A stretch of 47,568 bases of DNA from Bacteroidales bacterium (GTDB lineage Bacteria > Bacteroidota > Bacteroidia > Bacteroidales > VadinHA17). The position numbers and the translations under genes were made by a program. Positions 1 through 47,568 of this stretch are shown here, piece after piece. The notes under the pieces were generated by a model. The model was not told the origin of the DNA and made no database searches. It was given only the letters and a program-made list of their open reading frames with translations. The DNA lies in NCBI GenBank assembly GCA_012517605.1, contig JAAYUS010000245.1, positions 1 to 47,568 of the forward strand, in the 5' to 3' direction. Within the stretch, counting starts at the first letter, position 1. Each line of letters starts with the position of its first letter.

Positions 1-67
1 AGCAACCAGCAACAAGCACAACCAGAAACAAGCAACAAGAAGCAAGCAACCAAAAACCAAAAAACAC
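1..67. repeat. Heptad-like AGCAACC repeat tract upstream of tyrA
   Basis: The first 60 bases are an A/C/G-only low-complexity tract built from imperfect 7-base units such as AGCAACC, AGCAACA and AGAAACA. The same unit, inverted against TGCTGGG units, recurs at 17521-17588, so this is probably one arm of a dispersed intergenic element cut by the window edge. It leaves little room for a promoter directly before tyrA, which fits tyrA being transcribed from an upstream gene outside the window. Confidence 0.6.
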
Positions 68-913
68 ATGACAATTGCTGTAGTAGGCATAGGACTTATA
101 GGAGGATCTCTTATGATTGATCTCCGCAAACGTGGATTTACCGATAAAATAATAGGGGTGGATTCAAATCTTCAACACCGTAATATTGCACAGTTATGCG
201 GGCTTGTTGATGAAACTGATGAACTTGAGAGCGCCGTCGACAAAAGCGACCTGATAATTTTGAGCACGCCTGTTGATGCCAACTGTGAGATGCTTCCCGG
301 AATACTTGACAGGATAAATGGTACTTCCAAAGTTGTAACTGATATGGGGTCCACAAAAGGCAGGATCGCCAGAGTGTCGGAAGGTCATCCCAACAGGGGA
401 AGATATGTTGCCCTTCATCCTATGGCAGGTACTGAATTTTCAGGGCCTCTTGCCGCTATAGGCAGGCTTTTCGACTATAAGACAGCAATCATATGCGATC
501 CCGAACTCAGCGACAAGGATGCACTGCGGCTTATTGAGAAGATGCTCGATGTTCTGAACATGCGGAAGGTTTACATGAACTCGAGCGATCATGATGTCCA
601 TGTTGCATATGTATCGCACATCTCACACATAACTTCATTCTCCCTGGCTCTCAGCGTACTTGACAAGGAACGTGAGGAACAGAATATCCTGACTCTGGCC
701 GGCGGAGGTTTTGAAAGCACAGTCCGTCTTGCCAAAAGCAACGGCGACACCTGGGCCCCGATCTTCCTTGAAAATTCGCAATACATAATTGAAGTTATGG
801 ACAACTATATTGAAAAGATGAACCTCTTCAGGAAATTGATAGCAGAAAATGACAAAGAAGGGCTAAAGGCCCTTATGGAAGAGGCAAATAAAATAAGAAA
901 GATCCTGAACTAA
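68..913 (+). CDS. tyrA: Prephenate dehydrogenase
   Basis: This gene encodes a cytosolic NAD(P)-dependent prephenate dehydrogenase of 281 residues, which oxidatively decarboxylates prephenate to 4-hydroxyphenylpyruvate in tyrosine synthesis. The N-terminus carries the Rossmann glycine motif GIGLIGGS (residues 7-14). A family-typical HPMAGTE segment lies near residue 117, and the helical C-terminal half contains SHISHITS. The length is normal for a monofunctional TyrA without an ACT domain. The start is the first ATG, giving MTIAVVGIG directly at the nucleotide-binding strand. The next gene begins 12 bases after the stop, so it is co-transcribed with the DAHP synthase/chorismate mutase and aroA. 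In related Bacteroidota a prephenate dehydratase gene often lies upstream; here that would be outside the window. Confidence 0.93.
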   Translation: MTIAVVGIGLIGGSLMIDLRKRGFTDKIIGVDSNLQHRNIAQLCGLVDETDELESAVDKSDLIILSTPVDANCEMLPGILDRINGTSKVVTDMGSTKGRIARVSEGHPNRGRYVALHPMAGTEFSGPLAAIGRLFDYKTAIICDPELSDKDALRLIEKMLDVLNMRKVYMNSSDHDVHVAYVSHISHITSFSLALSVLDKEREEQNILTLAGGGFESTVRLAKSNGDTWAPIFLENSQYIIEVMDNYIEKMNLFRKLIAENDKEGLKALMEEANKIRKILN

Positions 914-925
914 AATTCATACCCG

Positions 926-2038
926 ATGGAAACCGAATTAAAGATGACGACAGTGACTGAATGGAGAGGTTACAAAACAAGGCCTTTCCTTATTGCGGGG
1001 CCTTGCAGCGCGGAAACGGAAGAACAGGTAATGGAAACAGCCCGTCAGCTTGCCAGCATGAAGGAAGTTTGCGTATTCAGGGCAGGCATTTGGAAACCCC
1101 GTACCCGTCCGAATTCATTTGAAGGTATCGGCTCAGAAGGACTGAAATGGCTCAGACGGGTAAAACAGGAAACAGGCCTGATGGTCGGTACCGAGGTGGC
1201 AAATGAAAAGCATGTCTATGAGGCGCTCAAATACGGGATTGACATGCTCTGGATCGGGGCCAGGACATCTGTTAATCCTTTCACAGTCCAGGAGATATCA
1301 AATGCCCTCAATGGCGTTGACGTGATGGTTCTTGTGAAAAATCCGATTAACCCGGATCTCGAGCTCTGGATTGGAGCCATCGAGCGCATAGCTAAGGCAG
1401 GCATTACAAGGCTTGGCGCCATCCATCGCGGGTTCTCGGCATTTGAAAAGACCGTTTACAGAAACCAGCCAAACTGGCAGCTGCCAATCGAAATTCGCCG
1501 CCGCATCCCCGATCTTCCCATAATATGTGACCCAAGTCACATATCAGGTGCAAGGGAATACCTGTATGAGATATCCCAGAAGGCAATGGACCTGAATTTT
1601 GACGGACTCATGATCGAATCGCATATCGATCCCGACAAAGCCCTCAGTGATTCCGCCCAGCAGCTGACGCCAAATGATCTCAGGGAACTGCTCAGCAGGC
1701 TGATACTCAGAAGTCCGGTCCCCGCTGATCCGCGCCTGCTTGATATACTCGGAGAACTGAGGCAGCAGATAAATATTTACGACGATGCACTGATAGAGAT
1801 CCTTGAGAAAAGAATGAAGGTTGCAGAAACGATCGGCAAGTATAAAAAGGAAAATAATATTACTATCTTGCAGCCTACACGATGGGATGAGATCATAAAG
1901 AAAGTAATGATTTCCGGTCAGTCGAAAGGGCTCAGCAAAGAGCTTATCGACACGGTGTTCAAGGCAATTCACCAGGAATCAATTAACCACCAGATGAAAG
2001 TCATGAACATTGGTCTCGAAACCCATAACGGAAAATAA
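926..2038 (+). CDS. Bifunctional 3-deoxy-7-phosphoheptulonate synthase / chorismate mutase
   Basis: This 370-residue protein combines two steps of aromatic synthesis. Residues about 1-265 form a class I DAHP synthase of the short KDO8PS-like type, with GPCSAE at 25-30, FRAGIWKPRTRP, TEVANEKH, LVKNP, HRGF and the CDPSH metal/substrate motif. Residues about 270-360 resemble an AroQ-type chorismate mutase: a helical LRQQINIYDDALIEILEKRM segment followed by IGKYKKE. The fusion links pathway entry (PEP plus erythrose 4-phosphate) with the branch to prephenate, matching its neighbour tyrA. Fusion to chorismate mutase is known to allow feedback control of DAHP synthase by prephenate or chorismate in some bacteria; that this applies here is inference. 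An alternative start is the ATG at 944. Equivalent genes have been called aroF, aroG or pheB, so no symbol is assigned. Confidence 0.92.
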   Translation: METELKMTTVTEWRGYKTRPFLIAGPCSAETEEQVMETARQLASMKEVCVFRAGIWKPRTRPNSFEGIGSEGLKWLRRVKQETGLMVGTEVANEKHVYEALKYGIDMLWIGARTSVNPFTVQEISNALNGVDVMVLVKNPINPDLELWIGAIERIAKAGITRLGAIHRGFSAFEKTVYRNQPNWQLPIEIRRRIPDLPIICDPSHISGAREYLYEISQKAMDLNFDGLMIESHIDPDKALSDSAQQLTPNDLRELLSRLILRSPVPADPRLLDILGELRQQINIYDDALIEILEKRMKVAETIGKYKKENNITILQPTRWDEIIKKVMISGQSKGLSKELIDTVFKAIHQESINHQMKVMNIGLETHNGK

Positions 2039-2053
2039 GAATCATATCACGAA

Positions 2054-3304
2054 ATGGAAAGATCGGTAGAACCTTCATTTGTATCAGGAGAGATCATTGC
2101 ACCGCCGTCAAAAAGCATGACACAAAGGATCATTGCAGCAGCAATGATGGCCGACGGGCGCAGTACTATCCTGAATCCGTCGTACTGCGACGATTCGCTT
2201 GCAGCAATGAGCATCGCAGTCAGTCTGGGAGCAAGAGTTGAGCCCGAAGCAGTACAGATGAAGATTACCGGTTCATGGGAGCTGAAGGAAAGAAAACTGA
2301 ATTGCGGAGAATCGGGGCTGGCCATCCGAATGTTCTCTCCTGTTGCTGCCTTGTTTGACGAGGAAATAACCCTTTCAGGTGCCGGATCACTCAAAAACAG
2401 GCCTATGAATATGATAGTGGATGCTCTTGTTCAGCTCGGCGTTGAGTGCAAAAGTGACAACGGATTCCTTCCTCTCAGGATAAAGGGCCCCCTTAAAGGA
2501 GGGAAATGTGAAGTCGACGGTTCTGTAAGCTCTCAGCTGCTGACCGGACTGCTGATGGCGCTTCCGCTCGCTGAAAAAAGCTCTGAGATCAGGGTCAGCA
2601 ACCTAAAGAGCAGGCCTTACATCGATATGACACTGCAGGTTTTACGTAATTCTGGCATCATTGTGACCAATGACAGCTATGAGTTTTTCAGGATCGAAGG
2701 GATGCAGGAATACAAGCCGGGAACCTATCAGGTTGAAGGAGACTGGAGCGGCGGCGCTTTCCTTCTTGTTGCCGGAGCAATAAACGGCAACCTGAAAATA
2801 AATGGATTGAGCAACAAGAGCTCACAGAGCGATATGGCAGTACTTAAAGCCCTTATGGATGCAGGAGCAGATCTGAAAATTTCAGGAAATTCAATAGAGG
2901 TCTCCAGATCAGCACTTAAAGCCTTTGAATTCGATGCAACAGATTCACCCGACCTCTTCCCTCCCCTCGTTGCTCTTGCCTCCTATTGTAAAGGAGTTTC
3001 GTCGATAAAAGGCGTCTCAAGACTATTACATAAGGAAAGTAACAGGGCAGCTGCACTGTCGGAGGAATTCGGAAAAATGAACATAAAAACAGAGATAAGG
3101 AATGATTGCTTCCATATTACAGGAGGAAAAGTGACAGGCGCCCGGGTAAACTCCCATGAAGACCACCGGATAGCCATGGCTGCAGCAGTTGCAGCACTTG
3201 GAGCCGAAGGAACAGTATATATTAAAGACTCACACTGTGTTGCAAAATCATATCCGGGATTTTTTGACGATATAAAAAAAGCCGGAGCAATGGTTCATGA
3301 ATAA
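2054..3304 (+). CDS. aroA: 3-phosphoshikimate 1-carboxyvinyltransferase (EPSP synthase)
   Basis: This gene encodes a 416-residue EPSP synthase, which transfers the enolpyruvyl group of PEP to shikimate 3-phosphate, the sixth step of the shikimate pathway. Visible motifs are PPSKSMTQR (17-25, shikimate-3-phosphate and PEP binding), NCGESGLAIRMF in place of the usual glycine-rich LGNAGTxxR segment, SSQLLTGLLMALPL, DWSGGAFLL, DSPDLFPPLVALA with the catalytic Asp, and DHRIAMAAA near the C-terminus. It follows the DAHP synthase/chorismate mutase by 15 bases and is the last gene before the trp leader. The glycine-rich loop differs from the enterobacterial form, as is common in Bacteroidota. Confidence 0.94.
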   Translation: MERSVEPSFVSGEIIAPPSKSMTQRIIAAAMMADGRSTILNPSYCDDSLAAMSIAVSLGARVEPEAVQMKITGSWELKERKLNCGESGLAIRMFSPVAALFDEEITLSGAGSLKNRPMNMIVDALVQLGVECKSDNGFLPLRIKGPLKGGKCEVDGSVSSQLLTGLLMALPLAEKSSEIRVSNLKSRPYIDMTLQVLRNSGIIVTNDSYEFFRIEGMQEYKPGTYQVEGDWSGGAFLLVAGAINGNLKINGLSNKSSQSDMAVLKALMDAGADLKISGNSIEVSRSALKAFEFDATDSPDLFPPLVALASYCKGVSSIKGVSRLLHKESNRAAALSEEFGKMNIKTEIRNDCFHITGGKVTGARVNSHEDHRIAMAAAVAALGAEGTVYIKDSHCVAKSYPGFFDDIKKAGAMVHE

Positions 3305-3322
3305 ATTTTTTTTACTTTTTTA

Positions 3323-3351
3323 TTGAAAATTCAAAATTTTATTTACTTTTG
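3323..3351 (+). promoter_or_regulatory. Candidate Bacteroidota promoter for the trp leader-trpB transcript
   Basis: TACTTTTG at 3344-3351 is an exact match to the Bacteroidota -7 element TAnnTTTG. A TTG at 3323-3325 lies 18 bases upstream as a possible -33 element. The predicted transcription start would fall at roughly 3355-3358, almost on the leader peptide ATG at 3357. A partial match, TACTTTTT at 3313-3320, is a weaker alternative. Read-through from aroA is also possible. Confidence 0.5.
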
Positions 3352-3356
3352 ACGCC

Positions 3357-3407
3357 ATGAAAACACTGAAATTATATATCTGGTCCTGGCGCAGCTCAAG
3401 AATTTAA
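3357..3407 (+). CDS. Trp leader peptide MKTLKLYIWSWRSSRI (TrpL-like)
   Basis: A 16-codon ORF runs from ATG at 3357 to TAA at 3405-3407. Codons 9 and 11 are TGG (3381-3383 and 3387-3389), giving a W-S-W core in a window where Trp is otherwise rare. It lies upstream of a Trp synthase gene and immediately before three alternative RNA stems. Codon 12 opens attenuator region 1, so a ribosome stalled at either Trp codon would cover region 1, as in classical trp attenuation. The peptide is too short for a functional protein and is read here as a sensor of charged tRNA-Trp. No clear Shine-Dalgarno sequence precedes it. Confidence 0.8.
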   Translation: MKTLKLYIWSWRSSRI

Positions 3408-3481
3408 GCTGTGAATAAGGCCGTTATATAATCTCCACGATATTACCAATAAAGGCATGCTGTTCACAGCGTGCCTTTTTT
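3390..3481 (+). promoter_or_regulatory. Ribosome-mediated tryptophan attenuator (regions 1-4)
   Basis: Four regions give competing stems. Region 1 (3390-3396) pairs with region 2 (3407-3413) over 7 bp including one G-U. Region 2 extended (3408-3417) pairs with region 3 (3461-3470) over 10 bp with one U-G. The terminator arm at 3451-3460 pairs with 3469-3478 over 10 bp with one U-G and is followed by a T run. The 2:3 antiterminator uses the terminator loop and the first bases of its 3' arm, so the two exclude each other. A ribosome stalled at the Trp codons would mask region 1, free region 2 and allow antitermination. A ribosome reaching the stop at 3405 would mask region 2 and allow termination. 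Confidence 0.83.
3451..3481 (+). terminator. Intrinsic terminator of the trp attenuator
   Basis: The stem AAAGGCATGC (3451-3460) pairs with GCGTGCCTTT (3469-3478) around an 8-base loop, with one wobble pair, and runs straight into a T tract (3476-3481). It lies 35 bases before the trpB start and not after a gene, which marks it as a regulatory rather than an end-of-operon terminator. Confidence 0.85.
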
Positions 3482-3515
3482 GTTTGCAAATCTTTAACCA
3501 CTAAATAATCAGAAC

Positions 3516-4871
3516 ATGAAAAAGACATCAAAAATTTTATTAAGCGAAAAGGAAATGCCGCGTCAATGGTATAACATCATGGCCGACATGCCTAACAAAC
3601 CAATGCCGCCTCTTCATCCGGCAACACGTGAGCCTATTGGTCCCGAAGCGCTGGCTGCTGTTTTCCCGATGGAACTTATAAAGCAGGAGGTATCAACAGA
3701 ACGCTATATTGATATCCCTGACGAAGTAATAGATCTCTACAAAATGTACAGGCCGGCCCCTCTCTTCAGGGCCATCAATATGGAGAAGGCCATTGGCACT
3801 AAAAGCAGGATATATTATAAATATGAAGGTGGCAATTACAGCGGCTCACATAAAGCAAACACCGCTATAGCCCAGGCTTATTACAATAAGCAGGAAGGGA
3901 TAAAGAGGATAACCACCGAAACCGGTGCCGGCCAGTGGGGAAGTGCATTAAGCTGGGCATGTCATCATTTTGGAATTGAACTTCTGGTCTTCATGGTTAA
4001 GGTCAGTTACCATCAGAAACCAGGGCGCAAACTCCTCATGAATTCATACAACGCCAGAGTTGTTCCGTCGCCAAGTACTATGACTGAGTCGGGCAGAAGA
4101 ATTCTTGAAAAGGATCCCGACTCACCCGGCAGCCTAGGCATAGCCATATCCGAAGCAATGGAAATTGCAGTTCAGGATCCCTATACAAAGTACTCGCTTG
4201 GAAGCGTCCTGAACCATGTAATCCTTCATCAGACGATAATAGGCCAGGAAGCCCTGCTGCAGATGGAAAAGGCAGACGATTATCCCGATGTGGTAATCGG
4301 TTGTTTCGGAGGAGGTTCAAATTTCAGCGGCATTGCGTTCCCTTTCCTTCGTGAGAAACTTGCAAATGGCAAAAATATAAGGCTGGTTGCCGTTGAGCCT
4401 GCCTCATGCCCTAAACTTACAAAAGGTAAATTCATGTACGACTTTGGCGATTCAGCAGGCATGACGCCTCTTCTTCCCATGTACACCCTGGGACATAATT
4501 TCATTCCCGAAAAGATACATGCAGGCGGATTAAGGTATCACGGTGCCGGTGTACTGGTAAGCCAGCTCCTTAAGGACGGATTTATCGAAGCCAAGGCAAA
4601 AATGCAAAGGGAATGCTTTGAAGGAGGAGTGCTGTTCGCAAGAACCGAAGGTATTCTTCCTGCACCCGAATCGACATATGCCATTGCCGGGGCGCTGGAT
4701 GAGGCAAGAAAAGCTGATATTGAAGGAGTGTCTAAAACAATACTCTTCAATCTCAGCGGTCATGGTCATTTCGACATCTCTGCCTACGAGAAATACTTTG
4801 AAGGCAACCTTCCTGATCATGAGATGACCGCTACAGAAGTTGATGCCGCAATAGCAAACAGTGAAATTTAA
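3516..4871 (+). CDS. trpB: Tryptophan synthase beta chain, TrpB2 type
   Basis: This 451-residue PLP enzyme condenses indole with serine to give tryptophan. It belongs to the longer TrpB2 (TrpB-like) group: it has an N-terminal extension with the PPLHPATREPIGPE segment, the PLP lysine in SHKANTA (Lys113), a TETGAGQWG loop, and the phosphate-binding GCFGGGSNF run. TrpB2 proteins usually occur outside the trp operon, and no trpA, trpC, trpD or trpE is adjacent here. The upstream Trp attenuator argues that it takes part in tryptophan supply in vivo and is not an unrelated serine deaminase. It is followed by a repeat element and a convergent gene, so it is a monocistronic unit. Confidence 0.93.
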   Translation: MKKTSKILLSEKEMPRQWYNIMADMPNKPMPPLHPATREPIGPEALAAVFPMELIKQEVSTERYIDIPDEVIDLYKMYRPAPLFRAINMEKAIGTKSRIYYKYEGGNYSGSHKANTAIAQAYYNKQEGIKRITTETGAGQWGSALSWACHHFGIELLVFMVKVSYHQKPGRKLLMNSYNARVVPSPSTMTESGRRILEKDPDSPGSLGIAISEAMEIAVQDPYTKYSLGSVLNHVILHQTIIGQEALLQMEKADDYPDVVIGCFGGGSNFSGIAFPFLREKLANGKNIRLVAVEPASCPKLTKGKFMYDFGDSAGMTPLLPMYTLGHNFIPEKIHAGGLRYHGAGVLVSQLLKDGFIEAKAKMQRECFEGGVLFARTEGILPAPESTYAIAGALDEARKADIEGVSKTILFNLSGHGHFDISAYEKYFEGNLPDHEMTATEVDAAIANSEI

Positions 4872-4897
4872 AAAGAATATTGGTTAGACAGGATTAT

Positions 4898-5000
4898 CTT
4901 TTCTTCTCTGTGTTTCTGTGCCTCCTCTGTGATCTCAGTGTAAGTTCTTGATTCTCTTTTTTTACACTTAAGACTCAGGGAAGCACAGGGACATCAGGGA
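4898..5000. repeat. CTCTGTG-rich intergenic repeat element, degenerate copy
   Basis: The convergent gap between trpB and the NIPSNAP gene holds CTCTGTG and TCTGTG units, followed by CAGTGTAAGTTCTT, with an inverted AGTGTAA (4937-4943) / TTACACT (4962-4968) pair. The right half contains degenerate opposite-strand units such as GCACAGGG. It shares the unit and the (G/T)AAGTTCTT end with the longer element at 44534-44645, indicating a dispersed family. It may also end transcription from both sides through its T-rich centre. Confidence 0.55.
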
Positions 5001-5005
5001 TAATT

Positions 5006-5809
5006 TTAGAAATCCGAATAATCGGTGGGATGAAGAAGGAAAGCCTTGGTCTTGGTTGTTGTATTTTTATATTCTTCCATTGATGACAGCTTCTTCCATT
5101 CAGGAGATTCCCTGAAAGCCTTCCAATGATCATCATGTGATTTCATGTCGGCATAGGTTGTCATATACATCAGTCGGGGCTTCTGGCTTCCCAGAAGGAC
5201 CTGTCCGTAAAATACAGCATTTGAACCAATGCTTTCAAAAATTTTCATTTCACCTCCCTCATTGAACATATGGATCTTCTTAAGGGCTTTTGCCTCTGTG
5301 GCGCTTTCGTAACTCCGCAGCTCATATATCCTTTCGTTAACCGGAGTGGAATATGAATACACCTTGAATTCGGGCATGAATTTGAAAGCCTTAAGGAACA
5401 CACTTTCGTATCTGACATATGGCGGATTGTTATATGGAGCATCGAGAAAATCCTTTCCTGCTGCCTGATAGCTCTTATCATTTTCGAGAGATGCTGTTAT
5501 ATCAAAATACTGCGTAGGGGATTTGTAAGGTATGAAGACATAAATAAGCTTCCCAAATGCCGTATCTGCCTCAACCGGTTTAAAGACCCCGATTTTGCTT
5601 ATCCCGGCCTTATGCATGGCCGGAATGAAGGCATTCTTCAGGAAGTTGTCAGTCACCGAAGCCTGTTCAGCTGAGTTGATCCTGTAAATCTTGATTTCAA
5701 AATACTGTTGCTTTTTGGGAGGAGCTGCAGAAGTGAAGCTGTAAGCCGAAGCCAGTAAAAATACTGCCAGCAGTGCTGATAATGTTCTGATAATGTTTTT
5801 GCCTTTCAT
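5006..5809 (-). CDS. Exported NIPSNAP family protein
   Basis: The 267-residue protein has a Sec signal peptide (about residues 1-28, ending near SFTSAA) and two repeats of the NIPSNAP fold, a dimeric alpha/beta barrel. The first starts at YFEIKIYRINSAEQ and the second at YELRSYESATEAKALKKI. The start was taken at ATG 5807-5809; a TTG two codons upstream is less likely. NIPSNAP proteins have no agreed enzymatic reaction, and secreted bacterial versions often sit beside sugar-degradation genes. It is transcribed leftward, downstream of the DUF6807 gene with a 63-base gap, so the two may form an operon. Function remains open. Confidence 0.8.
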   Translation of the reverse strand: MKGKNIIRTLSALLAVFLLASAYSFTSAAPPKKQQYFEIKIYRINSAEQASVTDNFLKNAFIPAMHKAGISKIGVFKPVEADTAFGKLIYVFIPYKSPTQYFDITASLENDKSYQAAGKDFLDAPYNNPPYVRYESVFLKAFKFMPEFKVYSYSTPVNERIYELRSYESATEAKALKKIHMFNEGGEMKIFESIGSNAVFYGQVLLGSQKPRLMYMTTYADMKSHDDHWKAFRESPEWKKLSSMEEYKNTTTKTKAFLLHPTDYSDF

Positions 5810-5872
5810 AGTCAAGGGTTTTTAGTTCCATTCCATGCTCAGGCACAGATATGGAAGTGAGTGAATAAATTT

Positions 5873-6958
5873 CTAATACAATTTTGAAAACTCATTGAAT
5901 ATCTTTGTTGCTTTCTCTGGAGAAAGATCTTCTCCTGACTGTACATAAAACCTGTGACGCAGGGTAAGGGATTCTCCCTTAGCGAGGGTCCATACTTTTT
6001 TTTCCTGTTTGGGGTCATAGGAATTCTGACCAAGGTTGTTCATTGAGAACAGTCCGTAACCTCTTGCATGTGAATAGGCAGGAAATCCCGGATTTGAAGG
6101 ATGATCAAAAATTGCAAATGCTATTTTCGTATTGTCCTTTGTTCCTGAAAGATACACCCATTCATTCCTTGTTCCCCATACGGCATCACCCTTGTTGCCG
6201 TTTGACGATGTGTACATACCTGTCACGCCCGTATTATCGGTTGCCTTAACGGTTGTGGGATTTCCTTTGTCATCTGTGAAAATCAGCGATTCATTTGAAG
6301 GCATTTCAAAGGCCCGGTCAACACGTATCGCAAACATTCCCTCTTTATTGTCTGTAATTACCACTGGTCCGTTTACGGCAGTAAGAATTGAAATATGATC
6401 TATTGTCCGCGATGAATTATCTCCCGAAAAAATATACTTTGCATTTTCGGCAAGGATAGTGTTATTCTTATTATCCTTCCATTCCGATTCTACCTCCAGA
6501 AGACCTGTTTTCCCGCTTTCAGCCTTTGTTATTTTTTTAACAACGATATGCCCGTATCCATCTTTTTTATCCTCGGGAATAGCCGATGAGTTATTCCAGA
6601 AATCGAGGCCATTCACATTTCCATGGTTAAACCAGATACCTACCTGATGGGGATGATCTACCCTTTCTCCCTTTCTTGGTTCGAGAGGAAATCCACGGGT
6701 TATAACAGATCCGTTGGGAGCAAAAACAGGATACAGAAAGGGCTTTTCGAGATTTGAAGGATACATGTATGAAGTAAACGGCCTGCCGTTCACATAAACA
6801 TTTACCTTCTGCTGATCATCGAGCCGTTCTAGCCTTACGCCCTGTTTGTCCTGAGCATTAACATTAATAATGAAAACTGCTGATAAAACAATTAAAAACA
6901 GTTTGCTCAAATAAGGATTTAATCCTGATTTTTCTGACCTTTTATAAAAGCCTTTCAT
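5873..6958 (-). CDS. DUF6807 (PmoA-like) family secreted protein
   Basis: The 361-residue protein has a hydrophobic export segment at about residues 17-36 (ending INVNAQ), preceded by a basic N-terminus. The mature part carries VDHPHQVGIWFNHGNVNG and a beta-rich body, the signature of the DUF6807 family once labelled methane oxygenase PmoA. That label comes from old database naming; the family occurs in sugar-degradation loci and has no methane role that I can support. The histidine-rich segment could bind a metal or a sugar. The 339-base gap before the divergent GH31 gene holds a repeat element and presumably both promoters. Confidence 0.78.
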   Translation of the reverse strand: MKGFYKRSEKSGLNPYLSKLFLIVLSAVFIINVNAQDKQGVRLERLDDQQKVNVYVNGRPFTSYMYPSNLEKPFLYPVFAPNGSVITRGFPLEPRKGERVDHPHQVGIWFNHGNVNGLDFWNNSSAIPEDKKDGYGHIVVKKITKAESGKTGLLEVESEWKDNKNNTILAENAKYIFSGDNSSRTIDHISILTAVNGPVVITDNKEGMFAIRVDRAFEMPSNESLIFTDDKGNPTTVKATDNTGVTGMYTSSNGNKGDAVWGTRNEWVYLSGTKDNTKIAFAIFDHPSNPGFPAYSHARGYGLFSMNNLGQNSYDPKQEKKVWTLAKGESLTLRHRFYVQSGEDLSPEKATKIFNEFSKLY

Positions 6959-7297
6959 AATTACTGAATTATTTTAGTCTTAAATTATAAATAGTGTCCG
7001 GTTATTTTTATTTCGTTCCATACGGGACTTGAGAACATAAGATAAATCTTTTATCTCCAATATTATGCCCCTACGGGGCGGTTAGTTGTGAACCAGATAT
7101 TGGCAGAAATTAAATTTACCCCTAATATTATAAAGTCCCATAGGTATAAAATCAATATTCACGGAGTATTTGGTTCTTTTAAATCGGATAGCACTGTTAA
7201 TTTATAAGTAAAAGTAAATTAATTCGAAATTTCAGAGGAGAATTACTCTTCCTTTTTTTATTTTCAAATCTTAAATATAGTTAAAACATTGATCATA
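6959..7297. other. Divergent intergenic region with AATATTAT / CCCC-GGGG repeat element
   Basis: This gap separates the leftward DUF6807 gene from the rightward GH31 gene. It holds an inverted repeat AGATAAA/TTTATCT (7040-7056), a hairpin GCCCC-TAC-GGGGC (7067-7079) preceded by AATATTAT (7059-7066), a second AATATTAT (7124-7131) followed by a degenerate TCCCATAGG, and a third core AATATT at about 7154. The repeats look like a dispersed Bacteroidota intergenic element. I could not assign a convincing TAnnTTTG promoter to either gene. Confidence 0.5.
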
Positions 7298-9466
7298 ATG
7301 AAACACCTTAAAGGGCTGGTAATTGGGATCATTCTTACAACACTTCAGATAAACGCCGGCGCTCAGACCGGCGGATGGACAGAGGTTGCTCCAGGCGTCT
7401 GGAGAATTGTAGCCGGTTCGCCTGACAAACCGGATCTCTTTTCTGTGGCAGGCATCAGGCCTAAGCTGGAGGCACTCAATAAACTTGGAGATGTACAATT
7501 CCCGCTTCAGCCTGAAAAGATCAGCATAAAGGTAGTAAACGGACAATCATATTTAAGATTTCCGCTTGAAAGGGAAGAAGAGATCTTTGGTTTCGGTCTG
7601 AACTTCAAAACTGTGTTCCGGAGAGGCAGTATAATGCAGCTGCATGTCGATCATTATGGCGGAAGGGATAATGGCAGAACCCATGCACCAGTGCCGTTTT
7701 ATGTTTCCGATATGGGTTATGGCGTGTTCATCAACAGTTCAAGATACCTTACGGTTTATGCCGGCACAGGTGTCAGGAAGGATAGTCCGGATGCCCCGCA
7801 GGAAAAGGACCGGAATACAGATAAGGATTGGCCGGCACAGCCCTATTCGGATGCCGTGGAGTGTTTAGTTCCTGCAGGGGGAGTTGAGATTTATATATTT
7901 GGGGGTCCTACTGCAATGGATGCCGTAAGAAGGTTTATTCTTTATTCCGGGGGAGGTCCGCTGCCGCCGCGGTGGGGACTGGGGTTCACTCAGCGTGTTC
8001 CCACTCTTTATACTTCGGACGAAGTAATAGATGAGGCTTCTGAGTTTAAGAGAAGAGGTTTCCCTCTTGATTTCATTGGTCTTGAACCCGGATGGCAGAG
8101 CAGGTCGTATCCATGTACTCTCGAGTGGGACACAACAAGATTTCCTGATCCCCCATCCTTTATTGCAACAATGAATGAAATGGGTATAAGGCTGAACCTA
8201 TGGACCAACCCTTACATATCATCACATTCATCGCTTTATTCTGACATTCTTCCCTTTACAGGATCTCATACCGTATGGGGAGGAGTAGTTCCGGACTTGA
8301 CCATCCCCGAAGCAGCACAATTATTTTCAGATCATTTATCAGAGAACCAGATCAAACTGGGGATAAGCGGATATAAAATTGATGAGTGTGACGGGTATGA
8401 TAACTGGCTATGGCCTGACGTCGCCATATTTCCCTCCGGTTATAGTGCTGAACAGCTCAGACAGACATATGGCTTGCTGCTTCAAAGGATCACAAGTGAA
8501 CTTTATCACGGGAACAATACCAGGACATGGGGTCTGGTCAGGGCATCCAACGGAGGGGGATCATCTTTTCCCTATGTTATATACAACGACTATTACAGCC
8601 ATGAAGATTTTATTACTGCTATTATAAACAGCGGATATTCCGGAGTATTATGGACTCCGGAAGTAAGAAGCTCAAAAACAGGGGAAGAGTGGCTGAGAAG
8701 GTTCCAGACAGTATGCTTCTCCCCTATGGCTATGATAAATGCCTGGGCGAGCGGAACAAAACCATGGTCATTCCCCGAAGTTGAAAAAGACATCAGAAGG
8801 TATGCCATCCTCAGAATGGAACTATTGCCATATCTCTATTCGGAATTTGCCAGATACCACTACGAAGGTACACCTCCGTTCAGGGGAATGAATCTTGAAC
8901 CAGGATTTGACTTCCTGACTAAAAGAAAACTCAGCGATTCGCAACGGCCGGCAGACCAATATTCCGAAGCGATACTTAAAGAGATTAAAGATCAGTATAT
9001 GACAGGGGATAATCTTCTTGTTGCACCCATGTTTACAGGCCAGAGTTCGAGAAAAGTTGTTCTTCCGCCTGGAAAGTGGTACGATTTTTATACAGGTGAA
9101 TTCGCCGGCGAAGGAGAGGTAATAACTGTTAATCCTGGTCTTTCGTCAATACCTGTATATGTAAGGGATGGAGGCATAGTCCCCATGATGAAACCCTTAT
9201 TTCATGCTCCGGGAGCAGGTGTAAAATATGACCTCGAAATAAGACATTACGGCAACAGTGAAGGAAACTATCTGCTTTACGATGATGACGGTGAGACATT
9301 TGATTATGAAAAGGGTATCTATTCATGGCGTGAAATAAGGGTAACAAGAAATAAAAGAGGGAATCTGGAGGGACATATCTCAAAGGCTGAGAAAGGGAAA
9401 CCAGATAATATCGGCACTGTCACATGGAAGTATATGACAGTCAATAAAGTGAATTCTATTAAATAA
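7298..9466 (+). CDS. Glycoside hydrolase family 31 enzyme (alpha-glycosidase)
   Basis: The 722-residue exported protein has a signal peptide (residues 1-22, ending NAGAQ). The start is ATG 7298; the TTG at 7289 only extends the frame. The N-terminal beta domain is followed by the GH31 barrel: GLEPGWQSR, the predicted nucleophile Asp362 in YKIDECDG, and the region RASNGGGSSFPYVIYND, where Asp431 aligns with the WSGD acid/base. The usual GHDIGGF loop is replaced by GVLWTPEVR. The C-terminal beta domains include LPPGKWYDFYTGE and a DDDGETFDYEKG segment. GH31 covers alpha-glucosidases, alpha-xylosidases and others; the atypical loops make specificity uncertain. The next gene follows 6 bases downstream. 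Confidence 0.88.
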   Translation: MKHLKGLVIGIILTTLQINAGAQTGGWTEVAPGVWRIVAGSPDKPDLFSVAGIRPKLEALNKLGDVQFPLQPEKISIKVVNGQSYLRFPLEREEEIFGFGLNFKTVFRRGSIMQLHVDHYGGRDNGRTHAPVPFYVSDMGYGVFINSSRYLTVYAGTGVRKDSPDAPQEKDRNTDKDWPAQPYSDAVECLVPAGGVEIYIFGGPTAMDAVRRFILYSGGGPLPPRWGLGFTQRVPTLYTSDEVIDEASEFKRRGFPLDFIGLEPGWQSRSYPCTLEWDTTRFPDPPSFIATMNEMGIRLNLWTNPYISSHSSLYSDILPFTGSHTVWGGVVPDLTIPEAAQLFSDHLSENQIKLGISGYKIDECDGYDNWLWPDVAIFPSGYSAEQLRQTYGLLLQRITSELYHGNNTRTWGLVRASNGGGSSFPYVIYNDYYSHEDFITAIINSGYSGVLWTPEVRSSKTGEEWLRRFQTVCFSPMAMINAWASGTKPWSFPEVEKDIRRYAILRMELLPYLYSEFARYHYEGTPPFRGMNLEPGFDFLTKRKLSDSQRPADQYSEAILKEIKDQYMTGDNLLVAPMFTGQSSRKVVLPPGKWYDFYTGEFAGEGEVITVNPGLSSIPVYVRDGGIVPMMKPLFHAPGAGVKYDLEIRHYGNSEGNYLLYDDDGETFDYEKGIYSWREIRVTRNKRGNLEGHISKAEKGKPDNIGTVTWKYMTVNKVNSIK

Positions 9467-9472
9467 TCCGGA

Positions 9473-9994
9473 ATGAGAAAAACTATTTTGGTGGACATGG
9501 ATGGAGTGATGGCAGATGTTTATGCCAGGTTTTTTGAGATCCATGAACAGGAGACCGGCCAAAGGCTGTCGGTGGATGATATTGCAGGCAAGCTTGAAGC
9601 TGAAGCATTTGATAATCAACGACTTTGGGTAACAACACCGGGGTTTTTCAGGCATCTTCCAGTGATGAAGGGAAGCAGGGAGGCACTTTTAAAACTTATT
9701 GAACATTACAGGATACTTGTAGTCTCATTAGCAACGGAATTTCCGCATGCCCTTACCGACAAGCAGCTCTGGCTGGATGAGCATTTCCCTTTTATTGGCT
9801 GGCAGAACACGGTTTTTTGCGGGGACAAGAGTATTATTGATGCAGATATAATGATTGACGATCATTTTAAGAACCTCGATCATTTCAGGGGGGAAACTCT
9901 TATGTTTACACAGCCTCCGAATATGCTTGTCACAGATACGCGGCACAGGAGAGTCAATTCCTGGGAAGAAATAGAAAAGCTCCTTTTACCATAG
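9473..9994 (+). CDS. 5'(3')-deoxyribonucleotidase-like HAD phosphatase
   Basis: The 173-residue cytosolic protein carries the HAD motif I as DMDGVMAD (Asp8 nucleophile, Asp10 acid/base). Residues 12-90 form a small helical cap, and motif IV appears as IMIDDHFKNL. Length and motif match the NT5C family of 5'(3')-deoxyribonucleotidases, which dephosphorylate (deoxy)nucleoside monophosphates. It sits 6 bases after the GH31 gene but has no obvious sugar role, so the link may be only transcriptional. Its stop codon lies inside the loop of a strong inverted repeat. Confidence 0.85.
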   Translation: MRKTILVDMDGVMADVYARFFEIHEQETGQRLSVDDIAGKLEAEAFDNQRLWVTTPGFFRHLPVMKGSREALLKLIEHYRILVVSLATEFPHALTDKQLWLDEHFPFIGWQNTVFCGDKSIIDADIMIDDHFKNLDHFRGETLMFTQPPNMLVTDTRHRRVNSWEEIEKLLLP

Positions 9995-10009
9995 GAAAAA
10001 AGGAGCTTT
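9976..10009. terminator. Bidirectional terminator-like hairpin between convergent genes
   Basis: A perfect 12-bp stem, AAAGCTCCTTTT (9976-9987) with AAAAGGAGCTTT (9998-10009), surrounds a 10-base loop that contains the stop codon of the upstream gene. There is no good T tract on the plus strand; on the minus strand the stem runs into TTCTATTTCTT. It probably ends transcription of one or both converging genes. Confidence 0.55.
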
Positions 10010-10041
10010 CTGAAATAAAATGTGTCGGATGTATCTTACTG

Positions 10042-10908
10042 TCAGTTAAGTTGTATCTCGGCCAGGACGGGCAGGTGGTCCGAAGGATGAAACATATTAA
10101 AAGAGTCAGATAATACACCGTGACGAAGAACTGTAACTTTCTTATTGACAAAGATAAAATCGATTGTTCTTGATTTTGCCTTTACCGCAAAGCCTCCGCT
10201 TGTCCCTTCAGGTCCGTAAGGAGTCGTTACCGATTTGTCGCGGGCATCATCAAGCACCTTAAGGATTGACTGAATCGGGGAAGAATCTTTAACCAGGTTA
10301 AAATCACCTGTGAGTATTAATGGCAGGTTTTCATTATTAATTTCAGATATCCTGTTTATAATAAGTTTGGCGCCTTCCTCCCTGGCCTTGTTTCCCCTGT
10401 GATCGAGATGGGTGTCAAGGACAAAGAATTTCCTTCCGGTAATATTATCCTTTAGCTTAATCCAGGTGCATGTCCTGTTGCAGGCGGCATCCCAGCCCAT
10501 CCCCGGTTTATCGGGTGTCTCACTCAGCCAGAACATGCCATCATCAATTTTACTGAATCTCCTTTTGCTGTAAAAAATTGCCATATGCTCCCCGGCCCTT
10601 TTACCGTCATCACGTCCGACGCCCACATGATCGAAATCCGGGAACATAGCTGTCAGGTCATCCATCTGTTCAGGCAATGCTTCCTGAACATTGAAAATAT
10701 CGGCTTTATGGAATTTCAGAAGACCGGCTACTTTTTCCTTCCTCATGGGCCAGGCATTGTCGCCATCATCAGGAGTGTTCATCCTGATGTTGTAAGTTAT
10801 TATATTAAAAGGAGTTTGCTTTTTTGACTGTCCCGAAACTTTGAATCCTGCCAGGCAGAATGTCAATATAATAAATGACAGTATTGCAGTTTGTCTTATG
10901 TTTTTCAT
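10042..10908 (-). CDS. Exported endonuclease/exonuclease/phosphatase family protein
   Basis: The 288-residue protein has a signal peptide (MKNIRQTAIL..., ending VSGQ) and an EEP fold (DNase I/sphingomyelinase superfamily). Motifs visible are ITYNIRM, NVQEALPEQ with the metal-binding Glu, DTHLDHRG, LTGDFNLV, and the terminal FHPSDHLPVLAEI with the catalytic His. The start at ATG 10906-10908 is chosen because the longer frame to 10980 would read through the hairpin at 10928-10975 and delays the signal peptide. Such secreted EEP proteins are common near Bacteroidota sugar loci; candidate activities are phosphodiesterase or phosphatase. It lies downstream of susD in the same direction. Confidence 0.85.
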   Translation of the reverse strand: MKNIRQTAILSFIILTFCLAGFKVSGQSKKQTPFNIITYNIRMNTPDDGDNAWPMRKEKVAGLLKFHKADIFNVQEALPEQMDDLTAMFPDFDHVGVGRDDGKRAGEHMAIFYSKRRFSKIDDGMFWLSETPDKPGMGWDAACNRTCTWIKLKDNITGRKFFVLDTHLDHRGNKAREEGAKLIINRISEINNENLPLILTGDFNLVKDSSPIQSILKVLDDARDKSVTTPYGPEGTSGGFAVKAKSRTIDFIFVNKKVTVLRHGVLSDSFNMFHPSDHLPVLAEIQLN

Positions 10909-10920
10909 GATTTTATTTTT

Positions 10921-10975
10921 AAAAGATAACCGCAAAGTTGCAGGGCAATTTAAAGTCGTCCCGGACTTTGCGGTT
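10921..10975 (-). terminator. Hairpin between susD and the EEP gene
   Basis: Read on the minus strand, AACCGCAAAGT (10965-10975) pairs perfectly over 11 bp with ACTTTGCGGTT (10928-10938), followed by ATCTTTT. The 26-base loop contains a second, competing hairpin, AAAGTC-cgggac-GACTTT. It starts 27 bases after the susD stop. It probably reduces read-through from susC-susD into the EEP gene, or serves as a 3' mRNA stabiliser. Confidence 0.65.
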
Positions 10976-11001
10976 AACAATCTTATAACCCGATCATTTT
11001 G

Positions 11002-12768
11002 CTACCATCCAGGATTCTGACCAAGATTTGGATTTGTAATAAGGTCAGTCTGGGGAATGGGGTAATAATACATTTTGTCTTCCCATTTCCTTTTAATATT
11101 ATTCATCCAGGTAAGTTCGCCGTACGTATCGTTCTTCAGGAGTTGCGGATTGGATTTTCCGCCCACTGTCGGAGATACGTCAACATACGTAACTCCCGAA
11201 ACGGCCGGAGAAGGTTTTGTTCCCTGGTAAAATGCAACATCCAGGATACCGTCTTCATTCAGGTCAAGAGGCGTTACGAGTTCAGGAACATAAAATCCGT
11301 TCCATTCCAGATTCATAAGTTCTCCTCTTTTCCATCTCAGAATATCAGGGAAGCGGAATCCTTCCAGGCACAGCTCAATGCCTCTTTCCCTTCTAACTTC
11401 CAATATTACAGGGTCGGTAATATCAGGGAAGTAAACCGATTGCAGATATGGATCAATCTCGGTTGGTTTTGTTGTCAGCCCATTGGTAATGCCACCCCTG
11501 GCACGCAACTGACCAACCGTGGCAGCCCAGTCGGCATCGGTAAGAGTGCCGAGCTCTGCCCTGGCTTCTGCATAGTTCAAAAGAACCTCAGCATAACGGA
11601 ATAGTGCAATCGAATTTATATTCAGGTCCCTTGTGTCATAATACATATCATCAAGAGTCCATTTTATGGGTTGATAACCTGTAAAAGTATAACTGAAAAC
11701 AGGAGGACCAGGGATCTCTACGCCTCCGCTGATCCTTTTGTAATCTCCAAGCCTGATTGTCTGTTTCAGACGAAGGTCTCGGTCTTTTACCTCATCCATG
11801 AAAGTCATGGTTTCGTAACCCGGGGTATTGGTAAACGGAGTCCCGTCGAGTTTAAGGTAGGTGTTAATGAACGTTCTGATAAAGCTTGCCTTATCCCCAT
11901 AGGTGCCACTTGTCCAGTACCAGTTGGCATCGTGGAGTTCATTCAGGGCAAGATCCATTACAGATGCAAGCAGCACTTCATTTCCCAGGGGAGAAGGATT
12001 GATGAATACCTGTCTGTATGATTTCCCCAGGCCACCGGAGGTATTCAGTGAATATCCGCCCTCATCCATTACCTTTTTTGCCGCAATGGCAGCTTCATTA
12101 AGCCAGGTATTTGCAGAAGATGTAAGACCAAGTTCTGTATGATATTTCCTGAATGTACCTTCAAAGAGGCATAATCTTGATTTAAAGGCATATGCCACCC
12201 ATTTGGTGATGAGACTCCTTGTATTGTCGTTGGTAGCACTAATGTTTTCGCAGGCATAGTTAATGTCAGCCAAAACGGAATCCATTACAAGGGTTCTGTT
12301 ATCACGACCTCCATATAATTCAGGATCTGAAACATCAAGGGGCTTGCTTATCCATGGAACATTACCGAATCTGATTACTTTGTTATAGTAGAAGTAAGCC
12401 CTGAAGAACCGGGCAATGCCCATATAGTTTTTCCGCACGCTTAATGGTACTTTAGGATCATTATTATTTACAATGAAATAATTGATGTTCCTGAGATCTC
12501 CCCAGTCCCATCCCGAACTAAGAGTAGGTGCAAATGCATTCTCCTGTACGAACGTTGGCACTATTTTTACTGCCAGGTAATCTGACATTGCATCCTGCCG
12601 TGTGTTCCCCTGCGGAAGAATGCCGTAGAAAGAATATGCATACAGCTTTAATCCGCTCTCACTGCCGAATACAGCTGATTTTGAAGTGGTGGATACAGGT
12701 GTCTGCTCAAGCTCACAACCTGCAAGCAGAAGACCTAAAAAGATAAACCACAAATATTGTTTTTTCAT
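11002..12768 (-). CDS. SusD/RagB-family outer-membrane glycan-binding lipoprotein
   Basis: The 588-residue surface lipoprotein has a lipobox, LLLAGC (Cys18), followed by acidic ELEQ. The SusD fold is visible from FFRAYFYYNKVIRFGNVPWI (a TPR-like helix typical of SusD N-termini) and the C-terminal block RERGIELCLEGFRFPDILRWKRGE, which is diagnostic of the family. It binds oligosaccharide and acts as the lid of the TonB-dependent SusC channel. It begins 21 bases after the susC stop. The ligand cannot be read from the sequence. Confidence 0.95.
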   Translation of the reverse strand: MKKQYLWFIFLGLLLAGCELEQTPVSTTSKSAVFGSESGLKLYAYSFYGILPQGNTRQDAMSDYLAVKIVPTFVQENAFAPTLSSGWDWGDLRNINYFIVNNNDPKVPLSVRKNYMGIARFFRAYFYYNKVIRFGNVPWISKPLDVSDPELYGGRDNRTLVMDSVLADINYACENISATNDNTRSLITKWVAYAFKSRLCLFEGTFRKYHTELGLTSSANTWLNEAAIAAKKVMDEGGYSLNTSGGLGKSYRQVFINPSPLGNEVLLASVMDLALNELHDANWYWTSGTYGDKASFIRTFINTYLKLDGTPFTNTPGYETMTFMDEVKDRDLRLKQTIRLGDYKRISGGVEIPGPPVFSYTFTGYQPIKWTLDDMYYDTRDLNINSIALFRYAEVLLNYAEARAELGTLTDADWAATVGQLRARGGITNGLTTKPTEIDPYLQSVYFPDITDPVILEVRRERGIELCLEGFRFPDILRWKRGELMNLEWNGFYVPELVTPLDLNEDGILDVAFYQGTKPSPAVSGVTYVDVSPTVGGKSNPQLLKNDTYGELTWMNNIKRKWEDKMYYYPIPQTDLITNPNLGQNPGW

Positions 12769-12789
12769 ATCTGTAATACTTTAAAATGG

Positions 12790-15700
12790 TTAAAATGTAA
12801 CGCTTAATCCGAATGAAACACTTTTAAGCATAGGATAGTTATATCCGTCTCCTGCGTTACTGGAAGTGAACATCTGATCAGATGGCCCGGTGTTCTCTAC
12901 ATCAATATGGCCTCTTCCGACAATTTTGTAAAGCGGGGAATATGTCCAGAGATCCTCTCCGGAAACATAAACCTGCACTGCACTTGCATGAATTTTTGAT
13001 GCAACCTGCTGTGGAAGATTGTATCCCAGCTGGATATTCCTGAGTTTTATATAAGCCACATTCTGCAGGTATTTTGTCTGGGCAACTCCAAGTTCCCTTG
13101 TTGTGGCATTCGATGCTGCGCGCGACATTGTTCGCGGGAAGTATGCATCAGTATTATCAGGCGTCCACATATTTCCAAGATGGAAAACAGGAATATTATT
13201 GTAAGGCCTGTTGTATTGTCCCCAGAAAATCTCAGATTCGGTACTTGGATACCACTGCTGTTTTCCTACACCCATCAGGAAGGCCGAAAAGAAGAAATTA
13301 TTCCAGTCGGCGCCAAGATTTAATCCGAAAGTATATCTCGGAGATCTGTTCCCTATTATCTTCCTGTCGCCTGGATCAGAAACCCTGTTGGTCCCGATGT
13401 TAACGAAGCCATCCCCGTTAGCATCAAGGAGTTTGATATCACCGGGGAACCAAAGGTTGGTTGGTGATGCTCTCATCTGGGGACTCTGTTTTGCGTGTGA
13501 ATCGACATCGGCCTGGTCAATGAAGAAACCTTCAGTAGTATAGCCCCAGATTTCACCTATCACCTGACCTTCATAGTAGTCGGAAAGAAGCTTGTCGGGG
13601 TTGTTATACCTTGTTATTGTGGATTTATTGTCTGCAAGGGTGAATCTGACATCATAATTAAGAGGTTTTGAGCCAACATTGAACTTATCTCTCCATGAAA
13701 TGGAGATCTCCCATCCTTTAGTCTTAAGGTCAGCATAGTTTCCTTTCGGAGGTGTTGCTCCAAATACAGCCGGCAGGGTGAGACCAATGGTAAACATGTC
13801 AGTTGTGTTTCTGATATAATAGTCGCCAACAAAATTCAGCCTGTCTGACAGCATTGAAAAGTCAAGACCAAAATCAGTAGTCGTTGAAGTCTCCCATGTC
13901 AGACCATCAGGAAGAACACTGGGCCTGCTTGTGTACTGGGGTCTTATTCCCCCCAGTATATATGAAGACTGGGATATTCCGAACTGCTCCTGATAAATAT
14001 AGGAACTAATATTACCATTCCCCAGAGAACCATATGATCCCCTTAGCTTCAGGTTTGATATCAGTTTTGGGGATACATTCCAGAAGGCTTCCTTAGAAAT
14101 ACGCCATCCTCCTGATATTGAAGGGAAAAGCGCGAACCTCTGGTTGGAAGGGAATTTTGAAGAACCGTCATAACGGGCATTTACTTCGAGAAGATACCTG
14201 TCTTTATATGAATAGTTCAATCTCGAAAATCCTCCAAGAATAAGCCATTTTTCCCAGCCACCTCCAATAGTGATTGACTGGCCAAGGGCAAGGTTTAGGT
14301 CAGTTGCATCTTCATAAATAATACCATTTCTCTGCGCTGACAACCGCTGATAAGTCGACTGTTCGTAATTATACCCAACCATGAATTTAAGATAATGATT
14401 CTCATTAAATGTATTTTCATATTCAGCATAAATGTTGGTAGCGAGATATTGAGTTTCGGCCCTTTCCTCAGTAATGTCATTTGTGGTTGTACCTACATAT
14501 GCAATCACACCTGGTTTATTACTGTATGGCACCTGGACACGTTTTCTTTTAAAATTGTTATTGGTATTCAGGAAGGTAAAATCACCCTTGACCCTTATTT
14601 TATCATCAAGGAAACTGGCAGTCAGCCCGGTAGTGTTTTTGAAAATGCCTTTCTTGGTATCAATGCCGTTCTTGCCATACCATAAATCACCGACATTGTA
14701 AACAGAAACCATTGTGAGTGTACCGTCGGGATTGAACATAGTTCCATTTGGATGGCCCTCATCAGCAATGTTACGCCAGATACCACTGCCCTCGCCAACG
14801 TTCATGGGATTGTGGTACTGCATCTGGGAATAATCAGTATTATTATCAATTGTCAGCCAGGGAAATACCTGAATTGAACCTTTGGCACGGAAGTTCTTCA
14901 TGTTATAATCATCGGTATTATAGCGGAACAGCCCGTCCTGCCTAAGGTAACGACCTGATATCAGATAATTGGTCTTGTCTCCGCTACCTGAGATTGAAAT
15001 ATTATTGTCATAAGCCATCAGAGAATTGTTGTACAACTCATGATAAAAGTCAGTACTGCCATAATATACATATTCTCCGGTAACAGGATCTATATCTACA
15101 GTATTGTATGGTTCACCTGACTCAACCCTCCTTTTAAACTCATCCAGATAAGCCTGTGAGACTTTAAGTGTTTTGTTAATATTCTGAGGGAATGAACCGT
15201 CACCGTTGACAAAAGCTTCAGTGAACATTCTGACCCAGGTGTAACCGTCTGTTACAAAGTTCGGAACAGCGACAGGCCTCTTGTTCGCGGTATTAGAAGT
15301 AAAGGTGATGCTGGTCTTTCCTTTTGTGGGATTTTTGGTTGTGATAAGGACAACACCAAATGCACCCCTTGCACCATAAATCGATGCTGCAGCAGCATCC
15401 TTAAGCATCGAAACACTTTCTATATCATTCGGGTTCAACAGGCTGGGATCGCCTTCCACTCCGTCAATAAGTACCAGAGCACTCCCACCCTGGCCGATTG
15501 AAGTTGTACCCCTGATATTAAAACTGGGAGCCTGAATTGGTTTACCGTCAAGGAGCCTTATATTCAGGTTTGGCAGCACACCCTGCAACCCCTGTGAAAC
15601 GTTTGGAACCGGCCTGTTTTCGAGAGTTTCGTTTGTAACCTGGTCGACTGCAGCAGTAAGATTCAGCTTTTTCTGTGTACCGTATCCTACCACAACAACC

Positions 15701-16002
15701 TCTTCAAGACCTTTGACATTTTCCATGAGGGTCACATTAATCACTGTCTGATTAAGTACCTGAACCTCTTTGGGGTTGTACCCTACAAAGGAAAATACAA
15801 GCATCGCCTCTGGTCCGGAAACCGTAATTGAATATTTGCCTTCAGGATCAGTGAGGCTGCCAATGGTGGAGCCTTTCACCTGCACTGTTGCTCCCGGCAA
15901 CGGATTCCCGCCTGCATCAGTAACTGTACCAGTAACAGTTACCCGCTGCGCAAAAACCGACGTTGATGCCAGAAACAACAAAATCATCAGAACGTTTTTC
16001 AT
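12790..16002 (-). CDS. SusC/RagA-family TonB-dependent outer-membrane transporter
   Basis: The 1070-residue protein has a signal peptide (residues 1-19, ending VFAQ), an N-terminal carboxypeptidase-regulatory-like domain (about 21-95, with GTVTDAGGNPLPGATV), the SusC signature VVVGYGTQKK (103-112), a plug domain (about 113-235, with LIDGVEGDPSLLNPNDIESVSMLKDAAAA split across it), and a beta barrel ending in SFGLSVTF with the usual C-terminal Phe. It imports glycan fragments into the periplasm using TonB energy, with SusD as the lid. No N-terminal signalling (STN) domain is seen, so an anti-sigma link is not expected. The upstream region holds a promoter candidate, triple 11-bp repeats and a UTR hairpin. 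Confidence 0.96.
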   Translation of the reverse strand: MKNVLMILLFLASTSVFAQRVTVTGTVTDAGGNPLPGATVQVKGSTIGSLTDPEGKYSITVSGPEAMLVFSFVGYNPKEVQVLNQTVINVTLMENVKGLEEVVVVGYGTQKKLNLTAAVDQVTNETLENRPVPNVSQGLQGVLPNLNIRLLDGKPIQAPSFNIRGTTSIGQGGSALVLIDGVEGDPSLLNPNDIESVSMLKDAAAASIYGARGAFGVVLITTKNPTKGKTSITFTSNTANKRPVAVPNFVTDGYTWVRMFTEAFVNGDGSFPQNINKTLKVSQAYLDEFKRRVESGEPYNTVDIDPVTGEYVYYGSTDFYHELYNNSLMAYDNNISISGSGDKTNYLISGRYLRQDGLFRYNTDDYNMKNFRAKGSIQVFPWLTIDNNTDYSQMQYHNPMNVGEGSGIWRNIADEGHPNGTMFNPDGTLTMVSVYNVGDLWYGKNGIDTKKGIFKNTTGLTASFLDDKIRVKGDFTFLNTNNNFKRKRVQVPYSNKPGVIAYVGTTTNDITEERAETQYLATNIYAEYENTFNENHYLKFMVGYNYEQSTYQRLSAQRNGIIYEDATDLNLALGQSITIGGGWEKWLILGGFSRLNYSYKDRYLLEVNARYDGSSKFPSNQRFALFPSISGGWRISKEAFWNVSPKLISNLKLRGSYGSLGNGNISSYIYQEQFGISQSSYILGGIRPQYTSRPSVLPDGLTWETSTTTDFGLDFSMLSDRLNFVGDYYIRNTTDMFTIGLTLPAVFGATPPKGNYADLKTKGWEISISWRDKFNVGSKPLNYDVRFTLADNKSTITRYNNPDKLLSDYYEGQVIGEIWGYTTEGFFIDQADVDSHAKQSPQMRASPTNLWFPGDIKLLDANGDGFVNIGTNRVSDPGDRKIIGNRSPRYTFGLNLGADWNNFFFSAFLMGVGKQQWYPSTESEIFWGQYNRPYNNIPVFHLGNMWTPDNTDAYFPRTMSRAASNATTRELGVAQTKYLQNVAYIKLRNIQLGYNLPQQVASKIHASAVQVYVSGEDLWTYSPLYKIVGRGHIDVENTGPSDQMFTSSNAGDGYNYPMLKSVSFGLSVTF

Positions 16003-16032
16003 AGAGTTTTTGGTTTGGTTAGTAAAAAATTA

Positions 16033-16058
16033 TCATTTCCACTTTTAATCTGGAAATG
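16033..16058 (-). promoter_or_regulatory. Stem-loop in predicted susC 5' UTR
   Basis: CATTTCCA (16034-16041) and TGGAAATG (16051-16058) form a perfect 8-bp inverted repeat with a 9-base loop, 32 bases upstream of the susC start. The predicted transcript would begin near its outer edge, so the hairpin would sit at or close to the 5' end. It could protect the mRNA, or it could be a dyad operator. Confidence 0.5.
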
Positions 16059-16091
16059 CTAAGATAATATATGCTACAAAATTGTTACAAA
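16059..16091 (-). promoter_or_regulatory. Candidate susC promoter
   Basis: On the minus strand, TATCTTAG (16059-16066) matches TAnnTTTG at all but one position, and TTTG (16088-16091) lies 21 bases upstream as the -33 element. The inferred start would be about 50 bases before the susC ATG. The -33 element lies inside the triple 11-bp repeat, so other units could serve as -33 instead. Confidence 0.45.
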
Positions 16092-16107
16092 GTTGTTACA
16101 AAATTGT
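16075..16107. promoter_or_regulatory. Three tandem 11-bp repeats (TACAAAATTGT), probable operator
   Basis: Three head-to-tail units occupy 16075-16085, 16086-16096 and 16097-16107. The first and third are identical (TACAAAATTGT) and the middle one has a single change (TACAAAGTTGT). The 11-bp period is close to one helical turn, so bound proteins would lie on one face. The array covers the putative -33 region of susC. A looser copy, TACAATTTATT, starts at 16120. Confidence 0.6.
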
Positions 16108-16233
16108 TCATATAAAAAGTACAATTTATTATTAATCCGATTCTCAGAAAAACTTCACAAAGATGTGACCGATGTTAAGAAAAGACTATAAAAGAATTAA
16201 AAAAAGGCTACAAACTGATCAGGGATTCATTGA

Positions 16234-17484
16234 CTATTGTTGCTCTCTAAGCAGCACAAAACTGTCAATCAGGTTCTTGTCAACATCGAAAACCTGATAT
16301 TTTATTGAACCTGGATCTATGTCCATTATTGCATAACAGTACATTGACTTTTCCGGAGTAAAGGCGATTGTGGGGATCTCCTTTCCACCCGGACCTGTGG
16401 GATTGCCGCCTGCTGTGCCGTTTGTTATAAAAACCGTACCCTCATTCGCTGATAATGAAGATGCATTCTTTTCTGCAATTTTCCCGTCTTTCATCTGAAG
16501 GTGACGTTCATAAACATGCCTGTGACCGGCAAGGCAAAGGTCGACACGGTGTTTCTCAAGCAGCGGAAGGATATTGTCTTTCCAGGCTTTGATATTGCTC
16601 CAGCCAAATGAATTCACGGGATAATGCATCCATACTATTATCCAGTTGAGTCCATGGTCGGCCTCAGCTAAGGAAAGTTCATTGTCAAGCCATGCATATT
16701 CCGGCGATCCCGGTTTGTATTTTACCTCGCCAAGCGGCTCGGCACCCTGGGCCCAGCCTGAAAAGATGCCTATAAAACGTACCTTTCCGTAAGTGAAGGA
16801 ATAATTTAACTCATCTCCCGGCAGATTGAAAAGATCATAAAAATCCTTAAAGGGTTTCTGAAAATTATCGCCTTTTTCGTTATTGACATCGTGATTTCCC
16901 AGAACAGGCATCAGGGGTGATTCAGCATTAAGATCCTGGGATACGGTCAGGAATCCTTTCCAGCTTGCAGTCTTTGAACCATCGTTCACAATATCTCCCA
17001 TGTGCAGGGTGATTGCGGGATCATATCCCTTTACGGCATTTATTACCGCAGCTGTTTTCACAAAGTTCTCATTGTTTATATTGTCCTGAGTATCACCTAT
17101 GACAGCTACTCTGAAACTTCCATTTCGGGGTTCTGATGCAAAAGAATAAACCTTGCTCCATCCTGTTGCATCAGATCCGCATTTATAATAGTATTCCTTC
17201 CCCGGCCTGAGCCTGACAAGTTCTGCAGTATAAACAGAGCAGCCGTCAGATACTGTTTCCGAGGCCTTCACTTTTTTGGATGGATCAGGCCGTGTTCCGA
17301 AAACCACATACTGCCCGGATGAACTTTTATCAGAACTCCAGGTGACAGTAACCGGAGCAGGCATCCCTTTCTTTTCGCCTGAATCCACGCTCAGATGGAT
17401 CATAGATGGTTGTGAATAAACACTTAACGATATTGCAGCAAGAAAAGCTGTCACAAATGAACTGAGATGTTTTCCCGATAACAT
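16234..17484 (-). CDS. Exported purple-acid-phosphatase-like metallophosphoesterase
   Basis: The 416-residue protein has a signal peptide (MLSGKHLSSF..., ending VYSQ), an N-terminal fibronectin-III-like PAP domain (about residues 25-115, PAPVTVTWSSDKSS...RPGKEYYYKCG), and a metallophosphatase domain with AVIGDTQDN, HMGDIVNDG, VLGNHDVNN, VWMHYP and LAGHRHVYER, which supply the binuclear metal ligands. It probably hydrolyses phosphomonoesters or diesters in the periplasm or at the surface. The ATG at 17482-17484 is chosen; the frame extends 33 codons further but those codons read through the heptad repeat and hide the signal peptide. It lies upstream of susC in the same direction with a 231-base gap, so it is probably a separate transcript. 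Confidence 0.88.
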   Translation of the reverse strand: MLSGKHLSSFVTAFLAAISLSVYSQPSMIHLSVDSGEKKGMPAPVTVTWSSDKSSSGQYVVFGTRPDPSKKVKASETVSDGCSVYTAELVRLRPGKEYYYKCGSDATGWSKVYSFASEPRNGSFRVAVIGDTQDNINNENFVKTAAVINAVKGYDPAITLHMGDIVNDGSKTASWKGFLTVSQDLNAESPLMPVLGNHDVNNEKGDNFQKPFKDFYDLFNLPGDELNYSFTYGKVRFIGIFSGWAQGAEPLGEVKYKPGSPEYAWLDNELSLAEADHGLNWIIVWMHYPVNSFGWSNIKAWKDNILPLLEKHRVDLCLAGHRHVYERHLQMKDGKIAEKNASSLSANEGTVFITNGTAGGNPTGPGGKEIPTIAFTPEKSMYCYAIMDIDPGSIKYQVFDVDKNLIDSFVLLREQQ

Positions 17485-17520
17485 TCTATTATATGTATTA
17501 GTTAAGGCTATTAAATTAAG

Positions 17521-17588
17521 TTGCTGGGTGCTAGGTGCTGGGTGCTGGTTAATGTTCACCCGGCAACCAGCAACGAGCAACAAGCACC
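17521..17588. repeat. Inverted heptanucleotide repeat array
   Basis: The left arm has four imperfect 7-base units (TGCTGGG, TGCTAGG, TGCTGGG, TGCTGGT; 17522-17549). The right arm has the complementary units CAACCAG, CAACGAG and CAACAAG, ending in CACC (17565-17588). Together they can fold into a long imperfect hairpin. The right-arm unit matches the tract at 1-60. It lies in the divergent gap between the phosphatase and the DUF5009 gene. Confidence 0.6.
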
Positions 17589-17662
17589 TGCAGATTAAGT
17601 ATCCAATACTTGCTTCGAAAATAATAGATTTTTAGAGTAATGTCAGTGACTTGTGATTTTTA

Positions 17663-17670
17663 TATATTTG
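17663..17670 (+). promoter_or_regulatory. Candidate -7 element for the DUF5009-GH105-GH106-GH5 operon
   Basis: TATATTTG is an exact TAnnTTTG match, 42 bases before the DUF5009 start. No good TTTG is found at the expected upstream distance, so the assignment rests on the -7 element alone. Confidence 0.35.
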
Positions 17671-17711
17671 ACTTAGGATAATTTTTAAATATAGTTTGAA
17701 ATATTTTTTAT

Positions 17712-18833
17712 ATGGAAGAAGTTAAAAAATCACAGACCAAACGACTCTATTCTCTCGATGCGCTGCGCGGATTCGATATGTTCTGGATCATGGGGGGAGA
17801 AGCAATTTTCGCCGGACTGGCAACTCTTACAGGCTGGCCGGTTCTTAAATGGTGGGCAACACAGCTTGAACATGTCCAGTGGCATGGCTTTGTCTTTTAC
17901 GATATGATATTTCCACTGTTCCTGTTTATCGCAGGGATCTCCTTCCCTTTTTCATATGCAAAAAGGACAGCCAATAATGACACCCGAATATCGATTTATA
18001 AGCATGTCATTTACAGAGGTGTCATCCTGGTTCTTCTGGGGATACTTTATAATAATGGCGTGAGGTTTAACCTCGGCGAATTACGCTATGGCAGCGTTTT
18101 AGGACGCATTGGTCTTGCCTGGATGTTCGCAGCGCTTATCTTTATGAACACAAAACTGGTATACAGAATCGTATGGTTCTGGGGGCTTCTGATCGTTTAC
18201 TGGATCCTGTTCATTCTCTTCCCTGCGCATGACCTGGGTTCGACAGATCCTTTTTCGCAGACAGGCAACCTTGCCAGCCATATCGACAGGCTTATTATGC
18301 CGGGAAGGCTTTACAGGGGCAATCACGATCCTGAAGGCATCTTCAGTACAATACCTGCCATCTCCACTGCCCTGCTGGGCATGTTTACCGGAGAGTTTCT
18401 TCTATCTAAATACCTTAATGACAAGCAGATAAAGAAGGTACTTTATATGGCTGTTGCAGCAATTGCATTAATGATAATAGGCAGGATCTGGAACCTGGCA
18501 TTTCCAATCAATAAAAACCTGTGGAGCAGCTCATTTGTATGCTGGGTAGGCGGTATCAGTCTTCTTCTTTTCACAATATTCTATCTTATTATTGATGTCT
18601 GGAACTATAGAAAATGGGCTTTCTTTTTTGTTGTGATAGGACTGAATCCGATAACGATTTACCTAGCAAACAGGATAATCAATTTCGACCGCGCAGCGAA
18701 ATTCTTCTTTGGCGGATTTATTGAAGTACTTCCTGAAACATGGACTCCTTTCATTGAAGGCATTGCCGTTACAACAGTAGGATGGGTTTTCCTGTATATC
18801 CTTTACAAAAAGAAAATTTTCTTAAAAATATAG
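17712..18833 (+). CDS. DUF5009 / HGSNAT-like integral membrane protein
   Basis: The 373-residue polytopic inner-membrane protein opens with RLYSLDALRGFDMFWIMGGE, the characteristic start of the DUF5009/COG4299 family related to heparan-alpha-glucosaminide N-acetyltransferase. About ten hydrophobic segments follow, including FYDMIFPLFLFIAGISFPFSYA and GVILVLLGILYNNGV. Relatives transfer acetyl groups across the membrane onto sugars, and this family recurs in Bacteroidota sugar loci. It is the first gene of a four-gene rightward cluster, with the GH105 start one base after its stop. Acetylation of an imported oligosaccharide is inference. Confidence 0.82.
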   Translation: MEEVKKSQTKRLYSLDALRGFDMFWIMGGEAIFAGLATLTGWPVLKWWATQLEHVQWHGFVFYDMIFPLFLFIAGISFPFSYAKRTANNDTRISIYKHVIYRGVILVLLGILYNNGVRFNLGELRYGSVLGRIGLAWMFAALIFMNTKLVYRIVWFWGLLIVYWILFILFPAHDLGSTDPFSQTGNLASHIDRLIMPGRLYRGNHDPEGIFSTIPAISTALLGMFTGEFLLSKYLNDKQIKKVLYMAVAAIALMIIGRIWNLAFPINKNLWSSSFVCWVGGISLLLFTIFYLIIDVWNYRKWAFFFVVIGLNPITIYLANRIINFDRAAKFFFGGFIEVLPETWTPFIEGIAVTTVGWVFLYILYKKKIFLKI

Positions 18834-18834
18834 A

Positions 18835-20214
18835 ATGAATAAAAAGCTTACGGTACTGCTTATCCCGGTGATATTTGCAACTATTCCTGTCCTGTGCCAG
18901 GACCCCACGCAAAAGATAACTGATACAAATACTCAGCTGCATGCACTGCAGCCTGATTATCCTGTTCCTTACGGGGCGCCTGATCAGAAAGATATTATTG
19001 CAACCATCGACAAATTGTACAATTATATTGATGCTTCGACACCACCGGTGATTAAGGATTCAAGAACCGGTGCCGTTATTACTGAGCTGTCTAAGACTAC
19101 CGTTGATGCCGTATTTGAGCCGGGCATCTTCAGGCTTGTCAGCTATGAATGGGGTGTGACATACGGTGCAATGCTCTCCGCATATGAGATAACCGGAGAT
19201 CCGAAATTCAGGGAATATACTCTTAAGCGTATAGGTCTCATAGGAAAGATGGCCGGCTATTTCAGGAATTCCGGAAATCCCGGACTTATCGAAAAGAGCC
19301 CTGTAAGATCTGTACTTGAACCACGTGCACTTGATGATGCCGGTTCAATGTGCGCTGCAATGATAAAGACTTTTGGGGTAAACGGGGATAAAGATCTCCG
19401 TCCTTGCATTGACACATATATTAACTATATTTCAAAAGGCCAGCTCAGGCTTGGTGACGGCACGCTTGCCCGTGACAGGCCCCTGCCCCATGCATTGTGG
19501 CTCGACGATCTTTATATGAGCGTACCGGCTCTCGCACAAATGGGCTTACTCACCGGAAACAGGGATTATTATGATGATGCCTGCAGGCAGATAATCCAGT
19601 TCTCCCGCAGGATGTTCAATAAGGAAACCGGTCTTTATATGCATGGCTGGATAGAAGGAATGAAGCCGCATCCCGAATTTTACTGGGGAAGATGTAACGG
19701 ATGGGCCATTCTTGCAATGACTGAACTGCTTGATGTGCTTCCGGCAAACTATCCTCTCAGAAAAGATATTCTCGAACAATACCGCCTTCATGCCTCAGGC
19801 ATTGTCAGGTATCAGGCCGGATCAGGGTTCTGGCACCAGCTTATCGACAGGAACGACTCGTACCTTGAAACATCAGCCACAGCCATCTTTACATATTGTA
19901 TTGCCCACGGCATAAACATGGGATGGCTCGATGCTCAGGCTTTTGGCCCTGCTGCCGTCTTGGGCTGGAATGCTGTTAAAACCAAAGTGAATGATAAGGG
20001 TCAGGTTGAAGGTACCTGTGTTGGTACCGGCATGGCCTTTGATCCGGCATTTTACTATCACCGGCCTGTAAACGTGGCAGCAGCTCATGGTTACGGACCA
20101 GTTATCCTTGCAGCATCAGAGATGCTCAGACTCACAAAAAATTACCAGATCGTGATAAATGACTCAGCCGTAATGTTCTACAAAAAGGGAACTAACTGGC
20201 TGGAAAACAGATAA
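18835..20214 (+). CDS. Glycoside hydrolase family 105/88 unsaturated uronyl hydrolase
   Basis: The 459-residue exported protein has a signal peptide (residues 1-21, ending PVLCQ) and an (alpha/alpha)6 barrel of the GH105/GH88 type. The signature LWLDDLYMSVPALAQMG contains the candidate catalytic Asp pair 224-225, and FYWGRCNGWAILAMTELLDVLP is the conserved C-terminal half motif. These enzymes hydrate the 4,5-unsaturated uronic acid left at the non-reducing end by polysaccharide lyases, which releases it from rhamnose or other sugars. It is tightly packed between the DUF5009 and GH106 genes. A second, diverged GH105 lies at 29941-31065. No lyase gene is in the window. Confidence 0.9.
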   Translation: MNKKLTVLLIPVIFATIPVLCQDPTQKITDTNTQLHALQPDYPVPYGAPDQKDIIATIDKLYNYIDASTPPVIKDSRTGAVITELSKTTVDAVFEPGIFRLVSYEWGVTYGAMLSAYEITGDPKFREYTLKRIGLIGKMAGYFRNSGNPGLIEKSPVRSVLEPRALDDAGSMCAAMIKTFGVNGDKDLRPCIDTYINYISKGQLRLGDGTLARDRPLPHALWLDDLYMSVPALAQMGLLTGNRDYYDDACRQIIQFSRRMFNKETGLYMHGWIEGMKPHPEFYWGRCNGWAILAMTELLDVLPANYPLRKDILEQYRLHASGIVRYQAGSGFWHQLIDRNDSYLETSATAIFTYCIAHGINMGWLDAQAFGPAAVLGWNAVKTKVNDKGQVEGTCVGTGMAFDPAFYYHRPVNVAAAHGYGPVILAASEMLRLTKNYQIVINDSAVMFYKKGTNWLENR

Positions 20215-20215
20215 C

Positions 20216-23056
20216 ATGCGATTAAAGATCATTTTTCTGGCATTGCTTTTCAGCCAGGCTGCCGCAGCCCAGCAGATCTCATGGCCTCCAATAACAAAAG
20301 AGAATAAGCCATGGACCCGCTGGTGGTGGCCTGGTAGCATTGTAACCAAACCCGATCTTACAGCTGCAATGGAAAAATATAGTGAAGCTGGTCTGGGAGG
20401 TATGGAAATTGCTGTAATCTACGGAGTAAAGGGTTATGAGGACAGGTTCATAAATTATCTGTCGCCACAGTGGATGGAAATGTTCACGCATACCCTTCGG
20501 GAGGCGGGAAGGCTGAACATGGGAATTGACCTGGCAAATGCCTCAGGATGGCCTTTCGGTGGCCCATGGGTCGAACCTGATGATGCATGCAGGAACATCA
20601 ATTATAAAACGTGGTCGCTGAATACCGGCGATTCGCTTACCGAAAAAATAGAATTCATCCAGCAGCCACTTGTAAGACCTGTTGGAATAAAACCCGATAT
20701 CTCAAAGCTAAACTACCCGATCGCCAAAAACGGAAACCTCCAGCTTTATGCCCTCGATCAGATAAGGTTTGAAATGCCGGTTCCGCTTGTAACACTAATC
20801 GCATATTCAGATAAAGGTGATATAGTGGATCTGACATCAAAAGTCACACCAGACGGAAAACTAAACTGGATTGCAGGGGAAGGGAACTGGAAAATCTACG
20901 GGCTTTTCGAAGGATGGCACGGTAAAATGGCTGAGCGCGCAGGTCCCGGAGGAGAAGGCGATGTTATTGACCATTTTTCCGGAAAAGCAATAAAGAATTA
21001 CCTGAATCATTTCGACGAAGTATTCAAAGGCTATGACCTTACAAATCTCAGAGGTTATTTCAATGACTCCTATGAAGTTGACGATGCTTCGGGTCAGGCA
21101 AACTGGACAAACGATATGTTCCGCGAGTTTTACATCAGGAGAGGTTACGATCTGAGAGGCTTCCTGCCTGCTCTTTTCCAGCAAGATGATCCGGAAAAAA
21201 ATGCAAGGGTACTTTCAGACTACAGGCAAACAATATCCGACCTAATCCTTGATAAGTTTACCTCAACCTGGGCACAATGGGCACACAGGCAGGGCAAAAC
21301 CACCCGTGACCAGGCACACGGGTCTCCGGGAAATATCCTCGACCTTTACGCGGCAACAGATATTCCCGAGACCGAAGGAAACGAAATAACAAGATTCAAA
21401 TTTGCCTCATCAGCGGCTAACGTTACAGGAAAACAATATGCCTCCTGTGAGGCAGCCACATGGCTTAACGAACATTTTGTCTCATCCCTTGCCGATGTTA
21501 AGAAAGTAGTAGACCTGAGCTTCATTGCAGGGATTAATCATATCTTCTACCATGGCACTTGTTTTACCCCTCAGAATGAGCCATGGCCCGGGTTCCTGTT
21601 CTATGCGGCGGTGGAATTCACCCCTGCAAATCCTTTCTGGAACGACTTCAAAGCATTGAATAACTATATTGCACACACTCAGTCTTTCCTTCAGACAGGC
21701 CGTGCTGACAATGAAGTACTTCTTTATTTTCCAATTTTCGACAGGTATGAATCCTACGGTAAAGGCCTGCTGGAACACTTCGATGCACTGAGCCCTGCAT
21801 TCGACGGTTCCCATTTTAAAAATGCCGCTGATACCATGGTTGAAAAAGGTTATTGCTATGATTATATTTCCGATCTTCAGCTGACCCAGACCTTTTTTGA
21901 CGGAGAATATCTTGAAACTGAAGGCAATATTTACAGGACTATTGTTATACCGGAATGTAAATACATCCCTGCCGAAACATTTGCACAGATCCTGAAACTG
22001 GCCTCTGAAGGGGCAACCATAATTTTTTACGGTGATCTTCCCGTGAACATTTCCGGATGGGCTGACAAGGATGAGAAAACATCATTCTTCAAAAGGCTGA
22101 AGGCAGGAATTCATTTTGTCCCTTCAGGAACAGCCGGGATAATGAAAGCTGCTTATGGTAAGGGGACTATTCTTAATGGTTCCGGTCTTGAAAACTTACT
22201 ATCATTTGCCGGCATTGAAAGAGAGACAATGACCGACAGTAAACTTGGATTTACAAGAAGAAGAACTCCTGAAGGAATTGTATATTTTGTTACAAATCAG
22301 AGTGACAGGGAATTCGAAGGATGGATAAACCTTAAAACGGAAGGCGTATCTGCAGCCATATTTAATCCGATGAATGAAAAAACCGGACTGGCAAATACCA
22401 GAAAATCGCCTGATGGCTGTTCAATGGTTTTTCTTAAGGCCCTGCCTTATGAGTCGCTGATAATAAATGTTTACAACAACAAGATAAAGGGAAAGGAATA
22501 TCCATTCTATGAAAAGACTGGAAAGGAGACTGTACTTAACGGCAAATGGAAAGTTGAATTCATTGATGGTGGTCCGGTTCTGCCTGATCCTGAAGAGGTA
22601 AGCAGCCTGACTTCATGGACTGAAATGGGAAATGAAGAACTTAAAAATTTCTCTGGTACTGCCCGGTATACAATAATTTTCGACAAGCCTGCCGGCAGGG
22701 CGGATGCATGGTTAATTGATCTTGGAAAAGTCTGCGAGAGCGCCAGTTCAGCCCTAAATGGTGTTAGTCTGGGAACCCTTATCGGTCCTTATTATTCAGT
22801 CGTTATCGACAGCAGGCAGCTTAAGCAGACAAACACGCTTGTCATAAACGTATCGAACCTGATGGCTAACCGGATAGCATATATGGACAGGAATAAGATC
22901 CCATGGAAAAAATTCTATAACGTGAACATGGCTGCCCGGCTGAAGCAAAATACAAAGGACGGGATTTTTGACGCATCGAGTTGGGAACCAAGGGAATCAG
23001 GGCTATTAGGCCCTGTAACAATCACAGGTATGAAAAAGATTAAACATAACAATTAA
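20216..23056 (+). CDS. Glycoside hydrolase family 106-type alpha-L-rhamnosidase
   Basis: The 946-residue exported protein has a signal peptide (ending AAAAQ). The mature N-terminus PWTRWWWPGSIVTKPDL and the AGLGGMEIAVIYG and DLANASGWPFGGPWV segments are typical of GH106 alpha-L-rhamnosidases. A barrel with YFNDSYEVD, HGSPGNILDLYAATDIPETE and GINHIFYHGTCFTP follows, and the C-terminus has a galactose-binding-like beta domain (GTARYTIIFDKPAG...NTLVINVSNL). It starts one base after the GH105 stop. Paired with GH105 it would remove rhamnose after the unsaturated uronic acid is cleaved. The GH106-like protein at 41300-44434 is only distantly similar. Confidence 0.85.
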   Translation: MRLKIIFLALLFSQAAAAQQISWPPITKENKPWTRWWWPGSIVTKPDLTAAMEKYSEAGLGGMEIAVIYGVKGYEDRFINYLSPQWMEMFTHTLREAGRLNMGIDLANASGWPFGGPWVEPDDACRNINYKTWSLNTGDSLTEKIEFIQQPLVRPVGIKPDISKLNYPIAKNGNLQLYALDQIRFEMPVPLVTLIAYSDKGDIVDLTSKVTPDGKLNWIAGEGNWKIYGLFEGWHGKMAERAGPGGEGDVIDHFSGKAIKNYLNHFDEVFKGYDLTNLRGYFNDSYEVDDASGQANWTNDMFREFYIRRGYDLRGFLPALFQQDDPEKNARVLSDYRQTISDLILDKFTSTWAQWAHRQGKTTRDQAHGSPGNILDLYAATDIPETEGNEITRFKFASSAANVTGKQYASCEAATWLNEHFVSSLADVKKVVDLSFIAGINHIFYHGTCFTPQNEPWPGFLFYAAVEFTPANPFWNDFKALNNYIAHTQSFLQTGRADNEVLLYFPIFDRYESYGKGLLEHFDALSPAFDGSHFKNAADTMVEKGYCYDYISDLQLTQTFFDGEYLETEGNIYRTIVIPECKYIPAETFAQILKLASEGATIIFYGDLPVNISGWADKDEKTSFFKRLKAGIHFVPSGTAGIMKAAYGKGTILNGSGLENLLSFAGIERETMTDSKLGFTRRRTPEGIVYFVTNQSDREFEGWINLKTEGVSAAIFNPMNEKTGLANTRKSPDGCSMVFLKALPYESLIINVYNNKIKGKEYPFYEKTGKETVLNGKWKVEFIDGGPVLPDPEEVSSLTSWTEMGNEELKNFSGTARYTIIFDKPAGRADAWLIDLGKVCESASSALNGVSLGTLIGPYYSVVIDSRQLKQTNTLVINVSNLMANRIAYMDRNKIPWKKFYNVNMAARLKQNTKDGIFDASSWEPRESGLLGPVTITGMKKIKHNN

Positions 23057-23067
23057 ATACAATAACC

Positions 23068-24231
23068 ATGGAAACAAACAAGATGGGACGCCGTGTATTT
23101 ATAAGAAATACGTCACTTGCTGCAGCCGCAATAAGCCTTTCGGGAACAAAGGCGCTTTCCTCTCCCCTTCCTGCAGCTAAAAACAAGCTTCCCAGGTGGA
23201 AGGGTTTTAACCTTCTTGATTTCTTTTCCCCGCAGCCTCACAGGGATCCTTCTTCATCGGGAACCACTGAAGATGATCTGAAATGGATGGCCGACTGGGG
23301 TTTCGACTTTGTAAGGATCCCAATGGCATATCCTAGGTATCTTTCATTCGACCGGACAAGGGATATCCGGAAGGACGAGGTATGCAATTTCAATCCGGCT
23401 GTTCTTGAGGAAGTCGACAGGCTCATCACGATGGCAAACAAATACAATCTCCATGTCAGCCTGAACCTCCACCGTGGACCGGGATATTGTATAAACGCCG
23501 GGTTTCATGAGCCATTCAACCTGTGGAAAGACGCTGATGCCCAGGAAGCATTTTACAACCACTGGGCGATGTGGGCTGAACGGTACAAAGGAATCTCAGA
23601 AAAAAAGCTGAGTTTCGACCTGCTGAACGAGCCTGCATATATTGAGGATATGAACGATCAGTATGCACAAAAAGGTCCGGTGCCAGGCGAAATTTACAGA
23701 AAGATCGCCATGGAAACTTCAAAGGTTATTTGGAAGTATAATAAAGACAGGCTGATAGTTGCTGACGGCAACAGCGGCGGAAGCAATGTAATACCGGAAC
23801 TGGCCGATCTCAATATTGCCCAGAGCTGCAGGGCATATTATCCGCATTATGTTTCCCACTATCAGGCATCATGGGTATGGAAGGATCCATCAAAGGCTCC
23901 GATGCCCGTATGGCCGGGGGGCATTGACGGCAAACAGTTTGGCCGTGCTCAGCTTGAAGAATTCTACAAGCCATGGATTGAGCTTGTCAACAAAGGTGTA
24001 GGCGTTCACTGCGGCGAAGGCGGTTGTTACAACAAGACCCCACATCCTGTATTCCTGGCATGGTTTGAAGATATACTCGACATCCTTACAAGTAACAACA
24101 TTGGTTATGCATTATGGAATTTCAGGGGTGATTTCGGTATCCTCGATTCACGTCGGACAGATATCGAATACGCCGACTGGCATGGACATAAGCTCGACTC
24201 CAGGCTTCTGGAACTTCTTAAAAAGTATTAA
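23068..24231 (+). CDS. Glycoside hydrolase family 5-like (cellulase-fold) enzyme with Tat-like signal
   Basis: The 387-residue protein begins with GRRVFIRNTSLAAAA, a twin-arginine-like signal, and its mature part is a GH5-type (beta/alpha)8 barrel. RIPMAYPRYL, LNLHRGPGY and FDLLNEPAY are visible, with Glu188 as predicted acid/base. The predicted nucleophile is Glu317 in VHCGEGGCYN, and YALWNFRGDFGILDS is the strand-8 region. GH5 enzymes cleave beta-linked glycans; subfamily and substrate cannot be assigned by eye. It follows the GH106 gene by 11 bases and ends the cluster. An alternative start at 23083 would begin directly at MGRR. Confidence 0.85.
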   Translation: METNKMGRRVFIRNTSLAAAAISLSGTKALSSPLPAAKNKLPRWKGFNLLDFFSPQPHRDPSSSGTTEDDLKWMADWGFDFVRIPMAYPRYLSFDRTRDIRKDEVCNFNPAVLEEVDRLITMANKYNLHVSLNLHRGPGYCINAGFHEPFNLWKDADAQEAFYNHWAMWAERYKGISEKKLSFDLLNEPAYIEDMNDQYAQKGPVPGEIYRKIAMETSKVIWKYNKDRLIVADGNSGGSNVIPELADLNIAQSCRAYYPHYVSHYQASWVWKDPSKAPMPVWPGGIDGKQFGRAQLEEFYKPWIELVNKGVGVHCGEGGCYNKTPHPVFLAWFEDILDILTSNNIGYALWNFRGDFGILDSRRTDIEYADWHGHKLDSRLLELLKKY

Positions 24232-24251
24232 CTGAATCTGAAAATATTGAT

Positions 24252-24296
24252 AGCCATTCCGGAAATGGCTCACGAAAAATCTCTTTTATGAGAGAT
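24252..24296. other. Two adjacent hairpins downstream of the GH5 gene
   Basis: AGCCATT-ccgga-AATGGCT (24252-24270) is followed after 8 bases by ATCTCT-tttatg-AGAGAT (24279-24296). Neither has a downstream T tract, so they are not typical intrinsic terminators. They may stabilise the 3' end of the GH cluster mRNA, or fold in the long leader of the DUF5916 gene. Confidence 0.45.
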
Positions 24297-24392
24297 AAAG
24301 CTGTTTATTCATATAAGAGGCATTTACGTTAAAAAAAATTTCATGATTTATCCTGACTGCTGATATTTGAACAAAACTTAAAATTCAGCATT

Positions 24393-26627
24393 ATGGATAA
24401 AATCTTAAATTACCTGATATCATCATTCACAATCCTTGCTTTTAGTGCAAATCTGTCGGGGCAGGATGCCGTCAAAATAAAACGACTTACAGAACCAGTT
24501 ATTTTCGACGGACAACCCAATGAAGCGATATGGACTTCACTTGAGAAGTTCCCGCTTGTAATGCACAGGCCGAACTTTATGGCAAACCCTTCAGAGGAGT
24601 GCGACATAAGGATTGGATATGACAATGAATTTCTTTGGGTAAGCGCAAAGCTCTTTATGAAAGATGCATCAAAGATCTTCGCAGTAACTAAGAAAAGAGA
24701 TGAAATGCTTTTCGATTATGACGCATTCGGAATCATCCTCGACACATATAATGATAACGAGAACGGTCTGGCGTTTTTTACCGCCCCTACCGGTTTAAGG
24801 ACCGACTATACTGTTTCCAATGATGCCTCGGGGAACCACGAAACGGCCATGAATACAAGCTGGAACACGTTCTGGGATGTCAAAACGACCCGCGACGACA
24901 AAGGATGGTATGTGGAAATGAGGATCCCCTTTTCAAGCCTTAAATTCAAGCCTTCAGGAGATATGGCAACAATGGGCATCATCATAACCCGTAACATCAG
25001 TTCCAACAATGAAACTGATACCTATCCTGCCATCGATCCGAAATATGGCTTTATGGCTACAAACAAGGTATCGCAGGCTCAGACAATAGAAATTCAAGGC
25101 GCCAGACCTAAAAAACCTGTTTATATTTCACCATATGTCATAGGTGGTCTTTCCTGGGACTGGAAGAAGAATGATCCTGAAACAGAATATGTTAAAAATG
25201 ATCCATATCCCGACAAAACCTACAATGCCGGAATAGATGTGAAATATAATATAAACAGCAATTTAACCCTCGACCTGACAGCAAATACCGATTTTGCACA
25301 GGTTGAAGCTGATGACCAGCAGGTAAATCTTACAAGATATTCCCTCTTCTTCCCCGAAAAAAGGATGTTTTTCCAGGAGAGATCGAGTCTTTTTGATTTC
25401 AGTCTGGGAGGCCGGGCCGATAATCTCTTTTATAGCAGGAACATCGGGATTTCCGGACGTGAACCAATAAGGATTTACGGTGGGGCCAGGATTACCGGGA
25501 GATTAGGTAAGTGGGATATGGGATTTCTTAATATGCAGACTGAAGAGCATGAATCCACTCCGGGAGAGAACTTCGGAGTTCTGAGGATGAGACGACAGGT
25601 TATCAACCAGAACAGCTACGTTGGAGGTATTATCACATCCCGTATGGGAATGAACGGTACACAGAACCTTGCTTATGGAGTTGACGGAATATTCAGGATT
25701 TTCGGAGATGATTACCTCAATGTAAAATGGTCACAGGCATATGATTCAGAATCAGGTAAGAGCCTTAATTCCCTTGACCCTTCATTCATTCTTGCAAGCT
25801 GGGAACGCAGGTCAGAGGAAGGATTGGGATACAGGATAAATTATACATATTCAGGAAAGGAATTTAATCCCGGAATTGGTTTTATCCAGCGGGGGGGAGT
25901 CCAGGGAGTGAACGGCGAACTGCTTTACGGATGGTTTCCCGGAGAGAAATCAAAACTTCATGATTATAACATAAATGTCAGGGCTGAAAGGTATACAAGA
26001 ATTGAGGACGGGAATCTTGAATCGATGACGATATCACCAGGTTTTGAAATAAATACCAAGAAAAACCTTCATACTGAAATCTCTCTGCAATATCAGAAAG
26101 AAGGAGTATTTTTCGACTTTCCCTTATCAGAGGATATCTGGATAAAGGCTGGTGAATATTCATTTCTTGGTTTTGAAGGAAGCATAAATACTTCTGAATC
26201 AAGGGTAATCTCTGTCAGGGGCGAAATTAATGGCGGGAAGTTTTATGACGGCAACCGGATTGGCGTTCAGGTAATGCCAAATCTTAATCTTTCATCAAGC
26301 CTTAAATTATCAGGAGGTTATGAATTCAACAGAATATGGTTTCCCGACAGGGATAACAATAACAGCCTGAACATCCATTCAATTAACATGCGGGCATTAT
26401 ATATGCTGAATACAAAACTTTCAGCAACCGTGCTTGTCCAGTATGTAAATACAGAGGATGAGCTGATTGGCAATTTCCGCCTTCGTTACAATCCCCGCGA
26501 AGGAAATGATTTCTATATTGTATACAATGATCTCCGCGGCCTCAAAAGGCTTGATTCATACCCAAGACTTCCGGACTTCTTCAACAAGACAATAATGGTC
26601 AAATATACTCATACATTTATTCTATGA
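24393..26627 (+). CDS. CBM9-like / DUF5916 outer-membrane protein
   Basis: The 744-residue exported protein has a signal peptide (ending ANLSGQ), an N-terminal CBM9-like domain (about residues 25-215: EPVIFDGQPNEAIWTSLE, IRIGYDNEFLWVSAKL, GWYVEMRIPFSSL) and a C-terminal DUF5916 region (about 225-744). The latter is rich in alternating strands with FFPEKRMFFQERSSLFDF, and ends KYTHTFIL as a beta barrel would. The family is common in Bacteroidota, with unknown function; a surface glycan or peptide role is possible. It has its own 161-base leader and is followed by a repeat-bearing gap and the LytS-type kinase gene. Confidence 0.82.
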   Translation: MDKILNYLISSFTILAFSANLSGQDAVKIKRLTEPVIFDGQPNEAIWTSLEKFPLVMHRPNFMANPSEECDIRIGYDNEFLWVSAKLFMKDASKIFAVTKKRDEMLFDYDAFGIILDTYNDNENGLAFFTAPTGLRTDYTVSNDASGNHETAMNTSWNTFWDVKTTRDDKGWYVEMRIPFSSLKFKPSGDMATMGIIITRNISSNNETDTYPAIDPKYGFMATNKVSQAQTIEIQGARPKKPVYISPYVIGGLSWDWKKNDPETEYVKNDPYPDKTYNAGIDVKYNINSNLTLDLTANTDFAQVEADDQQVNLTRYSLFFPEKRMFFQERSSLFDFSLGGRADNLFYSRNIGISGREPIRIYGGARITGRLGKWDMGFLNMQTEEHESTPGENFGVLRMRRQVINQNSYVGGIITSRMGMNGTQNLAYGVDGIFRIFGDDYLNVKWSQAYDSESGKSLNSLDPSFILASWERRSEEGLGYRINYTYSGKEFNPGIGFIQRGGVQGVNGELLYGWFPGEKSKLHDYNINVRAERYTRIEDGNLESMTISPGFEINTKKNLHTEISLQYQKEGVFFDFPLSEDIWIKAGEYSFLGFEGSINTSESRVISVRGEINGGKFYDGNRIGVQVMPNLNLSSSLKLSGGYEFNRIWFPDRDNNNSLNIHSINMRALYMLNTKLSATVLVQYVNTEDELIGNFRLRYNPREGNDFYIVYNDLRGLKRLDSYPRLPDFFNKTIMVKYTHTFIL

Positions 26628-26689
26628 TATATTTTCTAAAATGAGTATTATGAATCATGAACATAGAAATAAACCAGCAGATTTTTTTA

Positions 26690-26767
26690 CCCCCTCCCAA
26701 GCCCTCCCATACAGGGGAGGAGGCATTGCAAGAAGCATTTCCCCCCTGGGGGAAACGGGAAAGGGCG
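26690..26767. repeat. CCCTCCC / GGGGAGG intergenic repeat element
   Basis: CCCCCTCCC and CCCTCCC runs at 26690-26709 face GGGGAGGAGG at 26714-26723, followed by a hairpin TTTCCCC-cctg-GGGGAAA (26738-26755). The 186-base ORF across it is judged non-coding. Related C/G-rich elements lie at 38411-38434 and 44496-44524. The rest of the 26628-26908 gap shows nothing else recognisable. Confidence 0.55.
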
Positions 26768-26908
26768 TTAAAAGCATAAGAAGCGAACATCTTATTTTAA
26801 GCACATTAAAATTGAACCTATATTAATATCAACTACTTCCATAGTTCATTTTTTCACATTGATAATGTTCCGGTATAAACCATTCAATACGTAATAAGCC
26901 CAGGTCAT

Positions 26909-27904
26909 ATGAAAAAGAAAATATTGCTCCAGGCTGGATTCTGGACTGCAGTTCTGACAATCAATCTTGCATTCATTGCAGGTGATGAGCTGAGAGCCGT
27001 ATTTTTTGAAACGGTTTGTGTCGGATTGTATGCAGTTGTATTCTATACAAACATACTTATCCTTTTCCCTTCGAAATACGAAAAGGATAAGATCAGATAC
27101 TGGATCTATGGCATCATTTTGATGGGTGTAATACTTGCATTGATCGAAATACTTAGCAATGTTGTTTTTGGCTCTCACAGACACCATCGCGGAGACTGGC
27201 TTGAAGTTCTTATGACATTCAGGCATGCCCTCTGGCTTTTCCTGATGTTCATGACAGGGACTGTCTATTCGATCCAGGAGATGCTTAACAGGAATATCAT
27301 CCATCAGGAAAAGATGATGGAAGAAAAGCTCAAAACAGAGCTTCAGCTCCTTAAGGCCCAGATAAATCCACACTTTCTTTTCAATGCACTTAACAACATC
27401 TACTCACTTACTTACATGAAATCCGAAAAAGCTCCGGAAAGCGTGCTTAAGCTTTCGGAAATGCTAAGGTATGTGCTCGACGACTGCAGCAATGATTCGG
27501 TGCCATTGCAGGGAGAGATAACATATATTTCAAACTTTATTGAATTCTATAAGATGAAGATCCCCGGGGAAAGAAACATCAGGTTTGAGCATTCTGCCGA
27601 AACAACTGATATTCCGATTGCACCAATGATTTTTATCCCATTTGTGGAAAATTGTTTTAAGTACAGCCGCCTTGAGGAAGACAAACAGGGATTCATAAGG
27701 ATATCCCTCACTGAATCCTCAGGCAGGGTTTCATTTTTGGCGGTAAACTCAATATTTAAAGGCCGTCCGATAACCGACGGATCCGGTAAGGGAATATCAA
27801 ATGTCAGGCAGCGGCTCGATATAATTTATCATGGTAAATATGAATTGAATACCTTTGAGGCAGATAATGAGTTTACTGTAGTATTGAACCTGAATCTGTC
27901 ATGA
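26909..27904 (+). CDS. LytS/YehU-type sensor histidine kinase
   Basis: The 331-residue membrane kinase has about four N-terminal transmembrane segments (residues 5-120), a short coiled coil (QEKMMEEKLKTELQLLKAQ), the His_kinase box INPHFLFNALNNIY with the phospho-acceptor His155, and a compact ATPase domain with PFVENCFKY and GKGISNVRQRL. It lacks a periplasmic sensor domain, so it probably senses a membrane signal or works with a partner. It overlaps the next gene by ATGA, so the two are translationally coupled. It lies between the DUF5916 gene and the serine hydrolase operon and may control nearby sugar genes; that is inference. Confidence 0.92.
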   Translation: MKKKILLQAGFWTAVLTINLAFIAGDELRAVFFETVCVGLYAVVFYTNILILFPSKYEKDKIRYWIYGIILMGVILALIEILSNVVFGSHRHHRGDWLEVLMTFRHALWLFLMFMTGTVYSIQEMLNRNIIHQEKMMEEKLKTELQLLKAQINPHFLFNALNNIYSLTYMKSEKAPESVLKLSEMLRYVLDDCSNDSVPLQGEITYISNFIEFYKMKIPGERNIRFEHSAETTDIPIAPMIFIPFVENCFKYSRLEEDKQGFIRISLTESSGRVSFLAVNSIFKGRPITDGSGKGISNVRQRLDIIYHGKYELNTFEADNEFTVVLNLNLS

Positions 27905-28614
27905 TTTTCAAATGCGCCATAATTGATGATGAGTTTCTGGCCCGCCAGTACCTGAAGGATTATGTCTCAAAAGTGCCTTTTCTTAAGCTTACAGGAGATT
28001 ATGATTCGCCTCTGCTGGCAATCGAAGACCTGAAAAACAATAATTTCGACCTTTTATTCCTCGATATACAAATGCCCGATATTTCAGGCCTTGAATTCCT
28101 GAAAACAATAAATCCCCAGCCCTTTGTTATTTTTACAACTGCATACAAAAAATATGCTCTCGAAGGTTATGAGCATAACACCATCGATTACCTGCTCAAG
28201 CCAATTTCATTTGAAAGATTCCTTAAGGCAGTAAACAAACTTAATGACCTTATCCAGATAGGGAAAGCTGAATCCGGCATTGTTCAATCTGAAAAACAAC
28301 CGACTGATTATCTGACGGTCAGGGCCGACAGAAAGTTGTATAAGGTCAGTTTTGATGATCTGATTTTTATTGAAGGTCAGCAAGCTTATGTCACATTCAT
28401 TACGAGGGAAAGAAAAATTACAGCCCTTATGTCGATGAAGGATCTGGAAAAAACGCTTCCGCAGGATCGGTTTATAAGGATACATAAATCCTATATTGCC
28501 TCCAGGAAATATATAAGTTCCCTTGATGGCAACCAGATAGAAATAAACGGGCAAAAACTTCCTGTCGGTAAAATTTACCGCGAACAGGTGCAAAAGCTGT
28601 TCAACATCAAATAA
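27901..28614 (+). CDS. LytTR-family response regulator
   Basis: The 237-residue regulator has an N-terminal receiver domain (AIIDDE acidic pair, phospho-acceptor Asp55 in FLDIQMPDISG, TTAY and DYLLKP) and a C-terminal LytTR DNA-binding domain (about residues 135-237: LTVRADRKLYKVSFDDLIFIEG, FIRIHKSYIAS, LPVGKIYREQV). LytTR proteins bind short direct repeats spaced by one or two helical turns. The array at 16075-16107 is an attractive but unproven target. The start codon overlaps the kinase stop. The gene converges on the serine hydrolase with 26 bases between stops and no clear terminator. Confidence 0.94.
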   Translation: MIFKCAIIDDEFLARQYLKDYVSKVPFLKLTGDYDSPLLAIEDLKNNNFDLLFLDIQMPDISGLEFLKTINPQPFVIFTTAYKKYALEGYEHNTIDYLLKPISFERFLKAVNKLNDLIQIGKAESGIVQSEKQPTDYLTVRADRKLYKVSFDDLIFIEGQQAYVTFITRERKITALMSMKDLEKTLPQDRFIRIHKSYIASRKYISSLDGNQIEINGQKLPVGKIYREQVQKLFNIK

Positions 28615-28640
28615 CTAATTCAGGAACCTTAAAACACGTT

Positions 28641-29909
28641 TCAGTCAGTCAGCGCCTGGTAAACCATCGCCCTGAACTTGTTCTGTATCTCACCGTGGCT
28701 CATTGGATACTGCTGCATGAAAAGCAGGCAGACAAGCCTTTCTTTAGGATCGGCCCAGTAAGTGGTTGCGAAATAACCGCCCCAGGCGAACGAACCTTCA
28801 GTAACGCCCAGCTGTGCCTGGCCTTCTTTGGTAGTAATTTCGAAGCCAAGCCCGAACTTGTCCTTCCCGACATAAAGGTCACCTATCTGATTTGAAGTAA
28901 TAAGCTCCACTGTGCGCCGTGCCAGAAGCCTCCTGCCGTTGTATTCCCCTTTGTTGAGAAGCATCTGAAGGAATATTGCATAATCCTTTGTTGTCGAACT
29001 TAGACCCGCCCCGCCTGCGAAATACTTGCCATTTGAAAGTGGATAGTTTAAAGCATCCTGTGGCATCGATGCTACCTTGTGCTCAGCATTTTCTGTGTTT
29101 ACCTTTACTAGCCTGCCTTTTTTGTCTTCAGGTAGATAAAACCATGTGTCGTTCATCCCGAGTGGTTCGAAAATCCTTTCCCTGAAATACTGATCAAGTG
29201 GTTTGCCCGAAAGAATTTCAATAAGATAGCCGATGACATCAACATTCAGGCCGTATGTAAATCTTTCGCCCGGCTGATGGACAAGAGGGAGCTTCCCAAG
29301 CGCCCTTATATCGTCGCCGATTGTAATATTATCATTCCCGAAACCTCCTTTTACACCGCCCTTTGTATATACTGCAGTCATCATTGGAGAGCCAATTCCT
29401 GCATAATCAATACCTGATGTATGGGTAAGAAGATCGCGGATGGTTACCTCGCGCTTTGCAGGTATTGTTGTGTATGTAGTGTCTTTAGGATTATACTTGT
29501 CAATAACAGTAGGATTTGAAAACTCGGGGATATATTTCGAAATCGGATCATCCAGAAGGAATTTCCCTTCTTCATACATCATCATAAGCCCGATGCTTGT
29601 AATTGCCTTTGTCTGTGAGGCTATTCGGAATATATCATCGGTCTTCATTGGAGTTCCAGTCTCGATGTCGCTTTCACCGAAAGCCCTGTTATAGATTATC
29701 TTGCCATCGCGGGCGATAAAACCGACCGCGCCCGCTATCCAGCCGTCTTTAATGCTTTTGATAAGCATGGTGTCGATCCGGTTAAGCCTTTCAGGTGAGA
29801 CCTGAACCGATTCGGGTGTCGAAACCGTGAGCTGGCTGACAGGTTTTTCAGTACAAGACTGGATAATTATCAGAAGAACTGCAAGCAGGAAGAGAAAACT
29901 TTTTTTCAT
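28641..29909 (-). CDS. Serine hydrolase lipoprotein, class C beta-lactamase/family VIII esterase type
   Basis: The 422-residue lipoprotein has a lipobox, IIQSC (Cys19). The active-site SxxK motif is SQTK (Ser98, Lys101), and the second motif is FTYGLNVDVIGYLIE, which resembles the Y-S-x-x-x-D-V-x-G pattern of family VIII esterases such as EstB more than the Y-x-N of true AmpC enzymes. GGAGLSSTTKDYAIFLQMLLNKGEY is conserved in this superfamily. Likely activity is deacetylation or hydrolysis of small esters or peptides, not antibiotic resistance. It is the last gene of a leftward operon, 31 bases after the second GH105 gene. Confidence 0.86.
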   Translation of the reverse strand: MKKSFLFLLAVLLIIIQSCTEKPVSQLTVSTPESVQVSPERLNRIDTMLIKSIKDGWIAGAVGFIARDGKIIYNRAFGESDIETGTPMKTDDIFRIASQTKAITSIGLMMMYEEGKFLLDDPISKYIPEFSNPTVIDKYNPKDTTYTTIPAKREVTIRDLLTHTSGIDYAGIGSPMMTAVYTKGGVKGGFGNDNITIGDDIRALGKLPLVHQPGERFTYGLNVDVIGYLIEILSGKPLDQYFRERIFEPLGMNDTWFYLPEDKKGRLVKVNTENAEHKVASMPQDALNYPLSNGKYFAGGAGLSSTTKDYAIFLQMLLNKGEYNGRRLLARRTVELITSNQIGDLYVGKDKFGLGFEITTKEGQAQLGVTEGSFAWGGYFATTYWADPKERLVCLLFMQQYPMSHGEIQNKFRAMVYQALTD

Positions 29910-29940
29910 TTATGTAAATTATTAATTATCATATTATTGG

Positions 29941-31065
29941 TTATTTCAATTTATACATCTCCGATCCTGCAAGCAGGAAGCATCCCAGACCAAAATCCTG
30001 GAAGTTGGGAACAACATCATAACCTACAGGCTGGCTGTCGGATGGCTGCTTTCCCGTTCCCTGTACATAACCCAGGAAACCATTCGGATGCAGGGCATCA
30101 TTCACAAGTCCGGACCATGCTTTATTAACGACCGGGAGATACTTTTTTTCACTTATGATCCCTTTATTAATGCACCAGGCCATAGCGTATGTAAACATTG
30201 CAGTTCCGGTAACTTCCTTACCTCCGAAGTTCGTTGGATCGAGAAGGCTCACATTCCAGAATCCATCCTCGCGCTGAACCTTTACAAGGGTTTTGAACAT
30301 CTCCCTGAGAGTTTTTACGTATTCCTTCCTGTAAGGAGAGTCATCAGGAAGGAATTCGAGTGTTCTGACAAGTGCGGCAGCCACCCAGCCGTTTCCTCTC
30401 GACCAGTAGCATCCTTTGCCGTTTGGTTCGGCATAGGGCGGATCGAAATCCTTATCCCTCCACCAAAGATGGTCCTTTGTGCTGTAAAGCCCGTTAGTGC
30501 CATGTTTATGCTTTGTGTACATGTACATTTCATGTGCACGGTCGAAATACCTGCTATCCTTAAAAACATATCCCAGCCGGGCAAATACTGGCATCGACAT
30601 ATGGATGGCATCTATCCAGCTCCAGTCATCAATTTTATCGGTAGCTATCATATTGTCGATACAGGCCTTTATATCCCTTATCCTTTCCTCTTTCGAAGGA
30701 TCAAGAAGGTAAAGGTCGATATACGTCTGCCCGCAGCACTGATCATCCCCGTTTCTGGTTGTTATGCCATTGCGCAGTCCCCATTTATGAAATTCGCCCC
30801 ATTTTAGTGCATAATCGAGATATGCCGGATCGGGGTTCAGCTTATATAGCGCAATCAGTCCCTCATAATAGGTTCCGCGGGTCCAGATGTTGCTTGGTCT
30901 TTCCCTTTCGGTAATTATTGTCTTCCCGACATCGGGCCAAAGCTCCATGAAGTATTGATTGGCAAGTACCATGGCTGACATGGTTCTGTCCTTCGTAAGG
31001 GACTGGCAACAAAGTCCGTATGATAAAGACAAAAGGATTACTGAAAGCTTAAGACATTTTTTCAT
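29941..31065 (-). CDS. Second GH105-type unsaturated uronyl hydrolase
   Basis: The 374-residue exported protein has a signal peptide (MKKCLKLSVILLSLSYGLC...). The (alpha/alpha)6 barrel carries WSWIDAIHMSMPVFARLGYVF with the candidate catalytic Asp, KGCYWSRGNGWVAAALVRTLEFLPDD, and TGTAMFTYAMAWCINKGII. It differs from the first GH105 in the DD motif (DA here), so the two probably act on different linkages. The start is ATG 31063-31065; the frame extends 13 codons upstream without an export signal. The adjacent ThuA/DUF4350-like gene ends 46 bases upstream. Confidence 0.87.
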   Translation of the reverse strand: MKKCLKLSVILLSLSYGLCCQSLTKDRTMSAMVLANQYFMELWPDVGKTIITERERPSNIWTRGTYYEGLIALYKLNPDPAYLDYALKWGEFHKWGLRNGITTRNGDDQCCGQTYIDLYLLDPSKEERIRDIKACIDNMIATDKIDDWSWIDAIHMSMPVFARLGYVFKDSRYFDRAHEMYMYTKHKHGTNGLYSTKDHLWWRDKDFDPPYAEPNGKGCYWSRGNGWVAAALVRTLEFLPDDSPYRKEYVKTLREMFKTLVKVQREDGFWNVSLLDPTNFGGKEVTGTAMFTYAMAWCINKGIISEKKYLPVVNKAWSGLVNDALHPNGFLGYVQGTGKQPSDSQPVGYDVVPNFQDFGLGCFLLAGSEMYKLK

Positions 31066-31111
31066 TGCCCTGTTTTGTGTTGATTTTTGATGTGATTTAA
31101 ACAACCGGACA

Positions 31112-31900
31112 TCAGCGTGCTTTTTCCAGAAGCAATCTGGTCAGGTTCTCAGCCGCCTTTCTGTTTTCAAAGCTTTCGGGCAGTCTGTCGTGATCTATAT
31201 ATTCATTATAGATCCACGGATCACCTATGGCAAAAACATAGCCCTTGCCGTAGGCTGTTTCGGCTATAAGTACCTTACCTTTTTCTTCAAGGACAGGTCG
31301 TGCCTTTCCTGAAAGATTGATATCCGATACTTCTTTTATATAGATCTTGCTGACACCTTTAAAAAGAGGATGATCGGGCAATCCGGTGGAAGCGCCCATC
31401 TCAAATTCAGTCCCGGTTACAGGATGAAGCGTCACATGGTTGAATGACATTCCAAAATTCCTCATCAGCTTATTCAGATGTGTGAATTCACAGTTTGGAG
31501 CATCATTGGCAAGTATTGTAAGCACCCCTCCCCTTTTCACCCAGTTTTTTATTGCTTTGATGTCGTCGTCCCCGATGTAATTTGGCGATTTTGATTCAGT
31601 AGTGGTATCAGGATCGACAATTATGTAAACATCGATTGTTCCGAGGATATTCTTAACCGGCTTTCCGATAGTAGTAATTTTTGCCCCGGCCGAAGTAAAG
31701 ATCTCACCCCAGCGTGAATATCCGCTCCATTCGGTGTCGGACCACAGATAATGATAAGGCTGGCCGGTTTTCTGATTCACCTCCCTGTTGAACCAGTTAT
31801 CCAGGCCGATGACTGGTTGTGCCGTAATACGGCTTATGCTTAACATCAGCAATAGGATCATCAACTGTAATGACTTTCCGGAAAACCCTTCATTTTTCAT
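31112..31900 (-). CDS. ThuA/DUF4350-like glutamine-amidotransferase-fold protein
   Basis: The 262-residue exported protein has a signal peptide (ending SISRITAQ). The mature part reads GLDNWFNREVNQKTGQPYHYLWSDTEWSG in pieces, then IIVDPDTTTESKSPNYIGDDDIKAIKNWVKRGGVLTILAND, a DUF4350/ThuA-like alpha/beta fold. As I recall, the same domain is found fused to GH88/GH105 enzymes in other Bacteroidota. Here it is a separate gene directly before a GH105, so the two products likely cooperate. The start is ATG 31898-31900; 14 more codons upstream are in frame but do not fit a signal peptide. Confidence 0.72.
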   Translation of the reverse strand: MKNEGFSGKSLQLMILLLMLSISRITAQPVIGLDNWFNREVNQKTGQPYHYLWSDTEWSGYSRWGEIFTSAGAKITTIGKPVKNILGTIDVYIIVDPDTTTESKSPNYIGDDDIKAIKNWVKRGGVLTILANDAPNCEFTHLNKLMRNFGMSFNHVTLHPVTGTEFEMGASTGLPDHPLFKGVSKIYIKEVSDINLSGKARPVLEEKGKVLIAETAYGKGYVFAIGDPWIYNEYIDHDRLPESFENRKAAENLTRLLLEKAR

Positions 31901-32313
31901 AATACGATTAATGTTATCTGAATTACAAGTAACCAGTTTCACATATTTTCCATTTTAAGCAAAATCCAGCTTGCATAGGATTATAATTGAAATGTAGTGT
32001 TTCATGGTAATTTCAAAAATAAACAATTTACCTGGAAATCCTTCAGAGAGATTCCCAAAATAGATTTAACAACCTGTTTATAATGTCTCTAAGTTAAAGA
32101 AATTGGTCCTTTGTAAACCTCTATTTACATTATTAACATACAAAATTTAATTTAGAATTAATATAAATTAATAACAGGATTGAAAATTTTGCGAAATCGA
32201 TTGTCACAAAATGGTTCTTTCTGACATGTTACAAAAAAGTCAATAAGATAAGCTTTAGAATAATCTAATTTGACAAATTGATAGTCTTTAATTAATTCAA
32301 AAAACTTTTAAAC
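31901..32313. other. AT-rich divergent intergenic region
   Basis: This gap separates the leftward sugar operon from the rightward type IX-secreted protein. It is markedly AT-rich and marks the left edge of the low-GC patch. Both promoters must lie here, but I find only near-matches such as CTAATTTG at about 32268, not an exact TAnnTTTG. No repeats or RNA genes are recognised. Confidence 0.5.
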
Positions 32314-34251
32314 ATGAATTTAAAATCATTTAAAAGTTTGGTTATACTAGGTTTAATAAGCCAAAATCTATTCTCACAATCACAACCATATATTTCAGGT
32401 AGTGTATGGGAGACTTGTCCAAAAAGTCTTGCTTTATGTACTTACACTTTCAATGAATATCCCTCTGGCTGTAAATTCAACTGGACAGTAGAAAATGGAA
32501 ATATTTATAATAGTGATGGATCAGTAAAAATTGGAAAGCAACTTAACGCATCAACACAAACTTCAATAAAGGTTAAGTGGGACGAAGAGCCTTCCTATTT
32601 TAATAATGTTAATGGTACAATAAATGATGGTAAGTATCCGCAAGGTACAGTTACTGTTACAACTGTTCAGTGTAATCCATCCTCCAATGATGGTAAAAAC
32701 GATTCTAAAAAAATAACAATTAAATCAATAAAGGGATATCAGATTCCAATAATAAATCTTGTTTATTCAGTAAGCGAGACAAAAACCACAAATAGTCAAA
32801 TAAATGTCACAAATTATGAAGGTAATGTAAATGCCACTTTAGGCTCCTTGCCAATAAATTATCCCCCAAATGGTATTGGTTTTATTAAGACAGTCTATCC
32901 CGATCAGATAAGCTGGAGTTTACCTTTGAACTGGACAGCAACTGGTTATTCTGGAACAGAATTTATTAATGGATTTTCTGTATCAATGATACCTCCATGT
33001 TGGGGATATTCAACTGGAACTACAAATAATTTAAAGATCAAGATAATAACTCCCGAACAATGTATTATTGATAATAAACTACAGGAAGGGGGTGAATTTA
33101 TTTTAAAAGTCCAACGTGATGCACCTTATATTACAGGATTGACGTCTAATGTTTCAGGGAATATCTTATGGGGTGAGACAAAGAGCTTTACTGCAACCGC
33201 AACCACAAACAGACCAAATAACGGTTTGACCTTTATTTGGAATCTTCCAAATGGATATACAAGAACAAGTACCGGATCGACAGGAGAAATAATCACTACA
33301 GTCCCATCTTTAGATATCACAACTAATGGCTGTAACTTTACAGACAAAATCAGTATTAAAGTTCAAAAATGTAATCAGCAGAGTGCAATTAATACTCTAA
33401 ATCTAAGTTATAAGTTGCCATCACTTACGGGTCCTTTATTTGTTTGCAACAATACTAGCTATCTTGTAACAGATGTACTCTCGTCTATTACTTTCAACTG
33501 GACTTGTAGTACAAATATTTCTAAAGTCTCTTCCCCTGGGTCTAATCCATTTTATTTTAATCCTAATGGTACTGGAAATGGTTCAATTCAGGTTGTTGCT
33601 AATTCAACTATCTGTGGTTCTGTAACTTTGACAAAACCAAATTTGTGGGTTGGCACACCGCAAATTACTAATCAAAAGGTTGATGGTTCTATTTATTATT
33701 CAGGAAAGCAGATATGCCCTGGTAACCATTGGTTAAGCGTTACACCTGTTGGTAGTGATGGAAATCCTGCAACATGGACAGTTCCATCAGGGATTGTTTA
33801 TTTTGTTGGCAATAACACTCTGGATTTCACCTTTCCATTTAGTTCTACAAGTATTGCAATCTCAGCAAAAGCTGCAAACTCATGTGGGATAGGTACTAAT
33901 TACTATTTTTATTTATCTAAAAAGACCTATGGTTGTACATTGCTTTCAGGAATGACCTTGTATCCAAATCCTGCATCTGATGTCCTGAATGTTATTATGC
34001 CTGATAATGCAACGCCGACTAATTTAGTTGATTCTGTTTCAACCTTTTTAGCTGTCGAAGAAATTGGGGATTCAAAATATTCAACACTAAAAGTTAACAT
34101 TCTTACATCCCAAAGTACATTATTGAATACCTTTAACAAAAGTGGCAAGGAGTTTAATCTGCCGATTCAGAACTTGAAGAATGGCATTTATTTACTTGAA
34201 GTCAATGATGGTAGAAATATCTATCGTCAACAATTTATAATTAAGCATTAA
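32314..34251 (+). CDS. Type IX-secreted PKD-like protein
   Basis: The 645-residue protein has a signal peptide (MNLKSFKSLVILGLISQNLFSQ). The central part is a series of beta-sandwich modules with spaced Cys residues, such as CKFNWTVENGNIYNSD and GLTFIWNLPNGYT, typical of PKD-like modules. The C-terminal region from about residue 550 (TLYPNPASDVLNV...NLKNGIYLLEV...QQFIIKH) is a type A sorting domain for the type IX secretion system. No enzymatic motif is seen, so it may be an adhesin or structural surface protein. Base composition is clearly lower in GC than the flanking genes, suggesting transfer. A small outer-membrane protein follows. Confidence 0.8.
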   Translation: MNLKSFKSLVILGLISQNLFSQSQPYISGSVWETCPKSLALCTYTFNEYPSGCKFNWTVENGNIYNSDGSVKIGKQLNASTQTSIKVKWDEEPSYFNNVNGTINDGKYPQGTVTVTTVQCNPSSNDGKNDSKKITIKSIKGYQIPIINLVYSVSETKTTNSQINVTNYEGNVNATLGSLPINYPPNGIGFIKTVYPDQISWSLPLNWTATGYSGTEFINGFSVSMIPPCWGYSTGTTNNLKIKIITPEQCIIDNKLQEGGEFILKVQRDAPYITGLTSNVSGNILWGETKSFTATATTNRPNNGLTFIWNLPNGYTRTSTGSTGEIITTVPSLDITTNGCNFTDKISIKVQKCNQQSAINTLNLSYKLPSLTGPLFVCNNTSYLVTDVLSSITFNWTCSTNISKVSSPGSNPFYFNPNGTGNGSIQVVANSTICGSVTLTKPNLWVGTPQITNQKVDGSIYYSGKQICPGNHWLSVTPVGSDGNPATWTVPSGIVYFVGNNTLDFTFPFSSTSIAISAKAANSCGIGTNYYFYLSKKTYGCTLLSGMTLYPNPASDVLNVIMPDNATPTNLVDSVSTFLAVEEIGDSKYSTLKVNILTSQSTLLNTFNKSGKEFNLPIQNLKNGIYLLEVNDGRNIYRQQFIIKH

Positions 34252-34344
34252 TACATGTGTTTTGACATTCTTATACCAAATCTGATGAATGCATAGTTAT
34301 TATATTTTCAAAGAATAAATTTACAACTAATTAAAAATTATAAA

Positions 34345-35013
34345 ATGAAAAAAGCTAACATTCACATATTATTGACTTTGTCAATCGCCTTTACGACTTT
34401 TGAAAGTATCGCTCAGAAATCTGACTCAACATTGAATAGAGAAGTTTATCTGACAGGAAATTTCCTTGAGTTAAATGATTTTGGCATGGAATATAAGTCC
34501 GAATATAAGACTAACACATACCTGAGGCTAGGTATTAGCAACTTATACCTTGATGTTGATAAAACAATATACGAACATCCAAGCCCGATAAATTCTCCTT
34601 ACTCAATTACTTCTGAATTTAGAGGCAGATTTGAGTTGGGAATAGAAAAAAGAAAACCGATAAATAAGAGATTTGAAGCTTTCATAAGTGGAAATTTCAT
34701 ATTAGGAGGTGGCTTTACAAGATTAAAGCACGATTATCCGGACCAACCGTCTGATTTACAGTACTTGGATACATATGGCATTAGTTCTGGATTTGCTTTT
34801 AATTCAGGATTCATTGCAAGAATAACTGACAATTTACTTATTGCAGCTGAGATAGTTCCGGAATTAATTTTCTCATATTCAACCAATCAAAAACTCGAAT
34901 TGGTAAACTCAGTTATTGAAAAAGTAAAAACAGAAAATGTTAAGGGGACTTTTAAACTTGATAATGAATACTGCAGGTTATCCATAATTTACAGGTGGAA
35001 CAAAAATAATTAA
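34345..35013 (+). CDS. Small outer-membrane beta-barrel protein, unknown function
   Basis: The 222-residue protein has a signal peptide (ending FESIAQ), then alternating strands (VYLTGNFLELNDFGMEYKSEYKTNTYLRLGI, in parts; RFEAFISGNFILGGGFTRL; LLIAAEIVPELIFSY), and ends CRLSIIYRW with an aromatic residue near the C-terminus, as small outer-membrane barrels do. I do not recognise a family. It shares the low GC of the preceding gene and lies 93 bases after it, so they may be a transferred pair. Confidence 0.65.
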   Translation: MKKANIHILLTLSIAFTTFESIAQKSDSTLNREVYLTGNFLELNDFGMEYKSEYKTNTYLRLGISNLYLDVDKTIYEHPSPINSPYSITSEFRGRFELGIEKRKPINKRFEAFISGNFILGGGFTRLKHDYPDQPSDLQYLDTYGISSGFAFNSGFIARITDNLLIAAEIVPELIFSYSTNQKLELVNSVIEKVKTENVKGTFKLDNEYCRLSIIYRWNKNN

Positions 35014-35123
35014 CGTCGTGATTTATTTCCACTTCAACTCAAGCTTTTCCTACAAAACAGCAAAATGGGTTTACAAAAATTATATCTTTCCTTAAATTTC
35101 GTTTTACCAATTCGGAATTCAAA

Positions 35124-36950
35124 ATGAGAAAGATCCTTGCTTCGTCGTTTCTGATTTTTATCGTAATCGGCGCTTCGGCGCAGAATAATACATCGATTAA
35201 ACCCTGTGATTTATGGCCCGACACCGAAGGGAAGCATATTAATGCCCATGGCGGAGGAATTCTTTTCCATAATGGCATATATTACTGGTTCGGTGAAAGC
35301 CGTCCGGTAAAAGGAGAAAAAGACAGGACAAATTACGGAGTGGGATGCTATTCCTCGAAGGACCTGTTGAACTGGAAAAACGAAGGGCTTGCGCTGCGGG
35401 TGATAAATGATACATCGAGCCTGCTTCAGCCGGGATGCGTTATCGAACGCCCGAAAGTCATCTACAACATCAAGACAAGGAAGTTTGTGATGTGGTTTCA
35501 TCACGAGCTTAAAGGACAGGGCTATAAGGCGGCACTCACAGGTGTTGCCGTGAGCGACAATGTAACCGGACCATATAAGTATATCCGCAGCGTGCGCCCG
35601 AATGCAGGCGTCTGGCCGGTGGACTTCCCGGAGGAATATAAAAAATCTGCCACAGGTGAAAACGACCTTAAAAGCTGGTCGGACGAATGGGTGAAAGCCG
35701 TTAAGGAGGGATTATTCGTCAGGCGCGACTTCAGGGGCGGACAGATGGCCCGCGACATGACACTTTATGTCGACAGCGATGGGACAGCCTGGCATGTTCA
35801 CTCTTCGGAAGAGAACATGACCCTTCATTTTTCCGAACTTACTGATGATTACCTCGACTTTACAGGTAAGTATTACAGGGTTCTGCCTGGAGCTTCAAAT
35901 GAGGCTCCGGCTATCTTTTTCGCAAAAGGCAAATATTTTTTGTTTACCTCAGGGACAACAGGATGGAAGCCTAATCCGGGCAGACTTGCCATGGCAGACA
36001 AGCTTACAGGAGAATGGACACCTCTGGGAAATCCCTGCAGGGGAACTGAGGATGAGAACAAGATCACTTTCGGATCACAGAGTACCTTCGTTTTGCAGGT
36101 GCCAGGCAAAAACGACAGCTTCATCTATATGGGCGACAGATGGATACCAGAGGATCTTGCAAACAGCAGGCATATCTGGCTTCCGGTTGAGTGGGAAGGA
36201 AACAATCCTGTAATCAGATGGGTCGATGAATTCAAAATAGACAAATCGGGAGTTAAAATACTGAAAACCGGATCCTCCGGAGTTACATCTGCCAATGTTC
36301 TCACTGAAAAGGAAATTACTGAAGGATGGAAGCTTCTTTTCGACGGGAAGACTTCTTCAGGATGGATCAGTGCCAAAACCGGTATGTTCCCGGCCAGCGG
36401 ATGGGAAATAAAAGACGGTGCTCTGTCGGTAAACCCTGAGCTTAAGAAGGAAGGTGAAGGCGGGGATATTGTATCCACAGGGAAATACAGGAATTTTGAG
36501 CTTTCAGTCGACTTCATGTACCCGAAAGGCGCAAACAGCGGAATAAAATATTTCATCAATACTGAAGCTGAAAACGGATCACTGGCCTCAATAGGTTGCG
36601 AGTACCAGATCCTTGATGATGTAAACCATCCTGATGCCAAAGCAGGTAAGGAAGGGAACAGGACCCTTGCCGGGCTGTATGATCTCCTGCCTCCGAAAAA
36701 CAAGCACGACAATGGTCCCGGTAAATGGAATACAGCAAAAATAGTCGTCAACGGTAATAAAGTTCAGCACTGGCTTAATGGTTACATGACTGTTGAATAT
36801 GAAAGGGGAACACCGGCATGGCGTGAGCTCGTTGCCAGAAGCAAATTCAAACCTGTTAAGGGATTCGGAGAAGCTGCAGAAGGAAGGATACTTCTGCAGG
36901 ATCATGGCAATAAAGTGATCTTCAGAAATATAAAGATCAGGGAGTATTAA
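35124..36950 (+). CDS. GH43-like / DUF1080 fusion enzyme
   Basis: The 608-residue exported protein has a signal peptide (ending IGASAQ). Residues about 25-375 form a five-bladed beta-propeller of the GH43 type: INAHGGGILFHNGIYYWFGE, RDMTLYVDSDGTAWHVHSS, and NEAPAIFFAKGKYFLF with the candidate acid Glu. Residues about 395-608 are a DUF1080 (3-keto-disaccharide hydrolase/LamG-like) domain: GWKLLFDGKTSSGW, GGDIVSTGKYRNFELSVDF, YQILDD, GKWNTAKIVVNGNKVQHWLNG. GH43 enzymes usually attack alpha-L-arabinofuranosyl, beta-xylosyl or galactosyl links. The DUF1080 part may bind sugar or act in keto-sugar cleavage. GC rises again here relative to the preceding pair. Confidence 0.84.
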   Translation: MRKILASSFLIFIVIGASAQNNTSIKPCDLWPDTEGKHINAHGGGILFHNGIYYWFGESRPVKGEKDRTNYGVGCYSSKDLLNWKNEGLALRVINDTSSLLQPGCVIERPKVIYNIKTRKFVMWFHHELKGQGYKAALTGVAVSDNVTGPYKYIRSVRPNAGVWPVDFPEEYKKSATGENDLKSWSDEWVKAVKEGLFVRRDFRGGQMARDMTLYVDSDGTAWHVHSSEENMTLHFSELTDDYLDFTGKYYRVLPGASNEAPAIFFAKGKYFLFTSGTTGWKPNPGRLAMADKLTGEWTPLGNPCRGTEDENKITFGSQSTFVLQVPGKNDSFIYMGDRWIPEDLANSRHIWLPVEWEGNNPVIRWVDEFKIDKSGVKILKTGSSGVTSANVLTEKEITEGWKLLFDGKTSSGWISAKTGMFPASGWEIKDGALSVNPELKKEGEGGDIVSTGKYRNFELSVDFMYPKGANSGIKYFINTEAENGSLASIGCEYQILDDVNHPDAKAGKEGNRTLAGLYDLLPPKNKHDNGPGKWNTAKIVVNGNKVQHWLNGYMTVEYERGTPAWRELVARSKFKPVKGFGEAAEGRILLQDHGNKVIFRNIKIREY

Positions 36951-37073
36951 ATTTATGTATTCACTGCAAATTTAAAATGATCATAAAAATTCTTACTAAA
37001 AACCCAGATAGCCGGTTGCAATAAACGGATTTGAGATCTTACCCTACACCCCATAGCGTTCATCTCCCGTTAA

Positions 37074-38195
37074 TCACCCGGTAATGAAACTGTGAAAATT
37101 ATCCGGAGTGATCACTTCAAATGAAGTATTATATGCCGAAGAAAATGTCTTTGACAATTTTGCCCGGGATTTTGGATTCCATTTGATTTCATATGCATGC
37201 AGAATTCCATCCCTCTCTTCTATGTAATCGATTTCCTGCTGGTCCTGGGTTCTCCAGAAATATGAATTTGACCAGATATTATTGTTTCTTATAAACTTAA
37301 TCCTTTCAGAGATTATAAAATTCTCCCATAATGCTCCTGTATCATTTCGCAGTTCCGGGGGATTAAAGTTGGCAATAAGGGAATTACGGATCCCATTATC
37401 ATAAAAATATATCTTTCTTGTCCGTTTAAGTTCCTTCCTTAGGTTTCTGCTGAATGCACCAAGCCTGAAAATAACAAAAGTCTGCTCAAGCAATTGAATG
37501 TATTTTTCCACAGTCTGGTTATCAATCCCGAGATTATTTGCGAGTTCATTATACGACACCTCATTCCCTATCTGAAAAGCAAGTGATTGAAGTAATCTGA
37601 CAAGTTTATCGGGTTTATTAATTCTTTCCCACATAAGGATATCCTTGTACAGATAACTGTCAGTCAGTTGTTTCAGTATATCTTTTTCCGATCCCGGATT
37701 GGTTACGATTTCAGGATAATATCCAAAAATGATACGATGAGGCATTAACCTTGTTTCATCAAGCATGCTTGTATGGTTCACCATCTCCTCAAAGGAGATC
37801 GGGAACAATTGATATTCCCATTTGCGCCCGGTAAGAGGCTCATTAATCCGGTTCGACAGCTCGAAGGACGATGAGCCTGTGGCAATCAATTGGATATGTT
37901 TCAGATGGTCGGTTATCAGCTTAAGTTTGATCCCTGTATCTTTTATACGCTGGGCCTCATCAATTATAAGGATCTTCTTCCCTGCGAAAATCGCTTTGAG
38001 CCTGCCGGAGGTCGGATTTTCAAAAAGTGCCTGCACATCAGGTTCATCGGCATCAAGCCATAAAACATCTTCACTTTCCCTTAGCAGGCCGGATAACAGG
38101 GTAGTTTTACCAGTCTGCCGTGCACCGGTCAGTATGATAGCTTTACCTGATCCTATTTTTGCCTTAATAGTATTCTCAAGTACCCTTTTGATCAT
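37074..38195 (-). CDS. AAA ATPase with DUF4143 domain
   Basis: The 373-residue cytosolic protein has Walker A GARQTGKTT (Lys30), Walker B KILIIDEAQRI, a sensor LIATGSSSFEL, and a C-terminal DUF4143 region with DQQEIDYIEERDGILHAYEIKW, a restriction-endonuclease-like core (D-x-E...E-x-K). The family is widespread and mobile, and its function is unknown. It stands alone and converges with the GH43 gene. Nothing links it to the sugar genes. Confidence 0.88.
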   Translation of the reverse strand: MIKRVLENTIKAKIGSGKAIILTGARQTGKTTLLSGLLRESEDVLWLDADEPDVQALFENPTSGRLKAIFAGKKILIIDEAQRIKDTGIKLKLITDHLKHIQLIATGSSSFELSNRINEPLTGRKWEYQLFPISFEEMVNHTSMLDETRLMPHRIIFGYYPEIVTNPGSEKDILKQLTDSYLYKDILMWERINKPDKLVRLLQSLAFQIGNEVSYNELANNLGIDNQTVEKYIQLLEQTFVIFRLGAFSRNLRKELKRTRKIYFYDNGIRNSLIANFNPPELRNDTGALWENFIISERIKFIRNNNIWSNSYFWRTQDQQEIDYIEERDGILHAYEIKWNPKSRAKLSKTFSSAYNTSFEVITPDNFHSFITG

Positions 38196-38410
38196 TTTAT
38201 CATATTTTTCCGGTTATAATCGCAAATTTAACGTTTTTTTTGCGATTACAATCCAGATATTTCAACATTTTTTATCTGATTGAACTGGAACATTAGCAAT
38301 TGTGCGGCTGTAAAGGATAGGAGGTGTGAGGAGTCAGGTGTGATGTCCCCAAAATGGATTGATCATATGGCAAATGGTGATAAGATAGATCCCAATGCGG
38401 CTGTTTAAGT

Positions 38411-38434
38411 CCCCCATTTGGGGGATTTAGGGGG
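38411..38434. repeat. CCCCC/GGGGG repeat element
   Basis: CCCCC (38411-38415), GGGGG (38420-38424) and a second GGGGG (38430-38434) allow two alternative short hairpins. It resembles the elements at 26690-26767 and 44496-44524. The position in a non-coding gap supports a dispersed intergenic repeat. Confidence 0.5.
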
Positions 38435-38527
38435 CAAATAAACGGGAACGTATGTTACTAAAATTGACCACGTGAACGTTTTAAGAAGGATTTAATACTG
38501 ATTCTTAAATATAATCCGTATTATTCA

Positions 38528-38535
38528 TAACTTTG
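38528..38535 (+). promoter_or_regulatory. Candidate -7 element for the lipoprotein-TonB receptor operon
   Basis: TAACTTTG matches TAnnTTTG exactly. The predicted start near 38540 gives a 5' UTR of about 50 bases to the ATG at 38589. The -33 region is not recognisable. Confidence 0.4.
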
Positions 38536-38588
38536 AACTTATTCATATATTAGGTTGTTAAAGGTTTAACAGAAATATGCAGAATCCC

Positions 38589-38999
38589 ATGAAAAAAACA
38601 ATTACATACTCCTTTTTGGCTGCATTATTCCTTGTCGTTTCATGCAGTAAAGGCGATTCGGAACGCTTCAAGCTTCTCACAGGTCCAACCTGGGTACCTG
38701 TAAGCCTTCTTGCAAATGGTGTAGATGCTACCGGGACTGGTGGCCTCCTTGCCGGATTCGTCGGAGATGCAAAATTCAATACCGATGGAACAGGCACCTT
38801 CGGAACATATACCGGGACCTGGATGTTCGATGCAAACGAAGAAAAGATAATCATCGGATCTCCCAGCCTTCCAATTTCAATAACACTGAACATTACAGAG
38901 CTTACAAGCACATCACTCAAACTCCAGGGTTCATTCCCAGATCCGAATAACCTTACAGGTCCGCCAATTAATATCGAGATGACTTTCAGAACCAAATGA
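38589..38999 (+). CDS. Small lipoprotein, lipocalin-like
   Basis: The 136-residue protein (from ATG 38589; an ATG 12 bases upstream is less good for the signal peptide) has a lipobox, LVVSC, followed by SKGDSERFKLL. The remainder is beta-rich with LLTGPTWVPVSLLANG, GTFGTYTGTWMFDANEEKIII and LTSTSLKLQG, the pattern of small lipocalin-like Bacteroidota lipoproteins. Its stop overlaps the start of the TonB-dependent receptor by ATGA, so the pair are coupled, and it may be the receptor's surface or periplasmic partner. Confidence 0.72.
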   Translation: MKKTITYSFLAALFLVVSCSKGDSERFKLLTGPTWVPVSLLANGVDATGTGGLLAGFVGDAKFNTDGTGTFGTYTGTWMFDANEEKIIIGSPSLPISITLNITELTSTSLKLQGSFPDPNNLTGPPINIEMTFRTK

Positions 39000-41218
39000 T
39001 GCAAGGCTTCATTTCGGCTTTATTTGTCATGTTATCCGCGCTTGCCGGCAGCGCTGACGGCAATGGCATTATAAAGGGAAGAATAACCGATAAAAATACA
39101 AATGAGCCTCTTCCTGGTGTCTATGTAATTTACGGGAAAAACCTGGGGACAATCAGCAACGAGGATGGTTTCTATCAGATCAGTAAGGTATCCGGACATG
39201 TGTCGGTGACATTTCAGCTTATAGGTTATCAGCCTGTTACCCGGGATATCAATGTCAGCGAAGGCGATACAACAGTGATCGACATCAGCCTTGAGATGAA
39301 GGTCAGGGAAATTGACCAGATTGTTGTAAGCGCCGACAGGGTCGAAAAGAGGATAGCTGAACTGTCGGTATCAATGGATGTTATAAAGACATCCTTCCTT
39401 TCGGAAAACCATCTCACCGATCCACAGGAAATCATAAACAAAACATCCGGTATCGAGGTACTCGACGGCCAGGCATCGATCAGGGGTGGAAGCGGCTTCA
39501 GCTACGGCGCAGGCAGCCGGGTAATGGCCCTTATTGACGGCCTCCCCATGCTCTCGGCCGATGCCGGAAACATAAAATGGCAGTATATCCCCCTTGAAAA
39601 CCTTTCACAGATCGAAATAATCAAGGGAGCCTCTTCAGTTCTCTACGGATCATCTGCCCTCAACGGGATCATTAACTTCCGCACTTCCGATGCATCAAAT
39701 ATACCCGTCACCCAGTTCTTTGCCGAGGGAGGACTTTACGGGCCACCAAAAAACAGGGATTGGAAGTGGTGGGATACTCCAAGGGTGTTTTCAACAGTGT
39801 CTTTTTCCCACCTTCAGAAATCGGGAAAGACTGATATAGGATTGGGGGGAAACCTTTTCATCGATGAAAGTTACCGCAGGCTTAATGATGAAAAGCTTGC
39901 CAGACTGACCCTTAAGCTGAAGCATTACAGTTCAAAAACAGAAGGACTTACCTACGGCCTTTCCTTCAACGGCGGATATAACCGAAAAACGGATTTCGTT
40001 CTCTGGGAGGATGCAACAACAGGAGCCCTTAAACAGTCACCTTCAACTGCAAATAAATATGTCGGCTCGTTCATAACCCTCGATCCTTTTATTTCATTGA
40101 AAAAACAGGGCCGCATTCAGCATGATCTCCGTTTGCGGCTTCAGTCCACAACGAACAGGCTGCCCGACAGCGAACAGAATAACAGTGATGCGGTATCGCT
40201 GTATGCCGAATATCAGGTCTGGGCACACCTTGCTGATTTCATGGATATAACAGCCGGCCTGTCTGAAAATTATGCTTCCGTTAAATCAAAATTTTTCAAT
40301 GATCATAATTCATTCAATCTTGCAGGATACAGCCAGCTTGATATAAGACCTGCAAACCGGCTTAAGGCCGTGGCAGGTGTGCGTGTTGAACATTACTCCC
40401 TCGACGGTGAAAGCGAAAAGCTGGTTCCTATCATAAGGGCAGGACTGAACTGGCAGGCAGCGGAAGCAACCTTCATACGTGCATCATTCGGTCAGGGCTA
40501 CAGATTTCCTTCAATGGCCGAGAAATTTGCCGCCACAACGATAGGTTCAATTAGAATATTTGCCAATCCCGACCTGCTGTCTGAATCGGGATGGAGCACA
40601 GAACTGGGGATCAAGCAGGGACTGCTGGCAGGGAACATTGCCGGACAGGCCGATCTGTCGCTTTTTATGCTGAATAACAAAAACCTTATTGAATATATCT
40701 TCGGTATCTTTCCGGAAGGACTGGGTTTCATGGCAACGAATGTGGAACAGGCAAGGGTTTACGGTCTCGAAACTGAACTTATGCTGGCACGGCAATACGG
40801 ACAATTGCAGACAACCCTTACCGGAGGATACACATTCATGTATCCTGTTGAGGTGAACAGGATGACAGGAAGAAACACGGATACTTATCTTAAATACAGG
40901 AGAAAACACTCAGGTATAATATCCATTGAAAACAGTTATAAAAAATTCAGCCTGGGCCTTAGCATGTACATAAAATCGAAGATCCTCAATATCGACGATG
41001 TCTTCATAACAACTCCCATACTTCCCGGGTTTGGAGGATACTGGCAGAGGCATAACACAGGTTATACCGCACTCGACCTGACCTGCGGATACAGCATAAA
41101 TGAAAAATATAAAATATCCCTGGCTGTTAAGAATATAACAAACACCGAATATATGGGGCGACCCGGAGATATTCAGCCTCCCATAAACTACAGCATCAGA
41201 TTTTCAGGGAAATTATAA
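38996..41218 (+). CDS. TonB-dependent receptor
   Basis: The 740-residue receptor has a short export segment (residues 1-22), a carboxypeptidase-regulatory-like domain (about 24-105, with GRITDKNTNEPLPGVYVIY), a plug (about 115-230, with IEVLDGQASIRGGSGFSYG and IEIIKGASSVLYGSSALNGIINF) and a barrel ending YSIRFSGKL. The size and plug are of the BtuB/FepA-like type, not SusC. The substrate (siderophore, haem, cobalamin or peptide) cannot be told from the sequence. It is translationally coupled to the preceding lipoprotein. Confidence 0.92.
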   Translation: MMQGFISALFVMLSALAGSADGNGIIKGRITDKNTNEPLPGVYVIYGKNLGTISNEDGFYQISKVSGHVSVTFQLIGYQPVTRDINVSEGDTTVIDISLEMKVREIDQIVVSADRVEKRIAELSVSMDVIKTSFLSENHLTDPQEIINKTSGIEVLDGQASIRGGSGFSYGAGSRVMALIDGLPMLSADAGNIKWQYIPLENLSQIEIIKGASSVLYGSSALNGIINFRTSDASNIPVTQFFAEGGLYGPPKNRDWKWWDTPRVFSTVSFSHLQKSGKTDIGLGGNLFIDESYRRLNDEKLARLTLKLKHYSSKTEGLTYGLSFNGGYNRKTDFVLWEDATTGALKQSPSTANKYVGSFITLDPFISLKKQGRIQHDLRLRLQSTTNRLPDSEQNNSDAVSLYAEYQVWAHLADFMDITAGLSENYASVKSKFFNDHNSFNLAGYSQLDIRPANRLKAVAGVRVEHYSLDGESEKLVPIIRAGLNWQAAEATFIRASFGQGYRFPSMAEKFAATTIGSIRIFANPDLLSESGWSTELGIKQGLLAGNIAGQADLSLFMLNNKNLIEYIFGIFPEGLGFMATNVEQARVYGLETELMLARQYGQLQTTLTGGYTFMYPVEVNRMTGRNTDTYLKYRRKHSGIISIENSYKKFSLGLSMYIKSKILNIDDVFITTPILPGFGGYWQRHNTGYTALDLTCGYSINEKYKISLAVKNITNTEYMGRPGDIQPPINYSIRFSGKL

Positions 41219-41263
41219 CCACTCTTAACATTCGCTTTGCTCCCTTCTCTGCCTCTTTTATCT

Positions 41264-41271
41264 TATATTTG
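41264..41271 (+). promoter_or_regulatory. Candidate -7 element for the large GH106-like gene
   Basis: TATATTTG matches TAnnTTTG exactly, 28 bases before the ATG at 41300. TTTG at 41236-41239 lies 24 bases upstream, a slightly long spacing for a -33 element. Confidence 0.45.
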
Positions 41272-41299
41272 ATTAGCCAAAACCTAACCTTTTAATGAA

Positions 41300-44200
41300 A
41301 TGAAGTATTCTGTCGATCTCCGTTCATGCTTTCTTTTTTCGTTTCTGTTGTTAATTATTTCACAGACCTCCTGCAAAAAGAAAATCTCGGGCGAAATTAA
41401 AGTTAATGATTATCAGACCCTTGCGGCCGGTTTCAAATCACCTGCTGCAGAATATACAACAGCTCCCTTTTTTGTATGGAATTATAAGATCACCAAACCG
41501 GAAATCGATAACTTCCTTCAGGAATTCAAGGCACAGGGAAGCAGCCAGGTGTTCGTTCATCCCCGTCCGGGGCTGATAACCGAATATCTTTCAGATGAAT
41601 GGTTCGATCTTTTCAGTTATACCATACAGAAAGGCAAAGAGCTTGGAATGAAAATCTGGATTTACGATGAGAATTCCTATCCAAGCGGTTTTGCAGGCGG
41701 CCATGTGCCTGACCGGATGCCTGAATCATACAACCAGGGACAGGGATTACGGATGACAAGGTTTGATGTGCTTCCCGATACGGCTGACAAATACTTTTTA
41801 TGCCTGAAGGAAGAGAATGGAAAATTCACAGATATAACTTCGACTTTGGCCTCTGAAAAAGGTAAACCAGGAAAATTCCTACTCTTTAATAAAACCTACA
41901 ACCGCAAAAGCGACTGGTACGGTGGATTCTCATATGTTGACCTCCTTTATCCCGGAGTAACTGAGAAATTTCTTGAGGTAACAATGCCCGGATATGAAAA
42001 ATCCGCTGGCAGTGAATTTGGACTGACGGTCCCGGGAATATTTACAGATGAGCCCCAGATAAGTTCTCCCAGCGGCATAAGGTGGACACCTGACCTATTT
42101 GATGTCTTTTGGGATAGATGGCATTACGATCTGAAGACAAATCTGCCGTCATTGTTTGAAATGACAGGTGACTGGAAACGTGTAAGGCACAATTATACCC
42201 AGACCCTCCTTCAGTTGTTCATTGACAGGTGGGCAAAACCATATTCGGCATATTGTGAACAGAAAGGACTGAAGTTCACAGGGCATTACTGGGAACACTC
42301 CTGGCCCGATATGAGCAATGGCGGCGATAATATGGCAATGTACGTCTGGCACCAGATGCCGGCAATAGATATGCTGTTCAATCAATGGAACGACTCCTCT
42401 CCAAACGCCCAGTTTGGCAATGTCAGGGCTGTAAAGGAGCTTGCCAGCGCTGCAAACCAGGCAGGATGGAACAGGAAAATGAGTGAGACCTATGGTGGAT
42501 CAGGCTGGGAGCTTACATTTGCTGATATGAAAAAGAATGGCGACTGGGAATATGCACTTGGTGTAAACCTTATGAATCAGCATCTTACATATTTTTCAAT
42601 GGCCGGCGCCAGAAAATATGACTATCCTCCCACATTCGATTACCATGAACCATGGTGGAACAATTACAAATATTTAAATGACCATTTTGCAAGGTTGTCG
42701 TTTGCTTTGTCAGCGGGCCGACAGATAAACGATATACTTGTTTTGGAACCCACAACCACGATATGGCTTTACGATTCTAATAATGAAGACAGCGACACCA
42801 TAAAGGTCATTGGCAAGTCGTTCCAGAATTTTGTCACGCGGCTCGAAAAAAATCAGGTTGAATATGACCTTGGATCTGAAAATATTATAAAGGACAGAGG
42901 ATCTGTTGAGAACGGGAAATTCGTAGTTGGCAGATGCAGTTACTCAACTGTTGTATTGCCCCCAATGATTGAAAACATCGATCTTGAGACATATAAGCTT
43001 CTCGAAAAGTTTGTCGTAAACGGAGGAAAAATTATTGCCTTTTCACTTCCTTCGCTTGTGAATGGCGCTCCGAGTGAAGGACTGAATCAATTCCTGGCTA
43101 AACAGGCTGATAAAATAATCATTGAAAGCACACTGACTGACGAAGTGATTAACAGGCATTTCAGGAATAAGGATATTGATTTCACCGGACTGCCAGCGGG
43201 AAGCCTTTACCATCACCGCAGGATCCTGGCTGACGGACAGATTGTCTTTATTGCCAACTCTAGCCCCGGCAATACTGTGTCAGGAGTCTTTAAGGTCAGG
43301 GGAAAAGGATGCAGCCTTCTGAATACGATATCGGGAGATATTACGGAATGCATGTATACAAAGGATGGCGAATATTTAACTGTTCCGGTTGATCTTCCTC
43401 CGGCAGGCAGTATGCTTGTATTCATAAATGACAGGAATACCAGGGAACTTCCGGTGGAAAAATCACAAGTGGAATATGAGACGATAGTTACTGACTCACA
43501 GTTAATTGTGAAGGCTGCTAAAGAAAATGTACTGCCCCTGGAATTCTGCGACATTGAACTTGGCGGAGTTCTTACAAAAGACATGCACACATATAATGCA
43601 GCTGATAAAATATACAAATATTACGGTTTCAGGAACGGCAATCCATGGAACACCTCGGTTCAGTTCAGGACAAGGACCGTTGATCGTGATACGTTTGGAA
43701 CTAATACCGGATTTTCCGCAACCTACCACTTCACAATAAAAAACGGTTTTGATTTTTCATCAATGAAAGCAGTTATTGAACGGCCTGATCTGTGGCAGGT
43801 TACCTTGAACGAAACCGAAATAAGACCTTCGGCCGGAGAATGGTGGCTCGACAGAGAATTTTCAGTGTTTCATATTGGGTCGCTCGTAAGAAAGGGAGAT
43901 AATGTTATCACTCTTAAGACTTCCCCTTTTAGGGTACATGCTGAGGTCGAACCTGTTTATATCACTGGCGATTTTACAGTAAACCCTGAGGCCAAAGGCT
44001 GGAGCATTGATGCGCCTGCTGGCAGTTTATCACCGGGTTCATGGAAAGAACAGGGATTTCCCTTTTATTCCTGGAATTTTGTTTACAGTAAGGAATTCAG
44101 GGTTGAAGATCCGGAAGGTGAATATATTATTGAGCTTGGCAAGTGGTCAGGAACTGTTTCCGAAGTTGAAGTAAACGGGGAAAAAGCAGGTTTCATCGGA

Positions 44201-44434
44201 TTCCCGCCCTACAGACTGGATTTAACCGGCAAGCTCAGAAAAGGATCCAATATAATTTCAGTTTCAGTGACCGGCAGCCTCAAAAACCTGATGGGACCTC
44301 ATTTCAATGATCCTGCTCCCGGGCTTGTTTCACCATGGCTTTTCAGAAATGTAAAGACATACCCGGCAGGAAAAGATTACCAGCTTATCGATTACGGAAT
44401 GTTCAGTGAATTTACTCTGTTAAAGAGCAAATAG
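41300..44434 (+). CDS. Large GH106-like glycosyl hydrolase lipoprotein
   Basis: The 1044-residue lipoprotein has a lipobox, ISQTSC (about residue 31). The mature part shows FFVWNYKITKPEIDNFLQEF, VFVHPRPGL, and IWIYDENSYPSGFAGG, the N-terminal pattern of the GH106-type family. EPQISSPSGIRWTP, GHYWEHSWPDMSNGGDN and KMSETYGGSGWELTFADM provide barrel acidic residues. The C-terminus has two galactose-binding-like beta domains (about 800-1044). It may be an alpha-L-rhamnosidase or a related retaining or inverting hydrolase; identity with the shorter GH106 at 20216-23056 is low by eye. It stands alone behind its own promoter candidate. Confidence 0.8.
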   Translation: MKYSVDLRSCFLFSFLLLIISQTSCKKKISGEIKVNDYQTLAAGFKSPAAEYTTAPFFVWNYKITKPEIDNFLQEFKAQGSSQVFVHPRPGLITEYLSDEWFDLFSYTIQKGKELGMKIWIYDENSYPSGFAGGHVPDRMPESYNQGQGLRMTRFDVLPDTADKYFLCLKEENGKFTDITSTLASEKGKPGKFLLFNKTYNRKSDWYGGFSYVDLLYPGVTEKFLEVTMPGYEKSAGSEFGLTVPGIFTDEPQISSPSGIRWTPDLFDVFWDRWHYDLKTNLPSLFEMTGDWKRVRHNYTQTLLQLFIDRWAKPYSAYCEQKGLKFTGHYWEHSWPDMSNGGDNMAMYVWHQMPAIDMLFNQWNDSSPNAQFGNVRAVKELASAANQAGWNRKMSETYGGSGWELTFADMKKNGDWEYALGVNLMNQHLTYFSMAGARKYDYPPTFDYHEPWWNNYKYLNDHFARLSFALSAGRQINDILVLEPTTTIWLYDSNNEDSDTIKVIGKSFQNFVTRLEKNQVEYDLGSENIIKDRGSVENGKFVVGRCSYSTVVLPPMIENIDLETYKLLEKFVVNGGKIIAFSLPSLVNGAPSEGLNQFLAKQADKIIIESTLTDEVINRHFRNKDIDFTGLPAGSLYHHRRILADGQIVFIANSSPGNTVSGVFKVRGKGCSLLNTISGDITECMYTKDGEYLTVPVDLPPAGSMLVFINDRNTRELPVEKSQVEYETIVTDSQLIVKAAKENVLPLEFCDIELGGVLTKDMHTYNAADKIYKYYGFRNGNPWNTSVQFRTRTVDRDTFGTNTGFSATYHFTIKNGFDFSSMKAVIERPDLWQVTLNETEIRPSAGEWWLDREFSVFHIGSLVRKGDNVITLKTSPFRVHAEVEPVYITGDFTVNPEAKGWSIDAPAGSLSPGSWKEQGFPFYSWNFVYSKEFRVEDPEGEYIIELGKWSGTVSEVEVNGEKAGFIGFPPYRLDLTGKLRKGSNIISVSVTGSLKNLMGPHFNDPAPGLVSPWLFRNVKTYPAGKDYQLIDYGMFSEFTLLKSK

Positions 44435-44495
44435 ATTCCAGTAATCATATACTTGCGGTTCTCAGTGTAGCACAATTTAACAAAAAGATCTCTTT

Positions 44496-44524
44496 AACCC
44501 ACCTTTAGGGGGGTAGGGGGGGGT
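44496..44524. repeat. G-rich element related to the CCCCC/GGGGG family
   Basis: AACCCACCTTTA is followed by GGGGGG-TA-GGGGGGGG. The CCCACC arm can pair with either G run. It abuts the CTCTGTG inverted repeat, so two repeat families are stacked in one gap. Confidence 0.45.
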
Positions 44525-44533
44525 AAAAAGAAG

Positions 44534-44645
44534 AAGAACTTACACAGAGAGTCCACAGAGAAGTCGCAGAGGGCCACAGAGTGCTTTTTTAAAAGTATTT
44601 CTCAGTGGCACTCTGTGGTCCTTTGTGTGCTCTGTGAAAGTTCTT
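44534..44645. repeat. 112-base CTCTGTG/CACAGAG inverted repeat
   Basis: The left end AAGAACTT (44534-44541) is complementary to the right end AAGTTCTT (44638-44645), and internal CACAGAG units on the left face CTCTGTG units on the right, including GGCCACAGAGTGC opposite GCACTCTGTGGTCC. The centre is T-rich. It shares its unit and ends with the degenerate copy at 4898-5000. A hairpin of this length may be transcribed as a terminator of the upstream GH106-like gene. Confidence 0.65.
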
Positions 44646-44751
44646 TCTGGCTGAAAACAGAATAAGAAAGCAATTAATAATTGTCATTTTTCGAACACGC
44701 TCAAATCAATCCTTACAATTAATTAAATATCAATATAGTATTTTAGAATAA

Positions 44752-44782
44752 TTTGCATAAATCAAATATTTTTCTACATTTG
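44752..44782 (+). promoter_or_regulatory. Bacteroidota promoter of the FadL-type gene
   Basis: TTTG (44752-44755), a 19-base spacer and TACATTTG (44775-44782) match the -33 TTTG / -7 TAnnTTTG consensus exactly. The predicted start near 44787 gives a 5' UTR of about 110 bases containing a 7-bp inverted repeat. Confidence 0.75.
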
Positions 44783-44895
44783 CCCTGCTTTTGCTATTTG
44801 AATAAAAACTAATTTGGACTTAAAATCAGAGGAATAAGTATTTTTTTGCATAAAAAAGTTGATTATTCCCAATTTTCAAACTTAAAATTTACCTT

Positions 44896-46518
44896 ATGAG
44901 AAAGATTCTGACACTTGTTTCAGCGATTTGTATTACCGGCAGCCTGTTTGCCGGAGGACTGGTTACCAACACGAACCAGAGCGCTTCCTGGGTTCGTCTT
45001 CCGGCAAGGGATGCATCGACAGGGATTGACGCTGTCTATTACAATCCTGCAGGTCTGATGAAACTGGATAACGGGTTTCATATTTCGATATCCAACCAGT
45101 ATATCACACAGAAAAAGGAGGTTGAGAACTTTTACAAAGGTCCGGGCGGCCTTTACGGACTGAATGAAAGTCTATACAAGGGAAAGGTATCTGCTCCTGT
45201 TTTCCCGGGAGTTTATGCAGCATACAAGGCTGACAGGTTTGCGGTTTCATTCGGTTTCAATCCTATCGGCGGCGGCGGCGGCGCCACATTCGAAAAAGGT
45301 CTGCCTTCATTCGAACTGACACCTTCAGATCTTGTCCCCTCCCTTGCTTCACAGGGAGCAAAAGCATACAGGCTCGATACATATTTTGAAGGCACATCAG
45401 TATATTTTGGCTTTCAGGGAGGCGTTTCCTACAAGATCAATGATTTCATCTCTGTTGCTGCAGGTGTAAGGTACGTTACAGCGAAAAACACATACAATGG
45501 CTATCTCAGAAGCATTGAGCTGAACATGGGAACCGAACAAAATCCTGCCTGGACAAGGGCTGATGCAATTATGACAGGAATAGCAAATCAGGCAAAGACG
45601 GGAGGTGACGGTCTTGTTCCGATCATCAATGCCGGCGGGGGAAGCTATACTGCCGATCAGCTTGTAGCTGCATCAATGATAACAACCGACCAGAGGAATG
45701 CCATTGTTAACGGATTAACAGCACTCGGAGTTTCTAATGCTGCAGCTCTTACAATAAACCAGAGCCAGACAGCCTTCTACGGAAAGCAGGCTGTTTACCT
45801 TGGAACTGCCACCCTTCTTGGTGACCAGGAAGCCGATGTAGAACAGACAGGATCGGGGTACACACCCTTCTTCAGCATTAACCTTACACCAGTTGAAAAC
45901 CTGAACATTGGCATTAAATACGAAATGGCAACAAAACTCGAACTTGAGAACAAGACAACAAAGGATATCAAGGTAGGTTTCACAGGTGAAGGCGTTCCTG
46001 TTACGATGTTCCCCAACGGAGAAAAGGTAAGGAATGACATGCCTGCCATGCTTGCGCTTGGTGTTGACTACGGAGTTACAGAGAAACTGAATATTGCTGC
46101 CGGAGCACATTATTATTTCGACAAAACCGCCAACTATGGGCATAAACTGAATGGCATTTATGTCGACAATGATATGATAATCGACAAGAACTACTATGAA
46201 CTGTCGGCAGGCCTTCAGTATAAGATCAACAATTTCATTCTTGTATCAGGCGGTTACCTGTATTCCAAAACAGGAGTTAACGACAATTATCAGAGCGACC
46301 TTACATACAGCCTTACATCACATACCGGAGGCATAGGGGGCGCAGTAAAACTCCTCGATAACCTCGAGCTTAACCTTGGCTTTGCCTATACATACTATCT
46401 TAACGGTGAAAAGACCATAAACCACCTCTTTTCTCCGACTGCCACAGTAATCCCTGCAAAGGAAACTTACTACAAGAATACAATGATCATTGCAGCTGGT
46501 ATAGATTTCAGCTTCTAG
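44896..46518 (+). CDS. OmpP1/FadL-family outer-membrane transporter
   Basis: The 540-residue protein has a signal peptide (ending GSLFAG) and the FadL start: GLVTNTNQSASWVRLPARDAS, with AVYYNPAGL as the family motif. A beta-barrel with alternating strands follows and ends AAGIDFSF with a C-terminal Phe. FadL porins let hydrophobic compounds such as long-chain fatty acids or aromatics cross the outer membrane by lateral diffusion. The insert of about residues 200-310 is longer than in Escherichia coli FadL. A terminator follows, and then an RND efflux adaptor gene. Confidence 0.9.
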   Translation: MRKILTLVSAICITGSLFAGGLVTNTNQSASWVRLPARDASTGIDAVYYNPAGLMKLDNGFHISISNQYITQKKEVENFYKGPGGLYGLNESLYKGKVSAPVFPGVYAAYKADRFAVSFGFNPIGGGGGATFEKGLPSFELTPSDLVPSLASQGAKAYRLDTYFEGTSVYFGFQGGVSYKINDFISVAAGVRYVTAKNTYNGYLRSIELNMGTEQNPAWTRADAIMTGIANQAKTGGDGLVPIINAGGGSYTADQLVAASMITTDQRNAIVNGLTALGVSNAAALTINQSQTAFYGKQAVYLGTATLLGDQEADVEQTGSGYTPFFSINLTPVENLNIGIKYEMATKLELENKTTKDIKVGFTGEGVPVTMFPNGEKVRNDMPAMLALGVDYGVTEKLNIAAGAHYYFDKTANYGHKLNGIYVDNDMIIDKNYYELSAGLQYKINNFILVSGGYLYSKTGVNDNYQSDLTYSLTSHTGGIGGAVKLLDNLELNLGFAYTYYLNGEKTINHLFSPTATVIPAKETYYKNTMIIAAGIDFSF

Positions 46519-46540
46519 AAAATTCAGTTTTCAAATTATT

Positions 46541-46575
46541 AAGAGGTATTTCCTTAGGGATTTACCTCTTTTTTT
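46541..46575 (+). terminator. Intrinsic terminator after the FadL-type gene
   Basis: AAGAGGTA (46541-46548) pairs with TACCTCTT (46563-46570), and the T run continues to 46575. It lies 23 bases after the stop codon and separates the porin from the efflux gene. Confidence 0.8.
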
Positions 46576-46665
46576 ACAACTCAATCAAGTTATAGAGTCA
46601 TAATTTGACTTTTTTTTCAGGAAATTCTGAACTTTAGGTTACAAATCTGATCAAGGTTCATAATT

Positions 46666-47568
46666 ATGAAAAATAAATTATTGATTACTTCTCTCCTGAC
46701 AGCCATGCTGGTGGCAGGATGCACCGGTAAAAGAGGTAATAACTTAACAGGGGCTTATTCTGTTCCTGTTATTGCAGGTAAGGCAACCCGCATAAATGCC
46801 GGAAGAAAGATATCGGTAAGCGGTAATATAGAAGGCTATAAAACAGTCAGGATCGGTTTCCTTGTTGCCGGAAGAATAAATTACATTGCATTAAATGAAG
46901 GTGAATTTGTAAAAAAGGATCAGCTTGTTGCAAGCCTCGATCCGACAAGCTATGAAATAGCAAAGGACCTTGCCGATATCCAGGTTAACCAGGTTCAGGA
47001 CGAATATGACCGCCTGAAAATAATGCACGACAACAACAGCCTGAGCGAAAGCGATTTTGCCAGGATCACTTATGGCCTCCAGCAGGCAAAGGCACAGCAA
47101 AGACTGCATTCCAAAAATCTTTCAGACACAAGGCTTTATTCACCCTTTTCAGGAGTATTACTGAAGAAGCTTTGTGAGACCGGAGAAATAACCGGAGCAG
47201 GGATGCCTCTTTTCGTGATATCCGATATAAGCAAGGTAAAGGTAAGCGCCTTCATCCCTGAGAATGAACTCCATAACATTAAAATCGGGCAGGAAGCCAA
47301 AGTAACCGTCTCTTCCGTTTCCGGCTCCCTGAAAGGGACGATAGTGGAAGTAGGATCCGCGGCTGATATTGCTTCACGAAGCTTTTCGGTGAGGATTGAA
47401 CTCGACAATCCCCACCTGCTTGTGCGTCCCGGTATGATTGCAGAAATCTCGGTAAACGCCGGAAATGCTGAAGATATAATTGCAGTTCCTGCTCAGGCCG
47501 TTATGCATGATTACAGCAACCTGAGCTATGTATTTGTCGCCGATACTGTCAACAACAGGGCTTTTCGC
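46666..47568 (+). CDS. RND efflux periplasmic adaptor lipoprotein (partial, cut by window end)
   Basis: The frame is open from ATG 46666 to the window end (301 codons). The N-terminus is a lipoprotein signal with lipobox LVAGC (Cys19). Visible blocks are GNIEGYKTVRIGFLVAGRINYI, NEGEFVKKDQLVASLDPTSYE (lipoyl half), a short helical hairpin (residues about 100-150, with LQQAKAQQRLHSKN), LYSPFSGVLLKKLCETGE, VKVSAFIPENELHNIKIGQEA (barrel) and VEVGSAADIASRSFSVRIEL with VRPGMIAEI (membrane-proximal domain). This is the AcrA/MdtA type that links an inner-membrane RND pump to an outer-membrane channel; the pump and the channel genes would lie beyond the window. Confidence 0.9.
   Translation, partial: MKNKLLITSLLTAMLVAGCTGKRGNNLTGAYSVPVIAGKATRINAGRKISVSGNIEGYKTVRIGFLVAGRINYIALNEGEFVKKDQLVASLDPTSYEIAKDLADIQVNQVQDEYDRLKIMHDNNSLSESDFARITYGLQQAKAQQRLHSKNLSDTRLYSPFSGVLLKKLCETGEITGAGMPLFVISDISKVKVSAFIPENELHNIKIGQEAKVTVSSVSGSLKGTIVEVGSAADIASRSFSVRIELDNPHLLVRPGMIAEISVNAGNAEDIIAVPAQAVMHDYSNLSYVFVADTVNNRAFR

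Follow-up and report, generated by a model that had tools for sequence, protein, structure and literature searches.

A conserved tryptophan-codon leader with the anatomy of a ribosome-mediated attenuator precedes stand-alone trpB2 genes in a family of Bacteroidales

The cellular job of TrpB2 enzymes encoded outside operons is debated, and for the lone trpB2 of P. horikoshii some other selective function has been suggested, though not identified (PMC1854888). We examined the DNA that precedes one such gene in a Bacteroidales contig of 47,568 nucleotides, the whole of which is referred to as the window. The genes concerned are the following:

68-913, forward strand, tyrA (open reading frame and family match)
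926-2038, forward strand, DAHP synthase-chorismate mutase fusion (open reading frame and family match)
2054-3304, forward strand, aroA (open reading frame and family match)
3516-4871, forward strand, trpB2, encoding a stand-alone TrpB-like PLP enzyme of 451 amino acids (profile matches)

An initial reading of this DNA, made from the sequence alone (the sequence-only reading), had assigned the last of these genes to the TrpB2 type. Profile scores support this assignment: the predicted product exceeds the cut-offs of both TrpB2 profiles (711 bits against 366 for NF009057; 627.7 bits against 518.85 for TIGR01415) and falls below that of the TrpB1 profile TIGR00263 (132.8 bits against 392.45). The same reading had noted that no other trp gene is adjacent, and indeed none adjoins trpB2, but the genes upstream are those of the aromatic pathway, and the order in which aro genes are followed by trpB2 is common to many named relatives. 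It is the gap between the end of aroA at 3304 and the start of trpB2 at 3516 that holds the element of interest, whose parts are listed here:

3344-3351, forward strand, TAnnTTTG promoter -7 element TACTTTTG (sequence motif, conserved in relatives)
3357-3407, forward strand, leader open reading frame encoding MKTLKLYIWSWRSSRI, then stop (open reading frame; TG of the start codon invariant in 75 rows)
3381-3389, forward strand, Trp-Ser-Trp codons, with Trp at 3381-3383 and 3387-3389 (translation of the leader open reading frame)
3371-3432, forward strand, extended 1:2 hairpin (folding, compensatory changes)
3408-3422, forward strand, region 2, the 5' half of the antiterminator, comprising 3408-3417 and 3420-3422 (pairing, compensatory changes)
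3454-3470, forward strand, region 3, the 3' half of the antiterminator, comprising 3454-3456 and 3461-3470 (pairing, compensatory changes)
3451-3485, forward strand, intrinsic terminator and U-rich tail, with a stem of 3451-3462 and 3467-3478 (compensatory changes)

The window thus contains a short leader reading frame with clustered Trp codons, and its layout agrees with the sequence-only reading, which had described a leader of 16 codons with a Trp-Ser-Trp core, Trp codons directly before region 1 and a stop codon (3405-3407) adjoining region 2. Most of the base pairs which that reading had placed in competing stems are also right, although the stems themselves required revision. The 7-bp core of the 1:2 stem is as described (3390-3396 with 3407-3413), but the hairpin as a whole is longer because of an extension that reaches into the leader-coding stretch, made up of pairs between 3371-3378 and 3425-3432 and between the first Trp codon and 3421-3423. 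Likewise, the 10 bp of helix 2:3 (3408-3417 with 3461-3470) stand, and three further pairs that had been omitted (3420-3422 with 3454-3456) are added to them, while the terminator and its T tract are retained with a stem of 12 rather than 10 bp, a UUCA loop and a U tract. Region 3, rather than being simply the 5' arm of the terminator, consists of the loop-proximal part of that hairpin (the end of the 5' arm, the loop and the start of the 3' arm) together with 3454-3456. The fold of the 129-nt leader has a z score of -5.91, and none of 200 shuffled sequences was as stable.

We examined the occurrence of this element across the 117 genomes of the window's GTDB family, 110 of which have a TrpB match (TrpB1 included) at E<=0.001; a list made by hand gave 101 genomes with a trpB2 match, some of them partial. 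Upstream DNA was taken from 90 of these 101 genomes (11 were left out) and one was dropped to leave 89 loci; the DNA dropped, L023 and L045, is the same contig end with 63 nt upstream. Because the upstream DNA of L027 and L029 is identical, the 89 loci are not all different. A locus was counted when a leader reading frame with at least two clustered Trp codons was followed by a terminator, and 83/89 family trpB2 loci satisfied this definition compared to 0/890 dinucleotide shuffles. Together with the fold shuffles (0/200), this result rules out a chance origin. Among the 89 loci, no leader reading frame was found at L008, L010, L129, L137 or L142, and L165 has a leader reading frame but lacks the terminator. 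A model built from 59 trpB2 leaders, which we call R1, matched 87 of the 117 family genomes at E<=0.001; by our reading, 83 of these matches lie at the trpB2 place, with one more at trpE (G022) and three without placement (G004, G070 and G110). Most near relatives, whose records are titled Bacteroidales, encode a core peptide of the form Y-(I/N)-W-x-W-(R/C/H)-S, and more distant genera carry Trp runs such as YWWWWR and YWWLWQ. Among the distant named loci L074-L110, a Trp leader with terminator occurs in L080, L081, L100 and L110, and the W-containing reading frames of L084, L096 and L165 were not accepted on account of their position or an absent terminator. For trpB2 loci of other families, 3/20 passed compared to 0/100 shuffles, a proportion that is a lower bound because the automatically called start seems misplaced in several (for example L221, L226, L227 and L231). 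A general trpB2 leader across the phylum is therefore unsupported.

Several family loci depart from this pattern. L008 (G059) and L010 (G069) have lost promoter, leader and antiterminator and retain the terminator sequence, eroded in L010, in the last 60 nt before trpB2. L057, L129, L137 and L142 are family trpB2 genes without any Trp leader, and at L057, a locus that gave no aroA match, trpB2 lies directly 3' of the DAHP synthase-chorismate mutase gene.

The sequence-only reading had proposed aligning the leaders of relatives, and for this purpose we used an alignment, A1, of 75 near-family leaders with a mean column identity of 69%, in which the Trp codons are kept and all helices show compensatory changes. 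The check on sequence set by that reading, which would have failed on relatives lacking Trp codons or covariation, thus came out in its favour. Rows were chosen for the pattern TGG...TGG, so the invariance of the Trp codons in A1 is built in; among rows so selected, the last Trp codon directly adjoins region 1 in 75/75. In all 75 rows the start codon keeps its TG at the aligned position. A Bacteroidota-type TAnnTTTG box precedes the leader start in 71/75 relatives, the exceptions being L047, L133, L146 and L170, and in 63/75 it lies exactly 5 nt ahead of the start codon, as it does in the window. In B. thetaiotaomicron this motif is centred at -7 (PMC7366714), and by that spacing transcription is predicted to start at about 3354-3355, which would leave a 5' UTR of only some 2-3 nt ahead of the leader ATG. 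Short 5' ends have precedent in the phylum, with 5' UTRs of <10 nt reported at about 3.7% in B. thetaiotaomicron (PMC7366714) and leaderless mRNAs at 5.5% in F. psychrophilum (PMC9723704).

Covariation in A1 was compared with 500 shuffles, which take no account of relatedness among the 75 leaders. Helix 2:3 has compensatory changes in 7/13 pairs and 22 cells, each of these counts being reached by 0/500 shuffles. The terminator helix 3:4 has such changes in 6/12 pairs and 44 cells (reached by 30/500 and 0/500 shuffles, respectively), and the extension of the 1:2 hairpin in 9/16 pairs and 69 cells (9/500 and 0/500). Covariation in the 1:2 core, with 3/7 pairs and 14 cells, is weaker, because its pair count was matched by 186/500 shuffles even though its cell count was matched by only 1/500. 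Thus, a terminator and a mutually exclusive antiterminator both carry compensatory changes, with controls that are partly unclean: when the partners of 2:3 were slid by +1 there were 34 double-change cells compared to 22 in register, with 35% of cells paired compared to 86.7%, and a slid extension also gave 9 pairs, but at most 41 cells compared to 69. Regions 1 and 2 have changed in concert with the terminator in L052 and L132. Beyond the near relatives, 13 trpB2 leaders from other genera or families were checked for pairing of region 2 with the loop and 3' arm of the terminator, and we found complementarity at p<=0.03 in nine, weak complementarity in L161-L163 (shuffle p 0.05-0.15) and none in L081 (shuffle p 0.73), these p values being coarse because they derive from 300 mononucleotide spacer shuffles each. 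The complementarity in distant leaders is built from other letters, for example TGCTGTAACC:GGTTACAGCA, GTAAACAAC:GTTGTTTAC and GTCCGTAGCG:CGTTGCGGAC.

The place of the leader stop codon varies among the 75 relatives. In 6/75 it adjoins region 2 as in the window, in 17 the leader ends 6 nt ahead of region 2, and in 35/75 the reading frame continues across region 2 and ends at a single stop just past it. Nonetheless, the assumed footprint of a terminating ribosome covers 4 or more of the 10 nt in the region-2 core in 73/75, and the conserved trait is coverage of region 2, not the position of the stop. A separate feature of A1 is a GATA-containing stretch between region 2 and the terminator (window 3439-3442; A1 columns 101-115), often AAGATATT, which is present in 57/75 trpB2 leaders and resembled by the letters of 9/22 family trpE leaders; neither a pairing partner nor a role was found for it.

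We folded each leader with a ribosome placed on it, whose footprint (assumed to extend 15 nt upstream of the A-site codon and 12 nt downstream) was barred from pairing. For RNA made as far as the 3' end of the antiterminator, which was scored as formed at 6 or more of 8 pairs, a ribosome on either Trp codon gave the antiterminator in 74/75 leaders. By contrast, it formed in 6/75 leaders when no ribosome was present and in 1/75 with the ribosome at the stop codon (L022, with 6/8 pairs; L005 keeps 5/8). A cruder version, in which all RNA behind the front edge of the ribosome was barred, gave 74 stalled, 8 without ribosome and 0 at the stop out of 75; this version is too kind where the stop lies past region 2, and we used the footprint-only version. 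Once the RNA extends through the terminator, minimum-energy folding yields that hairpin in 75/75 leaders, both in the absence of a ribosome and when one sits at the stop, and it still wins when the ribosome is stalled on the first (68/75) or second (66/75) Trp codon, meaning that antitermination must rest on the order of folding, with the antiterminator forming first and persisting. In the transcript, the 3' half of the antiterminator is complete 8 nt ahead of the terminator stem. The position of the ribosome thus selects between the structures, and does so in the folding of incomplete transcripts only.

Conservation at 83/89 loci, covariation and ribosome-dependent folding support the classical ribosome-mediated Trp attenuation logic put forward in the sequence-only reading, and we consider it highly probable that the element is an attenuator of this type, permitting trpB2 transcription at times of low charged tRNA-Trp. 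The RNA would begin almost at the leader AUG, from the TAnnTTTG promoter. With ample Trp, the presumed cellular signal, the ribosome would pass the Trp codons and reach the stop at or near region 2, and with region 2 covered the terminator would form ahead of trpB2. With scarce Trp, the ribosome would stall on Trp-Ser-Trp and cover region 1 and the extension, and, in the folding order we infer, region 2 would capture the loop-proximal part of the terminator hairpin while that hairpin is still unfinished, so that RNA polymerase reads on. Were no ribosome present, the long 1:2 hairpin would take up region 2 and transcription would be expected to stop as well. The TrpB2 enzyme so expressed would make Trp from indole and serine, the indole presumably coming from outside the cell as salvage.

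Other explanations of the same DNA can be weighed against this attenuator. That it is a ligand-binding riboswitch or a protein-bound leader, such as a Trp or indole aptamer or a TRAP-like site, in which the short reading frame is incidental, would fit the long conserved hairpin and the unexplained GATA-containing stretch in 57/75 leaders. We nevertheless regard this reading as very unlikely, given that conservation falls on a start codon, neighbouring Trp codons and a stop near region 2, and that in other genera Trp codons persist and region-2 complementarity recurs in 9/13 leaders even as the letters differ. Moreover, the window contains no match to any Rfam family at its gathering score, which rules out a known riboswitch or T-box. 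Less likely again is that the leader works mainly in trans, by way of a terminated, nearly leaderless RNA or a peptide that acts on other genes. Such action has been reported for rnTrpL/peTrpL of S. meliloti. The rnTrpL RNA of that species begins at the AUG (PMC7298713), and the transcription start predicted here lies only 2-3 nt ahead of the AUG, yet attenuation in cis explains the conservation seen.

Least likely of all, in our estimation, is that the aro operon upstream simply ends in an intergenic terminator, with a Trp-containing reading frame ahead of it by chance. The terminator does lie downstream of aroA, and its sequence is kept without a leader in L008 and L010. Against this stand the leader with terminator at 83/89 loci compared to 0/890 shuffles, helices 2:3 and 1:2 that covary and a TAnnTTTG box ahead of the leader in 71/75 relatives, and the element is retained at trpB2 even at loci that yielded no aro gene (for example L058, L060 and L062-L068). 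This last observation also rules out that the leader belongs to the aro operon.

In E. coli trpL, Trp codons precede region 1, the stop lies near region 2, and helices 1:2, 2:3 and 3:4 compete. The leader described here shares these three features with the enterobacterial trp leader (RF00513) and differs from it in that the main partners of region 2 are the loop and 3' arm of the terminator, the reading frame passes through region 2 in 35/75 relatives and a single trpB2 lies downstream; the window scores 14.3 bits against RF00513, under the gathering score of 41. The sequence-only reading knew of no well-studied example of such logic in a Bacteroidota genome ahead of a TrpB2-type gene without adjacent trp genes, a statement that needs correcting, since a Bacteroidete tryptophan peptide leader, Bacteroid-trp, has been catalogued as Rfam RF01692 since 2010 (Weinberg et al. 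2010, PMC2864571, Table 1) and trpE regions of the family and order also carry Trp leaders. Like Bacteroid-trp, the window holds a Trp peptide leader in Bacteroidetes, with a start codon, Trp codons, a hairpin of the Trp-codon stretch with downstream sequence and then a terminator arm. The differences are its target, a stand-alone trpB2, and a start codon directly after the promoter box. Bacteroid-trp is located ahead of the F. psychrophilum trp operon (PMC6414381), and strong clues for leader-peptide attenuation of amino-acid operons have been described in that species (PMC9723704). These cases resemble ours as leader-peptide attenuation in Bacteroidota and concern other genes, with no trpB2 case stated in the excerpts of the two reports.

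Further afield, the S. meliloti trpL/rnTrpL is likewise a Trp attenuator with RNA from the leader AUG (PMC7298713), a start that is only predicted here, but it is alphaproteobacterial and controls trpE(G). The trpB motif (RF04312, PMC11109978) is also a 5' element that sometimes precedes trpB, with a terminator, but is described in that source as a riboswitch candidate of Firmicutes and Fusobacteria; the window scores 20.2 bits against a gathering score of 59, and with 0/117 family genomes matching at E<=0.001 it is ruled out as the class of our element. A putative attenuator has been placed ahead of the B. thetaiotaomicron pheA-hisHb-aroAIbeta-aroQ-tyrA operon (PMC1173090, Table 7). This is an aromatic-amino-acid operon with relatives upstream of trpB2 here, but the attenuator precedes aro genes rather than lying between aroA and trpB2, and the part of the source consulted does not state a Trp leader. 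We found no leader ahead of a stand-alone trpB2 in the literature covered, namely open-licence PMC papers. Lopatovskaya et al., whom PMC4833913 cites, reportedly carried out a wide survey of attenuation in 2010, which may include Bacteroidetes trp operons. Taken together, sequence comparison gives good support for a Trp attenuator of a known kind with an unusual target and a score under the Rfam thresholds tested. What is new here is that the target is a stand-alone trpB2 in a genome in which trpE, D, C, A and trpB1 were not found, that the start codon lies 5 nt past the promoter box and that RF01692 scores 25.3 bits against its gathering score of 49.

Profile searches of the window's genome, which took in trpE, D, C, A and trpB1, found no second TrpB or trpB1, trpA, IGPS/trpC, trpE or PF00591/trpD. 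These absences could be assembly gaps, because the genome is 94.64% complete and in 269 contigs. Among the 101 family trpB2 genomes, trpA and IGPS are both under cut-off in 57, 29 of which are at least 90% complete; two of the 57 (G061 and G087) do hold trpE, indicating that some absences are partial or due to assembly gaps. With trpE, trpD, trpC, trpA and trpB1 not found, indole would come from outside the cell, and we infer that Trp-starvation-induced indole salvage is the likely role of trpB2. For the wider proposal, in which trpB2 has been retained for inducible indole salvage, controlled by a nearly leaderless attenuator of its own, in one Bacteroidales family many of whose genomes seem to have lost Trp biosynthesis, we put the chances at about even. 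The presence of a conserved Trp-sensing leader on a stand-alone trpB2, in a genome that yielded none of five other trp genes, is regulatory evidence for Trp as the product. If the wider proposal is true, the attenuator would show that stand-alone TrpB2, whose job is still debated, serves the cell by making Trp under Trp scarcity. The leader also points to salvage and cross-feeding of indole in communities of the kinds given in the record titles, namely fen, lake sediment and digester.

Leaders of similar form precede trpE. In 20 family trpE regions, drawn from 48 family genomes with IGPS, a Trp-rich reading frame is present in 20/20 and a leader followed by a terminator in 19/20, compared to 0/100 shuffles. 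Order-wide, 21/40 trpE regions pass compared to 1/200 shuffles, with one of the 40 (L280) being a family member. At E<=0.1, R1 matches most of 22 family trpE regions and many order-wide, including L247 (E=1.4e-8) and L218 (E=4.5e-7), so the trpB2 and trpE leaders are alike in form, a likeness that may reflect either descent or convergence. At E<=0.001, RF01692 matches 4/117 family genomes, of which one passes the threshold (G087, at trpE); two of the others also lie at trpE (G061 and G089) and the last at a trpB2 leader (G052, 43.6 bits). Set against the 83/89 trpB2 loci described above, these four genomes suggest that Trp attenuation in Bacteroidota is wider than the RF01692 model, and the trpE leaders of family and order (19/20 and 21/40) likewise suggest a reach beyond it.

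Two minor observations were made at trpE loci. Near that of G017, on the other strand, lies a SAM riboswitch (RF00162, 80.3 bits, L211:995-1101, reverse strand). Upstream of trpE in G461, G595 and G570 (L244, L248 and L272, respectively), two successive Trp-rich leader reading frames are each followed by a terminator-like hairpin, an arrangement that has the appearance of tandem Trp attenuators.
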